Origin: Bacteroidia bacterium
Lineage (GTDB): Bacteria; Bacteroidota; Bacteroidia; B-17B0; Aurantibacillaceae
Assembly: GCA_022841465.1 (NCBI GenBank)
Contig: JALHRL010000006.1
Span: 70,065 to 134,064, forward strand
Reading direction: 5' to 3'
DNA length: 64,000 bases
Shown here: in pieces, positions 1 through 64,000 of the stretch
Position numbering within the stretch: position 1 is the first letter of the stretch
Layout of the letters: each line of letters begins with the position of its first letter
The notes under the pieces: model-generated
What the model saw: the letters and a program-made list of their open reading frames with translations, nothing else
What the model was told of the DNA's origin: nothing
Databases searched by the model: none
Program-made: the position numbers and the translations under genes

Positions 1-298
1 AACTCCTTCGTCGTTCGCTACAGTCCATGAAGCGAAAAACCCCTCCGAAATAAATCGAAAGGGTTTTTCTGCTATAGAATAAGGAAGAAACACATTTGGT
101 TTACTGAAGCAGAACTCCTCCGTCGTTCGCTACAGTCCATGAAGCGAAAAACCCCTCCGAAACTAATCGAAAGGGTTTTTCTGCTAGAGAATAAGGAAGA
201 AACACATTTAGTTAACTGAAGCAGAACTCCTCCGTCGTTCGCTACAGTCCATGAAGCGAAAAACCCCTCCGAAATAAATCGAAAGGGTTTTTCTGCTT
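1..298. repeat. 112-bp tandem repeat, about 2.7 copies
   Basis: The units begin at 1, 113 and 225, so the period is exactly 112 bp; the third copy diverges after about 298, where the tRNA gene begins. Copies differ by only a few substitutions (for example aataaatcg versus aactaatcg). Each unit contains a palindrome, AAAAACCC to GGGTTTTT, of the kind seen in intrinsic terminators. The array may continue to the left of the window. It is not a CRISPR: there are no short repeats with unique spacers. There is no gene between 1 and 300. Confidence 0.95.
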
Positions 299-303
299 CA
301 TGG
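249..303 (-). terminator. Terminator-like hairpin at the tRNA-Met 3' end
   Basis: The left arm is CCATGAAGC plus GAAAAACCC (249-266). The right arm is GGGTTTTTC, one T, then GCTTCATGG (285-303). The stem is 18 bp with a single bulge. Read on the minus strand it begins in the encoded CCA of the tRNA, and its GGGTTTTTC arm supplies a T tract, so it should end tRNA transcription. The repeat copies at 1 and 113 keep only the inner stem. Confidence 0.7.
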
Positions 304-377
304 TAGCGGAGACGGGAGTTGAACCCGTGACCTCAGGGTTATGAATCCTGCGCTCTAACCAACTGAGCTACCCCGCC
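301..377 (-). tRNA. tRNA-Met (CAT anticodon), CCA encoded
   Basis: On the minus strand the 77-nt cloverleaf runs from GGCGGGG to the discriminator A plus an encoded CCA. The D-arm is GCTCAGTTGGTTAGAGC, the anticodon loop is TTCATAA with anticodon CAT, and the T-loop is GTTCAACTC. The acceptor helix pairs through seven positions with two G-U pairs. The anticodon stem has an A-C mismatch next to the loop. A CAT anticodon may be elongator Met, initiator Met or an Ile-lysidine tRNA. The first pair G1-U72 is not the usual unpaired C1-A72 of an initiator, so elongator Met is preferred. Confidence 0.93.
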
Positions 378-462
378 AAATTGTTAAAATGGATGTTTCG
401 GTGCTTTTATTTACCGGAATATCGTCGGGTGTTGGTTTACCGCGATTACGCCTCCATTTTAG
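378..462 (-). ncRNA. Structured leader upstream of tRNA-Met (candidate)
   Basis: About 85 nt lie between the inferred transcription start and the tRNA on the minus strand. The ends AAAATGGA and TCCATTTT (453-460 and 386-393) form an 8-bp closing helix. Inside, a small hairpin CGGT-loop-ACCG can form with flanking TT/AA pairs. Mature tRNA would be released by RNase P, leaving this segment as a by-product or a small RNA. One reading frame is partly open, but it lacks a convincing start, so a remnant of coding sequence cannot be excluded. No named RNA family is recognised. Confidence 0.35.
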
Positions 463-467
463 GGCTG

Positions 468-475
468 CAAATATA
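468..475 (-). promoter_or_regulatory. -7 promoter element for the tRNA-Met transcript
   Basis: TATATTTG on the minus strand matches the Bacteroidota -7 consensus TAnnTTTG exactly. It is followed by CAGCCC, which places the start near 461-463. No TTG lies at the usual 17-23 bp upstream; a weak TTTA lies 22 bp upstream. Confidence 0.55.
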
Positions 476-572
476 TAAATTATCTATCCAATTATCCTAA
501 ATATCAAGGCTTTTTTACAGAATATTTTGTTCTTATCAAAATTTTTGATACATTTCTGAAAATTTCCTTGCT

Positions 573-1544
573 ATGTCGAAGAAAAAGAAAGTTTCGTCTG
601 CTAAAGGCACAACTAAAAAAGTAAAGAAGGTTGCTAAACCTGCTAAAAAAGCAAGTTTAAAAAACAAGAAGCAAAAGCCTGTAAAAAAGGCAGTTGCTAA
701 AAAACCTATTTCCATAAAATCTAAAAAAGCTGCAAAGCCTTTAAAAAAGGCTGTGAAGAAAGCGCCAACAAAAAAAATCATGAAGAAAGCAGCAAAACCA
801 ATTGCCAAGAAAAAAGAGATTAAAAAACCAATAAAAAAACAACCGATAAAAGCTGTTAAGGTAAAAGCAATTAAGGTTGAGGCAATAAAATCTAAACCTG
901 TTGCCAAGGCAATAGTAAAAAAAGAAATTGAGAAAAAAGTTTTACCAGTTTTACCTAAAAAGGAAGTTGAAAAAATTGATAAGAAAGCTTTAAGTAAGGT
1001 AAACGACGAGGAAAAAAAGAACGAAGTACTTGCTATAATGAACACCATACCAAAAGTAGCAATACAAGAATTACCTGCTTCAAAAATTGCTTCAATTGCC
1101 AGTTCAATTACAAACCCTATTAAAAATCAAGGTGCCTATTCTGTTAAATCAGAAAAAGAGCCGAATGGTAAATTTGAAATGGAGTTTGGATTTCGTTCAT
1201 CTCCTGAAATGTTGTACGAATTCTTTTCTACATCAAGCGGCTTATCTGAATGGTTTTGCGATGATGTAAACATTAGAAATGGTATTTATACTTTTATTTG
1301 GGACGGACAAATGCAACAAGCGCGTTTACTTAAAACCATAGATAATCAATTAGCGCGTTACCAATGGGTAGATAAAACCGATGGAAGTTATTTTGAATTC
1401 AGAATTCAACGCGATGATTTAACCAATGATATTTCTTTAATTGTTACTGATTTTGCTGAATCAAAGGCTGATCAGGAATCTGCTAAGTTGTTATGGCAAA
1501 GTCAAGTTGAGAAATTGATGCACGTTATTGGTTCAATTTTCTAA
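573..1544 (+). CDS. START_2-domain protein with histone H1-like lysine-rich N-terminal tail
   Basis: This 323-residue protein has two very different halves. Residues 1-149 are almost entirely Lys, Ala, Pro and Val in KKAAKP/KKAVKK-type repeats, as in bacterial histone H1-like (Hc1/AlgP-type) tails. Residues 150-195 form a linker. Residues 199-323 match the START-like domain found throughout Bacteroidota (signatures SGLSEWFCDDVN, FTFIWDG-like YTFIWDG, and SLIVTDFAE). The usual family member is only the C-terminal half, about 127 residues. The domain probably binds a hydrophobic ligand or partner; its function is not established. The tail suggests nucleic-acid or polyanion binding (inference). 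The start ATG is the only sensible one and no ribosome-binding site is obvious. Confidence 0.8.
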   Translation: MSKKKKVSSAKGTTKKVKKVAKPAKKASLKNKKQKPVKKAVAKKPISIKSKKAAKPLKKAVKKAPTKKIMKKAAKPIAKKKEIKKPIKKQPIKAVKVKAIKVEAIKSKPVAKAIVKKEIEKKVLPVLPKKEVEKIDKKALSKVNDEEKKNEVLAIMNTIPKVAIQELPASKIASIASSITNPIKNQGAYSVKSEKEPNGKFEMEFGFRSSPEMLYEFFSTSSGLSEWFCDDVNIRNGIYTFIWDGQMQQARLLKTIDNQLARYQWVDKTDGSYFEFRIQRDDLTNDISLIVTDFAESKADQESAKLLWQSQVEKLMHVIGSIF

Positions 1545-1566
1545 GAAATTTATATAAGCTTAATTA

Positions 1567-1602
1567 AAGAGCATTACAGATAAATTCTGAAATGCTCTTT
1601 TT
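1567..1602 (+). terminator. Hairpin terminator after the START_2 gene
   Basis: AAAGAGCATT (1566-1575) pairs with AATGCTCTTTTT (1591-1602), giving a stem plus T tract on the plus strand. It overlaps the last codons of the convergent methyltransferase gene, so the same DNA encodes a C terminus and stops opposing transcription. Confidence 0.7.
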
Positions 1603-2359
1603 GTTTGTTCTCTTTTCTAAAAAAAACAATACCAAAATAAAAACAATCGATACTTATGGATACTTCAGAATGGTTTTGAATTTCCAGCCAGGCTTTTTCC
1701 ATTTCATCGCTCCAGTAAATATCATCAAAAACAATTATAGACGATTCTGTTTTGTGTTTTAATGCCAAATTAAAATAAGAAATAGTGGCGTTATAAGTAT
1801 GATTGCCATCTATATACAACAACGAAAAGGTTTGTATTTTTTCTAATAATTCAGGTAGTTTATTATTAAAGTTACCTAACACCGGAAAAACATTAATTGC
1901 TTTGTGTTTGCTAAAGAATGCTGAAGAATAATTATAAAGTGCTTCACTTCCTTCAATGGTGTATACTTTGGTATCTTTTCCGGATTTACTTAAATACAAA
2001 GTGTTTAAACCTATAGATGTGCCAAGTTCAATTATAGTATTGCAATTTAAGTAGTTAATTAATTTAAAAAGCGTTTCAGACTGGGTTTTACTGCTAATAC
2101 CTCTTCTGGCAATATCTCTAATTTTCCTTTTATTAGAAGGAAATGTTTTAGAGCCTGCACCTAAATCATCAATTATTATTTCTGTATTATCGTGCTCTAA
2201 GTCAATTCTAATTTTTAATAATTCTTCAAAATCATAAAATGCATTTTTATTAGAAAAAACATTTTCAACCAAATTATATACAAAAGGGGAGTGTATACCA
2301 TGTCCGTTTTTTTTGGAAGTAAAATAATGTTTTATGTATTTTATAATTTTCTTAATCAT
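1574..2359 (-). CDS. Class I SAM-dependent methyltransferase (Methyltransf_24-like)
   Basis: This is a 261-residue cytosolic protein. Motif I, the SAM-binding glycine loop, is ELGTSIGLNT at residues 111-120. The acidic ribose-binding residue follows in YTIEG (about 133-137), and LLYIDGNHTY (180-189) is the motif typical of the Methyltransf_24/CmcI-like group. The substrate cannot be read from the sequence; related proteins act on small molecules or glycans. The start overlaps the stop of the upstream HTTM gene by 8 nt, so the two are translationally coupled. It ends inside a shared terminator hairpin. Confidence 0.75.
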   Translation of the reverse strand: MIKKIIKYIKHYFTSKKNGHGIHSPFVYNLVENVFSNKNAFYDFEELLKIRIDLEHDNTEIIIDDLGAGSKTFPSNKRKIRDIARRGISSKTQSETLFKLINYLNCNTIIELGTSIGLNTLYLSKSGKDTKVYTIEGSEALYNYSSAFFSKHKAINVFPVLGNFNNKLPELLEKIQTFSLLYIDGNHTYNATISYFNLALKHKTESSIIVFDDIYWSDEMEKAWLEIQNHSEVSISIDCFYFGIVFFRKENKQKEHFRIYL

Positions 2360-3782
2360 TAGTAGTACAAAAACAAAGCTGAATTTTTTCGGGAACAGAA
2401 GATTTGTAATCCGGTAAAGAAGTTTCTTTCATTAAAATAAAGTTCATGTTTTTCATTAAATTTTCAGGATGTTCTTTGTTCCATTTTTCTAAATAGTACT
2501 TACAATAAAGAGGTCTTAAAAAAGTATATTCGTTTCGTTGTATGTTTTCAGCAAGTTTGCGCCATCTGTCTGTTTTATAATGTTTCACTAAATGTTCGGG
2601 TTTATCAATAACAATAATACCTTGGTTGTAATATAAATCCCAGTGTTTTCCTTCTTCCGTAAAGCCTTCGTGTACATACCAACTCTCCTCTTTTAATATA
2701 TGTGGCGAAAACATACCCCAATATTGATTTAAACGCAAGGTGTTTATTACCAATTTTACTTCATTGTTTAATTCGTAAGGAAACCACTGCATGTAACTTA
2801 GGTTTAAAATTAAACACAAGGATATAACAATTCCAATACCAAATCTTTTAACCACATTAAATTTATATTTTATTTTTACTACTGCTTTGTTTTCGTTTTT
2901 TAAGTTTAATATTTTTAATTTATTAAAGTATTTACCCGGAATTAAACCTATTGCGGTAGCCATGCTTATTAAAAAAAACAAACCAACATACATGGTTAAT
3001 CCAATTCCAATATGTAAAATAACTAAAAGTAAAAAAGCAATAAATCTTGAAATTCCTTTTTTATCCGGAAATAAAATAGCAACCGGAATTATTATTTCAA
3101 TAATATAAACCAAATGGGTTAGTGCTTTCATTAAAGAAGGATGTTGGTAAAGCCAATCGCCAACCGGTAATCTAATTTGCTCTAAACTTAATGCATAATA
3201 AATGGCAGTTCCTTCGTTATGCCACTCGCTGCTATTCTTAAAAAATACGGTAAATAAGTACACCGAAGAAATTAGCAGCAAATAACCCATGCTTGCTAAT
3301 GAACTTACTTGTTTTTTAGTAGCGTATTTTTTTGAATCGAAAGAAAGCGCATTTCCCCATGGTAGAAAAATGCCCCAGAATAAAGTGAGTCTTAATAAAT
3401 CATCTCCTGATTGAAGAATAAATAAATTTCTGTTGTGTAATGAAATAGTAAAAACCCAAACTAAAATGGTAGCTAATCTGGTTTTGTATCCTACCAATAA
3501 ACTAATTGCAAATAAAAAATGTAAGGCAAACAAGGCCCACGTAAAACCTTCATTTCCACTAAGAGCATGAAAGCTCCAATACCCGGGTTGCCAACCAAAG
3601 TTTTTTATTAGGTGCGTTGGCCAAATTCCAGAATCGGTAAAAAACGCTTGCAAATCACCGGCTCTTATAACTAAATCACTTATTATAATTAGCGCTAATG
3701 CAATTCGCATTAAAGCCAACGACCGAATGTCTAATTTATAACAACACGCTATTTTTACAAGTAATTTTTTGACTTTATACAC
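2352..3782 (-). CDS. HTTM-domain membrane protein (vitamin K gamma-carboxylase-like)
   Basis: The N-terminal two thirds hold several hydrophobic helices in the pattern of the HTTM (horizontally transferred transmembrane) family, starting with LDIRSLALMRIALALII and continuing through WSFHALSGN and an internal segment with H and E residues. The family is related to vitamin K-dependent gamma-carboxylase, but bacterial members have no proven substrate. The C-terminal portion (about 330-476) is soluble, with NQYWGMFSPH typical of these proteins. The start codon is GTG. Residue 25 is an internal Met, but starting there would cut the conserved first segment. It lies upstream of and overlaps the methyltransferase gene. 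Confidence 0.75.
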   Translation of the reverse strand: MYKVKKLLVKIACCYKLDIRSLALMRIALALIIISDLVIRAGDLQAFFTDSGIWPTHLIKNFGWQPGYWSFHALSGNEGFTWALFALHFLFAISLLVGYKTRLATILVWVFTISLHNRNLFILQSGDDLLRLTLFWGIFLPWGNALSFDSKKYATKKQVSSLASMGYLLLISSVYLFTVFFKNSSEWHNEGTAIYYALSLEQIRLPVGDWLYQHPSLMKALTHLVYIIEIIIPVAILFPDKKGISRFIAFLLLVILHIGIGLTMYVGLFFLISMATAIGLIPGKYFNKLKILNLKNENKAVVKIKYKFNVVKRFGIGIVISLCLILNLSYMQWFPYELNNEVKLVINTLRLNQYWGMFSPHILKEESWYVHEGFTEEGKHWDLYYNQGIIVIDKPEHLVKHYKTDRWRKLAENIQRNEYTFLRPLYCKYYLEKWNKEHPENLMKNMNFILMKETSLPDYKSSVPEKIQLCFCTTND

Positions 3783-3795
3783 TGTATAAAAATAA

Positions 3796-3823
3796 AAAAA
3801 GCATGTTGATTAAACATGCTTTT
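3796..3823 (-). terminator. Rho-independent terminator after the lipoprotein gene
   Basis: AAAAGCATGTT, a 5-nt loop and AACATGCTTTT form an 11-bp stem. On the minus strand the stem is followed by TTTTTTTATTTTT. It lies just downstream of the lipoprotein stop and just upstream of the HTTM start. Confidence 0.85.
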
Positions 3824-3843
3824 GAATGAATTAATAGAGAAAA

Positions 3844-4407
3844 TTAGTTACAACCAACAACTCCACTTACTGTAACTACAGGAAAGTTGAAATTTGACTG
3901 AACACATTGAACTCCGTTAAGATTTGCATTAATTGAATTTGTACTGTTAGTTACTGCAACCACACCTGTTTTACCATACCAAACAATTCCGCTGGGTTGG
4001 TTAGGAGCATTTAAAACAGTAACAGCCACATTAGTAGGGCCTGAAATATTACTTACATTATAATTTCCTGTAGTTGGTATTTGACTAAACTGCAAGGTAA
4101 CTTTTGTAGAACCATTTACACCTTCTAAAGTAATACTACCTGTAGAAGTACAAGATGGGTTTAACCAACCACCACCACCGGCAATTAAACTTGAGTTTTC
4201 GGATGCAGGATTAGTAATAGGAACGCTTCCTGTATGCGTAGCGTTTCCAGCATTAGGATTTCCTCCTGTACCTGTACACTCTGTTTTATAACTTGGTTTT
4301 ATTGAATTTGCGTCACCACAAGTGTTTGTATCCTTCTTTTTACAAGCGTAAAAAACTAAGCCTACAACAATTAACGATGAGAATACGATTGATTTGTAAT
4401 TTTTCAT
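3844..4407 (-). CDS. Hypothetical lipoprotein
   Basis: The 187-residue product starts MKNYKSIVFSSLIVVG and has a lipobox ending in FYAC, followed by KKKD, so it should be a lipid-anchored envelope protein. The body is rich in Thr, Asn, Ser and Gly, with spaced Cys residues (NTCG, TECTG, PSCTS, VQCVQ and the C-terminal GCN), suggesting disulfides in a beta-rich fold. I recognise no family. A start 16 codons upstream is open, but it would place the signal peptide internally and overlap the -7 promoter element, so the internal ATG is chosen. It is a single gene with its own promoter and terminator. Confidence 0.7.
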   Translation of the reverse strand: MKNYKSIVFSSLIVVGLVFYACKKKDTNTCGDANSIKPSYKTECTGTGGNPNAGNATHTGSVPITNPASENSSLIAGGGGWLNPSCTSTGSITLEGVNGSTKVTLQFSQIPTTGNYNVSNISGPTNVAVTVLNAPNQPSGIVWYGKTGVVAVTNSTNSINANLNGVQCVQSNFNFPVVTVSGVVGCN

Positions 4408-4452
4408 GATATACGGTCTTAATACAAATTTAAAGAAATTAGGTGTATGAAA

Positions 4453-4460
4453 CAAATATA
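4453..4460 (-). promoter_or_regulatory. -7 promoter element for the lipoprotein gene
   Basis: TATATTTG on the minus strand matches TAnnTTTG exactly. The inferred start leaves a leader of roughly 40 nt before the ATG at 4407. Its position argues against the longer reading frame beginning at 4455. Confidence 0.55.
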
Positions 4461-4492
4461 CACAATAGAAATGAGTGAACAGGCCTTATGAA

Positions 4493-5662
4493 CTAATAAA
4501 AAGCCTTGTTTTCAACTGCCAATTGTTTAAGCAGCACACAGGCTCGGTACCTGTCTTCTTCGTATTTTGCATACAATTCTTTTAGGTTGCTATAAACGTT
4601 GGCAAGCCCACATTCATCAGCCCATTTTAGCAAACCTTTTGGGTAATTTACCCCCTTTGTCATGGCTAAATCAATATCCTCTTTGGAAGCTATCCCCAAG
4701 TAAAGTGTATCTGCTGCTTCGTTAATAAGCATGCATAAAACACGATTTAATATGTATTTCCCCAATTTTTCATCTTTTTTAGGTTCGGGTAATACTTCAC
4801 CATTTTGGTAATTATAAAAGCCCCGCCCCGATTTCTTCCCTAAAAAACCGGCTTCTAATAATCGTTTTTGCGATAGTGAGGGCTTAAATCGTGGGTCGTA
4901 ATAAAATTGAGTCCAAACCGTTTCCGTAACCACATAATTAACATCGTGGCCTATTAAATCCATTAGTTCAAAGGGACCCATTTTAAAACCACCAAATTCT
5001 TTCATAGCCCAATCTATGGTTGCATAATCGGCTATTTGTTCATCGGCTATTCGCAATGCTTCGCTGTAAAAGGGACGAGCAACACGGTTTACAATAAAAC
5101 CGGGAGTATCTTTTGCAATTACCGTAACTTTTCCCCAGCTATCTATTAATTTTTTTGCTTCGTTAATTATTTTTGAATCGCTTCCTACGCCGGGTATAAT
5201 TTCAACCAGGGGCATTAATGTTGCCGGGTTAAAAAAATGGATTCCAATTACGCGATCCGGTTTTGTACAAGCTGATGCAATAGAGGTAATGGAAAGAGAG
5301 GAGGTGTTAGAAGCAAGAATACAATTGTCTGAAACAATTTTTTCTACTTCGCTAAAAACTTGTTTTTTAATTTCCAGTTTTTCTACAATTGCTTCTATAA
5401 TTAAATTACACTCTTTAAAATTGTTTAGGAAATTAGAATAAGTTGTTATGGCAATAATTTCATTTTTTTTTGTTTCAGAAATTTTTCCTTTCTCAACCAA
5501 TTTGGTTAACGAAGCATTTAGGTTTTCCTTCGATTTTTTTAAAGCATCTGCATTTGTGTCGTAAATGATAACCTTGTTTCCGGAGGTGGCAGCTACCTGA
5601 GCAATTCCGCTGCCCATAGCTCCACTGCCTATTATTCCAATAACACTTTCAGTACCTAACAT
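4493..5662 (-). CDS. 3-hydroxyacyl-CoA dehydrogenase (3-hydroxybutyryl-CoA type)
   Basis: It oxidises (S)-3-hydroxyacyl-CoA to 3-ketoacyl-CoA with NAD in fatty-acid or phenylacetate-type degradation, in the cytosol. The N-terminal Rossmann fold has GIIGSGAMGSGIAQ at about residues 9-22. ASNTSSLSIT and IGIHFFNPA (His of the catalytic His-Glu pair) follow. A first C-terminal 3HCDH domain begins near FIVNRVARPF, and a second, shorter one follows near NRVLCMLINEAADTLYLG. At 389 residues it matches PaaH/PaaC-type proteins with a duplicated C-terminal domain. It starts only 4 nt after the stop of a secreted choice-of-anchor B gene, an odd operon partner. Confidence 0.88.
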   Translation of the reverse strand: MLGTESVIGIIGSGAMGSGIAQVAATSGNKVIIYDTNADALKKSKENLNASLTKLVEKGKISETKKNEIIAITTYSNFLNNFKECNLIIEAIVEKLEIKKQVFSEVEKIVSDNCILASNTSSLSITSIASACTKPDRVIGIHFFNPATLMPLVEIIPGVGSDSKIINEAKKLIDSWGKVTVIAKDTPGFIVNRVARPFYSEALRIADEQIADYATIDWAMKEFGGFKMGPFELMDLIGHDVNYVVTETVWTQFYYDPRFKPSLSQKRLLEAGFLGKKSGRGFYNYQNGEVLPEPKKDEKLGKYILNRVLCMLINEAADTLYLGIASKEDIDLAMTKGVNYPKGLLKWADECGLANVYSNLKELYAKYEEDRYRACVLLKQLAVENKAFY

Positions 5663-5666
5663 AGTT

Positions 5667-7166
5667 TTATTTATTCAGAACAAGTTTTGAGTTTTTAATT
5701 AAACTTTTTTGGTGATATACCTTTAAAAAGTAAACACCGTTTTGTAATGACGATAAATTAATTTCTTTGTAATAAATAGAAACCAAATCTTTTTCACTTG
5801 TGTGCTGTTCGGTTAATACTATTTTTCCATTAATATCTAAAACCTGAATGGTTAATGATTGATTTAAAAATTCTAATGGAACATTCATTCTTACCACTGA
5901 ACTAGCAGGATTTGGGAAAAAATGAATGGAAGCTTGGTAAGAATTTTCGTTGATACCGGTTGTAACATTCCCGGTATGAGTAGATACTCCACTTCCGGTT
6001 GAACCTGTGCCACCCTCGGTTGAAGGAACATCAGGGTTTTTCCACAAATGAGTTCTTAACATAAATAATCCATTTTGTCTGTCTAGCGCAAAAATATTTT
6101 TGCTGGGTAACCAAGGATAAGCACCCCACTGGCCGGCATAATGGCTAGTATAAATTCCGGTATTGGCTCCGTTTTGAGGGTAGGTATCAAAATAACCTGC
6201 TAAAAATGGAGCAGAAGGATTTTTAATATTAAAAAGCTGTATACCATCGTTGTAACTACTTGCAAAACATAATGAATCGTTTGCCATAAATGGATTGTGA
6301 GGTGTAGTTAGAGAAGTTTGATTAATGGTAGATAAAACCTGCATATTGCTTAAGTTTTGTACATCAATAATTTTTATGGGTAAGCTAGCCGGAACCTCAT
6401 CCATCATTACCAATGTTTTTTTATTGGGAGTTATAGCACTTGCATGATTATAACCCGAAGATGGATAGGATGTTAAAGAACCTACTTGTGTAAAGGAATA
6501 AGAAGGTGGAGTTAAAGTAAAAGTGTATAAGCCTTGATAAGCCGCAGAAACAAAAACGGTATCGTTATTGGCGTACGTATCATGCACCTGAGTGATAAAA
6601 GGAGCATCTTGATTTAATTTTCTAATTAAAGTTGGAGCTGTGGGCGTTGCTAAACTATAAATATCTAAAGAAGAGTAGGAATTGTTGCTGTAAGTAACAC
6701 TTGAACAATACAATTTATTTCCATCTATCCATATTGCATGCGTTCTTCTGAATAATGCTTGACTATCGTATACTTTATGTACACTATCGGGCAAATATTG
6801 CATATCAAAAATTTGAAAACTGTTAGCACCACCATCATCACTTACCACATAACAATAATTTTGATACGATTTTATTTCGCGCCAAATTGTAGTGGTAATT
6901 TTACCCGGTTCAAAATCACATATTACCTGTAAATAAGGATTTGTAACATCAACAAAGTAAGTTCCGGATGCAGAACCTGCAATGGCGTACTCTCTGTTTT
7001 TACTTGCTTGATACCAACCCCAACATCCTGAGTATTTGGCACCGTGTGAATTGGTAGTTGTTTGGGGGTTAATAACACTACAAAGTGTGAAATTTGAAGC
7101 TGCGTATTGCGCTTCCATTGTGGCAAAGCTAATTAAGCAAAGCACTACAAGTAATTTTTTTATCAT
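5667..7166 (-). CDS. Choice-of-anchor B family protein with T9SS sorting domain (paralogue 1)
   Basis: This secreted protein of 499 residues has a signal peptide (MIKKLLVVLCLISFATMEAQ). A beta-propeller-like region with LVIVD-type repeats has the family signature KYSGCWGWYQ followed by REYAIAG and FVDVTNP. A Gly/Ser/Thr linker (about 375-400) precedes a T9SS type A domain with FFPNPASS and a C terminus ending SLIKNSKLVLNK. It is exported by T9SS, probably to the cell surface. The role of the family is unknown; the name reflects the variety of C-terminal anchors. Its closest relative is the neighbouring upstream gene. Confidence 0.88.
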   Translation of the reverse strand: MIKKLLVVLCLISFATMEAQYAASNFTLCSVINPQTTTNSHGAKYSGCWGWYQASKNREYAIAGSASGTYFVDVTNPYLQVICDFEPGKITTTIWREIKSYQNYCYVVSDDGGANSFQIFDMQYLPDSVHKVYDSQALFRRTHAIWIDGNKLYCSSVTYSNNSYSSLDIYSLATPTAPTLIRKLNQDAPFITQVHDTYANNDTVFVSAAYQGLYTFTLTPPSYSFTQVGSLTSYPSSGYNHASAITPNKKTLVMMDEVPASLPIKIIDVQNLSNMQVLSTINQTSLTTPHNPFMANDSLCFASSYNDGIQLFNIKNPSAPFLAGYFDTYPQNGANTGIYTSHYAGQWGAYPWLPSKNIFALDRQNGLFMLRTHLWKNPDVPSTEGGTGSTGSGVSTHTGNVTTGINENSYQASIHFFPNPASSVVRMNVPLEFLNQSLTIQVLDINGKIVLTEQHTSEKDLVSIYYKEINLSSLQNGVYFLKVYHQKSLIKNSKLVLNK

Positions 7167-7201
7167 TTTATTTTTTTTATTTTTTTTCAGTGATGCCGAT
7201 A

Positions 7202-8704
7202 CTATTTATTTATTACAAATTTTGTTTTTTTAATGATTGTTTTGTTGTGATATACTTGAACCAAATAAACGCCGTTTTTCATTTCAGATACATCTATTTC
7301 TTTAAAATAACCCGCTACTAAATCTTTTTCGTTTTGATGATTTTCTGTAAGCACATTTTTTCCGGTTAAATCTAGAATTTGAATTGTTAAAGGTTGATTT
7401 AAAAAATCAACAGGTACGTTCATTCTTATTTTATTACTTGCAGGGTTTGGGAAAAAATGAATGGAATTATTGTATGCATTTTCTTGAATTCCTGTGGTTA
7501 TAACATTACCGGTATGTGTAGAAACTCCGCTTCCGCTGGTACTTATACCACCTTCTGTTGAAGGAACATCGGGGTTTTTCCACAAATGTGTTTTCAACAT
7601 AAATATTCCGTTGTTTTGATCGAGTGCAAAAATATTTTTACTTGGGAACCATGGATAAGCACCCCACTGACCGTTATAATTACCAGAGTAAGTTCCGGTA
7701 TTTGCGCCCGCTTGCGGATAAGTATCAAAATAACCTGTTAAAAAAGGAGCCGAAGGATTTTTAATATTGAAGACTTGAATACCATCAGAGTAAGCACTTA
7801 CAAAACATAAGGTATCATTTGCCATAAAAGGGTTATGAGGAGTAGTTAGCGAATGTTGGTTTATTGTGGAAAGCACCTGAATGTTACTAAAGTTTTGAAC
7901 GTCTGCAATTTTTATGGGCAAACTGGCAGGTACTTCATCCATAAACACCAAGGTTTTTCTGTTTGGTGTTATTGCACTGCTGTGGTTATATCCTGAAAAT
8001 GGATAGGTTGTTAATGAGCCTAACTGTTGGAAGGTGTTTGTTGGCGAGGTTAACAAAAACACATATAAGCCTTGGTAACCTGCAGAAACAAAAACAGTAT
8101 CGTTAATTATAAACGAGTCGTGTACTCCTGTTAAAAAATTAGCGTCTTGTTTTAATCGTCTGATTAAGGTTGGAGCAGTGGGGGTAGCTAAGCTATAAAC
8201 ATTCATAATATCCGTAGCACCGGTACTGTATGTTACGCCTGAAACGTAAAGCTTGTTTTGATCAATCCACGTTGCATGTCCTCTTCTGAATAAAGCCTGA
8301 CTATCGTATACCTTATGTACGCTATCCGGTAGGTATTGCATATCAAAAATTTGAAAGCTGTTTGGTCCGCTATCATCGCTTACGACATAACAGTAATTTT
8401 GATAAGTTTTAATTTCCCTCCAAACGTGGTCGGTTTGTTTTCCTGCTTCAAAATCGCATACCACTGGCAAATAGGGGTTAGTAACGTCAACAAAAAATGT
8501 CCCTTTAGATGAACCGGCAATGGCATACTCTCTGTTTTTACTTTGCTGATACCAGCCCCAACAACCGGAATATTTTCCGCCGTATGCGTTTAACGAAGTT
8601 TCAGGACTTATTACACTACACAAAGTAAAATTGGATGCAGCATATGTTTGAGCTTGTATTTTTGCAAAACAAAAAAGGCTAATTGCAAGTAAAAGTTTTT
8701 TCAT
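7202..8704 (-). CDS. Choice-of-anchor B family protein with T9SS sorting domain (paralogue 2)
   Basis: The 500-residue protein has the same architecture as paralogue 1: signal peptide ending KIQAQ, KYSGCWGWYQ signature, propeller-like body, Gly/Ser linker near 375-400 and a T9SS type A domain (FFPNPASN). Long stretches match paralogue 1 almost residue for residue (for example around QIFDMQYLPDSVHKVYDSQA), so this pair arose by a recent tandem duplication. It lies 35 nt upstream of paralogue 1 and 6 nt downstream of paralogue 3, in one transcription unit. Confidence 0.88.
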   Translation of the reverse strand: MKKLLLAISLFCFAKIQAQTYAASNFTLCSVISPETSLNAYGGKYSGCWGWYQQSKNREYAIAGSSKGTFFVDVTNPYLPVVCDFEAGKQTDHVWREIKTYQNYCYVVSDDSGPNSFQIFDMQYLPDSVHKVYDSQALFRRGHATWIDQNKLYVSGVTYSTGATDIMNVYSLATPTAPTLIRRLKQDANFLTGVHDSFIINDTVFVSAGYQGLYVFLLTSPTNTFQQLGSLTTYPFSGYNHSSAITPNRKTLVFMDEVPASLPIKIADVQNFSNIQVLSTINQHSLTTPHNPFMANDTLCFVSAYSDGIQVFNIKNPSAPFLTGYFDTYPQAGANTGTYSGNYNGQWGAYPWFPSKNIFALDQNNGIFMLKTHLWKNPDVPSTEGGISTSGSGVSTHTGNVITTGIQENAYNNSIHFFPNPASNKIRMNVPVDFLNQPLTIQILDLTGKNVLTENHQNEKDLVAGYFKEIDVSEMKNGVYLVQVYHNKTIIKKTKFVINK

Positions 8705-8710
8705 GGGAGC

Positions 8711-10117
8711 CTAGTTTTTTATTATTTTTTTGGTAATTTTTTTATTGTTATTGCTTACAGTAACAAAGTAAGCGCCTTTACTTAAGTTGCTTATATTCAA
8801 TAAACAAGCGTTAAAGTAATTTAATTTTTCGGTTAAAACAACTTCGCCTAAAACATTTGTAATATTAATTTCTGTTTTGCCTTTTAAATTGCAAATAAGT
8901 CTAATTTTTTCGGTGGCAGGGTTTGGAAAAATATCTAAAAATATATTATCAGCAATACCTTCTTGCAGGCCAATAGGCTGGGCATATGTTGCACTTGGAT
9001 CTAAAATAAAAACTCCGTTTTGCATATCGCAGGCAATAATAATTCCACTTGGTAAGAAAGGATAAGCGCCCCAATTTCCTCTGTAAGGACTACCCGGATA
9101 TCCATTTTCAAAACCACCTTGGTTGTGTGTATCAAAGTAACCCGAAACGATTGGATTTGTTTTATCTGCGATATCATAAATTATTAACCCGTCTTGATAA
9201 CTGCTTACTATTGCCCAACGTGTTCCAATAACGTAAGGATTGTGTGGTGTTGTGCCAGCATAAATATTTGCAGTAGCTGTTTGCACAATATTTGACATGT
9301 TTTGTAAATCAATAATTCGTAAAGGTAATGCGGTAGGTACTTCATCTGCAAAAACTAAATATTTGCTGTCTGTTGTTATGTAACTACTGTGATTGTAAGC
9401 AGGGCCGGAATTATAGTTTTCAAAAGAGCCAATTTGTTCAAAAGTAGTATCAGGCTTAAAATGGTAAACAAACAAGCCTTGATTTCCGCAAGAAGCGTAA
9501 ACAGTATCGTTTTTTGCAAACATATCGTGTACTACACTTATGTTTGAATAATCTGTTTTAAGTGAACGTAAAAAAACCGGAACAGATGGAGTTGCCAAGC
9601 TATATACTGTCATATTATCGTAATCGCCTCCTAATTTGGTTTGAGATCCAATATACATTCGGTCTTTATCAATCCAAATGGTATGTCCACGATCGAAATA
9701 ACTGGTATTATCATCTAAAACAACATGCACACTATCTGGTAAATACTGCATATCAACAATCTGAAAACGATTAGGGCTGCTATCGTCGCTTACAATATAG
9801 CAGTAATGGTCGTAGGTTTTCATTTCTCGCCATGTACAACCAATTCTTCCGGGCACGGTATCACAAACAACAGGAGCGTTTGGATTGGTTACATCTACAA
9901 AAAAAGTATTGGCGCTAGTGCCTATTATGGCGTATTCTTTGTTTTTATTTGCTTGATACCAACCCCAGCAACCGGAATATTTTCTGCCATCTGTTCCAAT
10001 GCCTACGGTTGTTTGCGGGTCTATATGGCTAAGTAATGAAATATTAAGAGAGTTGTATGTTTGAGCGTTTAAGAAAAAATGGCTCAAAAAAAGTACAAAA
10101 AAAAGTTTCCTAAACAT
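8711..10117 (-). CDS. Choice-of-anchor B family protein with T9SS sorting domain (paralogue 3, divergent)
   Basis: The 468-residue protein is the first gene of the operon. It keeps the signal peptide (MFRKLFFVLFLSHFFLNAQ), KYSGCWGWYQ, FVDVTNP, YCYIVSDDSSPN and QIVDMQYLPDSVH. It lacks the Gly/Ser linker and joins directly to a different T9SS type A domain (DIFPNPATEKI, ending KKITKKIIKN). It is clearly more distant than paralogues 1 and 2 are from each other, so the duplication events happened at different times. Confidence 0.87.
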   Translation of the reverse strand: MFRKLFFVLFLSHFFLNAQTYNSLNISLLSHIDPQTTVGIGTDGRKYSGCWGWYQANKNKEYAIIGTSANTFFVDVTNPNAPVVCDTVPGRIGCTWREMKTYDHYCYIVSDDSSPNRFQIVDMQYLPDSVHVVLDDNTSYFDRGHTIWIDKDRMYIGSQTKLGGDYDNMTVYSLATPSVPVFLRSLKTDYSNISVVHDMFAKNDTVYASCGNQGLFVYHFKPDTTFEQIGSFENYNSGPAYNHSSYITTDSKYLVFADEVPTALPLRIIDLQNMSNIVQTATANIYAGTTPHNPYVIGTRWAIVSSYQDGLIIYDIADKTNPIVSGYFDTHNQGGFENGYPGSPYRGNWGAYPFLPSGIIIACDMQNGVFILDPSATYAQPIGLQEGIADNIFLDIFPNPATEKIRLICNLKGKTEINITNVLGEVVLTEKLNYFNACLLNISNLSKGAYFVTVSNNNKKITKKIIKN

Positions 10118-10133
10118 TAGGTATTGGTTTTAA

Positions 10134-10141
10134 CAAATTTA
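10134..10141 (-). promoter_or_regulatory. -7 promoter element of the choice-of-anchor B operon
   Basis: TAAATTTG on the minus strand matches the TAnnTTTG consensus. It leaves a leader of about 10 nt before the ATG at 10117. It directly follows the terminator of the upstream barrel gene, so the new transcript begins within a few bases of where the previous one ends. Confidence 0.6.
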
Positions 10142-10174
10142 ATAAAAAAAAACCGCAATTAAAATAGGGCGGTT
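10141..10174 (-). terminator. Rho-independent terminator of the barrel gene
   Basis: On the minus strand AACCGC pairs with GCGGTT, followed by nine T residues. The upstream arm lies inside the last codons and the stop of the outer-membrane protein gene. Confidence 0.8.
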
Positions 10175-11892
10175 AAACCAAAATGTATTTTTCCGTTTCG
10201 GGCATCAATACCCTGTTTAAATTGGCTACCCAAGGCGTAATTAATAGATAAAATACCGGCTTTGGTGTCTAAATTCATTCCGGCTCCAAAGCTAAAAGGG
10301 GTGTCTTTTATATAGGAACCAAAACTATTGTTTTCGTAAAAAGCTCCTTCTGTAAAGGCAATTAAGCTTGAGTTTTGAGAAAAAATAAACCTGTATTCTA
10401 TTGTTGGGATAGCATAAAAGGAAGTGAAAATACTTTCTTCATCAAAACCCCTTAATGTTTTTAAACCACCTATGCGCAACAGCTCGTTTTTAAAAACAGG
10501 AGCATTACCAAAAATAGAGGCACTTTGTAAACCTAAACGCAATACGCTGTTTCCTTTTAATTGAATGTAACCATTAATTGTTGCATCATAAACATATTGT
10601 GCAGAAGATAATGCAATATTTGTGTAAGCGTTTTCGTTAATACGAGGGTTTTTTCTAATTTTTTTTGTTCCGGCCGATGCGTTTATTTGAATGGAGATTC
10701 CTTTATGTGGATTAAAACGGTAATCTAACTTTTCATAAAACACTCCAAACCCGTTTAGGTTGCTTGAAACATCGGCATAACTGGGAAGCACGGTGGCGTT
10801 TTCTAATCCTGAGGTAGAAATTAGATTAGATTGACGTTGTTTAATATGAACTTTAATGTAGTTAAGGCCAGAAAAATAATAGTGCAAACCAAAATCGTTA
10901 TTTATATCAATAAATGTGGTATCGCGTTTATAAATTTTTAATGAATAATCGCTGCCAAAAGAAGTGCCAAACATATAAGGATAAATAAATTTGCCTTTAA
11001 AATCTTGTGTTTGTTGTTGCAATCTTCTCCACTCAACGTCAAAAGTTTCTGCATTGTGCAAAATCCCATTCACTACTTTAATTTTTATATCTCCGGTAAT
11101 AACTGTTTTGCCTGTAATGTTATCGGGTTGCACACCCACAATACCATCAAATTGCGAAGCGTTTTTTTTATTTAAAAACAATACTACTTTGTTTGTTTTT
11201 TCTGTTAGCCTTACTTGTTGTGCTTGAGTTTGAACCAAAAACGGAAGTTGTAATATTTTGTTTCCAATTGTTTTTATATTGGCTTCATTATAAGGTTTTC
11301 CGGGAATAACAGAAATATAACGATTAATAAACGAACTGTTTATTTTTGCATTTCCAATAATTACAACAGAATCTATTTTAAAGAAATTATTTTTTTTAAT
11401 ATTAAGCGACGCTTTAATTTCATTATTGTTTATTTCAAGGCTATCTAAGCTAACCGAAGCGAAAGGGTGACCATTATTTTCGTAATAAACAATTATTTTT
11501 TCTTTTAACTGAAGAAATTGTTTACCATTAAAAGGTTTGTTTTGGAAAGATTTGTTTGAATAACCTAATTTTGATGCAAGTAAAGGATTTAAATTTCCGG
11601 GTTTTAAATAAAGCCATTTAAATACATCACCTGTAACAATGGTACTTTTTAACTCATTAGCAGAAAAAAGGGTATCTGCTTTTGCTAATAAATATCCTTT
11701 TTGTTGTAATTCGTTCATTACATTGTTTAACTCATTTATAGCTCCCGATTTATTTTTATGAAGTTGAGCGTATTTAATATCTTTAAATACCGCATCACCA
11801 TCATTTACTATTTTAAATGAAAATTGCTGCCCATTTATTTTAATAAATGAAACTAAAAAGCCAACTAATAAATATTTAAAAAAGATGTTCAA
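10159..11892 (-). CDS. BamA/TamA family outer-membrane protein (Omp85, short POTRA region)
   Basis: This 577-residue protein has a signal peptide (ending KINGQ), POTRA-like alpha/beta repeats over about residues 30-240 (for example IDSVVIIGNAKINSSFINRYI), and a C-terminal beta-barrel of about 330 residues. RIGGLKTLRGFDEES contains the RGF motif of Omp85 barrel loop 6, the strongest evidence. The protein ends with Phe, as expected for an outer-membrane barrel. It may insert or export proteins or lipids; the substrate is unknown. The start is TTG (no in-frame ATG gives a complete signal peptide). It diverges from the T9SS gene at 11952. Confidence 0.82.
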   Translation of the reverse strand: MNIFFKYLLVGFLVSFIKINGQQFSFKIVNDGDAVFKDIKYAQLHKNKSGAINELNNVMNELQQKGYLLAKADTLFSANELKSTIVTGDVFKWLYLKPGNLNPLLASKLGYSNKSFQNKPFNGKQFLQLKEKIIVYYENNGHPFASVSLDSLEINNNEIKASLNIKKNNFFKIDSVVIIGNAKINSSFINRYISVIPGKPYNEANIKTIGNKILQLPFLVQTQAQQVRLTEKTNKVVLFLNKKNASQFDGIVGVQPDNITGKTVITGDIKIKVVNGILHNAETFDVEWRRLQQQTQDFKGKFIYPYMFGTSFGSDYSLKIYKRDTTFIDINNDFGLHYYFSGLNYIKVHIKQRQSNLISTSGLENATVLPSYADVSSNLNGFGVFYEKLDYRFNPHKGISIQINASAGTKKIRKNPRINENAYTNIALSSAQYVYDATINGYIQLKGNSVLRLGLQSASIFGNAPVFKNELLRIGGLKTLRGFDEESIFTSFYAIPTIEYRFIFSQNSSLIAFTEGAFYENNSFGSYIKDTPFSFGAGMNLDTKAGILSINYALGSQFKQGIDARNGKIHFGLTALF

Positions 11893-11951
11893 AATAAGGC
11901 TTTGATTTAACGGGAAATCAGTAATATTTATTACATTTAATTTCTAAATTT

Positions 11952-13019
11952 ATGAAAAACCTTTTATTAAAAGTCGCCTTATTTATAGCAATTAGTGCAA
12001 AAGCGCAATTACCTATAAGTTTAACAAACGCTCATTTTCCGGGAATGAATGATACTTTGCGATACAGCAATGTTTCACCCACCGTTAGTATAAATTATAC
12101 AACTACCGGCACAAACTTTAATTGGAATTTTTCTAACTTAAGTCCAATTAGCCAAGGTGTTAGAGAATATAAATTAGCGTTGCAAACGCCTTATTTTTTA
12201 TTTTTTATAGGATTTAATGAATACGGAGAAAAAATAGCGGATACTCTAGGGGCAGGACCGTTAACAATTACGAATTATTACAATTTTTACAGAAAGCAAA
12301 CTTCACCCATTAACGCATATGTTGTTGATGGCGCCGGCATGACTTTTAGCAGTGTACCTGTACCTTCTTATTACAGCGATAAAGACGAATTATATGTTTT
12401 TCCCTTAACCTATCCTAGTTACGATAGTACCACTTTTAAATTTTCTACACCAACTACTACATTACTTCCTATTGTTTATTCTAAAACAGGATATAGGGTT
12501 ACCAAAGCAGAAGGTTGGGGAACAATAACCACCCCATTTGGTACAGAGCCTTGCTTAAAAATTGTAACAACGCAGTATTCTCAGGATAGTATTAAAAACA
12601 CCATCATTCCTTTTCCTGTGGGTTTTACCAATAATCAAAGAAGTTATCAGTGGTTAACAACAACATCTAAAATACCTTATTTAGAGGTTAATGGAAATTT
12701 GGTTGGAAGTAATTTCACCATAACGCAAATTAGATATAGAGATAATTATCAAGTATTAAATTCGGTTGTTGAAAGTTCCGAGTTAGAAAATGCTCTAAAT
12801 TTTTATCCAAACCCGGTTAAAAACGAATTACAAATTGAAAACAGTAAAAATTGGAAAAAAATTGAAATATATAACCTAAACGGGCAATTGCTTATTTCTC
12901 AAAATCTGGAAAAAAGCAGTAAAAACAGCGTTTACGTTGAAAAACTGCCTATTGGCTTGTACAATGCCAAAATTTTTAAAGGAAATGAACAATTTATTTT
13001 TAAATTTATTAAGCAGTAA
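11952..13019 (+). CDS. Secreted protein with T9SS type A sorting domain
   Basis: The 355-residue protein has a signal peptide (MKNLLLKVALFIAISAKAQ). Its body of about 250 residues is rich in aromatic and Thr residues with no recognised domain. The C-terminal T9SS type A domain starts near residue 278 (LNFYPNPVKNELQIEN, IEIYNLNGQLL, LPIGLYNAKIF). It should be carried across the outer membrane by T9SS and may be a surface-attached protein. It is monocistronic, 59 bp from the divergent barrel gene. Confidence 0.8.
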   Translation: MKNLLLKVALFIAISAKAQLPISLTNAHFPGMNDTLRYSNVSPTVSINYTTTGTNFNWNFSNLSPISQGVREYKLALQTPYFLFFIGFNEYGEKIADTLGAGPLTITNYYNFYRKQTSPINAYVVDGAGMTFSSVPVPSYYSDKDELYVFPLTYPSYDSTTFKFSTPTTTLLPIVYSKTGYRVTKAEGWGTITTPFGTEPCLKIVTTQYSQDSIKNTIIPFPVGFTNNQRSYQWLTTTSKIPYLEVNGNLVGSNFTITQIRYRDNYQVLNSVVESSELENALNFYPNPVKNELQIENSKNWKKIEIYNLNGQLLISQNLEKSSKNSVYVEKLPIGLYNAKIFKGNEQFIFKFIKQ

Positions 13020-13067
13020 TTTTTCTTAATTTAATTTAAAGCACTATTTTCGTAAAAAACTATTACT

Positions 13068-13388
13068 ATGGGAAATCATCACGATCATCACAACGATCAT
13101 TCAACTGAAAAGAAACCGGTATCATTTACTGTACCTTTAATTTTTGCAAGTGTTATTGTTCTTGTAATTGTATTACTTGTTAATCTTGGCGATTCTAGAA
13201 ATGAATGCTGCGAAGGCGATAATGCCCAAGCATGTGTAAAAGATGCTCACGGAAAATGCGAGAGTAAAGGTGAAGAAAAAGCGCATGGTGATGCTCATCA
13301 TGAAGAAGCTAAAGAATCAAATCATGGAGAAACAGCATTAGACTCTACTGTAACGCACGCTCCTGAGGCAGAAGGACATAGCCATTAA
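13068..13388 (+). CDS. Small His-rich single-span membrane protein
   Basis: The product has 106 residues. A His/Asp-rich N terminus (HHDHHNDH) is followed by one transmembrane helix (about 20-42, VPLIFASVIVLVIVLLVNLG). The polar C-terminal region has four Cys (ECC, ACV, KCE) and many His, ending EGHSH. There is no signal peptide. Such His/Cys density suggests transition-metal binding, but this is inference and no family is recognised. TATTTTCG about 20-30 nt upstream resembles a -7 element with one mismatch. The next gene begins 28 nt later, across a terminator-like hairpin. Confidence 0.7.
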   Translation: MGNHHDHHNDHSTEKKPVSFTVPLIFASVIVLVIVLLVNLGDSRNECCEGDNAQACVKDAHGKCESKGEEKAHGDAHHEEAKESNHGETALDSTVTHAPEAEGHSH

Positions 13389-13416
13389 TTTTTAATTTTT
13401 GTATGAAACAATTAAT

Positions 13417-15150
13417 ATGAAGTTTCATATTCGTTATAAAAAAGCACCTATTAAGGGTGCTTTATTTTTTTTAAAGAAAACGGTTGTGTTTACATGTTTT
13501 ACTACTTTATTATTTTCTGCGTGTAAAGAAGAACCAAAAAAAATTGAAATTGAAGTAAAGCCGGTTAAAAAAATAGAAGATCTTAATAAAGCTACATTAG
13601 ATTCATATAAAGATATTTTGTCTCAAAATAAAAACGATTCTTTGTTGGTTTTAGAAACAGATACACTCATTTCTTTTCCATTTTTTAGCGCATTAAAATC
13701 TTCTAATTCCATTTTGTTTTTTGAGAATTGTAAACTAAATCCATTAGGAGATACGGTATTGTTTTATATAAATAACGCAAGGTTATATGGGCTTTATCCA
13801 AACGATTATTTCTCTAACAAACTGAAAAAGATAATCCCTAAAATTTATGATACCATTAATGAAGATTATTATCCTGCATTAGCAGCAAAAGCGGAATTAT
13901 TAATAACAGACGCTTTTTTGAAACTAGGTGCGCATATAAATAAAGGCAGGTTTAATCCGGATACCGCTTTAACGGAGTGGCACCCTGCAAAATTAGATAC
14001 TAATTGGTTAAGCATATTAAGGTTTGGTTTAAATAATAAAAAAGTTAAAAATGCTTTAGATTCACTAGAGCCTAAGCATGAAGGCTACACGTTTTTAAAA
14101 TACGCTTTTAGAAAATACTTGAAAGAAAATGAACAATTGAATTGGGATTCTGTTCCGGTATACAGTTTAAGCGATACTTCTAAAACGCTAAAGTTGTTGC
14201 TAAAAGAACGTTTGCTGATAACCGGAGATTATAATGATTCATTAAAAGTGAATGACAGTTTAAAATTAGCAAAAGCCTTAAAAAGTTTTCAAAAACGAAT
14301 GAATTTAGATCCTGATGGTAAGCTGGGGAAATACACTAAACAGGCTTTGCAGTTGAGTAAAGAACAAACCATAAGGCAAATGGAAATGGCTTTAGAAAGA
14401 TGGAGGTGGGAGCCTAAAAAATATCCGGAAAAATACGCTATTGTAAATATACCTTCAGCAAATATGAACGTTTATGAATGGTGGAAAAAGAAAAAAATAG
14501 ACACTTTGGTTTTACGCAGTAATGTTGTTGTTGGTAAACCCGAAACACCAACACCACTTTTAGAAAGTAAAATTAATTACATCATCATTTACCCTTACTG
14601 GAATGTTCCTTTTACCATTGCCTGGAAAGAAATTTTACCAATGGTTCAAAGAGATACATCTTATTTAAGAAAAAAGAATTTTGAAGTTATTGGTGCACGT
14701 GGAGAAGTGGTGACAGATATAGGAAAATTAAACTGGAAAAAGTACAACAAAGAATATTTACCAATTAGATTCAGGCAGCGAATTGGAAATGAAAACAGTT
14801 TAGGTATTTGTAAATTTAATTTTAACAATAAGTATGGAGTTTATTTACACGACACCAATAGCAAACGTTACTTTAAAACTTTTTATCGTTATCAAAGTCA
14901 TGGTTGTATACGCCTAGATAAGTATTATGAAATGGCTCGTTTTTTAATAAGAGACGATACACTAAACATACCTTACGACACCTTAAACACTTGGTTAGCG
15001 CGCCCGGAGCAACAAAAAATTAATTTAAAAAAGAGGCTGCCAATTTACATCAGGTATTATACTGTACAAACAGATAGTGTAATGAACATGAAGTTTTTTA
15101 TTGATATTTACAGGAAGGATGAGGAATTGATGAAGAAAATCTACAAGTAA
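13417..15150 (+). CDS. L,D-transpeptidase, YcbB/LdtD-like (YkuD domain) lipoprotein
   Basis: It forms 3-3 cross-links or attaches partners in peptidoglycan. The N terminus has a hydrophobic segment ending LLFSAC, a lipobox, so it is probably lipid-anchored in the periplasm. A YcbB-type scaffold region follows, then a peptidoglycan-binding repeat (LKSFQKRMNLDPDGKLGKYT) and a YkuD catalytic domain with YLHDT and SHGCIRLD; the catalytic Cys is near residue 497. The ATG at 13417 is preferred; an in-frame TTG at 13399 adds six residues and nothing recognisable. Codons 9-20 coincide with a terminator-like hairpin. Confidence 0.86.
   Translation: MKFHIRYKKAPIKGALFFLKKTVVFTCFTTLLFSACKEEPKKIEIEVKPVKKIEDLNKATLDSYKDILSQNKNDSLLVLETDTLISFPFFSALKSSNSILFFENCKLNPLGDTVLFYINNARLYGLYPNDYFSNKLKKIIPKIYDTINEDYYPALAAKAELLITDAFLKLGAHINKGRFNPDTALTEWHPAKLDTNWLSILRFGLNNKKVKNALDSLEPKHEGYTFLKYAFRKYLKENEQLNWDSVPVYSLSDTSKTLKLLLKERLLITGDYNDSLKVNDSLKLAKALKSFQKRMNLDPDGKLGKYTKQALQLSKEQTIRQMEMALERWRWEPKKYPEKYAIVNIPSANMNVYEWWKKKKIDTLVLRSNVVVGKPETPTPLLESKINYIIIYPYWNVPFTIAWKEILPMVQRDTSYLRKKNFEVIGARGEVVTDIGKLNWKKYNKEYLPIRFRQRIGNENSLGICKFNFNNKYGVYLHDTNSKRYFKTFYRYQSHGCIRLDKYYEMARFLIRDDTLNIPYDTLNTWLARPEQQKINLKKRLPIYIRYYTVQTDSVMNMKFFIDIYRKDEELMKKIYK
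13438..13472 (+). terminator. Terminator-like hairpin inside the 5' end of the L,D-transpeptidase gene
   Basis: AAAGCACC (13441-13448), loop TATTAAG and GGTGCTTT (13456-13463) are followed by A and a run of eight T. This is the form of an intrinsic terminator for the His-rich gene, yet it lies in codons 9-19 of the following gene. Any transcript that starts before the ATG must read through it. Confidence 0.6.
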
Positions 15151-15154
15151 GATT

Positions 15155-15544
15155 TTATTTTTCCAGAATATTAATTTGATCGTAGTTTAGCATTATTTTG
15201 TAATCTTCGCCTGCTTCTTTAATTTCTTCGTCATCTTTTTCGTAATACCAATTAATAACACCGTTAATTGCAATTAATCGAATAAAAAATTTAGATAACA
15301 TTTTAGAGGCAACTGTATTAAAATAATCTAATTTTAAACTAACCGTAAGTGGGGCAGGGTTGTTACTTGCTTTATACTCTTCTGTCCAGCGGTTTAACCT
15401 GTCAAAAAAATCCATAGGATTTTCAGCAACAATTTTACCATCTAAATCAAGGGTAGCATTTTTTAAATCAAACACTGCCTGAGGTGTGGTTTCTGTTTTG
15501 GTTATAACTATTTTTCCGCTGTTATCGATGAGAGCAAATTTAAT
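15155..15544 (-). CDS. SiaC-like regulatory protein (DUF1987), non-AUG start proposed
   Basis: The family binds a partner and is switched by phosphorylation on a Ser/Thr, with a SpoIIE/PP2C phosphatase as eraser (known for SiaC of Pseudomonas). The family pattern TP-x-V-x-F-D, then a G and PEN, appears here as TPQAVFDLKNATLDLDGKI followed by AENPMDFF. The first usable ordinary start is GTG at 15475, but it falls inside this block, after TPQA. Reading the same frame upstream gives coherent protein sequence (KFALIDNSGKIVITKTE) back to ATT at 15544, about 129 residues in all, the normal family length. I therefore place the start at or near that ATT. The upstream acetyltransferase stop is 28 nt away. 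Confidence 0.65.
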   Translation of the reverse strand: MKFALIDNSGKIVITKTETTPQAVFDLKNATLDLDGKIVAENPMDFFDRLNRWTEEYKASNNPAPLTVSLKLDYFNTVASKMLSKFFIRLIAINGVINWYYEKDDEEIKEAGEDYKIMLNYDQINILEK

Positions 15545-15572
15545 GATTTTTGTTTAGCAGCAAACTTTCTTT

Positions 15573-16124
15573 TTATTTTTCTATAACTCTTTCCTTTAAT
15601 TTAATTGCAGGTGTTCCTCCGTAAACACCATAAGCATCTAAATCTGTGCTGGCCACAGCATTTACCTGTAAAACAGCCTCTTTACCAATTATAACGCCCT
15701 GAGTAACAATAGATTTAGCGCCAATCCAAGCTCCATCATCAATGGCAATTGGTTTTACTATTAAATCGAAACTAGATTTTTTGTAATTGTGATTACCACT
15801 TAGTATTAGCGCTCCTTGCGATATGCAAACATTGTTTCCAATTCGTACTTTATCTAAATTATCTATCCAAACATTTTCACCAATCCAAACATGGTTTCCT
15901 ATTTCTAAATTCCACGGATATTTAATAGAAACATGTGGCTTTAAAACCAAGCCTTTTCCTATTTTGGCTCCAAATAGTTTTAATAAAGCAATTTTAAACC
16001 CCATAAACGGCATTGCAGATTTTAAAATATGTGCATTAATAAAATACCACAAGCCTCTTTTCACAAAGCTGCCTCCTGGATTATACCAATCGTTATTATA
16101 TGAAGATAAATCTGTTTTACTCAC
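15573..16124 (-). CDS. WcaF-type polysaccharide O-acetyltransferase (left-handed beta-helix)
   Basis: The 183-residue protein transfers acetyl from acetyl-CoA to a sugar during surface polysaccharide assembly. The N terminus TDLSSYNNDWYNPGGS and the WYFINAHIL segment are typical of WcaF. Hexapeptide repeats follow (IGKGLVL, LEIGNHVWIGENVWID, VRIGNNVCIS), with the catalytic His in SGNHNYK and a C-terminal GTPAIKL. The GTG at 16124 overlaps the upstream stop by 8 nt (GTGAGTAA) and gives the family length; an upstream start at 16172 would add 16 residues and a longer overlap. Confidence 0.86.
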   Translation of the reverse strand: MSKTDLSSYNNDWYNPGGSFVKRGLWYFINAHILKSAMPFMGFKIALLKLFGAKIGKGLVLKPHVSIKYPWNLEIGNHVWIGENVWIDNLDKVRIGNNVCISQGALILSGNHNYKKSSFDLIVKPIAIDDGAWIGAKSIVTQGVIIGKEAVLQVNAVASTDLDAYGVYGGTPAIKLKERVIEK

Positions 16125-17265
16125 TTTTATTAAATAATTGAATGTATTTTTCTTTAAGTAAAGGTAAGTCAATTTTTTTACTAATGTATTTTATTGCGTT
16201 ATCAGAAAGAGTTTTATGCTCTAATTCATTTAATTTTGCGCAATTTATAATACTTTCAATAAATATTTTTTCGTTTTTTACATCTAAAGAAAAACCGGCT
16301 TTGTGTTTTTCCAAATCCTTCCATGGCGTTTGATTGCTTATAATAGCTGGACAACCACTCAGTAAACTTTCTACAATTGAATGGCCGTAATTTTCGTTTA
16401 AGGTTGGTAAAAATAAAAAATGATGTTTAAAAATATTCTCCTGAATTTCTTCAAAAGACAATTCTCCTTTATAGTGCACTTTTATGTTTTTTGGTAATAT
16501 TTCAATAATGGCAGCGCAATGTTTCCAATAATTTGCATCTTCAATGTTGCCGTAAATAGTATAATTAATTTGGTACTCTTTCGGAATTTTACTTAAAACA
16601 TTTAATGCAAAGTGCAGATTTTTAACCTTGGCAATGCGCGATAAAAAGAAAAGACTTAATTCATTTACATTTTTTACTTTATTATTATTTGCTGCAACTG
16701 TATTGTTTATGTTTTCAGCCACAATTACTTCACAACCGGGATAATACTTTTGTATATCACTTTTTTCCTCTTCATTGGTAGCATGAAACAAAATATCAGA
16801 GTAAAATTTACGGGCTTTTGATAAAGCAATGTACATTTTCTTTTTGTAAGGTTTTATACTTAAGGCGCCAGAGCCCAACATTCCTCTTGGTGCCAAAATT
16901 ACCGAGCTTTTAATTTCTTTTTTCTTTTTTAATCGTACAACAAATATAGAGAACCAGTAACTCCAAAAACTGTTTAAGTAAACAACATTTGCATTTACTT
17001 GAATTAATAATTCTTCTAAAGTTTTTTTATTCAAATTGCTTTTACTTACATAAAAGTAATTTACTCCTTCTTTAGTTATCCATTCATTAGCTTTTACAGA
17101 TGGGTAGGGTGTGTCTGAACCTAGATCGCAATTGGTGCTAATTAAATAAATATCAAATTCGGATTTTAAAATACTTATTAATGAATAAATAGAGCGAACC
17201 GGTCCGCCCGCCTTTGTTCCGGGTAAATACCATTCACTTAATATGCAAATTCGTTTTTTACTCAA
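16117..17265 (-). CDS. Glycosyltransferase family 4
   Basis: This 382-residue GT-B fold enzyme is predicted to add a sugar to a lipid-linked glycan at the inner membrane. The N-terminal nucleotide fold begins ICILSEWYLPGTKAGGPVRS, the acceptor-side glycine-rich pattern of GT4. The C-terminal donor domain has FLPTLNENYGHSIVESLLSGCP, which carries the E-x7-E motif. The start is TTG, overlapping the asparagine synthetase stop by 4 nt (TTGA). Donor and acceptor are unknown. Confidence 0.85.
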   Translation of the reverse strand: MSKKRICILSEWYLPGTKAGGPVRSIYSLISILKSEFDIYLISTNCDLGSDTPYPSVKANEWITKEGVNYFYVSKSNLNKKTLEELLIQVNANVVYLNSFWSYWFSIFVVRLKKKKEIKSSVILAPRGMLGSGALSIKPYKKKMYIALSKARKFYSDILFHATNEEEKSDIQKYYPGCEVIVAENINNTVAANNNKVKNVNELSLFFLSRIAKVKNLHFALNVLSKIPKEYQINYTIYGNIEDANYWKHCAAIIEILPKNIKVHYKGELSFEEIQENIFKHHFLFLPTLNENYGHSIVESLLSGCPAIISNQTPWKDLEKHKAGFSLDVKNEKIFIESIINCAKLNELEHKTLSDNAIKYISKKIDLPLLKEKYIQLFNKSE

Positions 17266-19154
17266 TTACAATTTATTTTATTGGTTTCTAACCAGTGGTT
17301 TAAAACAATTAAATGCCATACCCTCGACCAAGTAATTAATGAATCGTTATTTAAAAATCTTTTCCACAAATCTGTTGCTGCACCTGGAGTAAGTATTTTC
17401 TTGTTTTCTAAGCCACTTATATTTTTATTGCAAAAATCTTTTAATTCGTTTTTAAGCCAGTGTTGCCAAGGTAAAGTAAAACCCATTTTTGGTCGGTTAA
17501 TAATATCTTTAGGGATTAAATTACCAATACTATCGGTTAAAAGTTTTTTAGGAGAAACAGGCATTTTAAATTCATCATTAACGCCTAAAACAAATTCAAT
17601 TAATTTGTAATCTAAAAATGGTTCACGAACTTCTAAGGCAACAGCCATACTCATTTGGTCGGTATCACGCAACAATACATTTAACAAATAGGATTTTATT
17701 TCCATGCAAGTAATTGCACTTAATGTTTTGTTGGAATTAAATTTAATATCATTTATTAATTCTTTAATTTGATTTGAAGCCTTACCTGAATTAATAATTT
17801 TTTTTAATTCTTTTTTTGTAAACACGCTTCTGCTTAAAGGGTATATTTCTTTTAAATCAAATTTATCTTGACTTAAAACTTCTGCAATTTTATAATTTCC
17901 AATTGTTTTTTTCGTTTGTTTTAAAACAAAGCCCCCTGATTTTAAAATAAAACCTGGAGTTGCTTTTAGTAACCATTTATTTTGCAAACTGTGTAATCTT
18001 TTAAAATTAGCATAGCCTGCAAATAATTCATCGCCACCAATTCCGCTTAAGGCAACCGTTATTCCGGCGTTTTTAGTTGCTTTGGAAACTATGTAAGTAT
18101 TTGGGCCATCACCACTCGGATGATCCATAGCATTTAATGCAGGTTCTAACTCATTTAAAAAATGCTCAGGACTAAGTTTTATTTCGTGATGATTGGTGTT
18201 AAACTTTTCGGCAATTTTTTTTGCATAAACCGATTCTGAAAATTCACTTTCATCAAATGAAACATTAAAGGTGTTTATTTTTTCAGACGACACTTTTGCC
18301 ATTAAGCCAACAACAATACTAGAATCTATTCCACCTGATAAAAAGGCACCTAAAGGCACATCGGAAACCAGGCGCCGCTGTATGGATTGACTTAATAAAT
18401 CAGACACCTTGTTACAGGTTTCTTGATATGATAATGGATTGTTTTTATTTATAAATGTATTTGTATTCCAATATTCTGCTCCTACTAGTTTCCCGCTTTT
18501 TAATTCTAAAAAATTGCCGGGTAATAATAGCTTTATTCCTTTAATAATTGTGTTAGGAGCGTGTACTGTTTGGTATTGAACATATTCGGCGACAACATCT
18601 TTATTTAAACTAAATTCTTTTACTCCGGCATTTAATATTGCGCGCACTTCACTAGAAAAAATAAATAAACCTTCGCTGTAGTGATAATAGAAGGGTTTAA
18701 CACCAACTCTATCTCGTGCCATAAAACATTTGTCTGCTTCTATATCATAAATACAAAATGCAAACATTCCGTTTAAATAGTTTAAGCATTCTGTTCCCCA
18801 ACGAATGTATGCGGCCAACAGAACTTCTGTATCACTTCCTGTTTGAAAGAAATAAGGTTTTTGATTACTGCCTTGTGCTGCCCTTTGCAATTCTAGTTTT
18901 AGTTCCTTGTAATTATAAATTTCTCCATTAAAAACCACCACTAGTTTTTTATCGGCACTATAAAAAGGTTGATTTCCTGCTTCGCTTAAATCAATAATAG
19001 AAAGGCGGGCATGACCAAGTGTAACGTTTTTTTCTTGAATTAAATTTTGATTATCAGGTCCGCGATGAGCTAATTGCGCATTCATTTTTTTTACAGCATC
19101 AGCGCTTTGTTTACTTGATAAAGTGGTTGAAATAATGCCGTTAATTCCGCACAT
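17262..19154 (-). CDS. asnB: Asparagine synthase (glutamine-hydrolysing)
   Basis: The protein has 630 residues. Cys2 of the Ntn glutaminase domain is exposed after Met removal (MCGINGII). Glutamine-binding residues follow in HARLSIIDLS and FNGEIYN. The synthetase domain has the PP-loop SGGIDSS at residues 273-279. It makes an amide (Asn or a modified product) from an activated carboxylate using glutamine nitrogen. Family members in glycan clusters often amidate a uronic acid in the polymer rather than making free asparagine; the placement between an epimerase and a glycosyltransferase favours that role here, but this is inference. Confidence 0.87.
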   Translation of the reverse strand: MCGINGIISTTLSSKQSADAVKKMNAQLAHRGPDNQNLIQEKNVTLGHARLSIIDLSEAGNQPFYSADKKLVVVFNGEIYNYKELKLELQRAAQGSNQKPYFFQTGSDTEVLLAAYIRWGTECLNYLNGMFAFCIYDIEADKCFMARDRVGVKPFYYHYSEGLFIFSSEVRAILNAGVKEFSLNKDVVAEYVQYQTVHAPNTIIKGIKLLLPGNFLELKSGKLVGAEYWNTNTFINKNNPLSYQETCNKVSDLLSQSIQRRLVSDVPLGAFLSGGIDSSIVVGLMAKVSSEKINTFNVSFDESEFSESVYAKKIAEKFNTNHHEIKLSPEHFLNELEPALNAMDHPSGDGPNTYIVSKATKNAGITVALSGIGGDELFAGYANFKRLHSLQNKWLLKATPGFILKSGGFVLKQTKKTIGNYKIAEVLSQDKFDLKEIYPLSRSVFTKKELKKIINSGKASNQIKELINDIKFNSNKTLSAITCMEIKSYLLNVLLRDTDQMSMAVALEVREPFLDYKLIEFVLGVNDEFKMPVSPKKLLTDSIGNLIPKDIINRPKMGFTLPWQHWLKNELKDFCNKNISGLENKKILTPGAATDLWKRFLNNDSLITWSRVWHLIVLNHWLETNKINCN

Positions 19155-19156
19155 TT

Positions 19157-20113
19157 TTAAAGTTCAATTGAATTTAAAAAGTCTTTATTATTCATCATTA
19201 ATTTTATCCCCTCTTCAATACTAATTAGTTTTTTATTTAGTATTTGTTTCATTTTTGCATTATCAGGCTGTCTGCGCGACATATCGCCTTCTTTTAATGG
19301 AGGCAGGTGAACAATTTTTGAACTTGAACCGGTAAGATTTATTACCAATTCGGCAAGTTCTTTTATAGTAGTTAGTTCATCGTTACCTAAATTTATAACA
19401 TCATTTACAACTAAATTATCTTCAAACACTTTGTTAATTACGTTTATATTATCATCAACGTACGTAAAGGTTCTGGTTTGAGAGCCATCTCCATACAAGG
19501 TAATATCTTTGTTTTTTAAAGCAGAAGCTAAAAAGCGCGCTACCACAAAATCGGTGCTTTGTCCGGGTCCGTAAGTATTAAAAAACCTAAAAATAGTGTA
19601 GGGGAGTTGAAATTCTTGAAAGTAACTTCTAAAATAGCACTCGCCTAAGTTTTTTACAACAGCATAAGGCACACGTGAGTTAAGTGGTGTGCGGTATTCG
19701 TTTTGCGGTAATTCTACCGGTTCACCGTAAACTTCGGAGGAAGACGAATAATAAACGTGTTTTACAGAGGAGCTTTTAGAAAGATTTAAAATATTTTTAA
19801 TTCCATCAATATCCTCTAATACACTAATTGGGTTTTCTTGTGTGCGTTGCACGCCAACCACAGCGGCAAAATGAAAAACGTAATCAAAATTAAAGGAATA
19901 AAATACTTGTGAAATTTCGTTTAGGTTATTTACATCTGCTTTAACAAACTTGAAATTATCTGTACCTGCAGCGGGTAATTTACTTTGCGAGCCTGTGCTT
20001 AAATCATCAACCACCACCACAAAATTTGATTTGTTTTCAAGAAGCTTTTTTACTAAAGCCCCACCTATATTTCCGGCGCCTCCGGTGATTAATATTTTTG
20101 TAGTACTAAGCAT
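19157..20113 (-). CDS. NAD-dependent nucleotide-sugar epimerase/dehydratase (extended SDR)
   Basis: The 318-residue protein begins with a Rossmann fold carrying TGGAGNIGGALV (GxxGxxG). The catalytic triad is Ser in SSSSEVYG and YAVVK (Y-x3-K). FFNTYGPGQ and RTFTYVDD are typical of UDP-glucose 4-epimerase-like enzymes. It converts a nucleotide sugar for the glycan built by this operon; 4-epimerase or decarboxylase activity cannot be told apart here. It is 2 nt from the asnB start and overlaps the upstream glycosyltransferase by 8 nt. Confidence 0.85.
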   Translation of the reverse strand: MLSTTKILITGGAGNIGGALVKKLLENKSNFVVVVDDLSTGSQSKLPAAGTDNFKFVKADVNNLNEISQVFYSFNFDYVFHFAAVVGVQRTQENPISVLEDIDGIKNILNLSKSSSVKHVYYSSSSEVYGEPVELPQNEYRTPLNSRVPYAVVKNLGECYFRSYFQEFQLPYTIFRFFNTYGPGQSTDFVVARFLASALKNKDITLYGDGSQTRTFTYVDDNINVINKVFEDNLVVNDVINLGNDELTTIKELAELVINLTGSSSKIVHLPPLKEGDMSRRQPDNAKMKQILNKKLISIEEGIKLMMNNKDFLNSIEL

Positions 20114-21149
20114 TCACAAGTTTTAAAATACTTTGTCGCCAAATTTCAGGGGTAATTTGATTGGAAAGTTTTTTGCTGTTTTCTCCCATTTTAATTAATT
20201 CGGAACCGGTTAAAGATACAATTTTTTTTAACGTATTTTTTAGTTGTAAATAGTTGTTTGCATCCATTAAAAAACCGTTTTCTAGATTTTTTAGAAAGAT
20301 TTCGGTGGCGCCCACTTCTTTTGTAGAAACTAGAGGGAATCCTGCACAAGCAAATTCTTGAATTACAACACCCCAAGGTTCAAATTTACTGGGCAACACA
20401 AATACGCCGGTATTTTCTATTATCGATAAAAAATTTTCAGGCTGCACAAATCCTAAATGTTTAATTTTTGGATGATTAATTGAAGCTAAAGGACCCTTTC
20501 CTACACACCACAATTCCCACTCGTTGGGGTTTTCGTTTTGCATTTCAATAAAAGCTTTCCATAATTCAGAAATTCCTTTTTCTTCTACATATCTCCCAAC
20601 AAATAAAAATCGTTTTGGAATTTCTTGCTTTTTACTTTTTACTTTCTCATAATAATCATTATAAAGCTCGTTCTGGCAGCAATAAACATTCTTTGAAATA
20701 AATTTATCGGAAAAACCAAGCTTTTTGGCAAACAATACTTGTTTTTCACCGGGTACAAATGCTGCTTTTATATAGGGTTTAAGTTTTATTCGGAAATATA
20801 CAGCGCCCATTTTTTGTTTTAGCGAACCGTTGTATTGATTATCAAAACCAATAATTACATTTTTTAGTTTTAATTGCTGAATAAGTTTCAGATATGGCTT
20901 AAAAATCCAGCCAGACAGGTAAACAAAATCGGGTTTAAATGCAATAATTTTATTTTTTATTTCCTCCTCACTAAAATTTTCTCTTTCAAGTAAAGTAATA
21001 TTTTTGTGCACTTGCTTAAATTCAAATGGCGCAATTTGATTTATTTGTTTGGAAAAAACTAGAATTTCGCAATTTTCTGCTTCTGCAAAATAATTAAGGC
21101 AATTTACAAAATAAGTGGCGAGCTCTTCGTATAGTACTAAAAATTTCAT
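20106..21149 (-). CDS. Glycosyltransferase family 4
   Basis: The 347-residue enzyme is of GT-B fold. The C-terminal donor-binding half begins at RFLFVGRYVEEKGI and contains LPSKFEPWGVVIQEFACAG, the E-x7-E motif of GT4 retaining enzymes. The N-terminal half has an acceptor fold with a VYLSG segment. It is the second gene of the operon, 8 nt after murB, and overlaps the epimerase. Confidence 0.84.
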   Translation of the reverse strand: MKFLVLYEELATYFVNCLNYFAEAENCEILVFSKQINQIAPFEFKQVHKNITLLERENFSEEEIKNKIIAFKPDFVYLSGWIFKPYLKLIQQLKLKNVIIGFDNQYNGSLKQKMGAVYFRIKLKPYIKAAFVPGEKQVLFAKKLGFSDKFISKNVYCCQNELYNDYYEKVKSKKQEIPKRFLFVGRYVEEKGISELWKAFIEMQNENPNEWELWCVGKGPLASINHPKIKHLGFVQPENFLSIIENTGVFVLPSKFEPWGVVIQEFACAGFPLVSTKEVGATEIFLKNLENGFLMDANNYLQLKNTLKKIVSLTGSELIKMGENSKKLSNQITPEIWRQSILKLVNA

Positions 21150-21157
21150 GCTGCTTC

Positions 21158-22177
21158 TTAAACAATATTTACTTCACGCTCTAATTGAACTCCAAATTTC
21201 TCATTTACTTTTTGCAAAACATAGGTTGATAATTCAAAAACACTGTTGCCGCTTGCGTTATTCTTGTTAACTAAAACCAAAGCTTGTTTGGTGTGTACAG
21301 CTGCACCGTTGTGTTCGTGCCCTTTTAATCCGCTTTGTTCAATTAACCACCCTGCTGCTAATTTGTAATTTCCATTTTCTAAGGGGTAGGCCACTAAATT
21401 ATCAAATTGTTTTTTTAGTGCTGTGTATTTGTCGGCAGAAACCTCCGGATTTTTAAAAAAACTGCCTGCGTTGCCCATCTCTGCCGGGTTAGGTAATTTG
21501 CTTTGGCGAATTGCAATAACCGCATTAGAAACTTCTTTAATTCCGGCATTAGTAATACCCATATTTTTAAGCTCATCATTAATGGCTCCGTAATTTGTGT
21601 TTAGTTTAGGTGTTTTGTTTAATTTAAAAGTAACCGAGGTAATAAGATATTTGCCTTTGTATTTATTTTTAAACACACTTTCTCTGTAACCGAATTCGCA
21701 TTCTTCTGTATTAAACGCTTTCAATTCGCCCATTACCATATCTATTGCCTCTAATGAATAAAACACATCTTTTATTTCAACCCCGTAGGCGCCAATGTTT
21801 TGCATTGGGCTGGCACCAACGCAACCGGGTATTAGCGAAAGGTTTTCTAAACCACAATAATTCTTTTTTATGCAATACATTACAAACTCATGCCAAATTT
21901 CGCCGGCACCTGCTTTCACTAATACATCATCTTTTGTTTCTTGTATAATATTTATTCCTTTTATAGAATTTTTTATAACCAAGCCATCAAAATTTTTGGT
22001 AAATAAAATATTACTTCCGCCACCCAATATTAATTTTTGGGAATTTTTATAAACTTCCGTTTTTATTAATTCTTTAAAATCATCCTGCGAATTAATTTCT
22101 ACAAAAAAGGCACAATAAACTTCCAGTCCAAACGTATTATACTGTTTTAAGTTTTTATTATTTTCTATGCTTAGCAT
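21158..22177 (-). CDS. murB: UDP-N-acetylmuramate dehydrogenase
   Basis: It reduces UDP-GlcNAc-enolpyruvate to UDP-MurNAc with NADPH and FAD in the cytosolic stage of peptidoglycan synthesis. Visible motifs are YNTFGLEV, the FAD-binding LGGGSNILF (51-59), PGCVGASPMQNIGAYG (117-132), the Tyr/Arg-containing FGYRES (162-167), which marks a type I (E. coli-like) MurB, and GNAGSFFKNP with the proton-donor Ser at about 239. The length of 339 fits type I. It leads the glycan operon. Confidence 0.96.
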   Translation of the reverse strand: MLSIENNKNLKQYNTFGLEVYCAFFVEINSQDDFKELIKTEVYKNSQKLILGGGSNILFTKNFDGLVIKNSIKGINIIQETKDDVLVKAGAGEIWHEFVMYCIKKNYCGLENLSLIPGCVGASPMQNIGAYGVEIKDVFYSLEAIDMVMGELKAFNTEECEFGYRESVFKNKYKGKYLITSVTFKLNKTPKLNTNYGAINDELKNMGITNAGIKEVSNAVIAIRQSKLPNPAEMGNAGSFFKNPEVSADKYTALKKQFDNLVAYPLENGNYKLAAGWLIEQSGLKGHEHNGAAVHTKQALVLVNKNNASGNSVFELSTYVLQKVNEKFGVQLEREVNIV

Positions 22178-22182
22178 AACAC

Positions 22183-22190
22183 CAAAATTA
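22183..22190 (-). promoter_or_regulatory. -7 promoter element at murB, near-leaderless
   Basis: TAATTTTG on the minus strand fits TAnnTTTG. Only five bases separate its last G from the ATG, so the transcript would begin at or next to the start codon. It would drive the operon from murB to the SiaC-like gene. Confidence 0.5.
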
Positions 22191-22243
22191 TAAAATTAGC
22201 AAGGCTTTTATTTTCTATATTTACATCAATATCAACATTCGAT

Positions 22244-23377
22244 TTGTTTACAACCCAAAATAAACTCGTTATAGTAAGTGTAATTAACGACCTGGTAAGC
22301 GATATTAGGGTTCAAAAAACCTGTAATTTTCTTACTGATAAAGGTTTTCAAGTGCTTTTAATAGGCAGAAGGTTACCGCAATCGTTACCCATTAATGATT
22401 GGAAATTTAAAACCAAAAGAATGAATCTTTTCTTTAGAAAGGGGGTGGCATTTTACCTGTTTTTTAATGTTCGATTGTTTTTTAATTTATTGTTTACTAA
22501 GGCCGATTTACTGTTTTCGAATGATTTAGATACGCTGCTTCCAAATTATTTGGTTTCTAAAATAAAACGCATTCCATTAATTTATGATAGTCACGAATTG
22601 TTTTGTGAAGTTCCTGAATTGCAACAAACACCTTTTAAAAAGAAAATTTGGTTAATATTAGAAAGAAAAATTGTACCCAACCTTAATTACGCCTTAACCG
22701 TAAGTAGTAGTATTGCAGAAGTGTTTAAGAATAAATACGGAACAGCGTTTTTAGTACTTAGAAATATTCCTCCTGCCCCGGATGAAAACATAAAATTAAA
22801 ATCAAAAGCAGAATTGGGAATTAACGAAACTAAAAAGATGGTTTTATTGCAAGGAGCCGGTATCAATGTTCAGCGCGGCGCCGAGGAGTTGGTACAAGCA
22901 ATGAGATTTATAGATGATGCTGTTTTGTATATTATTGGTTCTGGAGACGTATGGAGCACATTAGAAAAAATGATTACTGATAAAGAAATTACCGGGAAAG
23001 TAATTTTAATTAATAAATTACCCAAGAACGAATTAATTCATTATACAAAAAATGCAGATTTAGGAATTACAATTGATAAACCAAGCAATTTAAATTACCT
23101 ATATAGTTTGCCTAATAAATTGTTTGATTACATACATTGTGAGGTTCCAATTTTAGCATCAAAATTAGTTGAAATTGAAAAAATTATAAAAGAGTATGAA
23201 ATTGGAGATTTTATTGAAAGCCATGATCCAAAAGGGATTGCGGTCAAAATAACCGAAATGCTAAACTCTGAAAAACGAAATAGTTGGAAGAAAAATTTAT
23301 TAACTGCAAAAAATGTTTTAACTTGGGAGAGAGAAAAAGAAACACTAGAAAAAATACTGAATACTGTTAAATATTGA
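22244..23377 (+). CDS. Glycosyltransferase family 4-like protein
   Basis: The 377-residue GT-B fold protein starts with the N-terminal strand KLVIVSVINDLVSDIRVQKT, found in Bacteroidota GT4 proteins. ADLLFSNDLDTLLPNYLV and LIYDSHELFCEVPEL follow, and a donor domain near KMVLLQGAGINVQRGAEELV. The typical E-x7-E is replaced by a less clear NYLYSLPNKLFDYIHCEVP segment, common in this subgroup. The only available start is TTG; TATATTTA 14-21 nt upstream resembles a -7 element with one mismatch. It lies 2 nt before lpxD and diverges from murB. Confidence 0.8.
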   Translation: MFTTQNKLVIVSVINDLVSDIRVQKTCNFLTDKGFQVLLIGRRLPQSLPINDWKFKTKRMNLFFRKGVAFYLFFNVRLFFNLLFTKADLLFSNDLDTLLPNYLVSKIKRIPLIYDSHELFCEVPELQQTPFKKKIWLILERKIVPNLNYALTVSSSIAEVFKNKYGTAFLVLRNIPPAPDENIKLKSKAELGINETKKMVLLQGAGINVQRGAEELVQAMRFIDDAVLYIIGSGDVWSTLEKMITDKEITGKVILINKLPKNELIHYTKNADLGITIDKPSNLNYLYSLPNKLFDYIHCEVPILASKLVEIEKIIKEYEIGDFIESHDPKGIAVKITEMLNSEKRNSWKKNLLTAKNVLTWEREKETLEKILNTVKY

Positions 23378-23379
23378 AT

Positions 23380-24414
23380 ATGGAATTTTCGGCAAGACAA
23401 ATAGCTACTCTGGTAAACGGACAAATAATTGGCAATGAAAACAGTGTAGTAAATAATTTATCAAAAATAGAAGAAGGTAAACCTAAAACGCTTTCGTTTT
23501 TAGCAAATAGCAAATATGTGCCTTATTTGTATGAGACAGATGCTACAATTGTTATTGTAGATAAAACATTAAAGCCAAGTAAACCGGTAAAAGACACCTG
23601 TACTTTAATTTTGGTTGATAATGCCCGTGAAAGCTTTGCTAAACTATTAGAAGTATACAACCAAATTAGAAATAACAAAGTAGGAGTTGAACAACCATCT
23701 TATATTTCTAATTCTGCTAAAGTTGGTAAAGGATGTTATATTGGCGCATTTACTTATTTAGGAGACAATGTTGTAATTGGTGATAATGTGAAAATTTATC
23801 AGAACGTTGTAATTGGCGATAATTCTGTAGTAGGCGATAGCAGCACCATTTTTGCCGGTGTAAAAGTTTATACCAGCTCTAAAATTGGAAAAGAATGTAC
23901 CATACATGCAGGAGCTGTAATTGGAAGCGATGGTTTTGGATTTACACCTAATAGTGAAAACAATTACAGAAAAGTACCTCAAATTGGTAATGTAATTATA
24001 GAAGACAATGTTGAAATTGGTGCTAACACTGCAATTGACAGAGCTACACTTGGTTCAACAATTATTAGAAGGGGAGCTAAGTTGGATAATTTAATTCAGA
24101 TAGCACACAATGTTGAGATTGGAGAAAATACGGTTATAGCAGGGCAAGTAGCTATTGCCGGATCTACTAAGGTTGGAAAGAATTGTATGATTGGCGGGCA
24201 AGCAGGCATTGCAGGTCATTTAAAAATAGCAGACGGTGTAAAAATTGCAGCACAAAGTGGGGTAGGGCAAAATATTGATACTGAAAATGAAATTGTGATG
24301 GGTTCACCTGCATTTCCTATAAGTGAATACCGTAGAAGTTATGTTATATTTAAAAGTTTACCCAAATTAAATTCCCAAATTGCCTCTTTAATTAAAAAGA
24401 ATCAGGAATTATGA
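23380..24414 (+). CDS. lpxD: UDP-3-O-(3-hydroxyacyl)glucosamine N-acyltransferase
   Basis: It adds the amide-linked hydroxyacyl chain in lipid A synthesis, using acyl-ACP. The 344-residue protein has the LpxD N-terminal uridine-binding domain (MEFSARQIATLVNGQIIGN, KTLSFLANSKYVPYL). A left-handed beta-helix of hexapeptide repeats follows from about residue 110, with DGFGFTP and the catalytic His in QIAHNVEIGENT. The ATG at 23380 is two bases after the upstream stop; an in-frame TTG two codons earlier is less likely. Confidence 0.95.
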   Translation: MEFSARQIATLVNGQIIGNENSVVNNLSKIEEGKPKTLSFLANSKYVPYLYETDATIVIVDKTLKPSKPVKDTCTLILVDNARESFAKLLEVYNQIRNNKVGVEQPSYISNSAKVGKGCYIGAFTYLGDNVVIGDNVKIYQNVVIGDNSVVGDSSTIFAGVKVYTSSKIGKECTIHAGAVIGSDGFGFTPNSENNYRKVPQIGNVIIEDNVEIGANTAIDRATLGSTIIRRGAKLDNLIQIAHNVEIGENTVIAGQVAIAGSTKVGKNCMIGGQAGIAGHLKIADGVKIAAQSGVGQNIDTENEIVMGSPAFPISEYRRSYVIFKSLPKLNSQIASLIKKNQEL

Positions 24415-25127
24415 AAGTAGATATACTTGCTGTAGGAATACATCCTGACGATGTAGAACTTTCTTGCAGCGGCACATTGTTAAAGCACATTAAAGAAGGT
24501 AAATCGGTAGCCATACTAGATTTAACCAAGGGAGAACTTGGTACAAGAGGAGATGCAAAAACACGCGTAATAGAGGCGGAAAATGCAGCAAAAATTTTAG
24601 GAGTAAAAAGCAGAACTTATTTAGATTTAAAAGATGGTTTTTTTGAAAACAACGAATACAGTTTGCGTTTAATTATAGAGCAAATTAGAAAATTTAAACC
24701 CGAAATTGTTTTATGCAATGCTTTAAATGATAGGCATCCTGATCACGGAAAAGCAGCAAAGCTAACAGCAGACGCTTGCTTTTATTCAGGCTTAAGTAAA
24801 ATTAAAACAGCTTTAGACGGAATAGAACAAGAATGTTGGCGACCAAAAGCTGTTTATCATTACATTCAAGATTATGCTTTACAACCCGATTTTGTAATTG
24901 ATGTTACAGAATTTATAGAGAAAAAAACTGAAGCTATAATGGCATTTCGTTCTCAATTTTATTCTCCTGAATCAAACGAACCGGAAACACCAATTTCCGG
25001 CATAGAATTTATGGAAAGTGTAAAAGCTAAAATGCGCGTTCATGGAAGACCAGCAGGATTTGAATTTGCAGAAGGATTTAATTGCAGTAGAATTTTTGGC
25101 GTAAACAATTTGTTTAATTTACATTAA
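24411..25127 (+). CDS. bshB1: Bacillithiol biosynthesis deacetylase BshB1
   Basis: It removes the acetyl group from GlcNAc-malate to give GlcN-malate, the second step of bacillithiol synthesis. It is a zinc-dependent LmbE/PIG-L fold enzyme. The metal-binding and catalytic motif is GIHPDDVELSCSG (HPDD at residues 10-13), followed by LTKGELGTRGD and RHPDHGKA. Length 238 is typical. It overlaps lpxD by 4 nt (ATGA), so they are coupled. The later enzyme of the pathway, bshC, is elsewhere in this window. Confidence 0.93.
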   Translation: MKVDILAVGIHPDDVELSCSGTLLKHIKEGKSVAILDLTKGELGTRGDAKTRVIEAENAAKILGVKSRTYLDLKDGFFENNEYSLRLIIEQIRKFKPEIVLCNALNDRHPDHGKAAKLTADACFYSGLSKIKTALDGIEQECWRPKAVYHYIQDYALQPDFVIDVTEFIEKKTEAIMAFRSQFYSPESNEPETPISGIEFMESVKAKMRVHGRPAGFEFAEGFNCSRIFGVNNLFNLH

Positions 25128-25816
25128 GCAAAATATTTTTTATTTATTCTGTATCCTTTTCCTTTTTGTGATTGAATAATGTGTTTGCCAAATATTTGGC
25201 GAATGTTGTAAATATGAACATCAATGGTTCTTTTCTTTGCTATTTCCTCATCGTTCCAAATTTCTTTTGCTAATTCTAATTTCGAAAAAAACTTTGTATC
25301 GTTTCTTTGTAATAACAAAAGCATTTTAAATTCTTTTTTTGGTAATTCTATTTTTACACCATTTTTTATTACCAAAAATTCTTCTTCATCTACAATTAAT
25401 TCATTTGATTTTACTCTTGGAGCAGGTGTTGTTTTTAGTCTGCGTAATAATGATTTAATTAATAACTCCAGTAAAACAGGCGCATAATTACTGTTAATAA
25501 ATGCATCAACACCGCTGTTATAAGCCAGTTCTTGTAAAAAATCATCCTGCTTGTTGGAATAAACAATAATGTAAGGTTTTTTATCTTCGTAAATGCTAAT
25601 CGTTTCTCTGGTAATGCCAATTCCATCTAAAGGATTTACATCTAAATTTACAATTAAAATATCTGCTTTATTATTCTTTATAAACTCAAAAAATTCGGCT
25701 TCACTTTTTACAACTACTAAATTTGAAAATGCTTTTTTAAGATGATCAATGGTTTTATAAACCAATGATAATTGAGTATCGTAGTATACAATTGTGTTAT
25801 TTGGAATAGTAGCCAA
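25124..25816 (-). CDS. OmpR/PhoB-type regulator with degenerate receiver domain
   Basis: The 230-residue protein has a receiver-like N terminus (1-120) and an intact winged-helix C terminus (about 135-230) with the DNA-recognition region RTIDVHIYNIRQIFG and KGKGYRINKKYF. The receiver has lost expected residues: the acidic pair is IVYYDT rather than VDDE, the switch Lys is replaced in INSNYAP, and the phospho-acceptor region (IVNLDVNPLDG) aligns Asn57 or Asp59 ambiguously. It probably acts without normal phosphorylation (inference). The start is TTG. No kinase is adjacent. It converges on bshB1 with a 4-nt overlap. Confidence 0.8.
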   Translation of the reverse strand: MATIPNNTIVYYDTQLSLVYKTIDHLKKAFSNLVVVKSEAEFFEFIKNNKADILIVNLDVNPLDGIGITRETISIYEDKKPYIIVYSNKQDDFLQELAYNSGVDAFINSNYAPVLLELLIKSLLRRLKTTPAPRVKSNELIVDEEEFLVIKNGVKIELPKKEFKMLLLLQRNDTKFFSKLELAKEIWNDEEIAKKRTIDVHIYNIRQIFGKHIIQSQKGKGYRINKKYFA

Positions 25817-25852
25817 TTACTGAGTTTAATTGGCGAATTTCCGTTAAGGAAT

Positions 25853-25885
25853 TTAACTTAACACTAACCTAATGTTAATTAAATA
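25853..25885. promoter_or_regulatory. Three 11-bp TTAA-type repeats upstream of the atypical regulator
   Basis: TTAACTTAACA, CTAACCTAATG and TTAATTAAATA occupy consecutive 11-bp steps. PhoB/OmpR-type proteins bind 11-bp direct repeats, so this is a candidate operator. It lies 37-69 bp upstream of the TTG start. Related elements are at 28058-28114 and 31118-31143. Confidence 0.45.
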
Positions 25886-25897
25886 TTATTGTTTCAA

Positions 25898-26302
25898 CTA
25901 TTTTTTAAAGTACGATTTAACCTTAATAGCACTATGGTTTAATAAGGTTAAGAGGTGAATTGTTTTTTTAGCAAACTTGGCCGGTTTTTTTGCGTGTTTA
26001 GATTCAGGGTTTAAATCAAAATCTTTGTATTTACCGTACCATTTTATGGTTTGTTTAATGGTTTTTTTATCGGCAATTTTTTTAAGTTCAGGATTGGAAG
26101 CTACAAAATTTAAGATGCTTTCTGCTTGTTTAATGGGGTAAGCGGGTTTGCGAATTAGCTTTCTTTTAAAAATGGTTTGATGTGTGTTTAATACAAGTCG
26201 GTCTACAATTTTTTTCCCATGAACAATAGATTCGCTAAAGTTATTTTGTTCTATAAGGTTTTTAACCTTGTCAATGGAATTTAATGTGTGTTTATCTGTC
26301 AT
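25898..26302 (-). CDS. Small basic hypothetical protein
   Basis: The product has 134 residues and is very basic: Lys-rich, with KKPAKFAKK near the C terminus. It is predicted mostly helical, with no signal peptide or membrane segment. I recognise no family. The ATG at 26302 is chosen because the longer frame to 26377 would run through the terminator hairpin of the upstream gene. It is separated from the regulator downstream by the TTAA repeat region. Confidence 0.6.
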   Translation of the reverse strand: MTDKHTLNSIDKVKNLIEQNNFSESIVHGKKIVDRLVLNTHQTIFKRKLIRKPAYPIKQAESILNFVASNPELKKIADKKTIKQTIKWYGKYKDFDLNPESKHAKKPAKFAKKTIHLLTLLNHSAIKVKSYFKK

Positions 26303-26313
26303 AGTACCAAAAT

Positions 26314-26345
26314 AAAAAACGTCCGCTAAGATAGCGGACGTTTTT
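26314..26345 (-). terminator. Strong terminator after the secreted T9SS gene
   Basis: AAAAACGTCCGCTA and TAGCGGACGTTTTT form a 14-bp stem around AGA. The hairpin is bidirectional in form and lies 20 bp downstream of the stop at 26364. Confidence 0.9.
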
Positions 26346-26363
26346 AAAGTATGCGAGTTAATT

Positions 26364-28007
26364 TTAGTGATTAACAACTAACTTAACAGTTTCTTTACTT
26401 AAACCATTGTTAATTGTTACAAAGTAAATACCTGATTGTAGATTTTGAGTATTTATTTCAAAATTATTGTATCCAAAATTAACAGATTGGTTTACCGCCG
26501 GAGTTAAAACAACCTTTCCGGTAACATCCATTACTAAAATATTTACGTTTAATGACTCGTTAGAGCTAGAATTAATAAACAAGGTAGAAGCATTGTTTGT
26601 TGGATTAGGATATAAAGTTACAGTAGTAAATTGTTCTTTTGTAAAATTAGCCAAGTTAACAAAACCACCAGTAAATACAGGGGCTGTAAAAGTAGCACCT
26701 GCAGAAGCAGTTGAAGAAGCTGATAAACGTAAATCTGGTTTTACATTTAAAGCAGGAAAAGCATTTACCCAAGCAATTTGTGCTTTAGTAGTTGTTGTGT
26801 CATTTGCTCTTGTTGGAATTAACCATGGAGCGTAAAATGCATTACTTGCTGTAACAATATATGTTGCAGGGTTAAAATCAACTAAAATGTTTCTTTCAAA
26901 ACGCGCAGTATCACCTGTGAAATTATCTTCAGTTGCTGCACCTTCAATTGATAAACCTTTTTCCCATCCTGTAATTAAAGAATTGTAGCAAGAGGTTGCA
27001 GAATTACGACGGATACGGAATGCTTTTTCAAATTTTTCTCCAACAGGCAAAACAACAGTACCGTTTCCTTTTGGACCAATCATTGTTACGTTTGAGAATT
27101 TTGCGTTGGTTAATGGTTGAGCAACTGAACCTGTAGCATCGTTATCTGTTTCAAAGCAATTTGAATCACCAGGAGCATCCGATAAATCTTTATCACGAAT
27201 AGAAACTGCAAATTGAATACGACCGCGGAAACCAAAATCAGTATCAAAATCATCATCTAAACAACGAAAAGAAATCAAATATTTTGCATCAACAGTACCA
27301 CCAAACCACTCAAATGAATCATCTCCATTAAATGAAACTTGTACGTGATGAATTGTGGTAGCTTTACCAACAGAACCCATGGTTAAACCGTTAATTTCTT
27401 TGTTTGGTTGTAATGCTATACCTGAAAATTCAATACGGCAATAAGTAAATACACCAGAATCATCATTATCGTCATTTCCACCGTGTTCAGAATCAAGTGT
27501 AGCAACTAAACCTTCAATATTAGCAATACCGCCCGGTTGGTTATTAATAGCTTTTCCTAAAATTACTACTCCTCCCCAATCACCCTCAGCACGGTTACCT
27601 ACAGGTTCATTTGAAGTAAACACAATTGGGTTTGCGGCAGTACCTGCAGCGTTAATTTTTGCACCACGAGTTATAATTAAAGCTCCTTCATTAGTTTTAT
27701 CACCACGTATAATTGTTCCCGGTTGAATGGTTAAAACTGCATTGTTTTTAACAAAAACTTTAGCATTTAATAAAACTACACCACTCCATGTTGTGTTTGT
27801 TGTAATATCAGAAGAAACGGTTGTTGTAGTAGCAGGATAAACTGTATTTTCAGGATCCCAATTTGCCCAACCATCTGTCCAGTCTGTTGCCGGTGTATTG
27901 TCAGTTACAGGAAAAGCTCCTTTGTATGAAGTAGCTGTCCAAAAAGCTTGTGCACTTAACATTGAACTGGCAACAAGTGCAATTGCCGATAAATAAATTT
28001 TTTTCAT
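26364..28007 (-). CDS. Secreted right-handed beta-helix-like protein with T9SS sorting domain
   Basis: The 547-residue protein has a signal peptide (MKKIYLSAIALVASSMLSAQ). The central region resembles a parallel beta-helix: VLTIQPGTIIRGDKTNEGALI, GDWGGVVILGKA, ATTIHHVQVSFNGDDSFEWFGG, and many Asp-rich turns (DDDFDTDFGF) that may bind calcium. The C terminus is a T9SS type A domain (TLYPNPTNN to VKLVVNH). Members of this family often sit beside TonB-dependent receptors, as here, suggesting a shared nutrient-uptake role; the substrate is unknown. Confidence 0.82.
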   Translation of the reverse strand: MKKIYLSAIALVASSMLSAQAFWTATSYKGAFPVTDNTPATDWTDGWANWDPENTVYPATTTTVSSDITTNTTWSGVVLLNAKVFVKNNAVLTIQPGTIIRGDKTNEGALIITRGAKINAAGTAANPIVFTSNEPVGNRAEGDWGGVVILGKAINNQPGGIANIEGLVATLDSEHGGNDDNDDSGVFTYCRIEFSGIALQPNKEINGLTMGSVGKATTIHHVQVSFNGDDSFEWFGGTVDAKYLISFRCLDDDFDTDFGFRGRIQFAVSIRDKDLSDAPGDSNCFETDNDATGSVAQPLTNAKFSNVTMIGPKGNGTVVLPVGEKFEKAFRIRRNSATSCYNSLITGWEKGLSIEGAATEDNFTGDTARFERNILVDFNPATYIVTASNAFYAPWLIPTRANDTTTTKAQIAWVNAFPALNVKPDLRLSASSTASAGATFTAPVFTGGFVNLANFTKEQFTTVTLYPNPTNNASTLFINSSSNESLNVNILVMDVTGKVVLTPAVNQSVNFGYNNFEINTQNLQSGIYFVTINNGLSKETVKLVVNH

Positions 28008-28035
28008 TTTTTCTTGTTTAAGATTTATAATGACA

Positions 28036-28043
28036 CAAAGTTA
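28036..28043 (-). promoter_or_regulatory. -7 promoter element of the secreted beta-helix gene
   Basis: TAACTTTG on the minus strand matches TAnnTTTG. No TTG lies at 17-23 bp; TTAA repeats occupy that region instead, as expected for an activator-dependent promoter. Confidence 0.55.
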
Positions 28044-28057
28044 GAGCAACACTTCTC

Positions 28058-28114
28058 ATTAAGTATTAAGTTAAGTTTATATGAATTTTATACTTGCATT
28101 AACTTAAGGTTAAC
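28058..28114. promoter_or_regulatory. Two clusters of TTAA-type repeats upstream of the beta-helix gene
   Basis: Read on the minus strand, TTAACCTTAAG plus TTAATGCAAGT, and TTAACTTAATA plus CTTAATGAGAA, each form two consecutive 11-bp steps. The nearer cluster lies 15 bp from the -7 element, where an activator would replace the -33 contact. Confidence 0.4.
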
Positions 28115-28142
28115 AAAAAAGGCTTCGATTAACGAAGCCTTA
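28115..28142 (-). terminator. Terminator of the TonB-dependent receptor gene
   Basis: AAGGCTTCG pairs with CGAAGCCTT around ATTAA, followed on the minus strand by six T. It lies 20 bp beyond the receptor stop. Confidence 0.88.
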
Positions 28143-28162
28143 ATGTTAAGATGTTATTGGAT

Positions 28163-31024
28163 TTAAAACTTGTAGTTTAAGCTAAAGGAAATTCTACGAC
28201 CAAAATTATTCTCTTGCCATCTGTTGTCTACATCCTTGTTATATTTATCACTTTCGTTTACCGCGTAAATATTTTGGTAAAAAAGTAAATCTTGTGCAAG
28301 AATATCACTAATGTTTAATTTCATTTCCAGTTTATTTTTGAAAATAGATTTTGTAATTTGAAAATCAATTACGTGTCTGTGATTTTCCCAAACATCCGGC
28401 TCTTGCGTATTGCCAACAATAAATATTCTTCTTCCTATTACATTGTAAGATAAACTTGTGCTCCAATTTTTTGTTGGATGAATGAATTGAACACCCGCAT
28501 TAACAATGTATGGCGATTGACCTTGCAGTGGTCTGAACTCCTTGTTAGCACCTACAATCTTACGCATGTCAACCAAGGATTTAATTAAGGAAAGGTTGGT
28601 GAATACGGTTGTATTGTTAAGGAAGACGTTACTGTCATTTTTATGAAACATGTTTAACTTAAATCGGTATTCTAATTCACCACCGTAGTTTTTTACAAAA
28701 TCAACATTTTTATAAGATAATTCAGGTGCTCCGGAAGTGCCGGGCCTGTTAATTAATTCTATTGCATTAAAAAATTCTTTATAAAAACCTGTAACACTAA
28801 GTAATTGCCCCGCTCCGGGATAAAATTCAAATCTTAGGTCATAATTATGAATAAGAGCTCTTTTTAAATCAGGACTTCCTGAAAGAACATTATCGTTAAC
28901 GAAGTTATAAAATGCAAAAGGTGCTAACTCTCTAAATTCAGGTCTTGATACCGTTTGGTAGTAGGAAGCTCTGATGTTTATTTTATCAGAAAGAGAGTAA
29001 ATAATATTTGCAGAAGGTAATATATCAATTACAGTTGTATCAAGCTCAATTATTTCATCAATTTTTTCGCTGTATTGTATACTTTGATAATACGATTCTA
29101 ATCTAGCTCCACCAACAAATCTTAGTTTTTCAAAAATTCTAGTGTCAGTCATTAAAAATCCTGCATATAATACTGAATTAGCTTTGTAAGAATCTCTAAT
29201 TTTACTTGCTTCATCTAGTTTAAAACCGCCTTTACCATTATCCATTGCTCCTAAATGCTTTGGATCAAAAATAGAGTCTTCGGGTAAAGTAAGTAAATTA
29301 CTATCAAATGGTTGAGAAGAAGAAATGCGGTATCTTGAAAAACCAAGGTTTCTAACATCAAACACCCTGTTTCTAATTTGATACATACCGCCAATTTTTA
29401 TTTCATTTTTTACTTTTTCAAAATCAAGTTGTTTTGAAATGGAGACTTTGAAACTTTTTATATTTTCTTTAGTATTGGCCCAAAACATGTTTCCGGCAGC
29501 AGTAGGTATTGTTCCATTATTTTGAACTACGGCAGCATAAACAGAATTTGTATCTTCTTCAACTAAAGCTTGTTTTTGGTAAACAATTCTTCTTAAGTTA
29601 GGTATTTGTCTGGCAACATCACTATATCCGCCCACCCAATTAACTTTTAATTTAGGTTTTGGTATAAAGTGAGTACCTTCTAACTGACCGGAGTATAAAC
29701 GATTTTGAGTAAACCATCTGTTAGAAGATTTTTCAAATTGATGAGGATCGTTGTCTAATTCTCTTACCCCTTTTCTAATACTTAATCTGTCTTCTGAATT
29801 AATACTAAAAATATTTTTGAAACTAATTTGGTTATTACTACCTAGCTTGTATGCAAAATTTAATAAAGAACTATTTAATACGGTTTTATTATATACAGTA
29901 TCAACAAGCTCATATCTTTTAATTACACCAGTTCCTGACTCTTCAAATTCACGTCTAATATTTTGTGTTCTGGTAAAGTTATTTATATATGTGTAGGCGA
30001 AAACAATTCCAAAATCATTTTTAAATAGTTTAAAATTTTGACCAATTGAATATTGAAGATTCACAGGTAATCCTGCGTTTTTATCTGCATCAATTTTCCA
30101 AGACGGTGTAATTTGTTTAGCAAGTAAAGCCTTTTCTGCATTTAAAGTAGGGTAATCTTTTGTAGACGGTATAGCATCCGGTAAAGCTCTAGAGCCATCA
30201 TCAAAACCTAGCCAATCGAATTTACCACCTTTGTAAGTTTTAAAGTTTTTAAAAGTAGTAAGAGTATGATAAGTGCTGCCAATTGAAATAGATTGAAAGT
30301 TTTTTTCAGGAATGTTTTTTGTATTTATATTAATTATACCACCTGCAAAATCAGCCGGCATTTCTGGTGTTGCTGTTTTAACAATTACCAAATTATCTAA
30401 AATGTTAGCCGGAAAAATATCAAAGGCAAATGCTTTTCTATCGCTTTCAGAACTTGGTAAAGGTGCACCGTTAATGTATGCTGCATTATACCTATCATTC
30501 ATTCCGCGAATTATAGCAAATTTATTTTCTTGAATACTTGCACCGCTAATGCGTTTTAATACGTCGCTGGTGCTTCTATCCGGGGTGCGTTTAATTGTTT
30601 CTGCGCTTATTCCATCGCTTACACTGGCATTATTTTTTTGTTGTAAAACTAAAGCGGTGTTATTTTCTTTATTTAAAGTTACCACAACTTCCACTTCTTG
30701 TAAATCTTGTGAGGTAGCTGCATCCATGGTAACACTTAAATCGGTAACATCACCTGCTTTAACTTCTACATCTGTAATTTTTTTGGTGTTATAAGAAATG
30801 TAACTTATTACAACGTTTACTTTTCCCGGAGGTACATTGTTTATTATAAATTTCCCATCAAAATCTGCCATGGCTCCATTTCCGGTTCCTTCTACAAGCG
30901 CCATTGCGCCCGGTAAAGTTTCGCTAGTTTTTGAGTCAATAATGGTCCCTGAAATTTTACCGTTTTGTGCGTAAATGTTAAGTGCAAACAAGATGTTTAG
31001 TAAAATAAAAAGTTTACGGTTCAT
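28163..31024 (-). CDS. TonB-dependent outer-membrane receptor with CarboxypepD_reg-like domain
   Basis: The 953-residue protein takes up a ligand through the outer membrane using energy from TonB. From the N terminus it has a signal peptide (MNRKLFILLNILFALNIYAQ), a carboxypeptidase regulatory-like domain (GKISGTIIDSKTSETLPGA), a plug domain (RMNDRYNAAYINGAPLPSSESDRKA region), and a 22-strand barrel ending NFGRRISFSLNYKF with terminal Phe. The ATG at 31024 is chosen because it starts the signal peptide; the frame opens ten codons earlier. The ligand is unknown. It is not SusC-like: no SusD partner is adjacent. Confidence 0.9.
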   Translation of the reverse strand: MNRKLFILLNILFALNIYAQNGKISGTIIDSKTSETLPGAMALVEGTGNGAMADFDGKFIINNVPPGKVNVVISYISYNTKKITDVEVKAGDVTDLSVTMDAATSQDLQEVEVVVTLNKENNTALVLQQKNNASVSDGISAETIKRTPDRSTSDVLKRISGASIQENKFAIIRGMNDRYNAAYINGAPLPSSESDRKAFAFDIFPANILDNLVIVKTATPEMPADFAGGIININTKNIPEKNFQSISIGSTYHTLTTFKNFKTYKGGKFDWLGFDDGSRALPDAIPSTKDYPTLNAEKALLAKQITPSWKIDADKNAGLPVNLQYSIGQNFKLFKNDFGIVFAYTYINNFTRTQNIRREFEESGTGVIKRYELVDTVYNKTVLNSSLLNFAYKLGSNNQISFKNIFSINSEDRLSIRKGVRELDNDPHQFEKSSNRWFTQNRLYSGQLEGTHFIPKPKLKVNWVGGYSDVARQIPNLRRIVYQKQALVEEDTNSVYAAVVQNNGTIPTAAGNMFWANTKENIKSFKVSISKQLDFEKVKNEIKIGGMYQIRNRVFDVRNLGFSRYRISSSQPFDSNLLTLPEDSIFDPKHLGAMDNGKGGFKLDEASKIRDSYKANSVLYAGFLMTDTRIFEKLRFVGGARLESYYQSIQYSEKIDEIIELDTTVIDILPSANIIYSLSDKINIRASYYQTVSRPEFRELAPFAFYNFVNDNVLSGSPDLKRALIHNYDLRFEFYPGAGQLLSVTGFYKEFFNAIELINRPGTSGAPELSYKNVDFVKNYGGELEYRFKLNMFHKNDSNVFLNNTTVFTNLSLIKSLVDMRKIVGANKEFRPLQGQSPYIVNAGVQFIHPTKNWSTSLSYNVIGRRIFIVGNTQEPDVWENHRHVIDFQITKSIFKNKLEMKLNISDILAQDLLFYQNIYAVNESDKYNKDVDNRWQENNFGRRISFSLNYKF

Positions 31025-31040
31025 TTTAATAATTTTGCTG

Positions 31041-31048
31041 CAAAGTAA
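31041..31048 (-). promoter_or_regulatory. Near-consensus -7 element of the receptor gene
   Basis: TTACTTTG on the minus strand differs from TAnnTTTG at one position. It lies 17 bp before the ATG and next to the divergent regulator gene, so the intergenic repeats could serve both. Confidence 0.4.
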
Positions 31049-31117
31049 CCGCACATAAATTACAGGTACTTAAATTATATGTTACCAAAACATTAATTAA
31101 AATTACATACCTTTAGT

Positions 31118-31143
31118 ATTAATTTAATGATTTATTAACTTAA
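31118..31143. promoter_or_regulatory. Direct repeat ATTAAYTTAA in the receptor/regulator intergenic region
   Basis: ATTAATTTAA (31118-31127) and ATTAACTTAA (31134-31143) are near-identical 10-mers, 16 bp apart from start to start. They resemble the TTAA-type repeats at 25853 and 28058. They lie between a TonB receptor and a PhoB-like regulator and may be bound by the latter. Confidence 0.4.
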
Positions 31144-31185
31144 ACGGTTTTAATAATTAGGTAACTTAGCGACGATTTTGATACT

Positions 31186-31869
31186 ATGAGTGAAACAAAT
31201 TACAAAATATTGCTTGTTGACGACGAACCGGATATTGTTGAGTTTTTAAGTTACAATTTAAAAAAAGAAGGGTACACCGTTTTTTTTGCCAATAATGGAA
31301 AAGATGCCATTGAAATTGCAAAAAAAGAACATCCGCATTTAATTATTTTAGATGTGATGATGCCTGATATGGATGGTATTGAAACCTGCAGAGAAATTAG
31401 AGATGTAAAAGATTTGAAAGAGGTATTAATTGCCTTTTTAACTGCCAGAAGTGAAGATTATACGCAAATTGCAGGCTTTGAAGTTGGTGCCGATGATTAC
31501 ATTACAAAACCTATTAAGCCCCGCGTTTTTATAAGCAGGGTTAAAGCTTTATTACGCAGGTTGCATAGTAACCAAGCCGTAGAAACAAGTGTTGCCTTTG
31601 GCGATATAAGAATTGACAAAGAAAAACACATGATTTTTAAGGGTAATCAAGAAATAAATTTACCTAAAAAAGAATTTAAGTTATTTTCACTATTAAGCAG
31701 TAAACCGGGTAAAGTTTTTACACGCGAATATATTTTAGAACAAGTTTGGGGAGATGAAGTTGTGGTTGGTGATAGAACAATTGATGTTCATATCAGAAAA
31801 CTTCGTGAAAAAATTGGTGAAGATTATTTTAAAACCGTTAAAGGGGTAGGGTATAAGTTCGATTTTTAA
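31186..31869 (+). CDS. PhoB/OmpR-family response regulator
   Basis: The 227-residue DNA-binding regulator has a canonical receiver: acidic pair in LLVDDEPD (Asp12, Asp13), phospho-acceptor Asp56 in IILDVMMPDMDG, and switch Lys108 in YITKPI. The C-terminal winged helix (about 130-227) has FTREYILEQVWGD, DRTIDVHIRKLREKIG and VKGVGYKFDF. In Bacteroidota such proteins are often the PhoB-like partner of a PhoR-like kinase; a matching kinase lies 6.6 kb downstream at 38490. It is divergent from the TonB receptor gene. Confidence 0.9.
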   Translation: MSETNYKILLVDDEPDIVEFLSYNLKKEGYTVFFANNGKDAIEIAKKEHPHLIILDVMMPDMDGIETCREIRDVKDLKEVLIAFLTARSEDYTQIAGFEVGADDYITKPIKPRVFISRVKALLRRLHSNQAVETSVAFGDIRIDKEKHMIFKGNQEINLPKKEFKLFSLLSSKPGKVFTREYILEQVWGDEVVVGDRTIDVHIRKLREKIGEDYFKTVKGVGYKFDF

Positions 31870-32318
31870 TCGTCTCTTCTTTCTAAACTTTCGTAAACAC
31901 ATTTGTGTAAAGCGTCTCTTAACTTTTGTAAATGAGATGGTTTAATTCCTGCTAAGTTTAATTTTTCTTTATCGCCATCGTTGTAAGTAATTTCAAAAGA
32001 TAATTTATTTATTTCACTTACTCTTTTAATATCGTTAAAATACCAAACTTTATTACTGAACATACTTTTATTTAATTCCAATCTGTTTTTAAACAAACTG
32101 GCATAGGGATTTAAAATGTAAAGCAATGTTTGAAAAGTTGAAATGAGTGCAGGTGGTACCAAAATTAAAGCCCATCCATGTACTTCAAACTCTTGATACT
32201 TGAATAAGTAAAAGGTAAAAAACACCAATAAACCGGATACAATTACAGAAATAAGGATTACAAGTGGATGGCGTTCGTAATTACTTTCAGGAACTTCTAT
32301 TTCATTGTTTTTTTTCAC
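31866..32318 (-). CDS. Two-span membrane protein with PH-like cytoplasmic domain
   Basis: The product has 150 residues. Two transmembrane helices (about 19-40 and 50-68) precede a C-terminal domain whose pattern, KVWYFNDIKRVS then SFEITYNDGDKEKLNL and HLQKLRDAL, resembles bacterial PH-like domains. Function is unknown. It converges with the response regulator, with the two stop codons overlapping. TAACTTCG upstream resembles a -7 element with one mismatch. Confidence 0.6.
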   Translation of the reverse strand: MKKNNEIEVPESNYERHPLVILISVIVSGLLVFFTFYLFKYQEFEVHGWALILVPPALISTFQTLLYILNPYASLFKNRLELNKSMFSNKVWYFNDIKRVSEINKLSFEITYNDGDKEKLNLAGIKPSHLQKLRDALHKCVYESLERRDD

Positions 32319-32469
32319 AAAGCGAAGTTAGGAATTAATAGGTAGACCTATAGTCGTAATTGGGCTATTTTTGCTATTTTTAATTTGTTTGATAACTTTT
32401 TTAATGCTAAATATGTAACCTGTTTGTAAATCAGGCGTTTAATAATATAGCGAGATAATTTAAATAATA

Positions 32470-33963
32470 ATGAAGGAACTTAATAAAATACGCATTGTTG
32501 CTCTTTTACTCTTAGGAAGCTTTTTTGGAAAGGCCCAAACTGTTAATGTAGATGACCCTATTGCAGCTTTGTTAGATAGTTTAGTAAGCCAAAAGGTTTT
32601 TGAAAAGGCATTTACTAAACCTGTTGTGCATAAAAATAAATTTAATTATGCCGCAGATAGCGTTCCGTGGTTTGATGATTATACTTACCAATCTCGTATT
32701 GCGAAATTAGATGTTAACTCTCCTTTTGATTTGGTATATAACGAACACGTTAAAGGTTTTATAAAATTATACGCCGTTAGAAAACGCGAGAGCGTGAGCA
32801 GAATGATGGGGGTTGCACAATTGTATTACCCCATGTTTGAGGAAGTTTTTGATCGTTACAACATTCCTTTAGAATTAAAACATTTGGCAGTAATTGAAAG
32901 TGCTTTAATTCCTTATGCAAAATCAAGAGCAGGTGCCATGGGCTTGTGGCAATTCATGTATCCTACCGGAAAAATGTTTGGCTTAAATGTGTCTTCTTAT
33001 ATTGATGAACGTTGTGACCCTTACAAAGCAACAGTAGCAGCAGCAGAATATTTAAAGAGTTTATACGGAATGTTTAACGATTGGCAAATGGTTTTGGCGG
33101 CCTACAATGCCGGCCCGGGTACAATTAGTAAGGCCATTAGAAGAAGTGGCGGCAAAAAAACATATTGGGAAATTAGACCCTATTTACCTACAGAAACCCA
33201 AGGATATGTTCCGGCTTTTATTGCGGCAAATTATGTAATGAATTACGCGGCAGAACATAATATTTACCCGGCTGTGCCAAGAAAAACTTATTTTGAAGTA
33301 GATACGGTTATTATAAAAGAACAAATGACTTTTGATCAATTATCGCAAGCGCTGGAAATTGAAATGGATGAAATACAATATTTTAATCCGCAATACAGAA
33401 AAAACGTAATTCCTTCGGGTGGTAACGCCATGTGTTTACCTAAATCTAAAATTGGAGTATTTTTAACCAATGAGCAAGATATTTATGCTGCCATTAAAGC
33501 ACAACAATCAACAATTGGAAATGTACCTCCGAGTTATTCTGAAGTTAAAAAAACGCATACCGTTAAATCCGGTGAAAAATTAAGCACCATAGCAAAAAAA
33601 TACGGTGTAACTGTTACTGATTTAAAATCGTGGAATTATATTGGTAAAAAAGGGATTCGTCCGGGTAAAAAACTTACAATTTATGTAGCCGAAAAAAATA
33701 ACGAAGTGGCAAAAATTGCCATCAATTCAGAAAAATCAAAGGATACAGTTGTTACAGAAGGTTCCAATAAACAATTGGCCACAAACACGTATAAAAAATC
33801 AACTACCAATAAATCCGATTTTTATACTCACAAAGTTAAAAGTGGAGAAACTTTGTCAAGTATTGCTAAAAAATACCATACCGATGTAGAAACTATTAAA
33901 AAGTTAAATAAAATGTCGGGTTCTAATTTAAGTGTTGGGCAGATTTTAAAAGTAAATAAATAA
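32470..33963 (+). CDS. MltD-like membrane-bound lytic transglycosylase with two LysM domains
   Basis: It cleaves peptidoglycan glycan strands, forming 1,6-anhydromuramic acid. The 497-residue protein has a signal peptide (ending FFGKAQ). The SLT catalytic domain has the catalytic Glu in LAVIESALIPYAKSRAGAMGLWQ, then DWQMVLAAYNAGPGTISKAI. Two C-terminal LysM repeats start at HTVKSGEKLSTIAKKYG and HKVKSGETLSSIAKKYH. There is no visible lipobox. It lies 14 nt upstream of folA, on the same strand. Confidence 0.92.
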   Translation: MKELNKIRIVALLLLGSFFGKAQTVNVDDPIAALLDSLVSQKVFEKAFTKPVVHKNKFNYAADSVPWFDDYTYQSRIAKLDVNSPFDLVYNEHVKGFIKLYAVRKRESVSRMMGVAQLYYPMFEEVFDRYNIPLELKHLAVIESALIPYAKSRAGAMGLWQFMYPTGKMFGLNVSSYIDERCDPYKATVAAAEYLKSLYGMFNDWQMVLAAYNAGPGTISKAIRRSGGKKTYWEIRPYLPTETQGYVPAFIAANYVMNYAAEHNIYPAVPRKTYFEVDTVIIKEQMTFDQLSQALEIEMDEIQYFNPQYRKNVIPSGGNAMCLPKSKIGVFLTNEQDIYAAIKAQQSTIGNVPPSYSEVKKTHTVKSGEKLSTIAKKYGVTVTDLKSWNYIGKKGIRPGKKLTIYVAEKNNEVAKIAINSEKSKDTVVTEGSNKQLATNTYKKSTTNKSDFYTHKVKSGETLSSIAKKYHTDVETIKKLNKMSGSNLSVGQILKVNK

Positions 33964-33977
33964 TTTCTTCTTATTTT

Positions 33978-34463
33978 ATGATAATAGCTGCTATTGTAGC
34001 AACTGACTTAAATAATGCCATTGGTAAAAACAACCAATTGCTATGGCATTTGCCGGCTGATTTAAAATTTTTTAAAACCACTACTATGGGCTGTCCAATT
34101 ATTATGGGCAGAAAAACCTACGAATCTATTGGAAGATTATTGCCCGGAAGAAAAAATATAATTATCACCAGAAATAAAGATTTAAAGATAGAAGGAGCAG
34201 TAATTTGTTCTGATTTAAATTCGGCCATTGAAGCTTGTAATGATTCTGAAAAAGTATTTATTATTGGAGGCGCTCAAATTTACAGAGAAAGTATAGAGGT
34301 TATTGATGAATTATACAGAACCTTGGTAAAATCAAGTTTTGATGCGGATGTTTTTTTTCCGGAAATAGAAACTACTCAGTTTAAAAAAGTGTGGGAAGAG
34401 TGCCATGAAAAAGATGAAAAAAACCCGTATGATTATTGTTACGAGAAATACATTAAAAATTAA
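33978..34463 (+). CDS. folA: Dihydrofolate reductase
   Basis: It reduces dihydrofolate to tetrahydrofolate with NADPH. At 161 residues it is full length. The N terminus AAIVATDLNNAIGKNNQLLWHLPADLKFFK contains the substrate-binding and catalytic region (Asp of LPADL). GRKTYESIGRLLPGRKNIIITRN is the NADPH-binding segment, and FIIGGAQIYRE is the second cofactor motif. No thyA is nearby. It converges with bshC with a 4-nt overlap. Confidence 0.96.
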   Translation: MIIAAIVATDLNNAIGKNNQLLWHLPADLKFFKTTTMGCPIIMGRKTYESIGRLLPGRKNIIITRNKDLKIEGAVICSDLNSAIEACNDSEKVFIIGGAQIYRESIEVIDELYRTLVKSSFDADVFFPEIETTQFKKVWEECHEKDEKNPYDYCYEKYIKN

Positions 34464-36067
34464 ATTTCTTTAAGTATTAAGTAATCTGCGTTTCCTGTTT
34501 CTTTTGCAGTTAAATTTTTAAGTGTCTCAATAAATTCTTCACCCCATTTAGAATAATACATGCTAACATTTTCATAACGCTCTTGCGGTATTCCTTCCGG
34601 AAATAACTTAGCTTTAATTCCTTTAATTTGCGCTATCTCGGTATCTGATTTTTGTTTTAACGCTTTGTTTATTTTTTGCTCAATGGCCGAAACAGAGTTA
34701 ATTGCTTTCTGGTTTTCGGCTTTAATAGCGCCTTCTAAACTTTTATCAATAGTACTTGCTTTGGTTAGTAATTTGTTAAAGAGGTTTTCCAGTTCGTTTT
34801 TTTCTTCGTTTAATTCAATACTTATTCCTTTATTCTTTAAGAATTCATTTATTAGGTTTTGTTCAGTTTCAAATAAATTTTCATCGGTAAAACCTAATTT
34901 ATTTATTTTGTTTTGTGTTCCTTTATCAATTAAAGCAATAAATTTTCGAGGAACCAAAATGGGTAATGTTGTTTGGAAAGCATCAAATAATGCTTTGTAT
35001 TGCAGCCAATACGTTAATTCGCCGGGGCCGCCTACATAAGCAATGTTTGGCAATATGTGTTGTTGATAAAGTGGTCGTAATACCACATTCGGACTAATTT
35101 TTTCGGGTTCGGTTTCAATTAAATGATGGAGTTGTGCTTCGGTAAAATGAATGGAAGTATTTACTACCGAAAAGCCATTTTCATTCTTTTCAATTCGGCT
35201 TCTTATTCCTTTATCAATATAAAAACAATTAATTTCTCGTGGATTAACCTGAATCGGGTAATTGTTTCTTTCATAATAAGCTTTGATTTCATTTACTTTT
35301 TTAAAGGAGGTGTTTTCAAAAATATCTTTCTTAAATGAGCTAATAAATAATTTTTTTAATTCGTGTTCATTACCATCAATAATTATTATACCATACTTAC
35401 CAAACAAAGCATTTACTAAAAAACGTGTAGCATCAGCCAGTGTATTGTGTTTTAAATAGGCTTCTTTAAACAGGTTTACTATTTTAATATTGTTTTCTTT
35501 TTCAGTACCTAAAATAATTTCTAGCTCAGAAATTACGGCTGCAACTTCATTTGTATTAAAATCGCCAACAGCACCGGTTTGATTGGTGTTCCAGGTTAGC
35601 TTCTTGCCAAAAACATAAGCATGATTCACCTCTTCAAAATCATTATCTTCACTTGCCATCCAGTATACGGGAACAAATTTTTTGTTGGTAAAGTTTTCAC
35701 TTAACCATTCACACAAATTAATAGTTGAAATAATTTTATAAATGAAGTAAAGTGGGCCGGTAAATAAACATAGTTGGTGTCCTGTAGTTACCGTATAACA
35801 GTTGGTGTTTTTTAACTGTTGAATATTTAGTAAACTTTGCTCTGATGTATTTGCAGTTAACTTAGATTGTTTTTCTAGTGCACTTACTAAAACACCTCTA
35901 TTTATATTTTTAAATAAATTTTCTTCTTGTAAAAATTGTTGAAATCCGTTTAAATCAGGAAAGTTGTTATAAAGAGAAACAGTTTCCTTTTTTTGAAGCA
36001 AGTAATCCATTATAAGTTTGTTAAACAAACCTGTCTTAGAAAGTGATAGTTTATCTACGTTAAACAT
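34460..36067 (-). CDS. bshC: Bacillithiol biosynthesis cysteine-adding enzyme BshC
   Basis: It joins cysteine to GlcN-malate, the last step of bacillithiol synthesis. The 535-residue protein shows the family pattern: VTTGHQLCLFTGPLYFIYKI, FVPVYWMASEDNDFEEVNHAYVFG, VLRPLYQQHILPNIAYVGGPGELTYWLQ, and the coiled coil around 410-480 (LENLFNKLLTKAS to NKALKQKSD). BshC is common in Bacillota and Bacteroidota. It is followed downstream by nothing on the same strand and preceded by upp, 2 nt away. Confidence 0.93.
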   Translation of the reverse strand: MFNVDKLSLSKTGLFNKLIMDYLLQKKETVSLYNNFPDLNGFQQFLQEENLFKNINRGVLVSALEKQSKLTANTSEQSLLNIQQLKNTNCYTVTTGHQLCLFTGPLYFIYKIISTINLCEWLSENFTNKKFVPVYWMASEDNDFEEVNHAYVFGKKLTWNTNQTGAVGDFNTNEVAAVISELEIILGTEKENNIKIVNLFKEAYLKHNTLADATRFLVNALFGKYGIIIIDGNEHELKKLFISSFKKDIFENTSFKKVNEIKAYYERNNYPIQVNPREINCFYIDKGIRSRIEKNENGFSVVNTSIHFTEAQLHHLIETEPEKISPNVVLRPLYQQHILPNIAYVGGPGELTYWLQYKALFDAFQTTLPILVPRKFIALIDKGTQNKINKLGFTDENLFETEQNLINEFLKNKGISIELNEEKNELENLFNKLLTKASTIDKSLEGAIKAENQKAINSVSAIEQKINKALKQKSDTEIAQIKGIKAKLFPEGIPQERYENVSMYYSKWGEEFIETLKNLTAKETGNADYLILKEI

Positions 36068-36069
36068 TT

Positions 36070-36720
36070 TTATTCCTTAATTCCAAAGGCTAAATCTCCT
36101 GCATCGCCAAGGCCGGGAACAATGTATGATTGTGCAGTTAATTCTTCATCAATTGCACCACACCAAATAGTGGTGTTGGCTGCATTTAAATTTTTCTTTA
36201 AATAATCAACACCGTGTTGACTGGCAATAACGGAAACAAAATGTGTGTGTGTGGGTTTGCTTTTTGCTAATAAGGCTTGATAAGTTAAAACCAATGATGA
36301 GCCGGAAGCAAGCATTGGGTCGCATAGAATGAGTGTTTTACCTTCTAAATCCGGACTAGCCAAGTAATTCATGACAATTTCAAATGAATTATCTTTGTGA
36401 TGTTTTCTATAAGCACCAATAAAAGCATTTTCTGCTTTATCAAAATAATTTAATATTCCCATGTGAAGGGGTAAACCGGCTCTTAAAATAGTACCAATTA
36501 CGGGTTGCTGAGAAAGTTTTTTAGAATGCGCAATACCAAGTGGTGTTTGCACATCTGTATTAGTAAAAGCTAAAGTTTTACTGATTTCGTAAGCAAAAAT
36601 TTCGCCCATTCGTTCTAAATTTTTTCTGAAACGCATTCCGTCTTTTTGAATATTAACGTCTCTTATTTCAGCAATAAACTCCTGAAAAATGGAGTTATTT
36701 TCAGATAAATTATGTATCAT
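36070..36720 (-). CDS. upp: Uracil phosphoribosyltransferase
   Basis: It makes UMP from uracil and PRPP in pyrimidine salvage. The 216-residue protein has PVIGTILRAGLPLHMGIL, the PRPP-binding loop LILCDPMLASGSSLVLTYQALL, and the uracil-recognition C terminus SYIVPGLGDAGDLAFG. It lies between a PD40 protein and bshC, each 2 nt apart, suggesting one transcript. Confidence 0.95.
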   Translation of the reverse strand: MIHNLSENNSIFQEFIAEIRDVNIQKDGMRFRKNLERMGEIFAYEISKTLAFTNTDVQTPLGIAHSKKLSQQPVIGTILRAGLPLHMGILNYFDKAENAFIGAYRKHHKDNSFEIVMNYLASPDLEGKTLILCDPMLASGSSLVLTYQALLAKSKPTHTHFVSVIASQHGVDYLKKNLNAANTTIWCGAIDEELTAQSYIVPGLGDAGDLAFGIKE

Positions 36721-36722
36721 AT

Positions 36723-38291
36723 TTATTTTTTTAGTTCAATATACATATTCACTTCTTTTTGGTAAGAAGATTTGTCGAGTATTTCAATGTAATGTTTGTA
36801 ATCTTCAAAATCGGGTGAATAACAATTTAAAGTGTATTTACCTGGGCCTAATATTATAATAAATCTTCCTGATGCAGGATTAGGTATGTAATTTCCAATA
36901 ATTTCATTACTGATATTGTTTTGTACTGTAATATATGTTTCGGGATATTTGATAAGTGATACTTTATCTTTTGCTAAAATGTTTCCAATTATTACAGTAT
37001 AATCAATTTCAACTTCATTAAAAGTTACTCTATAAATATCATAATCGCCATTACCACCTCCACGCAGTGAAGCAACATAACCATATCTTCCATTTTTTGA
37101 AATTCTAAAGTTGAAATCATCAAATGAAGTGTTTACGGGATATCCAATGTTTTTTATTTTGTCAAACAAATTGGTTTCAGGGTTAATTTCAGCTTTAAAA
37201 ATATCATATCCTCCCATACTGCTTAATCCTTTGCTGCTAAAATAAATGCTTTTGCCGTCAGGAGAAAGATTAGGAAAGTCTTCATCGTTATTCGTGTTTA
37301 CATCTTTTCCTAAGTTTTGCGCTTCTCCCCATTTGCCATTTGGTAATTTTCGGCATAAATACAAATCGGTTCCGCCAAATCCTCCCTTGCGGTTGCTAGC
37401 AAAATAAATGATAGTTCCATCATTATTAATACAGGCAGAAATTACCTCTCCGTCTCCGTTTATTTGCGGTGGTAAGGCTTCCGGTTTAGAAAATTGTCCT
37501 TTTGCATTTTGTTGCGTAATGTAAATACTTCCTTGTCCTTTATTATTGGTTTTGTAAATAAGTAGAATATCTCCTTTTGAGTTCATTCCAATAACTTCAT
37601 CACCGGAATTAATTTCTGATATAGGGGATTCAATTGGTTTTGCTTCTAAAAATTCTCCTTCTTGTACTTTTGAAATATAGATATTGTTTATGAATTGACC
37701 GTTTGGTAATTTTTCAGAATCTTTATTTAAAGAGCGCTTACTGTTAAACACAATAAATGATTCGTCCTCGGCAACAAATGGGTAAAAATCGGCAAACTGA
37801 GAGTTAATATTTTTTCCAAGATTATAAAACGTAACATTTAAAGGGAACTTAATTAACTCTTTGCCGTTAAGGCAATGTTGTATTTGTTGTTCAGTTTCTA
37901 AAATCTCTTTATCGTCTTTTTTTAATTTGCTTTTGTATTTCTCAAAACTAGAAATTGCCTCTTCAAATCTATTGGCATATTGGTATGCTCTTCCGAGTAA
38001 ATAATAAGCTTTATTGTTTTCATTATTTATTCTTACAACATTTTCTAAATAAGGAATTGCTTTAGATTTATTAATGTTTGAGTTTAAATAACAAACAGCT
38101 AAATTGTAATTGTAATTTTCGTTTTTAGGCTCCTCTTTTACTAATTGCAAATAATCTTCTAAAGCTTCCTCGTAGTTTTCAGCTTTAAATTTTACTAGTG
38201 CAGCATTTTGAAGATTTTTTAATTCTTTTTGGGCCAAGCCAACCTTGGAAACAAATAAGCAAACAATAATTAATGAAAGTATTTTGTGCAT
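36723..38291 (-). CDS. TPR and WD40-like (PD40) periplasmic protein, PorE-like without OmpA domain
   Basis: The 522-residue protein has a signal peptide ending KVGLAQ, TPR repeats (about 25-130, for example NAALVKFKAENYEEALEDYLQLVKEEP), and a PD40 beta-propeller (about 170-410) with repeated PDGKSIYFSSKG-type blades. A CarboxypepD_reg-like strand region (about 425-522) follows. The order TPR, PD40, CRD matches the T9SS component PorE, but the C-terminal OmpA peptidoglycan-binding domain is absent. It may be a T9SS accessory or an independent protein; certainty is low. Confidence 0.72.
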   Translation of the reverse strand: MHKILSLIIVCLFVSKVGLAQKELKNLQNAALVKFKAENYEEALEDYLQLVKEEPKNENYNYNLAVCYLNSNINKSKAIPYLENVVRINNENNKAYYLLGRAYQYANRFEEAISSFEKYKSKLKKDDKEILETEQQIQHCLNGKELIKFPLNVTFYNLGKNINSQFADFYPFVAEDESFIVFNSKRSLNKDSEKLPNGQFINNIYISKVQEGEFLEAKPIESPISEINSGDEVIGMNSKGDILLIYKTNNKGQGSIYITQQNAKGQFSKPEALPPQINGDGEVISACINNDGTIIYFASNRKGGFGGTDLYLCRKLPNGKWGEAQNLGKDVNTNNDEDFPNLSPDGKSIYFSSKGLSSMGGYDIFKAEINPETNLFDKIKNIGYPVNTSFDDFNFRISKNGRYGYVASLRGGGNGDYDIYRVTFNEVEIDYTVIIGNILAKDKVSLIKYPETYITVQNNISNEIIGNYIPNPASGRFIIILGPGKYTLNCYSPDFEDYKHYIEILDKSSYQKEVNMYIELKK

Positions 38292-38489
38292 GATTTTATT
38301 TAATTGAAAACGAAATTACAAAAACAATTCTAATATAAATAACCAGGTGATATCTTCTCAAAAACTCATAATTATCTGATTTAGTAACTGTTAAGATTAA
38401 AATGTGTTTTCGCTATTTAATATTAAGTTTTTTATTTTATTTCTGAAGTAAAAATAGAGACAAACAGTTTTTCGTATCTTTATCAAGTT

Positions 38490-39542
38490 ATGGAAAAAAG
38501 AAATATTTCAGTAACCATTATTATACTTAGCTTAATTAATGCAGTTATAATTGCGTTGGTTATGTTTCTGCTGGCTTATTACAAAAATTATCCCATAAAT
38601 ATTGATTTTATTTTATTTAGTTTGTTTATAGCCTTTTTAGGTAGTTTTTTTGTTATTTATTTTTATTACTACGAGGTAGTAAATAAAAGAGTTGTTGATT
38701 TATCAGAAAAAATAAGAACTACATTTTTAAGTAAAGATATACCTCTTAAACAAAACTTATTGGAGGAAGCAGATGGCTTGGCTCAATTAGATGAACGAGT
38801 AAATCAACTAATTGATATAAGAGAAAAAGAAAGGATGCAGTTTGAAAATTTAGATAGTTACAGAAAAGAATATTTAGGAAACGTTTCACACGAATTAAAA
38901 ACACCCATTTTTAATGTACAAGGGTATATTGATACATTAATTAATGGAGGAATAAATGATCCTGAAATTAACATGGATTATTTAAAACGAGCCGATAAAA
39001 GCATTGACAGAATAATAAATATTATTGATGATTTGGAAACAATTACCCAATTGGAAAGTGGTGAAATGCATTTAGAAATGGAGAAGTTTGACATAACCAA
39101 TTTGTGTAAAGATATTTATAGTCAACTTGAATTAAATGCAGCAAAAACCAATATTTCTTTATTGTTAACTAAAAAATACGACAAACCAATTTATGTGATT
39201 GCTGATAAATTTAGAATAAGACAAGTGCTTGTGAATTTAATTACAAATAGTATTAAATACGGGAAAGAAAACGGAAAAACAACCATTAATATTAGTAATT
39301 ACAATGATGATGTTATTATAGAGGTTTCTGATAATGGTATGGGAATAGAAGAAAAACATTTGCCCCGTTTGTTTGAACGATTTTATAGAATTGATAAAGG
39401 CAGAAGCAGAGAGCAGGGCGGAACCGGCTTGGGTTTAGCCATAGTAAAACATATTTTAGAGGCGCATAAAAAATCTATTCATGTTGAAAGTGTAGTTGGT
39501 AAAGGAACAAAATTTACTTTTTCTTTAAAAGCAACAACTTAA
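38490..39542 (+). CDS. PhoR-like sensor histidine kinase
   Basis: The 350-residue protein has two transmembrane helices (about 9-30 and 38-60) with almost no periplasmic loop. A HisKA domain with phospho-acceptor His in LGNVSHELKTPIFNVQGY follows, and a HATPase domain with N box NLITNSIKYGKENG, DNGMGIEEKHLPRLFERFYRID (G1/F boxes) and GTGLGLAIVKHI (G2). The short loop suggests it senses a partner rather than an external ligand, as PhoR does. No regulator is adjacent; the PhoB-like gene at 31186 is a plausible partner. Confidence 0.88.
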   Translation: MEKRNISVTIIILSLINAVIIALVMFLLAYYKNYPINIDFILFSLFIAFLGSFFVIYFYYYEVVNKRVVDLSEKIRTTFLSKDIPLKQNLLEEADGLAQLDERVNQLIDIREKERMQFENLDSYRKEYLGNVSHELKTPIFNVQGYIDTLINGGINDPEINMDYLKRADKSIDRIINIIDDLETITQLESGEMHLEMEKFDITNLCKDIYSQLELNAAKTNISLLLTKKYDKPIYVIADKFRIRQVLVNLITNSIKYGKENGKTTINISNYNDDVIIEVSDNGMGIEEKHLPRLFERFYRIDKGRSREQGGTGLGLAIVKHILEAHKKSIHVESVVGKGTKFTFSLKATT

Positions 39543-40160
39543 TTACAGTATTAAGCTGTTTTGTAATAAGCCAATAATTGTTGGGTATGAGTTTTTTAAA
39601 ACTACATTTTTAATATCCTCTCCTTTAAACCAAACAGCTTCTTCAATATTTTCTTCGGTTTGAGGAATTAACTTACCTTCATAATTAGTATGCATTAAAT
39701 ACCAATAGGTTTTTTTAAGTATGTATTCTCCTTTTAATAAATAAATATGGTAAGTGTTCTCTAGTTTTTTTACAATGGTTAAGCCACCAACACCGCATTC
39801 TTCTTCACACTCTCTAATTGCAGCTTTTTGGGGTGTTTCCTCACCATCTATTTTTCCTTTGGGTAAATCCCATTTCCCTAATCGTTTTATAAATAAGTAA
39901 CTACTTTTGTTTTGAATTAAACCCCCGGCCGCTTCTATATATTTAAAATGTTTTTTTATTTCTTTGTATACTATTTCCGGATTTTTATCAATAATGGAAA
40001 TGTTTTTATTAAGGGTTCCAGTTAAAAACTCCATTAAAGTTTTATTTAAATCGGAATTAATTTTATCTAAATCAATCAAAAAATCCTGATTTGTAATTAC
40101 TTCATCTCTTTTTTCATAAATAACAATCTTTTTGTCATTATAATATATGGTTTTGTTCAT
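39543..40160 (-). CDS. Nudix hydrolase
   Basis: The 205-residue protein hydrolyses a nucleoside diphosphate linked to another moiety. The Nudix box G-x5-E-x7-REUxEExGU is complete, with G in GKIDGEE and RECEEECGV (about residues 104-126). The N-terminal 80 residues contain no other domain; they may add substrate selectivity. The substrate is unknown. It converges on the kinase gene and diverges from pyrE. Confidence 0.85.
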   Translation of the reverse strand: MNKTIYYNDKKIVIYEKRDEVITNQDFLIDLDKINSDLNKTLMEFLTGTLNKNISIIDKNPEIVYKEIKKHFKYIEAAGGLIQNKSSYLFIKRLGKWDLPKGKIDGEETPQKAAIRECEEECGVGGLTIVKKLENTYHIYLLKGEYILKKTYWYLMHTNYEGKLIPQTEENIEEAVWFKGEDIKNVVLKNSYPTIIGLLQNSLIL

Positions 40161-40191
40161 AATTTCACCCTTTAATTAATACCTATTCAAC

Positions 40192-40199
40192 TACATTTG
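40192..40199 (+). promoter_or_regulatory. -7 promoter element of the pyrE operon, near-leaderless
   Basis: TACATTTG matches TAnnTTTG. Four bases separate it from the pyrE ATG, so transcription would begin at or beside the start codon. Confidence 0.5.
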
Positions 40200-40203
40200 T
40201 GTT

Positions 40204-40863
40204 ATGACATCTTTTGACGAAGCATCTTATAAAGTTGCGGAATATTTATTACAAATAAAAGCGGTAAAGTTACAACCCGACGAACCTTTTACATGGGCCA
40301 GTGGCTGGAAATCTCCAATATATTGCGATAATCGGAAAACACTGTCTTATCCAAGCATCAGAACCTACATTCGACATCAGTTTGTTAACGCCATTAATAA
40401 GGAGTTCGCTAAGCCCGATGTTATAGCGGGTGTTGCCACTGGAGGTATTGCCCAAGGGGCTTTGGTGGCCCAGGAAATGGGTTTGCCTTTTGTTTATGTA
40501 CGCAGCGAGGCAAAAAAACATGGCTTAACGAATATGATTGAGGGAGTTGTTGAAAAAGGACAAAGCGTAGTAGTAATTGAAGATTTAATAAGTACCGGAG
40601 GCAGCAGTTTAAAGGCTGTTGAAGCATTGCGTGAAAAAGGTTGCGTTGTTAAAGGAATGGCCGCCATTTTTACTTATGGTTTTGATTTGGCAGAAAACAA
40701 TTTTAAGAAAGCTAAATGTAAATTGGCAACTTTAACCAACTATAATACCCTTATTAATGTTGCTTTAGATAAAGGTTATATCTCTGAAAAGGATATTGCC
40801 GGATTATCTGACTGGAGGGTTAGTCCGGATACCTGGAAGCAATCTGAAATAAAATCAAAATAA
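40204..40863 (+). CDS. pyrE: Orotate phosphoribosyltransferase
   Basis: It converts orotate and PRPP to OMP in de novo UMP synthesis. The 219-residue protein has FTWASGWKSPIYCDNR (orotate-binding region), GVATGGIAQGALVA, and the PRPP loop VVVIEDLISTGGSSLKA. It is the first gene of a four-gene operon whose members are each one base apart (TAA, one base, ATG). Confidence 0.96.
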   Translation: MTSFDEASYKVAEYLLQIKAVKLQPDEPFTWASGWKSPIYCDNRKTLSYPSIRTYIRHQFVNAINKEFAKPDVIAGVATGGIAQGALVAQEMGLPFVYVRSEAKKHGLTNMIEGVVEKGQSVVVIEDLISTGGSSLKAVEALREKGCVVKGMAAIFTYGFDLAENNFKKAKCKLATLTNYNTLINVALDKGYISEKDIAGLSDWRVSPDTWKQSEIKSK

Positions 40864-40864
40864 A

Positions 40865-41617
40865 ATGAAAAAAGTAATTTTAATTTTTTTGGTGTTTGTG
40901 GCCGTAAATATAAGTGCACAAATGCATAATTCATCTATTGATACCAGAAACTACATTGAAGTTACCGGTTCAAGTGAAACGGAAATTGTGCCGGATGAAA
41001 TTTACATAACCATCATTTTAAAAGAAAGATTTGAAGGAAAAGATAAAATTACAATTGAAAAGCAAGAAGCCTTATTAAAACAAGCATTAACTGATTTAGG
41101 AATTCCTTTAGCTGATTTAAGTTTAAGTGATGCAAATGCCGATTACCGAAAGGTAAAAATGAGTAAGAAAGATTTAATTGCTACTAAAAGCTATTTATTA
41201 AAAGTGTTAAACGTTGCTAGTTTAGATAAGATTTATAAGAAATTAGACGAACAGAATGCAGAAGATGCATTTGTATCTAAATTAAACCATACTAAGCTGC
41301 AAGAATTTGCAAAAGAAAACAGAATGAAGGCAATAAAAGCAGCAAAAGATAAAGTAGATTATTTGCTAAGCGCTGTTGGTCAGCAAGCCGGTAAACCCTT
41401 GGTTATTGATGAAGTAGAAAACACCATATACAATAAACCGGGTGGTGGAAACACTAATCCTTATTATTACCGTAATAACAGAATGAGTAATGCAATTCAA
41501 ACGGTAACATCTTATGGTGATGACGGGTTTGTGGGCGACGGAAATAATGATATTTCTTTTACAAAAATTAAAATAAAAGCTTCTTATTTTGTGAAATACG
41601 AAATTCTTTCAAAGTAA
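40865..41617 (+). CDS. SIMPL (DUF541) domain secreted protein
   Basis: The 250-residue protein has a signal peptide (MKKVILIFLVFVAVNISAQ) and a SIMPL domain beginning with YIEVTGSSETEIVPDEIYITIIL, the typical first strands. The domain includes KIYKKLDEQNAEDAFVSKLNHTK and ends KIKIKASYFVKYEIL. The fold is found in periplasmic BP26/OMP28-like proteins; its function is not known. One base separates it from pyrE. Confidence 0.85.
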   Translation: MKKVILIFLVFVAVNISAQMHNSSIDTRNYIEVTGSSETEIVPDEIYITIILKERFEGKDKITIEKQEALLKQALTDLGIPLADLSLSDANADYRKVKMSKKDLIATKSYLLKVLNVASLDKIYKKLDEQNAEDAFVSKLNHTKLQEFAKENRMKAIKAAKDKVDYLLSAVGQQAGKPLVIDEVENTIYNKPGGGNTNPYYYRNNRMSNAIQTVTSYGDDGFVGDGNNDISFTKIKIKASYFVKYEILSK

Positions 41618-41618
41618 A

Positions 41619-42029
41619 ATGGCTCTTTTTTCAATTCCCAGTAATGAATTACAAACTGTAACAGAAAGCAAGAAACTGTTTGAGTTTTTAACCGATTTTA
41701 AAAATTTTGGTTCTATTTTACCGGAAGATAAGGTAGAAGGTTTTACATTTGATAACAACTCTTGTTCTTTTAGCATTAAGGGAATTACCCCAATGAAAAT
41801 AGTTTTAAGCAACAAAATTCCGTATAAGGAAATTTATTTTACAAGTGATGGTTTAGGAAAATTTAATTTTAATTTAAGAGTAAATTTTGAGGAGAATTTA
41901 AACAATACAGCTACGAGTAAAGTTGTTTTAGGTGGAGAATTAAACCCCTTTATTTTAAAAATGGCAGAAAGCGCTTTAAAATCCTTAGTAGATTCTATGA
42001 ATACAAAACTTTCTCAATTACAATTATAA
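41619..42029 (+). CDS. SRPBCC/START-like family protein
   Basis: The 136-residue cytosolic protein has the helix-grip pattern: an N-terminal strand (ALFSIPSNELQTVTESK), a helix with FLTDFKNFGSILPEDKVEGF, central strands and a long C-terminal helix (FILKMAESALKSLVDSMNTKLSQL). The hydrophobic cavity may bind a small molecule. It is the third gene of the pyrE operon. Confidence 0.78.
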   Translation: MALFSIPSNELQTVTESKKLFEFLTDFKNFGSILPEDKVEGFTFDNNSCSFSIKGITPMKIVLSNKIPYKEIYFTSDGLGKFNFNLRVNFEENLNNTATSKVVLGGELNPFILKMAESALKSLVDSMNTKLSQLQL

Positions 42030-42030
42030 G

Positions 42031-42309
42031 ATGCAAATAAACGCCGCTATACAATTGTTACCTTTTGGTAATGATGCAGAAAAATATAAAATAATAGATA
42101 ATGCCATTTCTTTAATTCAAAAAAGCGGGTTAAAGTATAAAGTTTGTCCTTTTGAAACAGTTGTTGAGGGTAAACCGGAAAATGTTTATCAATTAATTGA
42201 AGCAATAAGAGAAACAAGTTTAAAAAACTGCAGCGATGTTTTAATAAACATTAAAATACACTCGGCAAATAGAGATTTGTTTTTTGATGAAAAATTAGAG
42301 AAGTATTAA
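42031..42309 (+). CDS. MTH1187-type thiamine-binding protein (DUF77)
   Basis: The 92-residue protein has the ferredoxin-like fold of the family: INAAIQLLPFGN, KYKIIDNAISLIQKSGLKYKV, PFETVVEGKPENVYQLIEAI and VLINIKIHSAN. Members bind thiamine or related pyrimidines; its role here is unproved. It closes the pyrE operon and converges on the SpoIIE phosphatase gene with a 4-nt overlap. Confidence 0.85.
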   Translation: MQINAAIQLLPFGNDAEKYKIIDNAISLIQKSGLKYKVCPFETVVEGKPENVYQLIEAIRETSLKNCSDVLINIKIHSANRDLFFDEKLEKY

Positions 42310-43763
42310 ATTTTTACACCAATAATTAAAATATCATCTACTTGTTCTAATTCGCCCTTCCAGTTAACAATCGCTTCGTCTAAAATTTCCTTTTGCTCTT
42401 TAAAGGGCTTGTTGTAATTCTGAAGCAATAGATTTTCTAAAGTTTTATATCTGAATTTTTTCCCTCCGGTTTTACGGGCTTCTTTATCTTTACCGCCAAA
42501 TTGATCGGGGTAACCATCTGATAAAGTATAAATACAATCACCGGTTTTTAAATCAATTTCATGCAAGGTAAAAGGTTTAGGATCCGGAAAAAAACCACAA
42601 GGTTGTTTATCGCCCTTGTACTCTACAATTTCAGCTGTTTTATTTTCGTTTTCACGTACAATATAAAATCCGTTGTTAGCAGCAGCATAACTTAACTTTA
42701 GTTTTTTTCTATCTAAACAACATAAAACAATATCCATACCGTCTTTACTTTCTGTTGCTCCGCTACCTTGTCTTAAAGTGTTAATTATTCTTTCGCGTGT
42801 TAAGTTTAATACTTCATTTGGGCTGGTAGCAATTTTTTGTGTAATAATTTCTTCCATAAAAGTTAAACCCAACATGGTCATAAATCCACCCGGAACCCCG
42901 TGTCCTGTGCAATCGGCTGTTGCATAGTAAATTTTATCGTCTTTTTCTTGCATCCAATAAAAATCACCACTTACAATATCTTTTGGTTTAAATAAAACAA
43001 AGCTGTCTTTAAACACCTCGGTAAACTTATTTTCAGCAGGAATTAACGATTGTTGAATTCGGCTGGCGTAATTTATACTATCGGTAATTTCTTTGTTTTT
43101 TTCTTCTAGAATATTTTTTTGTTCTGAAATTTCCTCACTTTGTTTAGAGATGATTATGTTTTCTGCTTCAATAATTTCTTTTGATTTGGCTAGTTCTAAT
43201 CTGCTTTTAATTTCATTTAATGTTAAACGATACCTTGTTCTAATGAGAAATACACTAAAAATATTAACTGTTAAAACCAATAAACCACCATTAATTACAA
43301 ATTCATCAACAGACAAATTACTGTTTAATTTGTAGTAAATAATATTACTAATTATAGTTGCAACTAATATAATGATGGAATACCAAATTTCCCACAAAAC
43401 CAACATACCCACACCTATAAATAACACCATATAAGCAAAAGCATGCTTTTGAAAATGTTCTAAATCCATTACGCTCCACATGTAAGCGTTTTGTATAGAA
43501 ATTCCTAAAACTAAAACAAACATGCAGGCATAGATGTCTATTTTTAGAAATTTTTTAGAGACAAGAAGCAAAAGGGTTATGCCTGAAACAGCTGCTCTAA
43601 AAGTGAAAAAAGCTATCCATTTTTCCGGTAAAACAAATAAATCGCTAATAAACCAAACTAAATTTAAGGCAATACCAACCCATGCAGTAATAACGTGAAA
43701 CCTTTCAGTAGATTTTGAAAAGGCGGTTTTTACTTCTTGTTCAGATATTTTTATTTCTTTCAA
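42306..43763 (-). CDS. SpoIIE-family PP2C-type serine phosphatase with N-terminal membrane domain
   Basis: The 485-residue protein has about six hydrophobic helices (about 25-185) and a coiled coil near 190-235 (EIIEAENIIISKQSEEIS). The PPM/SpoIIE phosphatase domain begins INYASRIQQSLIP. Catalytic metal ligands are in SGDFYWM, ATADCTGHGVPGGFM and LSDGYPDQFGG. Such enzymes dephosphorylate anti-sigma antagonists or SiaC-like partners. No such partner is adjacent; a SiaC-like gene lies at 15155. The start is TTG. Confidence 0.86.
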   Translation of the reverse strand: MKEIKISEQEVKTAFSKSTERFHVITAWVGIALNLVWFISDLFVLPEKWIAFFTFRAAVSGITLLLLVSKKFLKIDIYACMFVLVLGISIQNAYMWSVMDLEHFQKHAFAYMVLFIGVGMLVLWEIWYSIIILVATIISNIIYYKLNSNLSVDEFVINGGLLVLTVNIFSVFLIRTRYRLTLNEIKSRLELAKSKEIIEAENIIISKQSEEISEQKNILEEKNKEITDSINYASRIQQSLIPAENKFTEVFKDSFVLFKPKDIVSGDFYWMQEKDDKIYYATADCTGHGVPGGFMTMLGLTFMEEIITQKIATSPNEVLNLTRERIINTLRQGSGATESKDGMDIVLCCLDRKKLKLSYAAANNGFYIVRENENKTAEIVEYKGDKQPCGFFPDPKPFTLHEIDLKTGDCIYTLSDGYPDQFGGKDKEARKTGGKKFRYKTLENLLLQNYNKPFKEQKEILDEAIVNWKGELEQVDDILIIGVKI

Positions 43764-43803
43764 CTTAATTTTACTGTTACTAAATTTAATGGATTATTCT
43801 TAA

Positions 43804-45462
43804 TTAAACAACTTCTGTTAAAAGCTCTGCTTTTGAGCTGCCGTTATATTGAATGATAAGGGTTTGGTTTTGTTTTTCTATAATATTTTGGTTTTGTGCT
43901 AATTTAAAATTAAACGATAACGGCAACATAACAAAGCGGTACTTATGATGATTTAGGCCTAGCTTATTAATAAGTTCAAATTTTTTGTTTTTAGGTATTT
44001 CACTTAAAATTAATTCTTTTGGTTTTACTTTAAAGTGTAAATAATAATCTACGGCTATTAATTCTTTTAATACAATATCTTGCGGAAATTGTTTAACCGA
44101 ATAATCGTTAAGTATTTGGTAAATATCAAATAAGGAGAATTTATGAAAATCACTTACTTGTTTAAAATAACTCCCTAAACCTATTAAAAAATCAAAAATA
44201 CCGTACTTGTTGCAAACGTATTTTAAAGTGTTTGTAGCGCGTTTATCATTCCAGTAAATTTCCAAAGCATGTTCTAAATTTACAATTTGTTCTAACTCTT
44301 TCTTTGATAAATAGTTACTTTCAATAATTTGGTAGGGTGGGGCTGCATCAAATTTAAAACCGTGCTCCTGGTGTTTGTGCCTTACCGGCGTGCCTTTTAA
44401 AAACTTTAAAAACCCCAATTGTAGTTCGGGTGCAAACAATTTAAATACTTCTTCAAAACTATGTTTAATGTCATTCATGTAATCGTAAGCCATGCCTACA
44501 ATTAAATCTAAGTGCAGTTCTACTTTATTTTCAACTTGTTTTATAATATCTTTTGTTTTCTCGAAATTTTGTTTTCTGCTAACCTCTAGGTTTGCTTTTT
44601 GATTTACACTTTGAATTCCTATTTCAAAACGAAATAAATTTTTTGGAGCTTCTTCATTAATAAATTTAATTATTTCCGGATGTAAAATATCAGCGGTAAT
44701 TTCAAATTGAAAAATGTTATTGGGTTTTCTGTTGGCAAGAATAAACTTGAAAATATCTAGCGTAAAATCTTTTTTAATATTAAAAGTTCTGTCTAGAAAC
44801 TTAATTACGCGCCCGTTATTTATTAAATAGAGTAAGGTGTTTTTTATATGTTTATCTGGTAAATATCTTACTTTATTATCTAAACTCGCTAGGCAAAATT
44901 CACATTTATAAGGGCATCCGCGCGATGTTTCAATGTACAATACTTTATTTTTCAGTTCTTCGGGTTTATCATGCGCATAAGGCATTATATCTTCATACAA
45001 TTTAATATCAAAGTTTTTGCCCGGCGGGTTTACTATGGTTTGTTCGTTTTCTTTTCTAATTAAACCATTTATGGTGTTTACGTTTGGGTATGAATTAATA
45101 AATTCAGAAAAAGGGTTTTCACCTTCTCCATAAATTATATAATCTACCTCTTCTCTGCAAATCACATCTTCCCAATCATAACTCACTTCCGGCCCGCCTA
45201 AAAGTATTTTTGCATTTTTATTTTTTTGCTTTATAAGTTTGGCAGTTTCTAATGTTTGCGTAATGTTCCATATATAACAACTAAAGGCAATAACTTCAAA
45301 GTCTTTACAATAGTTTGCAATTTCATTTAAATCTTCTTTTATAGAAAACTCTTTCCATTCTAAACCTTTATGGTGTTTATTTAATGAGTACAATAACCTA
45401 ATTGCCAAATTGGTATGAATGTATTTGGCATTTAAGGTGGTAAGAAGTACTTTATTACTCAT
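43804..45462 (-). CDS. B12-binding-domain radical SAM protein (DUF4080)
   Basis: The 552-residue protein has a cobalamin-binding-like Rossmann domain (about 1-130; VLLTTLNAKYIHTNLAIR, AFSCYIW, ILLGGPEVSYDWE). The radical SAM core has C-x3-C-x2-C at Cys183, Cys187 and Cys190 in RGCPYKCEFCLAS. The C-terminal half (about 360-552) is the DUF4080 domain. The DXHXXG His motif of true cobalamin binders is not seen, so B12 use is uncertain. Substrate is unknown. Confidence 0.85.
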   Translation of the reverse strand: MSNKVLLTTLNAKYIHTNLAIRLLYSLNKHHKGLEWKEFSIKEDLNEIANYCKDFEVIAFSCYIWNITQTLETAKLIKQKNKNAKILLGGPEVSYDWEDVICREEVDYIIYGEGENPFSEFINSYPNVNTINGLIRKENEQTIVNPPGKNFDIKLYEDIMPYAHDKPEELKNKVLYIETSRGCPYKCEFCLASLDNKVRYLPDKHIKNTLLYLINNGRVIKFLDRTFNIKKDFTLDIFKFILANRKPNNIFQFEITADILHPEIIKFINEEAPKNLFRFEIGIQSVNQKANLEVSRKQNFEKTKDIIKQVENKVELHLDLIVGMAYDYMNDIKHSFEEVFKLFAPELQLGFLKFLKGTPVRHKHQEHGFKFDAAPPYQIIESNYLSKKELEQIVNLEHALEIYWNDKRATNTLKYVCNKYGIFDFLIGLGSYFKQVSDFHKFSLFDIYQILNDYSVKQFPQDIVLKELIAVDYYLHFKVKPKELILSEIPKNKKFELINKLGLNHHKYRFVMLPLSFNFKLAQNQNIIEKQNQTLIIQYNGSSKAELLTEVV

Positions 45463-45505
45463 TGCAAGGGTAAAGATAAGTTATTATATCATTTGTTTAT
45501 TGGTA

Positions 45506-45536
45506 TTTGCAAAATGAAGCTTTTAGATTATATTTG
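45506..45536 (+). promoter_or_regulatory. Full Bacteroidota promoter (-33 TTTG, -7 TATATTTG)
   Basis: TTTG at 45506-45509, a 19-bp spacer and TATATTTG at 45529-45536 match the complete consensus (TTTG, 17-23 bp, TAnnTTTG). The inferred start leaves about 16 nt before the ATG of the DUF1761 gene. This is the clearest promoter in the window. Confidence 0.75.
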
Positions 45537-45558
45537 ATTTTAACTAAAACAATTAAAC

Positions 45559-46053
45559 ATGAATTTTATAGCAATTGGAATTTCCACACTAGTGCCGATA
45601 ATAATTGGCTTTGTATGGTACCATAGTAAAGTTTTTGGAAATGCCTGGATGAAGGCTGCCGATATGAACGATGAGAAAATTAAAGGTGCTAATATGGGTG
45701 CAATTTTTGGAGTTTCTATTATTATGTCGTTTTTATTAGCCCTTATTATGCAAGTAATTTCAATACATCAAGTGCATTTTGGTTCAATTCTCATGTTTCA
45801 ACCTGATTTTAAAGAAGCGGGTTCTGTTTCCTCAGAGCTTTATAAAAAAATAATGGATTTATACGGCCACAGTTACCGAACCTTTAAACATGGTTCTTTC
45901 CATGGGATAATTGCAGGTTTGTTATTAGTTACTCCTGTTATTTCAATTAATGCATTGTTTGAACGAAAAGGTTTTAAATACATAGCCATTAATGCCGGAT
46001 ATTGGGTTGTTTGCCTGGCAATTATGGGTGGTATTGTTTCGGTGTTTGAATAG
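45559..46053 (+). CDS. DUF1761 membrane protein
   Basis: The 164-residue protein has four predicted helices (about 3-22, 46-68, 110-130 and 140-162). The family signature GFVWYHSKVFGNAWMKAA follows the first helix. Function is unknown. It lies 32 bp before a secreted T9SS gene on the same strand, with no terminator between them. Confidence 0.8.
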   Translation: MNFIAIGISTLVPIIIGFVWYHSKVFGNAWMKAADMNDEKIKGANMGAIFGVSIIMSFLLALIMQVISIHQVHFGSILMFQPDFKEAGSVSSELYKKIMDLYGHSYRTFKHGSFHGIIAGLLLVTPVISINALFERKGFKYIAINAGYWVVCLAIMGGIVSVFE

Positions 46054-46085
46054 TTTAATTTTATAAAACTTTAAAAAGTATAATT

Positions 46086-46583
46086 ATGAAAAATTTCACA
46101 ATTGTTTTCTTGTGTTTGGCATCTTTGATGATGAAGGCACAAACCGTTAACCCTACTGTTGTTTCTTCAAATGGAGATTACAGTCAGAATACTCAAGGTT
46201 CCATTGAATGGACCTTAGGAGAGGTTGTATCTGATACCTATACATCTTCAGCTAATATTACCACAATGGGATTTCATCAGCCGGAGGCTATGGGCGTGGC
46301 TTCTTTAATTAAAGAGCAAGGTAATTTGTCCGAAGTTTTAGTTTACCCTAATCCGGTAATAGATGAACTTACAATAAATTTGGAAGGCTTAGAAGAAAGC
46401 AATTACAAATTTGAGCTGTATGATGGAATTGGAAAACTTGTATTTAGTTCTTCGGTTTTAATTACCAACCAAAATAAATTGTCAAAGTTAAATTTAGCTG
46501 AATTTGCTGCTGGCAATTATTATTTAAAAATAACAAGTAACAACAATTTTAATAAAACAGTAAAAATTAATAAAATAAAATAA
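46086..46583 (+). CDS. Short secreted protein with T9SS sorting domain
   Basis: The 165-residue protein has a signal peptide (ending MMKAQ), a short linker region containing SIEWTLGEVVSDT and TMGFHQPE, and a T9SS type A domain (LVYPNPVIDELTINL, YLKITSNNNFNKTVKINKIK). The compact pattern is repeated in Bacteroidota next to collagen-like genes. It precedes the collagen-like gene by 3 nt, so they form an operon. Confidence 0.8.
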   Translation: MKNFTIVFLCLASLMMKAQTVNPTVVSSNGDYSQNTQGSIEWTLGEVVSDTYTSSANITTMGFHQPEAMGVASLIKEQGNLSEVLVYPNPVIDELTINLEGLEESNYKFELYDGIGKLVFSSSVLITNQNKLSKLNLAEFAAGNYYLKITSNNNFNKTVKINKIK

Positions 46584-46586
46584 ATC

Positions 46587-48470
46587 ATGAAAAAAAGTCT
46601 ATTATTAATTGCATTGATGATAATTTCATTTGGTGCATTGTTTGCTCAGGTGCCTCAGGCATTTAAATACCAAGGTGTAGCCAGAAATGCATCCGGAAAC
46701 GCCTTAAACAATTCATCCATAACGGTAAGAATTATTATTCACGATAATACATCAACAGGGCCAATTGTTTACCAAGAATCGCATGCTGTTACAACAAATT
46801 CATTTGGTTTGTATAGTTTAAACGTTGGGCAAGGTACCGTTCAAAGCGGAACGTTTGCTGCTATTACCTGGAGTTTAGGAAGCAAATTTATGGAGCAAGA
46901 AGTAAATTTTGGCTCAGGCTTTGTTAGCATGGGAAGCTCACAATTATTAAGTGTTCCTTTTGCATTGTATGCTGCCAATGGTGCTGCAGGACCTCAAGGG
47001 CCTACGGGACCAACAGGGCCAACCGGACCAACCGGACCACAAGGTCCGGCGGGACCAGCCGGTACAAGCTGGTCGTTAACCGCACCATCGTTTAATACAG
47101 CAGGTCAGGTAATTGTAAATGGTACAGCAGGATCAAACGGTCCGGTTACAAGTACGCAAGCATCTTGGTTAAACTCAGGAAATGCAATAAGCGCAACTGG
47201 TGTTTTTGGAACCACATCAAACAATCATATTGATATTTTAAGCAATAACGTAGCCCGCGGAAGAATAGAAAATGGTGGAAGATTATTGTGGGGTGCAACA
47301 ACAACAACTTTTACAAGCGATAATGCTTTGTTTAATAGTACAGCAACCTATCCTTATGCAATTAGCGGAATTTCTAATTTTGCCAACGGCGCAGGTGTTT
47401 ATGGTTTAGCACAAGCAAGTTCAAATATGCCCGGTGTTTATGGAGAATACGGCGGAAGTACCGCATTTAATACTTACGGAATGGTAGGAGCTAATTTAGT
47501 AAACGCCTCTGCAGGAACCGGATTTTTTATTGCTGCAGGAAGTGGGCCGCAAATTGGAGTTAGAGGAGCTCATTTTGGAACCGTTGGTTCATACAAATTT
47601 GGAGTATATGGCGATTTTTCTTCAACAGCAATTAGATGCGGTGCAGTATTTGGAGATGATTTTGGAATTGCAATGGGAGCTTTAGGTTACTACGCAGCTA
47701 ATTTGGTTGATTATGGTGTTTATGGTTTTGGTTCTGCATACGCAACTGGTGTTACTACCGGTAAAATGGTAAATAACAACGAAACAGGCGTTGGTTTAAA
47801 TGAGCCGAATACAAATATTGGCTTAGGTATTTACGGAGGCGTAATGGGAGGTTGGGTTAGAGGTTTACAATATGGATTTCATGCAAAAGGGAATAGATAT
47901 GGCCTTTATGTAGATGGAGTTACTTTTACCAATAAACCGGTTGCTCAGTTAATTGATGCAGGCGCAACAACCAGAACAGCGGTTTATGCAAATAATTCAA
48001 CAACCTCTGATGTTTATGCAAAAGGAAAAGCAATATTAGTAAACGGAACAGCTACTATTATGTTTGATGAAAAATTTAAGAGTTTAATTGATAATCCTGA
48101 TGAATTGGTTATTACTGTTACTCCAAACGGAAACACAAACGGTGTTTACGTAGCCTCTGTAAACGCAAACGGTTTTACAATTGTAGAAAATAATGGGGGA
48201 AACAGAAGTGATGTAACTGTTTCTTGGATTGCGGCTACTGAAATAAAACAAAATAAAAATCTGGAAATTCCTGCTGAAGTTGCTGCTGATGATTTTGATT
48301 CAAAAATGCGTGGCGTTATGTTTAACGATAACAATAAAACAGATGCTCCTCAGCCATTATGGTATGATGGAACACAAATTCGTTTTGATCAGGCTCCTGC
48401 TAAAAAAACACGTACTGTTGTAAAAGAAAAATCTTTATCGGGTAACTTAAGTGGTAGAAATACTCAGTAA
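46587..48470 (+). CDS. Secreted collagen-like repeat protein
   Basis: The 627-residue protein has a signal peptide (ending ALFAQ) and an N-terminal beta-rich domain (VPQAFKYQGVARNASGNAL). Nine Gly-X-Y triplets occupy residues 132-158 (GPT and GPQ/GPA types), and a long body follows with many GVYG-type turns (about 260-440) that resemble phage-tail or adhesin repeats. The C-terminal segment (about 480-600) has DEKFKSLIDNPDELVITVTPNG, as in proteins that fold with an intramolecular chaperone-like tail. It ends GRNTQ and carries no T9SS domain. It is probably surface or extracellular; function unknown. Confidence 0.78.
   Translation: MKKSLLLIALMIISFGALFAQVPQAFKYQGVARNASGNALNNSSITVRIIIHDNTSTGPIVYQESHAVTTNSFGLYSLNVGQGTVQSGTFAAITWSLGSKFMEQEVNFGSGFVSMGSSQLLSVPFALYAANGAAGPQGPTGPTGPTGPTGPQGPAGPAGTSWSLTAPSFNTAGQVIVNGTAGSNGPVTSTQASWLNSGNAISATGVFGTTSNNHIDILSNNVARGRIENGGRLLWGATTTTFTSDNALFNSTATYPYAISGISNFANGAGVYGLAQASSNMPGVYGEYGGSTAFNTYGMVGANLVNASAGTGFFIAAGSGPQIGVRGAHFGTVGSYKFGVYGDFSSTAIRCGAVFGDDFGIAMGALGYYAANLVDYGVYGFGSAYATGVTTGKMVNNNETGVGLNEPNTNIGLGIYGGVMGGWVRGLQYGFHAKGNRYGLYVDGVTFTNKPVAQLIDAGATTRTAVYANNSTTSDVYAKGKAILVNGTATIMFDEKFKSLIDNPDELVITVTPNGNTNGVYVASVNANGFTIVENNGGNRSDVTVSWIAATEIKQNKNLEIPAEVAADDFDSKMRGVMFNDNNKTDAPQPLWYDGTQIRFDQAPAKKTRTVVKEKSLSGNLSGRNTQ
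46980..47060 (+). repeat. Collagen-like Gly-X-Y repeat tract
   Basis: This region of nine 9-bp units encodes GAA GPQ GPT GPT GPT GPT GPQ GPA GPA. Units such as ggaccaaca, gggccaacc and ggaccaacc differ at wobble positions, so the tract is not perfectly repeated at DNA level and may be stable. Confidence 0.85.
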
Positions 48471-48491
48471 AATTTCATTTAATTTAAAGTA

Positions 48492-48520
48492 AAAAGGGTA
48501 GTTTTTAACTACCCTTTTTT
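48492..48520 (+). terminator. Terminator after the collagen-like gene
   Basis: AAAGGGTAGTT, TTT and AACTACCCTTTTTT form an 11-bp stem with a T tract. It lies 20 bp after the stop and ends at the stop codon of the convergent LD-carboxypeptidase gene. Confidence 0.88.
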
Positions 48521-49547
48521 ATTTCACACCACTCTCATTTAAACTAATTTCACCGGTATCTGCATTCATGTTTGCATTAATTCCAATAGGCAAGGTTAAT
48601 TTGTTTTCAATATGCCCAGTCATGGCACCGTAAAAAGTCGGAATTTTTAATGGAACCAAGTGTTGTTGCAAAACCTCCTGTAAAGTAAAAGATTTGTGCG
48701 GTTCTTCAGGAACGCATTTGGCGCATTTCCCAAAAATTATTCCATTTAATTGAGATAATATTCCGCTTAATTTTAATTGTGTGAGCATTCGGTCAATTCG
48801 GTAAGGTTCTTCTTTCGCATCTTCTAAAAATAAAATTTTTCCTTTCCAATCAGGCAAATATTCCGAACCAATAATGGAAGTTAAAACCGTTAAATTACCA
48901 CCAATTAATTCCCCCGATGCTTTACCCGAATTAATGGTAATAATAGCCTCTTCTGTTGAAGGATTGGCGGGATAGGTAAAAGATTTATTTTTCATTACCG
49001 TATTTACAAAAACTCCCTTTGTAAAATCGTTCCAACCCGAATTTCCAACAGGACCGTGAAAGGTAACAAGTCCGGTTTTTGTAGTTATTGCAATTAGCAA
49101 AGAGGTGATGTCGCTAAAACCAATAATTACTTTAGGATTGTTTTGAATAAGTTTATAATTCAATTTATCTAAAATTCTTGCACATCCCCAGCCACCTTTC
49201 ATAGAAAAAACACCTTTTATATTTTTATCGGCAAAAAAATCATTTAATTCTTTAGCTCTTAAATCATCATTGCCGGCAAAGTAACCATGTTTTTCTTTTA
49301 TTGTTTTTCCTAATTCAACCTTAAAGCCTAAGTTTTTTAAAATAGTTGAAAACGTTTCAACTTGTGTTTCTTCCCATACTGCTCCTGCCGGAGATGTAAT
49401 GGCTATGGTATCCCCTTCTTTTAAAGCAGGCGGTTTTAGTTTAACCGGAAGTGGTTTTGTTTTGGTATCTAAATTATTTGTTGATAGTAATAACGGACTA
49501 ATACTTAATAACCCGGCGCTTTTAATAAATTTTCTACGGCTACTCAT
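48519..49547 (-). CDS. Murein LD-carboxypeptidase (peptidase S66) with Tat-like signal
   Basis: It removes the terminal D-Ala from L,D-linked muropeptides in recycling or remodelling. The 342-residue protein begins SSRRKFIKSAGLLS, a twin-arginine-like signal, so it is exported. S66 motifs are AITSPAG near the start, FSMKGGWGCARIL, and GFSDITSLL (catalytic Ser), then LFLEDAKEEPYRIDRML (Glu) and TFYGAMTGHIENKLTLPIG (His). The ATG at 49547 gives the Tat motif at the right place and overlaps the upstream stop by one base (TAATG); the frame opens 11 codons earlier. Confidence 0.87.
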   Translation of the reverse strand: MSSRRKFIKSAGLLSISPLLLSTNNLDTKTKPLPVKLKPPALKEGDTIAITSPAGAVWEETQVETFSTILKNLGFKVELGKTIKEKHGYFAGNDDLRAKELNDFFADKNIKGVFSMKGGWGCARILDKLNYKLIQNNPKVIIGFSDITSLLIAITTKTGLVTFHGPVGNSGWNDFTKGVFVNTVMKNKSFTYPANPSTEEAIITINSGKASGELIGGNLTVLTSIIGSEYLPDWKGKILFLEDAKEEPYRIDRMLTQLKLSGILSQLNGIIFGKCAKCVPEEPHKSFTLQEVLQQHLVPLKIPTFYGAMTGHIENKLTLPIGINANMNADTGEISLNESGVK

Positions 49548-50239
49548 TATCGTCCCTCTGATTTGTAACGCTTGTAACAATCCATTACTTTATTATATAA
49601 ATCATAACCCTCGTGGGTAATTATAAAATAGTTGCTCAGTTCTAAACAGTATTTTTTAAAATTTTCATAATCTAAATTTTGATCACCGGTTAGGTTTCTA
49701 ACTATTTCCGGATTTATTTTTTTACTAACTTGTTCTTCAATTAAAATTTCATCAAAAATTTGTGCTAGTTTTCTAATTTCTCTTCCGCGTTTGCTAAATT
49801 GCATGTACATGGCTGTAATCGGACTTTGAAAAGCATCTATGGTTCTTATTTTACTTTCATCAATTATTTTATTCATGTACTCTTTTTCGTATGGCTTGTA
49901 TTTAAATGTGCTAATGGTAACCGTGTTTAATTGAATCATTCTGTTTTTCATGATTATGCCATATTCACCATTATCATTAGGTTTTAGTGAAGCAACCGGA
50001 ATATACTGCTTTGCATAACCAACATAAGAACATACCAAAGTGTCGTTTTTATTAACAACGATAGAAAATTTCCCTTCGGCATTGCTCATTGTTCCCGAGC
50101 CAGTTAATTTGTTAATGATATAGGTAAAAGGCATTGGTTTTACACTGTCTGCTTCGTAAACGCTGCCTTTAATAATTTGTTGAGAAATAGAGATGAGAGG
50201 GAATAGGGTGAAGACCAATATTTTGAAGCCTATTTTCAA
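49547..50239 (-). CDS. CarboxypepD_reg-like domain secreted protein
   Basis: The 230-residue protein has a signal peptide (MKIGFKILVFTLFPLISISQ) and a carboxypeptidase regulatory-like domain (IIKGSVYEADSVKPMPFTYIINKLTGSGTMSNAEGKF region). A helical C-terminal half of about 110 residues is of unknown fold. Similar N termini appear in DUF5686 and TonB-linked proteins, but the barrel is absent. The start is TTG. Its stop overlaps the start of the LD-carboxypeptidase gene, so the two are coupled. Confidence 0.7.
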   Translation of the reverse strand: MKIGFKILVFTLFPLISISQQIIKGSVYEADSVKPMPFTYIINKLTGSGTMSNAEGKFSIVVNKNDTLVCSYVGYAKQYIPVASLKPNDNGEYGIIMKNRMIQLNTVTISTFKYKPYEKEYMNKIIDESKIRTIDAFQSPITAMYMQFSKRGREIRKLAQIFDEILIEEQVSKKINPEIVRNLTGDQNLDYENFKKYCLELSNYFIITHEGYDLYNKVMDCYKRYKSEGR

Positions 50240-50361
50240 TGGTGTTAAGATAGCTTTTTTTAAAATAAATTATTCACATATAGTTAATAATTTAACCTTT
50301 TTTAATGGCAAATCTTTTTTAATAAGACTAAGATTTCAGTTAAATTTAGTGGATTGTAATT

Positions 50362-52068
50362 ATGGATAATTTTATTGTTTCTGCCCGAAAGTATCGCCCT
50401 CAACATTTTAACACAGTTGTTGGGCAAAGCCATATTACATCTACCTTAAAAAATGCCATTGTACAAAAGCAGCTAGCGCAAGCTTATTTGTTTTGCGGGC
50501 CCAGGGGCGTGGGTAAAACAACCTGTGCACGTATTTTTGCCAAAACCATAAATTGTTTTAATGTTTCTGCAAACGGCGAGGCTTGTGATAAATGCGAATC
50601 CTGTATGTCGTTTAATTCAGGTGCATCCTTAAACATTTATGAATTAGATGCAGCCAGTAACAATTCTGTTGATGATATTAGAAATTTAGTAGACCAGGTA
50701 AGGTTTGCACCTCAGTTAGGCGAATATAAAGTGTATATTATTGACGAGGTTCACATGTTAAGCACGCAAGCTTTTAATGCGTTTCTTAAAACATTAGAAG
50801 AGCCGCCAAAACATGCAAAGTTTATTTTAGCTACAACAGAAAAACATAAAATTATTCCCACCATATTATCGCGATGTCAGGTTTTTAATTTTAATAGAAT
50901 TAAAACAGAAGACATAAGCGGACATTTAGAGTTTTTAGCCAAAAGTGAAAAAGTAAGTTTTGAACCGGAAGCCTTACACGTTATTGCACAGAAAGCAGAT
51001 GGAGGATTAAGAGATGCTTGTTCTATTTTCGATCAAATGGTTGCCTTTACCGGCAACAATTTAACCTATAAGCAAGTTGTAGAAAACTTACACGTACTTG
51101 ATTACGATTACTATTTTACTTTAACAGAAGCCTTTTTAAACAATAAACTACCACAGGTAATGGTAATTTTTGATGAAATTCTGAAAAAAGGCTTTGATGG
51201 TCATAATTTTGTTTTAGGCTTAGGGGAGCATTTAAGAAACTTATTGGTAAGTAAAGATTCTCAAACTTTGGTTTTATTGGAAGTAAGTGATTCGTTAAAG
51301 AAGAAATATGCTGAACAAGCAGGGAAATGCGAAACACAGTTTTTATTAAGAGCATTAAATTCTATAAGTAAAACCGATGTAAATTATAAAGGCGCTAAAA
51401 ACCAGCGTTTATTGGTGGAAATGATGCTTTTATCTATTTGCCAATTAACCGGAGCTATTGAGGCTGAAAAAAAAAACGATGAACCTTTAGTAGAAACAAA
51501 ATCTTCTAATGCAAATTCATCAGGGCCTTATGTTTCAAAAAGCGAAGAGCCGCAAATAAAAACAGCAACAAAACCTGTTCTGTCTTTACAAGAAATAAAA
51601 AGCGCTTCATTTTCTTTAAAAAGTGCTTTATCAGATGTTGGTCACCCCAAATCAACCGCTGCTCCCGAAAAAGAAGAAAAGCCTGTTGAATATGTAAATG
51701 GAGAAATAAAAGTAGAGTTAATAAAAGCGGCTGTAATGCGTTATGCAAAGTTTAAAGAGCCGGTTTCAAAAAGTATTTTTATTTCATTAGAGAGCTGCGA
51801 TTTAAATTTAACAGAAAGTAACGGAATTATTGTAACCTTACTTAATCATTCGCAGTTAGAAAAGTTTAATGAAGTAAAACAAGAAATGCTTGATTTTATT
51901 AGAAAAGACTTAAAAAACAATATTGTTACTTTAATGTTTCAGATAAAAAACGATGACAGTGCAGTAATAAAAGTATACAAGCCAATTGAAAAATTTAAAG
52001 TTTTAAGCGAAGCCAATCCGGCACTTCTTGAATTAAAAAAAAGATTTGATTTAGAAATTGATTACTAA
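50362..52068 (+). CDS. dnaX: DNA polymerase III subunit gamma/tau
   Basis: It is the clamp-loader ATPase of the replicase. The 568-residue protein begins with RKYRPQHFNTVVGQ and has Walker A GPRGVGKTT (46-54), a zinc module with four Cys (CFN, ACDKCESC), Walker B VYIIDEVHML, LEEPP and the SRC motif (ILSRCQVF). Domain III ends near residue 368. The rest (about 375-568) is the variable tau-specific region, with a linker and a C-terminal domain. An A10 run at 51467-51476 (codons 369-372) falls exactly at that boundary; reading in the -1 frame ends after AAA CGA at TGA. This would give a gamma-like product of 373 residues. Confidence 0.96.
   Translation: MDNFIVSARKYRPQHFNTVVGQSHITSTLKNAIVQKQLAQAYLFCGPRGVGKTTCARIFAKTINCFNVSANGEACDKCESCMSFNSGASLNIYELDAASNNSVDDIRNLVDQVRFAPQLGEYKVYIIDEVHMLSTQAFNAFLKTLEEPPKHAKFILATTEKHKIIPTILSRCQVFNFNRIKTEDISGHLEFLAKSEKVSFEPEALHVIAQKADGGLRDACSIFDQMVAFTGNNLTYKQVVENLHVLDYDYYFTLTEAFLNNKLPQVMVIFDEILKKGFDGHNFVLGLGEHLRNLLVSKDSQTLVLLEVSDSLKKKYAEQAGKCETQFLLRALNSISKTDVNYKGAKNQRLLVEMMLLSICQLTGAIEAEKKNDEPLVETKSSNANSSGPYVSKSEEPQIKTATKPVLSLQEIKSASFSLKSALSDVGHPKSTAAPEKEEKPVEYVNGEIKVELIKAAVMRYAKFKEPVSKSIFISLESCDLNLTESNGIIVTLLNHSQLEKFNEVKQEMLDFIRKDLKNNIVTLMFQIKNDDSAVIKVYKPIEKFKVLSEANPALLELKKRFDLEIDY
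51467..51476 (+). promoter_or_regulatory. A10 slippery tract in dnaX
   Basis: The in-frame reading is GAA AAA AAA AAC GAT. With one A added, or a -1 ribosomal slip, it becomes GAA AAA AAA AAA CGA TGA and stops. With one A lost it gives AAA AAA ACG ATG AAC CTT TAG and also stops. Slippery A runs at this point are known in dnaX genes, for example Thermus (transcriptional slippage) and E. coli (ribosomal frameshift). Confidence 0.6.
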
Positions 52069-52095
52069 ATCATAAAAACAAACCACACAAACATT

Positions 52096-55047
52096 ATGAA
52101 AAAATTAATTAGCCTAATTGTAAGTTTACTTTTTGTACTTAATTTATCATCGCAAGATAAAAAGAGCACGGTAAAAAAAACACCGGTTGATGCAAAAGTA
52201 AAAACTACTTTAAATTATGAGTATGCTTTAAACGACCCATATAATGCAAGGGTATATACTTTAAAGAATGGATTGAAAGTGTATTTATCGGTTTATAAAA
52301 ATGCTCCAAGAATTCAAACCATGGTATCTGTAAAGGCGGGTAGCAAAAACGATCCTTCAGAAGCAACCGGTTTAGCACATTACTTAGAGCACATGCTGTT
52401 TAAAGGAACAGATAAGTTTGGAACAAAAAATCCTACAAAAGAACTGGCCGAAATTAAAAAAATTGAAAATTTATACGAAGTATATAGGGTTACCAAAGAT
52501 GAAAAAGAAAGAAAGAAAATTTATCATCAAATAGATAGTATTAGCGGTATTGCTGCAAAATATGCAATAGCCAATGAATACGATAAAATGCTTGCGGCCA
52601 TTGGCGCCCAAGGTACTAATGCTTATACTTCATTTGATCAAACAGTATATATTAATGATATACCAAGCAATCAGGTAGAAAGTTGGTTGAAAATTGAGGC
52701 AGAAAGATTTAGAAAACCGGTGTTAAGATTGTTTCATACAGAATTAGAAGCAGTGTATGAAGAAAAGAATAGGGCCTTAGACAGTGATAACGATAAGGCA
52801 TTTGAAGCCTTATTTGCAGGTTTATTTCCTAAAAACAAATATGGTACGCAAACAACAATTGGTACAATAGAACATTTAAAAAACCCTTCGTTAAAAGAAA
52901 TAAATAAGTTTTATAATAACTGGTATGTTCCTAATAACATGGCTATAATAATGAGTGGTGATTTTGACCCTGATAAAGTTATTGTTCAAATTGAAAAACA
53001 ATTTGGTGTTATTCCTTCTAAACCTATTGTAGAGTATGTGCCTGTTCAGGAAGAGCCTATAACCAATCGTATTTATAAAGAAGTTTTAGGTCCCGATCCG
53101 GAAAGCGTAAACATGGTATGGCGATTTAATGGATTATCATCTAAGGACACAGAAATTATGGAATTAATATCTGCATTAATGATAAATTATAAGGCGGGTT
53201 TAATGGATATTAATTTAAATCAAGCGCAAAAGGTTTTAGAGCCAAGTTGTTGGTATTACCCCATGAAAGATTACGGTGTTTTTTTTATGGGCGGCTCACC
53301 AAAACAAAATCAAAAATTAGAGGACGTGGAAGAGATTTTATTTTCTCAAATTGAATTGTTGCAAAAAGGAGATTTTCCTGATTGGTTATTAAATGCTGTT
53401 ATTACAGATTTAAAACTTAATAAAACACGCGAACTGGAAAATAATTATTCAAGAGCAGCAGCAATGTCTGAGGCATTTGTAAACGATATAAAATGGCAAA
53501 CTCAGGTTGATGAATTGGAAAGAATTTCAAAAATAACCAAAAGCGACATTGTAAATTTTGCAAATAAAAACTTCAGTAAAAACAACTATGTAGTTGTTTT
53601 CAAAAAAATGGGAGAAGATAAAAGTACAGAGAAAGTGGATAAGCCCGAAATAACACCTGTAGAAGTGGATAGGGATAATGTTTCTCCTTTTGTAAACAGC
53701 ATTTATAATGCTAAAACAGAAGCAATAAAACCGGTGTTTATTGATTTTGAACGCGACATTCAGAAAACCACTTTAAAATCTTCTATTTCTGTATTATATA
53801 ATAAAAACAAAGAGAATAAATTATTTGAATTGTATTATAAGTTAAATATGGGTTCAACAAACGATAAACTTTTACCTGTTGCGGTAAAGTTTATAGAATT
53901 TGTAGGAACAAAGGGAATGACGCCTGCTCAAATTAAGCAAGAGCTGTTTAAATTAGGATGTACTTTTAATGTGTTTAGTGATACGGAAGACACTTGGATT
54001 AGTTTAACAGGATTAAGCGATAATTTTGAAGAAGCCGTGAAGCTATTTGAAAAAGTATTGGCTAATCCTATAGTTGATGACGAAGCACTGGCAAATTTAA
54101 AACAAGATATAAAAAAGTCGCGCGAAGATAGTAAACAAAAAAAGGAAATTATTTTAAACTGGGGCTTAGCTTCTTATGCGCGCTTTGGAGCAGATAATCC
54201 CTTTACTTATGTAATAAGCAACGAAGATTTAGATAAACTATCCGGTAATGAAGTTGTAAACAGTATTAAATCTATTTTAGGTTATGAACATTCTGTTTTG
54301 TACTACGGGCCTATGGAATTAGAAACAATAACCACTTTATTAAATCAAGTTCATATTGCTCCAAAAGATGGTTATAAAAAAACACCTGAACAACATAAGT
54401 TTAATTACAGAGAATTAAATAACGAAGTGCTTGTAGTGGATTTTGACATGAAACAAGCAGAAATTATTATGCTTTCTAACGGAGGTGAGTACAATGAGAG
54501 TTTGTTACCACTTATAACCTTGTATAATGCATATTTTGGTGATGGAATGAGTGGTGTTGTTTTTCAGGATTTAAGAGAATCAAAGGCATTAGCATATTCA
54601 GTTAATTCAAAATTTATTGTTCCTAATAAACCAAGTAAACCCTTTTTAAACAAATCTTACATTGGTTCACAGGTAGATAAATTACCGGAAGCAATGAAAG
54701 GGATGTCTGATTTATTAAATACATTACCTAAATCAGAAACTTCATTTTCTGCAGCAAAGGAAAATGTAATTCAAGAAATTAATTCTGCCAGAATAAATAA
54801 ATCTGAAATTTTATTTAATTATTTAAATGCTATGCAATTAAATCAAAAAACCGATATTAGAAAGGAAATTTATGATAAAGTAAGTACTTATAAATTTGAT
54901 GATATAAATAGGTTTCAAACAGAATACATAAAAGATAAAAAAACAACAGTGCTTGTTATTGGTAAGAAAGAGAATCTTGATTATAAGGTTCTAGAGAAAT
55001 ACGGACCAGTAAAAGAGTTAAGTTTAAAAGAAATATTTGGTTATTAA
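52096..55047 (+). CDS. M16-family zinc metallopeptidase (pitrilysin-type)
   Basis: The 983-residue protein has a signal peptide (ending LNLSSQ), so it acts in the periplasm. The inverted zinc motif H-x-x-E-H is HYLEH at 95-99, with the third ligand Glu in LEAVYEEKNRALDSD (about 218). Three further M16 domains follow, and the second half is presumably inactive (no HxxEH). It probably degrades peptides. It lies 27 bp after dnaX. Confidence 0.9.
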   Translation: MKKLISLIVSLLFVLNLSSQDKKSTVKKTPVDAKVKTTLNYEYALNDPYNARVYTLKNGLKVYLSVYKNAPRIQTMVSVKAGSKNDPSEATGLAHYLEHMLFKGTDKFGTKNPTKELAEIKKIENLYEVYRVTKDEKERKKIYHQIDSISGIAAKYAIANEYDKMLAAIGAQGTNAYTSFDQTVYINDIPSNQVESWLKIEAERFRKPVLRLFHTELEAVYEEKNRALDSDNDKAFEALFAGLFPKNKYGTQTTIGTIEHLKNPSLKEINKFYNNWYVPNNMAIIMSGDFDPDKVIVQIEKQFGVIPSKPIVEYVPVQEEPITNRIYKEVLGPDPESVNMVWRFNGLSSKDTEIMELISALMINYKAGLMDINLNQAQKVLEPSCWYYPMKDYGVFFMGGSPKQNQKLEDVEEILFSQIELLQKGDFPDWLLNAVITDLKLNKTRELENNYSRAAAMSEAFVNDIKWQTQVDELERISKITKSDIVNFANKNFSKNNYVVVFKKMGEDKSTEKVDKPEITPVEVDRDNVSPFVNSIYNAKTEAIKPVFIDFERDIQKTTLKSSISVLYNKNKENKLFELYYKLNMGSTNDKLLPVAVKFIEFVGTKGMTPAQIKQELFKLGCTFNVFSDTEDTWISLTGLSDNFEEAVKLFEKVLANPIVDDEALANLKQDIKKSREDSKQKKEIILNWGLASYARFGADNPFTYVISNEDLDKLSGNEVVNSIKSILGYEHSVLYYGPMELETITTLLNQVHIAPKDGYKKTPEQHKFNYRELNNEVLVVDFDMKQAEIIMLSNGGEYNESLLPLITLYNAYFGDGMSGVVFQDLRESKALAYSVNSKFIVPNKPSKPFLNKSYIGSQVDKLPEAMKGMSDLLNTLPKSETSFSAAKENVIQEINSARINKSEILFNYLNAMQLNQKTDIRKEIYDKVSTYKFDDINRFQTEYIKDKKTTVLVIGKKENLDYKVLEKYGPVKELSLKEIFGY

Positions 55048-56783
55048 TTCTGCTGTAAAAGTTGTAATTTGTAATAATCGCCTTTTTTATCCAATAACTG
55101 TTGGTGAGTACCTTGCTCGGTTATTATTCCGTTGTTTAAGAAAATTATGTGATTTGCATCTTTAATACTTGAAATTCTGTGACTTACAATTATAGAAGTT
55201 TTATCTTCCATTATTTTTTTTAAGCCCATTAAAATTTTATTTTCTGTTTCGGTGTCAACTGCCGATAGACAATCATCAAATATTAAAATTTTTGGATTAT
55301 GAATTAAAGCCCTTGCAATGGATATACGTTGTTTTTGTCCGCCTGATAAGGTTAGACCTCTTTCACCAACCAATGTTTCATACTTATCTGGAAAGGTCAA
55401 AATATTTTCGTGTATCGCAGCAATATTCGAAACTTTTTCAACTTCTGCTATATCTGTTTTTTTATTTTTTGTTCCAAAAGTTATATTGTTTTTTATAGTA
55501 TCACTAAATAAAATTACCTCCTGAGGAACAAATCCAATGTTTTCTCTCAATAAAAACAAATTGTGTTCCATTATTTTCTTATTATCAATTAATATTTCTC
55601 CTTTTGTAACGTCGTATTGGCGGGTTATCAAATTTAACAAAGCAGATTTTCCGCTTCCTACGCTTCCTGTAATTCCCAAGGTTTTACCAGCTTCTATTTT
55701 AAAGCTAATATTTTTTAAAGCCGTAATATTGTTTTCGGGGAATGTAAAATCTACATTTTTAAATTCTATGTCACCTTTTATGGTATAGTGTTGCGTATTG
55801 TTGTTTTTTATATTTGATTCTGTTTCTAAAAACTCATTAATTCTTTGCTGAGATGCTGCTGCTCTCTGAATCAGAGAGGTTACCCAACCTAAAGAAGCAA
55901 AAGGCCATGTTAATTGAAAGATGTAGAAAATAAACTCGGTAATGTTTCCACTTGAAATTTTATTTTCTATAACTAATTTACCTCCGTACCAAATTGTTAT
56001 TAGTGTACTTAATGCAACCATTAATAGCATGGTTGGTCCAAAAAACGCTTCGGTACGCGCCAACTTTAATGCAATGTTTTTGTAATCTTTACTTTTTAAA
56101 TCCATTTCAGCTTTATAAAAACCATCTCTGCCGTAAGCTTTAATGGTTCTAATTCCACTAAAGGTTTCTTGTGCTTGGGAGGTTAAATCAGATAACTTTG
56201 CTTGAACCTGTAAACTGCGTTTATTAATTAAGTTAGAAATTTTGTAAATGAAATAGGCGAGTATGGGTAAAGGAATAAATACCATTAAAGTTAATTTTGC
56301 ATGCACGGTAAACATAAAGCTTACCACGGTTACCATGGTAACAATTGTATTTGCTAAATACATAATAGCGGGCCCTGTGTACATTCTTACTTTTCCTACA
56401 TCTTCGCTAATTCTGTTCATTAAATCGCCCGTAGCATTTTGCTTATAAAACGAAACATCTAAACTTTGGTAATGATTGTAAATTTGGTTTTTTTGATCGT
56501 ACTCAATATGCCTGCTCATTACAATAATTGTTTGCCTCATTAAAAAAAGAAACAATCCGCTAATAAGTGCAAAAGCAATCATTTTAATGCCTAAAAAAAT
56601 AAAAAACCACGAATCTACCTCCTTATCAGATTCTATAATACTTAAGGCTTCATTTGTGCCTCCTCTAATAATTATCCCTTGATACGACCTAAAAATTGTA
56701 GATAAACTCACAAAAAGTAAACCACCTAAAAAATGCCATTTGTATTTAACAAAAAAATGATTTAAGCTTTTTAGTGATTTCAT
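55044..56783 (-). CDS. ABC exporter (ABC transmembrane type 1 with fused ATPase)
   Basis: The 579-residue half-transporter has six helices (about 1-300), with TGDLMNRISEDVGKVRMYTGP in the first intracellular loop. Its ATPase domain has Walker A GSVGSGKSALL, the signature LSGGQKQRISIARA and Walker B ILIFDDCLSAVD. Walker B ends in Asp where the catalytic Glu is expected, as in one half of heterodimeric exporters such as YheI/BmrC; the partner is not in this window. The ATG at 56783 is preferred over the TTG at 56795, because TAAATTTG, a -7 element, lies across the latter. Confidence 0.87.
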   Translation of the reverse strand: MKSLKSLNHFFVKYKWHFLGGLLFVSLSTIFRSYQGIIIRGGTNEALSIIESDKEVDSWFFIFLGIKMIAFALISGLFLFLMRQTIIVMSRHIEYDQKNQIYNHYQSLDVSFYKQNATGDLMNRISEDVGKVRMYTGPAIMYLANTIVTMVTVVSFMFTVHAKLTLMVFIPLPILAYFIYKISNLINKRSLQVQAKLSDLTSQAQETFSGIRTIKAYGRDGFYKAEMDLKSKDYKNIALKLARTEAFFGPTMLLMVALSTLITIWYGGKLVIENKISSGNITEFIFYIFQLTWPFASLGWVTSLIQRAAASQQRINEFLETESNIKNNNTQHYTIKGDIEFKNVDFTFPENNITALKNISFKIEAGKTLGITGSVGSGKSALLNLITRQYDVTKGEILIDNKKIMEHNLFLLRENIGFVPQEVILFSDTIKNNITFGTKNKKTDIAEVEKVSNIAAIHENILTFPDKYETLVGERGLTLSGGQKQRISIARALIHNPKILIFDDCLSAVDTETENKILMGLKKIMEDKTSIIVSHRISSIKDANHIIFLNNGIITEQGTHQQLLDKKGDYYKLQLLQQN

Positions 56784-56792
56784 GGAAGTGGG

Positions 56793-56800
56793 CAAATTTA
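56793..56800 (-). promoter_or_regulatory. -7 promoter element of the ABC exporter gene
   Basis: TAAATTTG on the minus strand matches TAnnTTTG. Nine bases lie between its last G and the ATG at 56783, a very short leader. This supports the later start. Confidence 0.6.
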
Positions 56801-56916
56801 CAACCTTTTGCGCAACTTGACTTTTGAAATATCAGTTTTTTTGACTATTTTTATTAAGTTAAATTAAACCATTTACCTAAACTAAAGTCTAATTTAAAAA
56901 TTAACCTATCTATACC

Positions 56917-57873
56917 ATGATTAAAGTAAACTTAAAAATGATTTCAGCAGTTTTATTGTTGAGCGCATCATTAACCATTGTGTCTTGTAAAAAAAGAGAT
57001 AAAAAAGAAGCCGAAGAACCGGATAAAGAAGCAAATACAGCACGCGATAATTCAATTTTAGAAAGTATAAACAATGACATTGATTTTATGGGAAGTCAGG
57101 TTTCAGAGAACGGAAACCTAAGCACCTATAAACAAAATGGTAATTCAGGAATTACAAATGTCTTATCCATTTCGCCTAACGCTACAGTAACAGGTTTTGG
57201 TACATCTACTATTACCGTTAATTTTGGTACAACTCCAACCTTATGTCAGGATGGAAGAAAACGTTCAGGAATGTTGTTTTTTGATATTTCATCATCAACA
57301 CCTACAACTGCAGTATTTTTTAGAAACCCGGGATTTGAATTGCATGTTAGTTCTTTAAATTACGTTGTAGATAGTAATCAAGTAACTATTACAAATAAAA
57401 TGACTCGTAATACAACTACAGCAAGTATACCTACCGGCACAAATCCGGGTACTAATTTAACTTGGTTAAGTGAGGCAAATATTAGCATTGTTAAACCAAA
57501 CGGAGGAGGAACAATTTCTTGGAATTTAGCAGGAAGAACAATGGAGTTGTTGAATACGAACGACCCAAATTGTTATAAGGGACAATTGTTTCCTATTGAT
57601 TGGACAAAAGCAATTGTTAAAGTTAATGGCACTGCAAGCGGAACCAATACAAAAGGAGAAACCTTTACGGCAAAAGCAATTGATTTAATTCGTGATTTTA
57701 ATTGTAAACCATCAACTTTACTTCCGTATAGAAGTCCGTTTGTTGAAGGTAAAATTGAATATAAACCCGGAAACAGAGCTTTACGCGTTTTTGATTTTGG
57801 GGTACGAACAAGTTGCGATTTTAATGCTACTGTTACAATAAATGGCGTTACCTATTCTATTACGCTACCTTAA
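56917..57873 (+). CDS. Hypothetical lipoprotein
   Basis: The 318-residue protein has an N-terminal hydrophobic stretch with lipobox TIVSC (Cys25), then a charged segment (KKRDKKEAEEPDKEANTARD). The body is a beta-rich region with Thr/Asn-rich strands and Cys pairs. Residues 285-318 contain GVRTSCDFNATVTINGVTYS, common in secreted Bacteroidota proteins. I recognise no function. Start at 56917 or at Met8 (56938) are both possible. It has a clear terminator. Confidence 0.7.
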   Translation: MIKVNLKMISAVLLLSASLTIVSCKKRDKKEAEEPDKEANTARDNSILESINNDIDFMGSQVSENGNLSTYKQNGNSGITNVLSISPNATVTGFGTSTITVNFGTTPTLCQDGRKRSGMLFFDISSSTPTTAVFFRNPGFELHVSSLNYVVDSNQVTITNKMTRNTTTASIPTGTNPGTNLTWLSEANISIVKPNGGGTISWNLAGRTMELLNTNDPNCYKGQLFPIDWTKAIVKVNGTASGTNTKGETFTAKAIDLIRDFNCKPSTLLPYRSPFVEGKIEYKPGNRALRVFDFGVRTSCDFNATVTINGVTYSITLP

Positions 57874-57893
57874 AATAATACAGGCATATATTT

Positions 57894-57920
57894 AAACCCA
57901 CCTTATTAAGGTGGGTTTTT
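57894..57920 (+). terminator. Terminator of the lipoprotein gene
   Basis: AAACCCACCTT and AAGGTGGGTTTTTT form a hairpin with a T tract, 20 bp after the stop. Confidence 0.9.
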
Positions 57921-57975
57921 TGTTTATTAAACATTATGCTTAGTTAAAAATTAATTTCTTTTCGTATATTTTTTA

Positions 57976-58440
57976 TCATAAGTCTTTATCCAGAGTATGT
58001 TTTGTTTTAAACTTATGAAGTTCTTTTGCTTCTTCTATCGAATGCGATTGATAAATATCTTTATCTGTTTTACTTCTTTTAACCAATTCTGAAAAATAGG
58101 TAGACAGCGTGTTTAATTCTTCTTCGCTTAAACTTTCAATATCAATTAAGCGATTGCTAGCGTGTTTACTAGACGCAATTAATTCATTTAATTTTAATTG
58201 AATGGCCCGCGATTCTTTGTTCTGACTCCGTTGAATTAGAAACACCATTAAAAATGTAACAATTGTAGTGCCTGTATTAATTACCAATTGCCAGGTATCA
58301 GAAAAATTAAATAATGGTCCGGTAACAATCCAGCTTAAAATTATTACCATTGCAAAAATAAATGCCGATGTACTACCCACTATTTTTGTAACACTGCTCG
58401 ATAACTTTTCAAAGAAACTGTTTTTGTGTTTTTTATACAT
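57976..58440 (-). CDS. Low-affinity iron permease-like membrane protein
   Basis: The 154-residue protein matches the family in the order: basic N terminus (SFFEKLSSSVTKIVGSTSAF), two transmembrane helices (about 24-42 and 50-68) flanking VTGPLFNFSDTWQLVINTGTTIVTF, and IQRSQNKESRAIQLKLNELI. The C-terminal 60 residues are charged and helical. The family was named from a yeast Fe(II) transporter; whether bacterial members carry iron is unproved. Confidence 0.82.
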   Translation of the reverse strand: MYKKHKNSFFEKLSSSVTKIVGSTSAFIFAMVIILSWIVTGPLFNFSDTWQLVINTGTTIVTFLMVFLIQRSQNKESRAIQLKLNELIASSKHASNRLIDIESLSEEELNTLSTYFSELVKRSKTDKDIYQSHSIEEAKELHKFKTKHTLDKDL

Positions 58441-58463
58441 GCTATTTATTTTAGTTTATAAAT

Positions 58464-58493
58464 AAAAAAACCCACCGTTTAGGTGGGTTTTAA
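58464..58493 (-). terminator. Terminator of the aconitase gene
   Basis: On the minus strand AACCCACC pairs with GGTGGGTT around TAAAC, followed by T7. It lies 15 bp after the aconitase stop. Confidence 0.9.
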
Positions 58494-58507
58494 AATATTA
58501 AGCTATA

Positions 58508-60775
58508 CTATGCTTTTACATTTGCTCTAATAATGTTTAAAGCACCACCTGCCTTAAACCACTCAATTTGTTGAGTGTTATAACTATGGTTTACTTTAAA
58601 CTCATCTTTTGAACCATCTGCATGATTTAAAGTAATGGTTAATTGAACGCCGGGTGTAAACGAAGTTAATCCAGTAATATCAATAACATCATCTTCTTTA
58701 ATTTTATCATAATCGGCAGCGTTAGCAAAATTTAAGGCCAACATACCTTGTTTTTTTAGGTTTGTTTCGTGAATACGTGCAAATGATTTTACCAATACAG
58801 CACGTACTCCTAAATGACGAGGCTCCATGGCAGCGTGTTCGCGCGATGAACCTTCACCGTAATTTTCATCACCTACCACTATACTGTTAATCCCTTTTGC
58901 TTTATATTGACGTTGTACAACTGGCACTCCTTCGTAAGCACCGGTTAATTGATTTTTTACGGAATCTGTTTTTTCATTAAAAGCATTCACAGCGCCAATT
59001 AACATGTTGTTAGAAATGTTATCTAAATGTCCACGGAATTTTAACCACGGCCCGGCCATTGAAATATGATCGGTTGTACATTTACCTTTTGCTTTAATTA
59101 ATAATTTTAATCCTTTTAAATCAATTCCTTCCCAAGCAGCAAACGGATCTAATAATTGCAAACGTTTAGATGTTGGTTCAACTAAAACTTTTACGCTACT
59201 GCCATCAATTGCCGGAGCTTGATAACCGGCATCTTCTACCGCAAATCCTTTAGTGGGCAATTCGTCACCGGTTGGGGCATCTAATTTAACTTGTTCACCT
59301 TTTTCATTGGTTAATGTATCGGTTAAAGGATTAAATCCTAAATTTCCTGCAATAGCAAGGGCTGTAACAATTTCAGGTGAAGCAACAAATGCATAAGTGT
59401 TAGGGTTTCCATCTGCACGTTTTGCAAAGTTTCTGTTAAAGGAATGAATAATGGTGTTTTTTTCTTGTTTTTCGGCACCCATTCTGTCCCACATACCAAT
59501 ACATGGCCCGCATGCGTTGGTAAATACGGTAGCTCCAACTTCATCAAATACTTTTAAAAACCCATCGCGTTCAATGGTGTAGCGTATTTGTTCCGATCCC
59601 GGATTAATCATAAACTCTGCCTTAGATTTTAAGTTTTTAGCAGAAACTTGTTTTGCTAATGAAACGGCGCGGGCAATGTCTTCATAAGAAGAGTTAGTAC
59701 ACGAACCAATTAATCCCGCTTCAATTTTTAGTGGCCATCCGTTTTTAGTTGCCTCTTCTTTTAATTTAGAAATAGGTGTAGCTAAATCCGGAGTGAAAGG
59801 GCCATTCACATGTGGTTCTAATTCAGATAAGTTAATTTCAATAACTTCATCAAAGTATTTTTTAGGGTCTGCGTAAACTTCAGCATCACCTGTTAAATGT
59901 TGTTTAATTTCATCTGCTAGTGCAGCAACATCTGCACGGCCTGTAGCTTTTAAATAACGGCTCATGCTATCATCATAACCAAAGGTAGAAGTAGTTGCAC
60001 CAACTTCTGCACCCATATTACAAATGGTTCCTTTACCTGTACAACTTAAGCTAATTGCACCTTCACCAAAATATTCTATTACTTTATCTGTACCACCTTT
60101 TACAGTTAATATACCTGCAACTTTTAAAATAACATCTTTTGCACTTGCCCAGCCATTTAATTTTCCGGTTAACTTAACACCAATTAATTTTGGCATTTTA
60201 AGTTCCCAAGGTAATCCGGCCATAACGTCGCAAGCATCGGCTCCACCAACACCAATAGCAATCATACCTAAGCCACCTGCGTTAACAGTATGTGAATCGG
60301 TACCAATCATCATTCCGCCCGGAAAAGCATAATTTTCTAAAACAATTTGATGAATAATTCCGGCGCCAGGTTTCCAAAAACCAATTCCGTATTTGTTAGA
60401 TACAGAGGCTAAGAAATTAAATACTTCTTCACTTTCTGTTTTTGCTCTTTCCAAATCTGCTTTAGCACCAACTTTTGCTTGAATTAAGTGATCGCAATGA
60501 ACAGAAGAGGGCACAGCCACTTTAGGGCGACCAGCTTGCATAAATTGCAGCAAAGCCATTTGTGCCGTTGCATCTTGCATAGCAACACGATCAGGATTAA
60601 AATCAACATAATCTTTTCCGCGTTGATAATTTTTCACTTCAAAGGAAGCATCTAAGTGAGCGTATAAGATTTTTTCTGCCAAGGTTAAAGGGCGACCTAA
60701 GGTTTTACGAGCTGCTTCAATACGAGCAGGCATATTTGCGTAAACCTTTTTTATCATTTCAATGTCAAATGCCAT
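58508..60775 (-). CDS. Aconitate hydratase
   Basis: It interconverts citrate and isocitrate in the TCA cycle. The 755-residue protein has the mitochondrial-type aconitase architecture. Cluster ligands are in [10 protein letters not shown] and [12 protein letters not shown] (three Cys for the [4Fe-4S] cluster). [19 protein letters not shown], and the C-terminal swivel domain with [19 protein letters not shown] follow. Length fits the family. It has its own terminator; TAACTTAG, one mismatch from the -7 consensus, lies about 45 bp upstream of the ATG. Confidence 0.95.
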
Positions 60776-60897
60776 AATAAAAGATGTTTTAGATTAAAAT
60801 TTTGGAGCCTCTAAGTTAGGAATAAAATGCTGAAAAAGCCAACAAAATCAATAGAATTGTGGAAATTTTAGAAGGAAAAGATTGAAGCTTTAGGGGA

Positions 60898-61296
60898 TTA
60901 AAGATATTGTTTAAGCCATTCTATGCCATCAGCTTTTTTATTAAACACCCTATAAGGGCGTTTAGGTTTATTAAACTTCATATAAAAGTTGGCTATCATG
61001 GCTTGGGCTATATTTCCAACAATAATTGCCATTGCACTACATGGACTATCTTCCTCTATTTTAATCGCATTATCGCGCGCCTCTTTGGTTACATTAATGC
61101 TACCTTCTGCTTCAAAAATAAATGGTGTAAGTTTTAAGTTGGTAATATTTTTGTAACAATTCAGCATTCTGAGTTGCAAATCAATATCAAGAACGCAGTT
61201 ATCTTTAAACCAAACATATACTATTCCGTCGCTTTTTAGTTTAATATTAAACTCGGTTGCATCTACCTCTTTTATAATTTTTAGTTCCGGTTCCAA
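60898..61296 (-). CDS. STAS/SEC14-like protein (DUF7793 type)
   Basis: The 132-residue protein has the fold pattern strand-rich N terminus (FNIKLKSDGIVYVWFKDNCVLDID), central helix with INVTKEARDNAIKI, and C-terminal helix with YRVFNKKADGIEWLKQYL, as in bacterial STAS/SpoIIAA-like proteins of Bacteroidota. A phosphorylatable Ser cannot be assigned. The start is TTG. It lies 5 nt downstream of the acyl-CoA carboxylase gene, hence in its transcript. Confidence 0.65.
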   Translation of the reverse strand: MEPELKIIKEVDATEFNIKLKSDGIVYVWFKDNCVLDIDLQLRMLNCYKNITNLKLTPFIFEAEGSINVTKEARDNAIKIEEDSPCSAMAIIVGNIAQAMIANFYMKFNKPKRPYRVFNKKADGIEWLKQYL

Positions 61297-61301
61297 TTAA
61301 A

Positions 61302-62930
61302 TTAAGTTTGAAGTACACCTACATTGTAGGCTTTTGTTAAAGGTGAATGATTCGCCATTTCAATACCCATACTAATTACTTTACGCGTTTCCGAAGGGTC
61401 AATAATGGCATCTAACCAAAGTCTTGCTGCGGCATAATACGGAGTAGTTTGCGTATCGTAACGGTCTTTTATTTTATTAAACAATTCTAATTCGCGTTCA
61501 GGCGTAATTTCTTCGCCTTTTGCTTTTAATGAAGCCACCTCAATTTGAACTAAAACTTTTGCAGCTTGAGCTCCACCCATTACAGCTACCTGAGCCGTTG
61601 GCCAACCAACAATTAAACGGGGATCGTATGCTTTTCCGCACATGGCATAATTGGCTGCTCCGTAACTGTTTCCTATAATAATAGTGAATTTAGGAACTAC
61701 TGAATTACTCATGGCGTTTACCATTTTTGCTCCATCTTTAATAATTCCGCCATGCTCGCTGCGAGAACCAACCATAAAACCTGTAGCGTCTTGTAAAAAT
61801 ACTAATGGAATTTTTTTCTGATTACAGTTCATTATAAATCTGGCTGCTTTATCGGCACTATCACTATAAATTACGCCGCCAAACTGCATTTCGCCTTTTT
61901 TACTTTTTACAACTTTACGTTGGTTGGCAACTATTCCAACCGCCCACCCATCAATTCGGGCGTATGCACAAATAATAGACTGGCCGTATAATTCTTTATA
62001 TTCTTCAAACTCACTATTATCTACTAAACGTTCAATAATTTGATGCATATCGTATTGTTTATCGCGTGCATCAGGTATTATTCCGTAAATTTCTTTTGGG
62101 TCTTTTTTAGGAAGGGCAGGTACTTCGCGATTAAAGCCGGCTTTTTCGTAATCACCAACTTTACTCATAATATTTCTTATTCGAGTTAAGCAATCTGCAT
62201 CATCTTTGCATTTATAATCGGTAACACCACTTACTTCGCAATGCGTTGTTGCGCCTCCTAGCGCTTCGTTATCTATGTTTTCGCCAATTGCTGCTTTAAC
62301 CAAATAGCTTCCTGCTAAAAATATAGAACCGGTTTTATCTACAATCATGGCCTCATCACTCATAATTGGTAAATAAGCGCCGCCGGCAACACAGCTTCCC
62401 ATAACAGCAGCAATTTGTAGGATACCCATACTGCTCATTACGGCATTGTTTCTAAAAATACGACCAAAATGTTCTTTATCCGGAAAAATTTCATCTTGCA
62501 TAGGTAAATAAACACCCGCGCTGTCTACCAAATAAATTATTGGCAATTTATTTTCCATGGCAATTTCTTGCGCACGTAAATTCTTTTTTCCGGTAATAGG
62601 AAACCAAGCACCTGCCTTTACGGTAGCATCGTTTGCAACAACTATGCATTGTTTTCCGCTCACATAACCAATAACCACAACCACACCGCCGCCGGGGCAA
62701 CCACCGTGTTCAGAATACATTTCGTAGCCTGCAAAAGCTCCTATTTCTATGCGTTCGGTGTTTTTATCCAATAAAAAATCAATGCGTTCACGGGCAGTCA
62801 TTTTACCTTGTTCGTGTAACTTGTCTATACGCCCTTTACCACCACCCAAATATATTTTAGACAAACGTTGTTCCATTTGAGAAATCAACAACTTTATTTT
62901 GTCTTCGTTTTTATTAAATTCAATATCCAT
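61302..62930 (-). CDS. Acyl-CoA carboxylase beta (carboxyltransferase) subunit
   Basis: The 542-residue protein transfers a carboxyl group from biotin to an acyl-CoA such as methylcrotonyl-CoA or propionyl-CoA. N-terminal and C-terminal crotonase-type domains are both present: MTARERIDFLLD, YEMYSEHGGCPGGGVVVV, VDSAGVYLPMQDEIFPD and VAGGAYLPIMSDEAMIV in the first; GFMVGSRSEHGGIIKDGAKM, SYGAANYAMCGKAYDPR and QTTPYYAAARLWLDAIIDP in the second. The pattern is closest to methylcrotonyl-CoA carboxylase, but the substrate is not proved. The biotin-carrying alpha subunit is not in the window. Confidence 0.9.
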   Translation of the reverse strand: MDIEFNKNEDKIKLLISQMEQRLSKIYLGGGKGRIDKLHEQGKMTARERIDFLLDKNTERIEIGAFAGYEMYSEHGGCPGGGVVVVIGYVSGKQCIVVANDATVKAGAWFPITGKKNLRAQEIAMENKLPIIYLVDSAGVYLPMQDEIFPDKEHFGRIFRNNAVMSSMGILQIAAVMGSCVAGGAYLPIMSDEAMIVDKTGSIFLAGSYLVKAAIGENIDNEALGGATTHCEVSGVTDYKCKDDADCLTRIRNIMSKVGDYEKAGFNREVPALPKKDPKEIYGIIPDARDKQYDMHQIIERLVDNSEFEEYKELYGQSIICAYARIDGWAVGIVANQRKVVKSKKGEMQFGGVIYSDSADKAARFIMNCNQKKIPLVFLQDATGFMVGSRSEHGGIIKDGAKMVNAMSNSVVPKFTIIIGNSYGAANYAMCGKAYDPRLIVGWPTAQVAVMGGAQAAKVLVQIEVASLKAKGEEITPERELELFNKIKDRYDTQTTPYYAAARLWLDAIIDPSETRKVISMGIEMANHSPLTKAYNVGVLQT

Positions 62931-63025
62931 TTTTATTGCTTAGCGTGGTAAATATACAAAGCAAATTCGTTTAAAAAAATTAATTGAATATTAAAAAAGA
63001 GGCGCTATGGTGTAGTAAATTGTTT

Positions 63026-63033
63026 TAACTTTG
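63026..63033 (+). promoter_or_regulatory. -7 promoter element of dapA, near-leaderless
   Basis: TAACTTTG matches TAnnTTTG. Three bases separate it from the dapA ATG. It overlaps an in-frame TTG, which is therefore unlikely to be the start. Confidence 0.5.
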
Positions 63034-63036
63034 AGC

Positions 63037-63918
63037 ATGAATAATTTTTTAACAGGCACAGGAGTTGCCATAGTAACTCCCTTTAATAAAAAGGGAAATG
63101 TAGATGTTAAAGCACTAGAAAAACTGGTTAAACATTTAATTAAGGGAGGAGTAGAGTATATAGTAGTTATGGGAACTACCGGAGAAAGTGTAACCTTAAC
63201 AAAAGAAGAAAAACAATTAATTATATCAACCGTTGTTAAAACGAATGCAGGAAAACTACCATTGGTTTTAGGAATTGGCGGTAATAACACTGCAGAAGTG
63301 GTTTATAACTTAAAAAACACAAACGTTAAAGATTTTGCTGCCATTTTATCTGTTGCGCCTTATTACAACAAACCTAACCAAAAAGGATATTACGAACACT
63401 ACAAGGCTGTTTCAAAAACAAGTAAACTACCTGTGATTTTATACAATGTACCGGGGCGCACCGGTAGCAACGTTAATTGGGAAACACAGGTTAAAATTGC
63501 AAAAGATTTTAAAAACATTGTTGCTACAAAAGAAGCCAGCGGAAACATTGAGCAAATAATGAAAATTATTAAAAACAAGCCAAAAGATTTTAAAGTAATT
63601 AGTGGAGACGATAATTTAACCCTACCTGTTATTGCATGCGGTGGAGTAGGCGTAATTTCAGTTGTTGCAAATGCTTTTCCAAAAGATTACAGTGATATGG
63701 TACGTGCGGCTTTAAAATATGATTTTGATAAAGCACAAAAGTTACATTATAAATTAGTAGATATTACCGACCAACTTTTTGCCGATGGAAATCCGGGCGG
63801 TATTAAACACGCATTAAATAAATTAAAAATAACAGAACCTTTTGTACGTTTACCATTGTGCGAACCTAACGATGGTGTAAAGCAAAAACTTAATGATTTA
63901 ATTAAAAACTATAAATGA
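63037..63918 (+). CDS. dapA: 4-hydroxy-tetrahydrodipicolinate synthase
   Basis: It condenses pyruvate with aspartate semialdehyde, the first committed step to diaminopimelate and lysine. The 293-residue TIM-barrel protein has GTGVAIVTPFNKKG, VMGTTGESVTLTKEEK (substrate-binding Thr-Thr), YNVPGRTGSNV (catalytic Tyr, about 133) and VATKEASGNIEQ (Schiff-base Lys, about 161). The ATG at 63037 is chosen over a TTG two codons earlier. It overlaps the next gene by 4 nt (ATGA). Confidence 0.96.
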   Translation: MNNFLTGTGVAIVTPFNKKGNVDVKALEKLVKHLIKGGVEYIVVMGTTGESVTLTKEEKQLIISTVVKTNAGKLPLVLGIGGNNTAEVVYNLKNTNVKDFAAILSVAPYYNKPNQKGYYEHYKAVSKTSKLPVILYNVPGRTGSNVNWETQVKIAKDFKNIVATKEASGNIEQIMKIIKNKPKDFKVISGDDNLTLPVIACGGVGVISVVANAFPKDYSDMVRAALKYDFDKAQKLHYKLVDITDQLFADGNPGGIKHALNKLKITEPFVRLPLCEPNDGVKQKLNDLIKNYK

Positions 63919-64000
63919 GTAAAACCAAAATATTAAACGCTTTACAAATAAGCCAAAAATTGGATAGAATGGCTTACCAAGTATTTGAAACAAATTTTAG
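63915..64000 (+). CDS. Probable phosphoribosyltransferase (PyrR-like), truncated by window end
   Basis: Only 28 codons are visible. The N terminus MSKTKILNALQISQK followed by LDRMAYQVFETNF resembles the start of Bacteroidota PyrR-like phosphoribosyltransferases, which act in pyrimidine control or purine salvage. It overlaps dapA by 4 nt. No PRPP motif is reached, so the assignment is tentative. Confidence 0.45.
   Translation, partial: MSKTKILNALQISQKLDRMAYQVFETNF

Follow-up and report, generated by a model that had tools for sequence, protein, structure and literature searches.

Does the run of ten A residues within a Bacteroidia dnaX gene serve to produce two clamp-loader subunits, gamma and tau, from one ORF? 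The question is raised by a 64,000-nucleotide stretch of DNA (the window), on which an earlier note had pointed to such a run in dnaX and had claimed that its retention suggests use. Larsen et al. (2000) are said to have described an A9 run in Thermus thermophilus dnaX as a site of programmed transcriptional slippage. Slippage of Thermus dnaX at a run of nine is also treated in PMC5009743, and truncating cases of this kind are considered hard to judge by comparison (PMC1088944). E. coli produces gamma from the same gene by internal recoding at a comparable place (PMC5009743, PMC3711429). In the study of Antonov et al. (2013), 17 two-ORF dnaX genes spread over 12 genera were presented; nine carry 10 A's, three Chlorobi species are named as having 7-9 A's, and transcriptional realignment was put forward for the two-ORF genes (PMC3711429).

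Experimental Procedures

Searches with the full dnaX protein returned dnaX-like matches in 60/60 relatives, 57 of which were usable; G033, G045 and G049 (no or partial dnaX) were left out of this set. With the clamp-loader core as query, dnaX was found in 82/87 genomes of the order and in 146/148 genomes of the phylum sample. In the order set, G033, G065, G068, G079 and G091 gave no match, and in G064, G082 and G095 the contig end came first. From the 109 matching genomes of phylum members outside the class, 54 were taken, chosen by hand to spread genera. A total of 187 dnaX genes was analysed. A run was scored when at least nine A's occurred in an interval that opens 45 nt ahead of the end of the clamp-loader match and closes 240 nt beyond it. 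Named dnaX loci came from another collection. Statements on the literature refer to excerpts of the cited articles.

The A10 run lies at the gamma/tau border of dnaX

The dnaX product of the window matches PF13177, PF22608, PF12169 and TIGR02397 and scores 757 bits against NCBIfam PRK14971 (cut-off 685). The features of the gene are given in Table 1. Codon 369 lies 4 residues past the end of the PF12169 match (Pfam domain III, residues 236-365) and 9 residues past the end of the TIGR02397 match (residues 6-360), and the place that the earlier note had assigned to the run, at the end of the clamp-loader domains, is thus exact. Past the run, the -1 frame reads AAA CGA TGA (K-R-stop) and ends the 373-residue product that had been claimed for a -1 shift. 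The +1 frame reads ACG ATG AAC CTT TAG (T-M-N-L-stop), and here too we found the early TAG that had been announced for the loss of one A. Stops in both non-tau frames are located within 1-3 codons of A10. Unlike the two-ORF genes of Antonov et al. (2013), the window dnaX is a single ORF, in which the tau C terminus shares the frame of the N terminus.

Table 1. Features of dnaX and its A10 run in the window
Feature	Position	Strand	Remarks
dnaX, clamp-loader gamma/tau subunit	50362..52068	+	568 codons plus stop; full frame = tau
Clamp-loader core, domains I-III, residues 1-362	50362..51447	+	common to tau and predicted gamma; conserved
Weak 4-bp stem AGCU-AUUGA-GGCU	51453..51465	+	-3.7 kcal/mol, z 0.1; not significant
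A10 slippage run (candidate)	51467..51476	+	codons 369-372, GAA AAA AAA AAC
Tau-only linker and C-terminal part	51477..52065	+	frame 0 in window
TGA capping -1 frame (A11 transcript or -1 shift)	51480..51482	+	predicted gamma, 373 residues
TAG capping +1 frame (A9 transcript)	51488..51490	+	predicted gamma, 375 residues

The run is conserved across most of the phylum sample

A run of at least nine A's is present at the gamma/tau border in 161/187 dnaX genes: in 38/38 of the genus (window included), 41/41 of the rest of the family, 49/54 further members of the class and 33/54 of the phylum members taken from outside it. Of 575 same-size control windows in the same dnaX genes, most of which are located in the domain-coding part, 11 contain such a run. 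Among 80 named loci, 62 have a run of at least nine, one has A7 and 17 have none; this set includes Pedobacter, Mucilaginibacter, Hymenobacter, Rufibacter, Dyadobacter, Chitinophaga, Sphingobacterium, Aequorivita and Muricauda. The length is exactly A10 in 129/161 run-bearing genes, and within the family it is A10 in 74 and A11 in 5 of 79 genomes, the window's own included. The run is found in all three codon phases (120, 28 and 13 of 161 genes), which indicates that the nucleotide run is being kept and not just its lysines.

It could be argued that an AT-rich gene has simply happened to tolerate such a run, and that no second product with a function arises from it. Codon usage lends this reading some weight, with AAA accounting for 79% of the Lys codons upstream of the run in family genes and GAA for 72% of its codon pair, and among 19 conserved Lys columns compared in 37 genes, one other column is AAA throughout, as are the two of the run. 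In addition, the genome contains a small number of further A10 runs. The window has an A+T content of 67.5%, and an order-3 Markov model predicts about 2 A10 and 3 T10 runs per 64 kb, where we observed one A10 and no T10. Only 3 A/T runs of at least nine occur in the window, versus about 20 expected from the same model, and we read this scarcity as selection against slippage-prone runs. Runs of 6-7 are slightly more frequent than the model predicts, and those of at least nine are below expectation. The whole 3.77-Mb genome holds four exact A10/T10 runs, and a search of it for A/T runs of at least 11 found none. Besides the dnaX run, these comprise one in the gap between two long ORFs and two inside ORFs (L217 1579-1588 and L218 1572-1581, one of which starts at the sixth codon). 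The genome has cleared long A runs yet retained A10 in dnaX. Exact A10/T10 totals differ among congeners, and since such runs do persist elsewhere (three more here, 27 in all in G001, 37 in G031), an A10 run taken alone is no proof of function.

Several findings speak against chance. The run is kept in 79/79 family genomes, always as A10 or A11, despite large synonymous divergence (pS 0.32-0.86 in 18 hand-picked pairs, above 0.6 in 12), and the synonymous interruptions in close relatives that would have contradicted the earlier note were looked for in these genomes and not found. The run is also present where the GC content of the dnaX stretch reaches 71%, as in G044, whose 3.7-Mb genome has it as its sole exact A10/T10 run. 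Finally, the tau C terminus is out of frame in 52 run-bearing genes, with purifying selection acting on it in the pairs tested (see below). We therefore regard a run tolerated by chance as highly improbable.

Both alternative frames are capped, and tau changes frame among relatives

The frame in which tau continues after the run is 0 in 109 of 161 genes, -1 in 49 and +1 in 3, and among the 62 run-bearing named loci it is 0 in 45, -1 in 16 and +1 in 1; these calls are less sure where a contig end cuts the gene (G008, G044, G078 and G148; L275 and L277 of the named loci). We compared the stops near the run in these related genomes. Both non-tau frames end within six codons of the run in 98/109 unshifted and 45/52 shifted genes, well above the 18% of control linker positions. 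Among unshifted genes, such a stop caps the -1 frame in 60/60 family members (null 56%) and in 48/49 others (null 37%), and the +1 frame in 60/60 (null 45%) and 39/49 (null 33%), respectively. A population of transcripts with several A-run lengths enters all three reading frames. The +1 frame is capped, yet it would never be entered by a -1 ribosomal shift, and transcriptional slippage thus fits better.

On a quick family tree with long branches, the tau frame changes its state 10 times, 8 of which are forced by starred branches. We estimated dN/dS for the tau C-terminal part in pairs picked by hand, the values being rough where dS is high: it amounts to 0.08-0.35 in the 9/10 both-shifted pairs that were measurable, to 0.08 in one mixed pair and to 0.04-0.11 in the 3/7 measurable unshifted pairs. 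In the pairs tested, purifying selection therefore acts on the shifted tau part, and a change of frame at or near the run must make tau in these species. Separate initiation of the tau C terminus was considered as a different route and rejected: the median distance from the run to the first ATG in the shifted frame is 102 codons (30 or fewer in 4/52 genes, no ATG in 3), which renders such initiation unlikely.

Sequencing errors cluster in homopolymers, and the shifted genes could accordingly be sequencing or assembly errors, in which case they would not demonstrate use of the site. Indeed, G019 and G081 (A11, +1) differ by a single A from A10 sisters, and these two of the three +1 cases could be assembly errors. 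However, 42/52 shifted genes have exactly A10, many match their sisters in offset and downstream sequence and fall into groups that are starred on the family tree, and two shifted genes outside the family come from one-contig genomes (G163, G201). Error as a general explanation for the shifted genes is barely conceivable to us. Conservation, capped frames and relatives that need a frame change for tau together support the view of the earlier note that retention of A10 suggests use, and from these sequence comparisons we consider it very likely that the dnaX run would be programmed to give dual products.

Polymerase slippage is a more probable explanation of the run than ribosomal frameshifting

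Dual products could also be generated by a programmed -1 ribosomal frameshift on A_AAA_AAN as in E. coli, where the run would merely supply a slippery heptamer, and the product would be gamma, or tau in shifted genes. A -1 change is what 49/52 shifted genes require. The run ends in AAG, as in the E. coli site A_AAA_AAG, in 35/49 of the -1-shifted genes versus 18/109 unshifted ones, and shifting in E. coli is far more frequent on A_AAA_AAG than on A_AAA_AAC or A_AAA_AAA (PMC5009743). In the family, the final G of this AAG may, however, simply come from a conserved Asp codon. Further, a heptamer needs about 7 A's, yet the usual length is 10 in every codon phase, and 91/109 unshifted genes lack AAG, the window among them, where A_AAA_AAC and no in-frame A_AAA_AAG is found. 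That the +1 frame is capped as well is likewise not accounted for by a -1 shift.

We also searched for the stimulatory elements of the E. coli site. A downstream stem-loop was rejected as a general feature, because the 40 nt 3' of the run have a folding z-score below -2 in only 9/159 genes; none was found in the window (40 nt, -2.2 kcal/mol, z -0.1). An upstream Shine-Dalgarno (SD)-like stimulator is nearly absent, with 5/161 run-bearing genes having a candidate, and no such sequence was seen upstream of the window run. SD sequences are not recognised by Bacteroidia ribosomes (PMC9976891), and a stimulator of the E. coli type is thus not to be expected. Together, these findings make ribosomal frameshifting an unlikely, if still serious, explanation of the run.

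Slippage by RNA polymerase would explain the length kept in every codon phase, the caps in both frames, the frame swaps in two directions and the hairpin found 5' of the run (see below). The RNA-DNA hybrid has a length of 9-10 bp (PMC5009743), which matches A10. The evidence on mechanism leans to the Thermus type, that is, to RNA polymerase slippage, over the E. coli type. We consider it probable, as judged from sequence, that A10 is a programmed slippage site making gamma and tau, and we have about the same confidence that RNA polymerase would be the main enzyme to slip.

A hairpin abuts the run in many relatives

For the 28-nt segment immediately 5' of the run, the median folding z-score is -2.9 in the genus (29/38 genes below -2), -3.5 in the rest of the family (28/41), -1.7 in other Bacteroidia (20/47) and -0.2 in the rest of the phylum (3/33); these scores, like those for the 3' 40 nt, were calculated for 159 genes, including 47 rather than 49 other class genes. 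In the family, 18-nt windows at the run edge have a mean energy of -7.1 kcal/mol, compared with 0 to -1.7 for other positions. Outside the family, there is a small dip at the run edge (-2.6 in the rest of the class, -2.1 in the rest of the phylum). A perfect stem of at least 6 bp is located within 3 nt of the run in 21/38 genes of the genus and 22/41 of the rest of the family (43/79 in the family), in 17/49 of the other class genes and in 4/33 others, compared with 2-4% of control positions. The family stem has the consensus CCGCATC-nnnn-GATGCGG, and the stem of family f27 has another sequence in the same geometry (CTCTATCA-nnnn-TGATGGAG).

The hairpin abutting the run covaries in the family. 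Against a shuffle control that is inflated by relatedness, 82.5% of the stem cells are paired versus 75.1%, the covariation score is 0.224 versus 0.105, 32 cells are changed on both sides versus 7.7 (0/500 shuffles) and 5 pairs are changed on both sides versus 3.1 (32/500). When the stem partners are slid by 1-3 columns, the covariation score reaches at most 0.102, and 24-42% of the cells pair. A slide by -3 yields 33 both-side cells and 22 pair types versus 17, but 41.6% of cells paired versus 82.5%.

At the window run, no stem of at least 5 bp was found; the corresponding place holds a 6-7-bp stem in over half of the family. The degenerate stem of the window (Table 1) speaks against a role for a hairpin in its own genome, and slippage here would rest on A10 alone, as in Thermus.

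dnaX loci without an A run

A run of at least nine A's is absent from 26/187 analysed genes and from 18/80 named loci. Many of the 17 named loci without a run are titled Bacteroidales or Bacteroidaceae, and a Bacteroides sp. (L247) is among them. Three run-less dnaX loci from uncultured Bacteroidales or Bacteroidetes (L265, L280 and L282), with N-terminal parts that are 74-84% identical, contain an in-frame TAG at the gamma/tau border (first base 2788, 3099 and 3102, respectively). All three share the sequence ATTGC[A/T]AGG after this TAG, beyond which the tau C-terminal part goes on without a change of frame. UAG readthrough instead of slippage is possible in these loci. A pattern search for more in-frame-TAG dnaX genes in 395 genomes gave 16 matches, none of them in dnaX, and a search of the class with the L280 protein placed 4/295 genomes above the strict cut-off; the number of such dnaX loci thus remains three.

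In L254 (a Bacteroidaceae MAG), L247 and L269 (a Cryptobacteroides MAG), GGGGCGTAG is located just past the clamp-loader match, again in the absence of an A run; the site of L254 contains a G7 run. The -1 frame of these loci holds a TAG, and frame 0 is open in the available DNA. Perhaps GGGGCGTAG represents another slippery site. In L268, which also has no A run, the tau C-terminal part is found in the +1 frame at the end of the clamp-loader match, reflecting either an assembly error or another recoding event.

Discussion

We propose that RNA polymerase would slip at A10 and thereby yield dnaX transcripts with differing A counts. Transcripts with 10 A's (or 10 +/- 3) would encode tau, and the others would meet the TGA or TAG within the next 1-4 codons, so that a gamma-like subunit some 373-375 residues long would be produced. 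The roles would be swapped in 52 of the 161 run-bearing genes, with the encoded frame giving gamma and slippage giving tau. In the more than half of the family that has the stem, a hybrid of 9-10 bp lying wholly in A10 would allow the hairpin at the run edge to form in the RNA exit channel, where it could then promote realignment; the position and covariation of this element suggest that it may stimulate slippage. Both products are presumably present in the window organism, as conservation, capped frames and relatives needing a frame change all suggest.

The arrangement resembles Thermus thermophilus dnaX in that an A run marks the gamma/tau border of a single-ORF gene, stops are near in both other frames, and slippage would give gamma. 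It differs in that the run is A10 rather than A9 and belongs to another phylum, in that a covarying hairpin sits at the run in more than half of the window's family, a feature that the excerpted descriptions of Thermus do not mention, and in that tau, not gamma, depends on a frame change in 52/161 genes. Compared with E. coli dnaX, the window has neither A_AAA_AAG nor the SD-like element nor the downstream stem-loop. Penno et al. (2015) reportedly described hairpin-stimulated slippage of a Roseiflexus IS element. In this element, a nascent hairpin 5' of the slippage motif stimulates slippage (PMC5009743), and many of our dnaX genes likewise have an inverted repeat directly 5' of the motif, which is degenerate in the window. 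The Roseiflexus motif is T5C5, with a one-base deletion in a transposase gene, as described in the same excerpt; here, a homopolymer A10 lies in a gene for DNA replication, where frame use is mostly -1.

Slippage of the Thermus type is already known, as are two-ORF dnaX genes with A10 (PMC3711429). The -1-shifted relatives share the A run and the -1 frameshift at the DNA level with the cluster of Antonov et al. (2013), unlike the window with its single ORF, and neither single-ORF A10 counterparts nor a 5' hairpin are mentioned in the excerpt of that study (PMC3711429). Among the matches listed in our search of the literature on dnaX slippage and Bacteroidetes frameshifting, judged by title and start of the abstract, we found no description of the single-ORF A10 dnaX group or of an abutting hairpin. 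As far as this search shows, both the single-ORF A10 group and the covarying hairpin abutting the run appear to be new. A hairpin-driven slippage site in a housekeeping gene would, to our knowledge, be the first of its kind. We tentatively put forward, as an idea that could well prove wrong, that in Bacteroidia dnaX a terminator-like hairpin together with a homopolymer of hybrid length forces the polymerase to slip rather than stop. Gamma and tau would then be made in a set ratio, the device would have persisted across a large part of the class through repeated flips of the encoded frame, some lineages, including that of the window, would have lost the hairpin, and the A run would be an older trait of the phylum.

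For annotation, our findings imply a warning, since shifted dnaX genes resemble truncated or broken genes. The covarying hairpin next to an A run of hybrid length makes productive slippage of the polymerase driven by nascent RNA testable in a cellular gene. The frame swaps represent natural swap experiments, in which one and the same element would be responsible for gamma or for tau, depending on the species, and its efficiency must thus be substantial. Slippage in dnaX would in this way extend from Thermus and odd two-ORF genes to a device present in most of the phylum members sampled.
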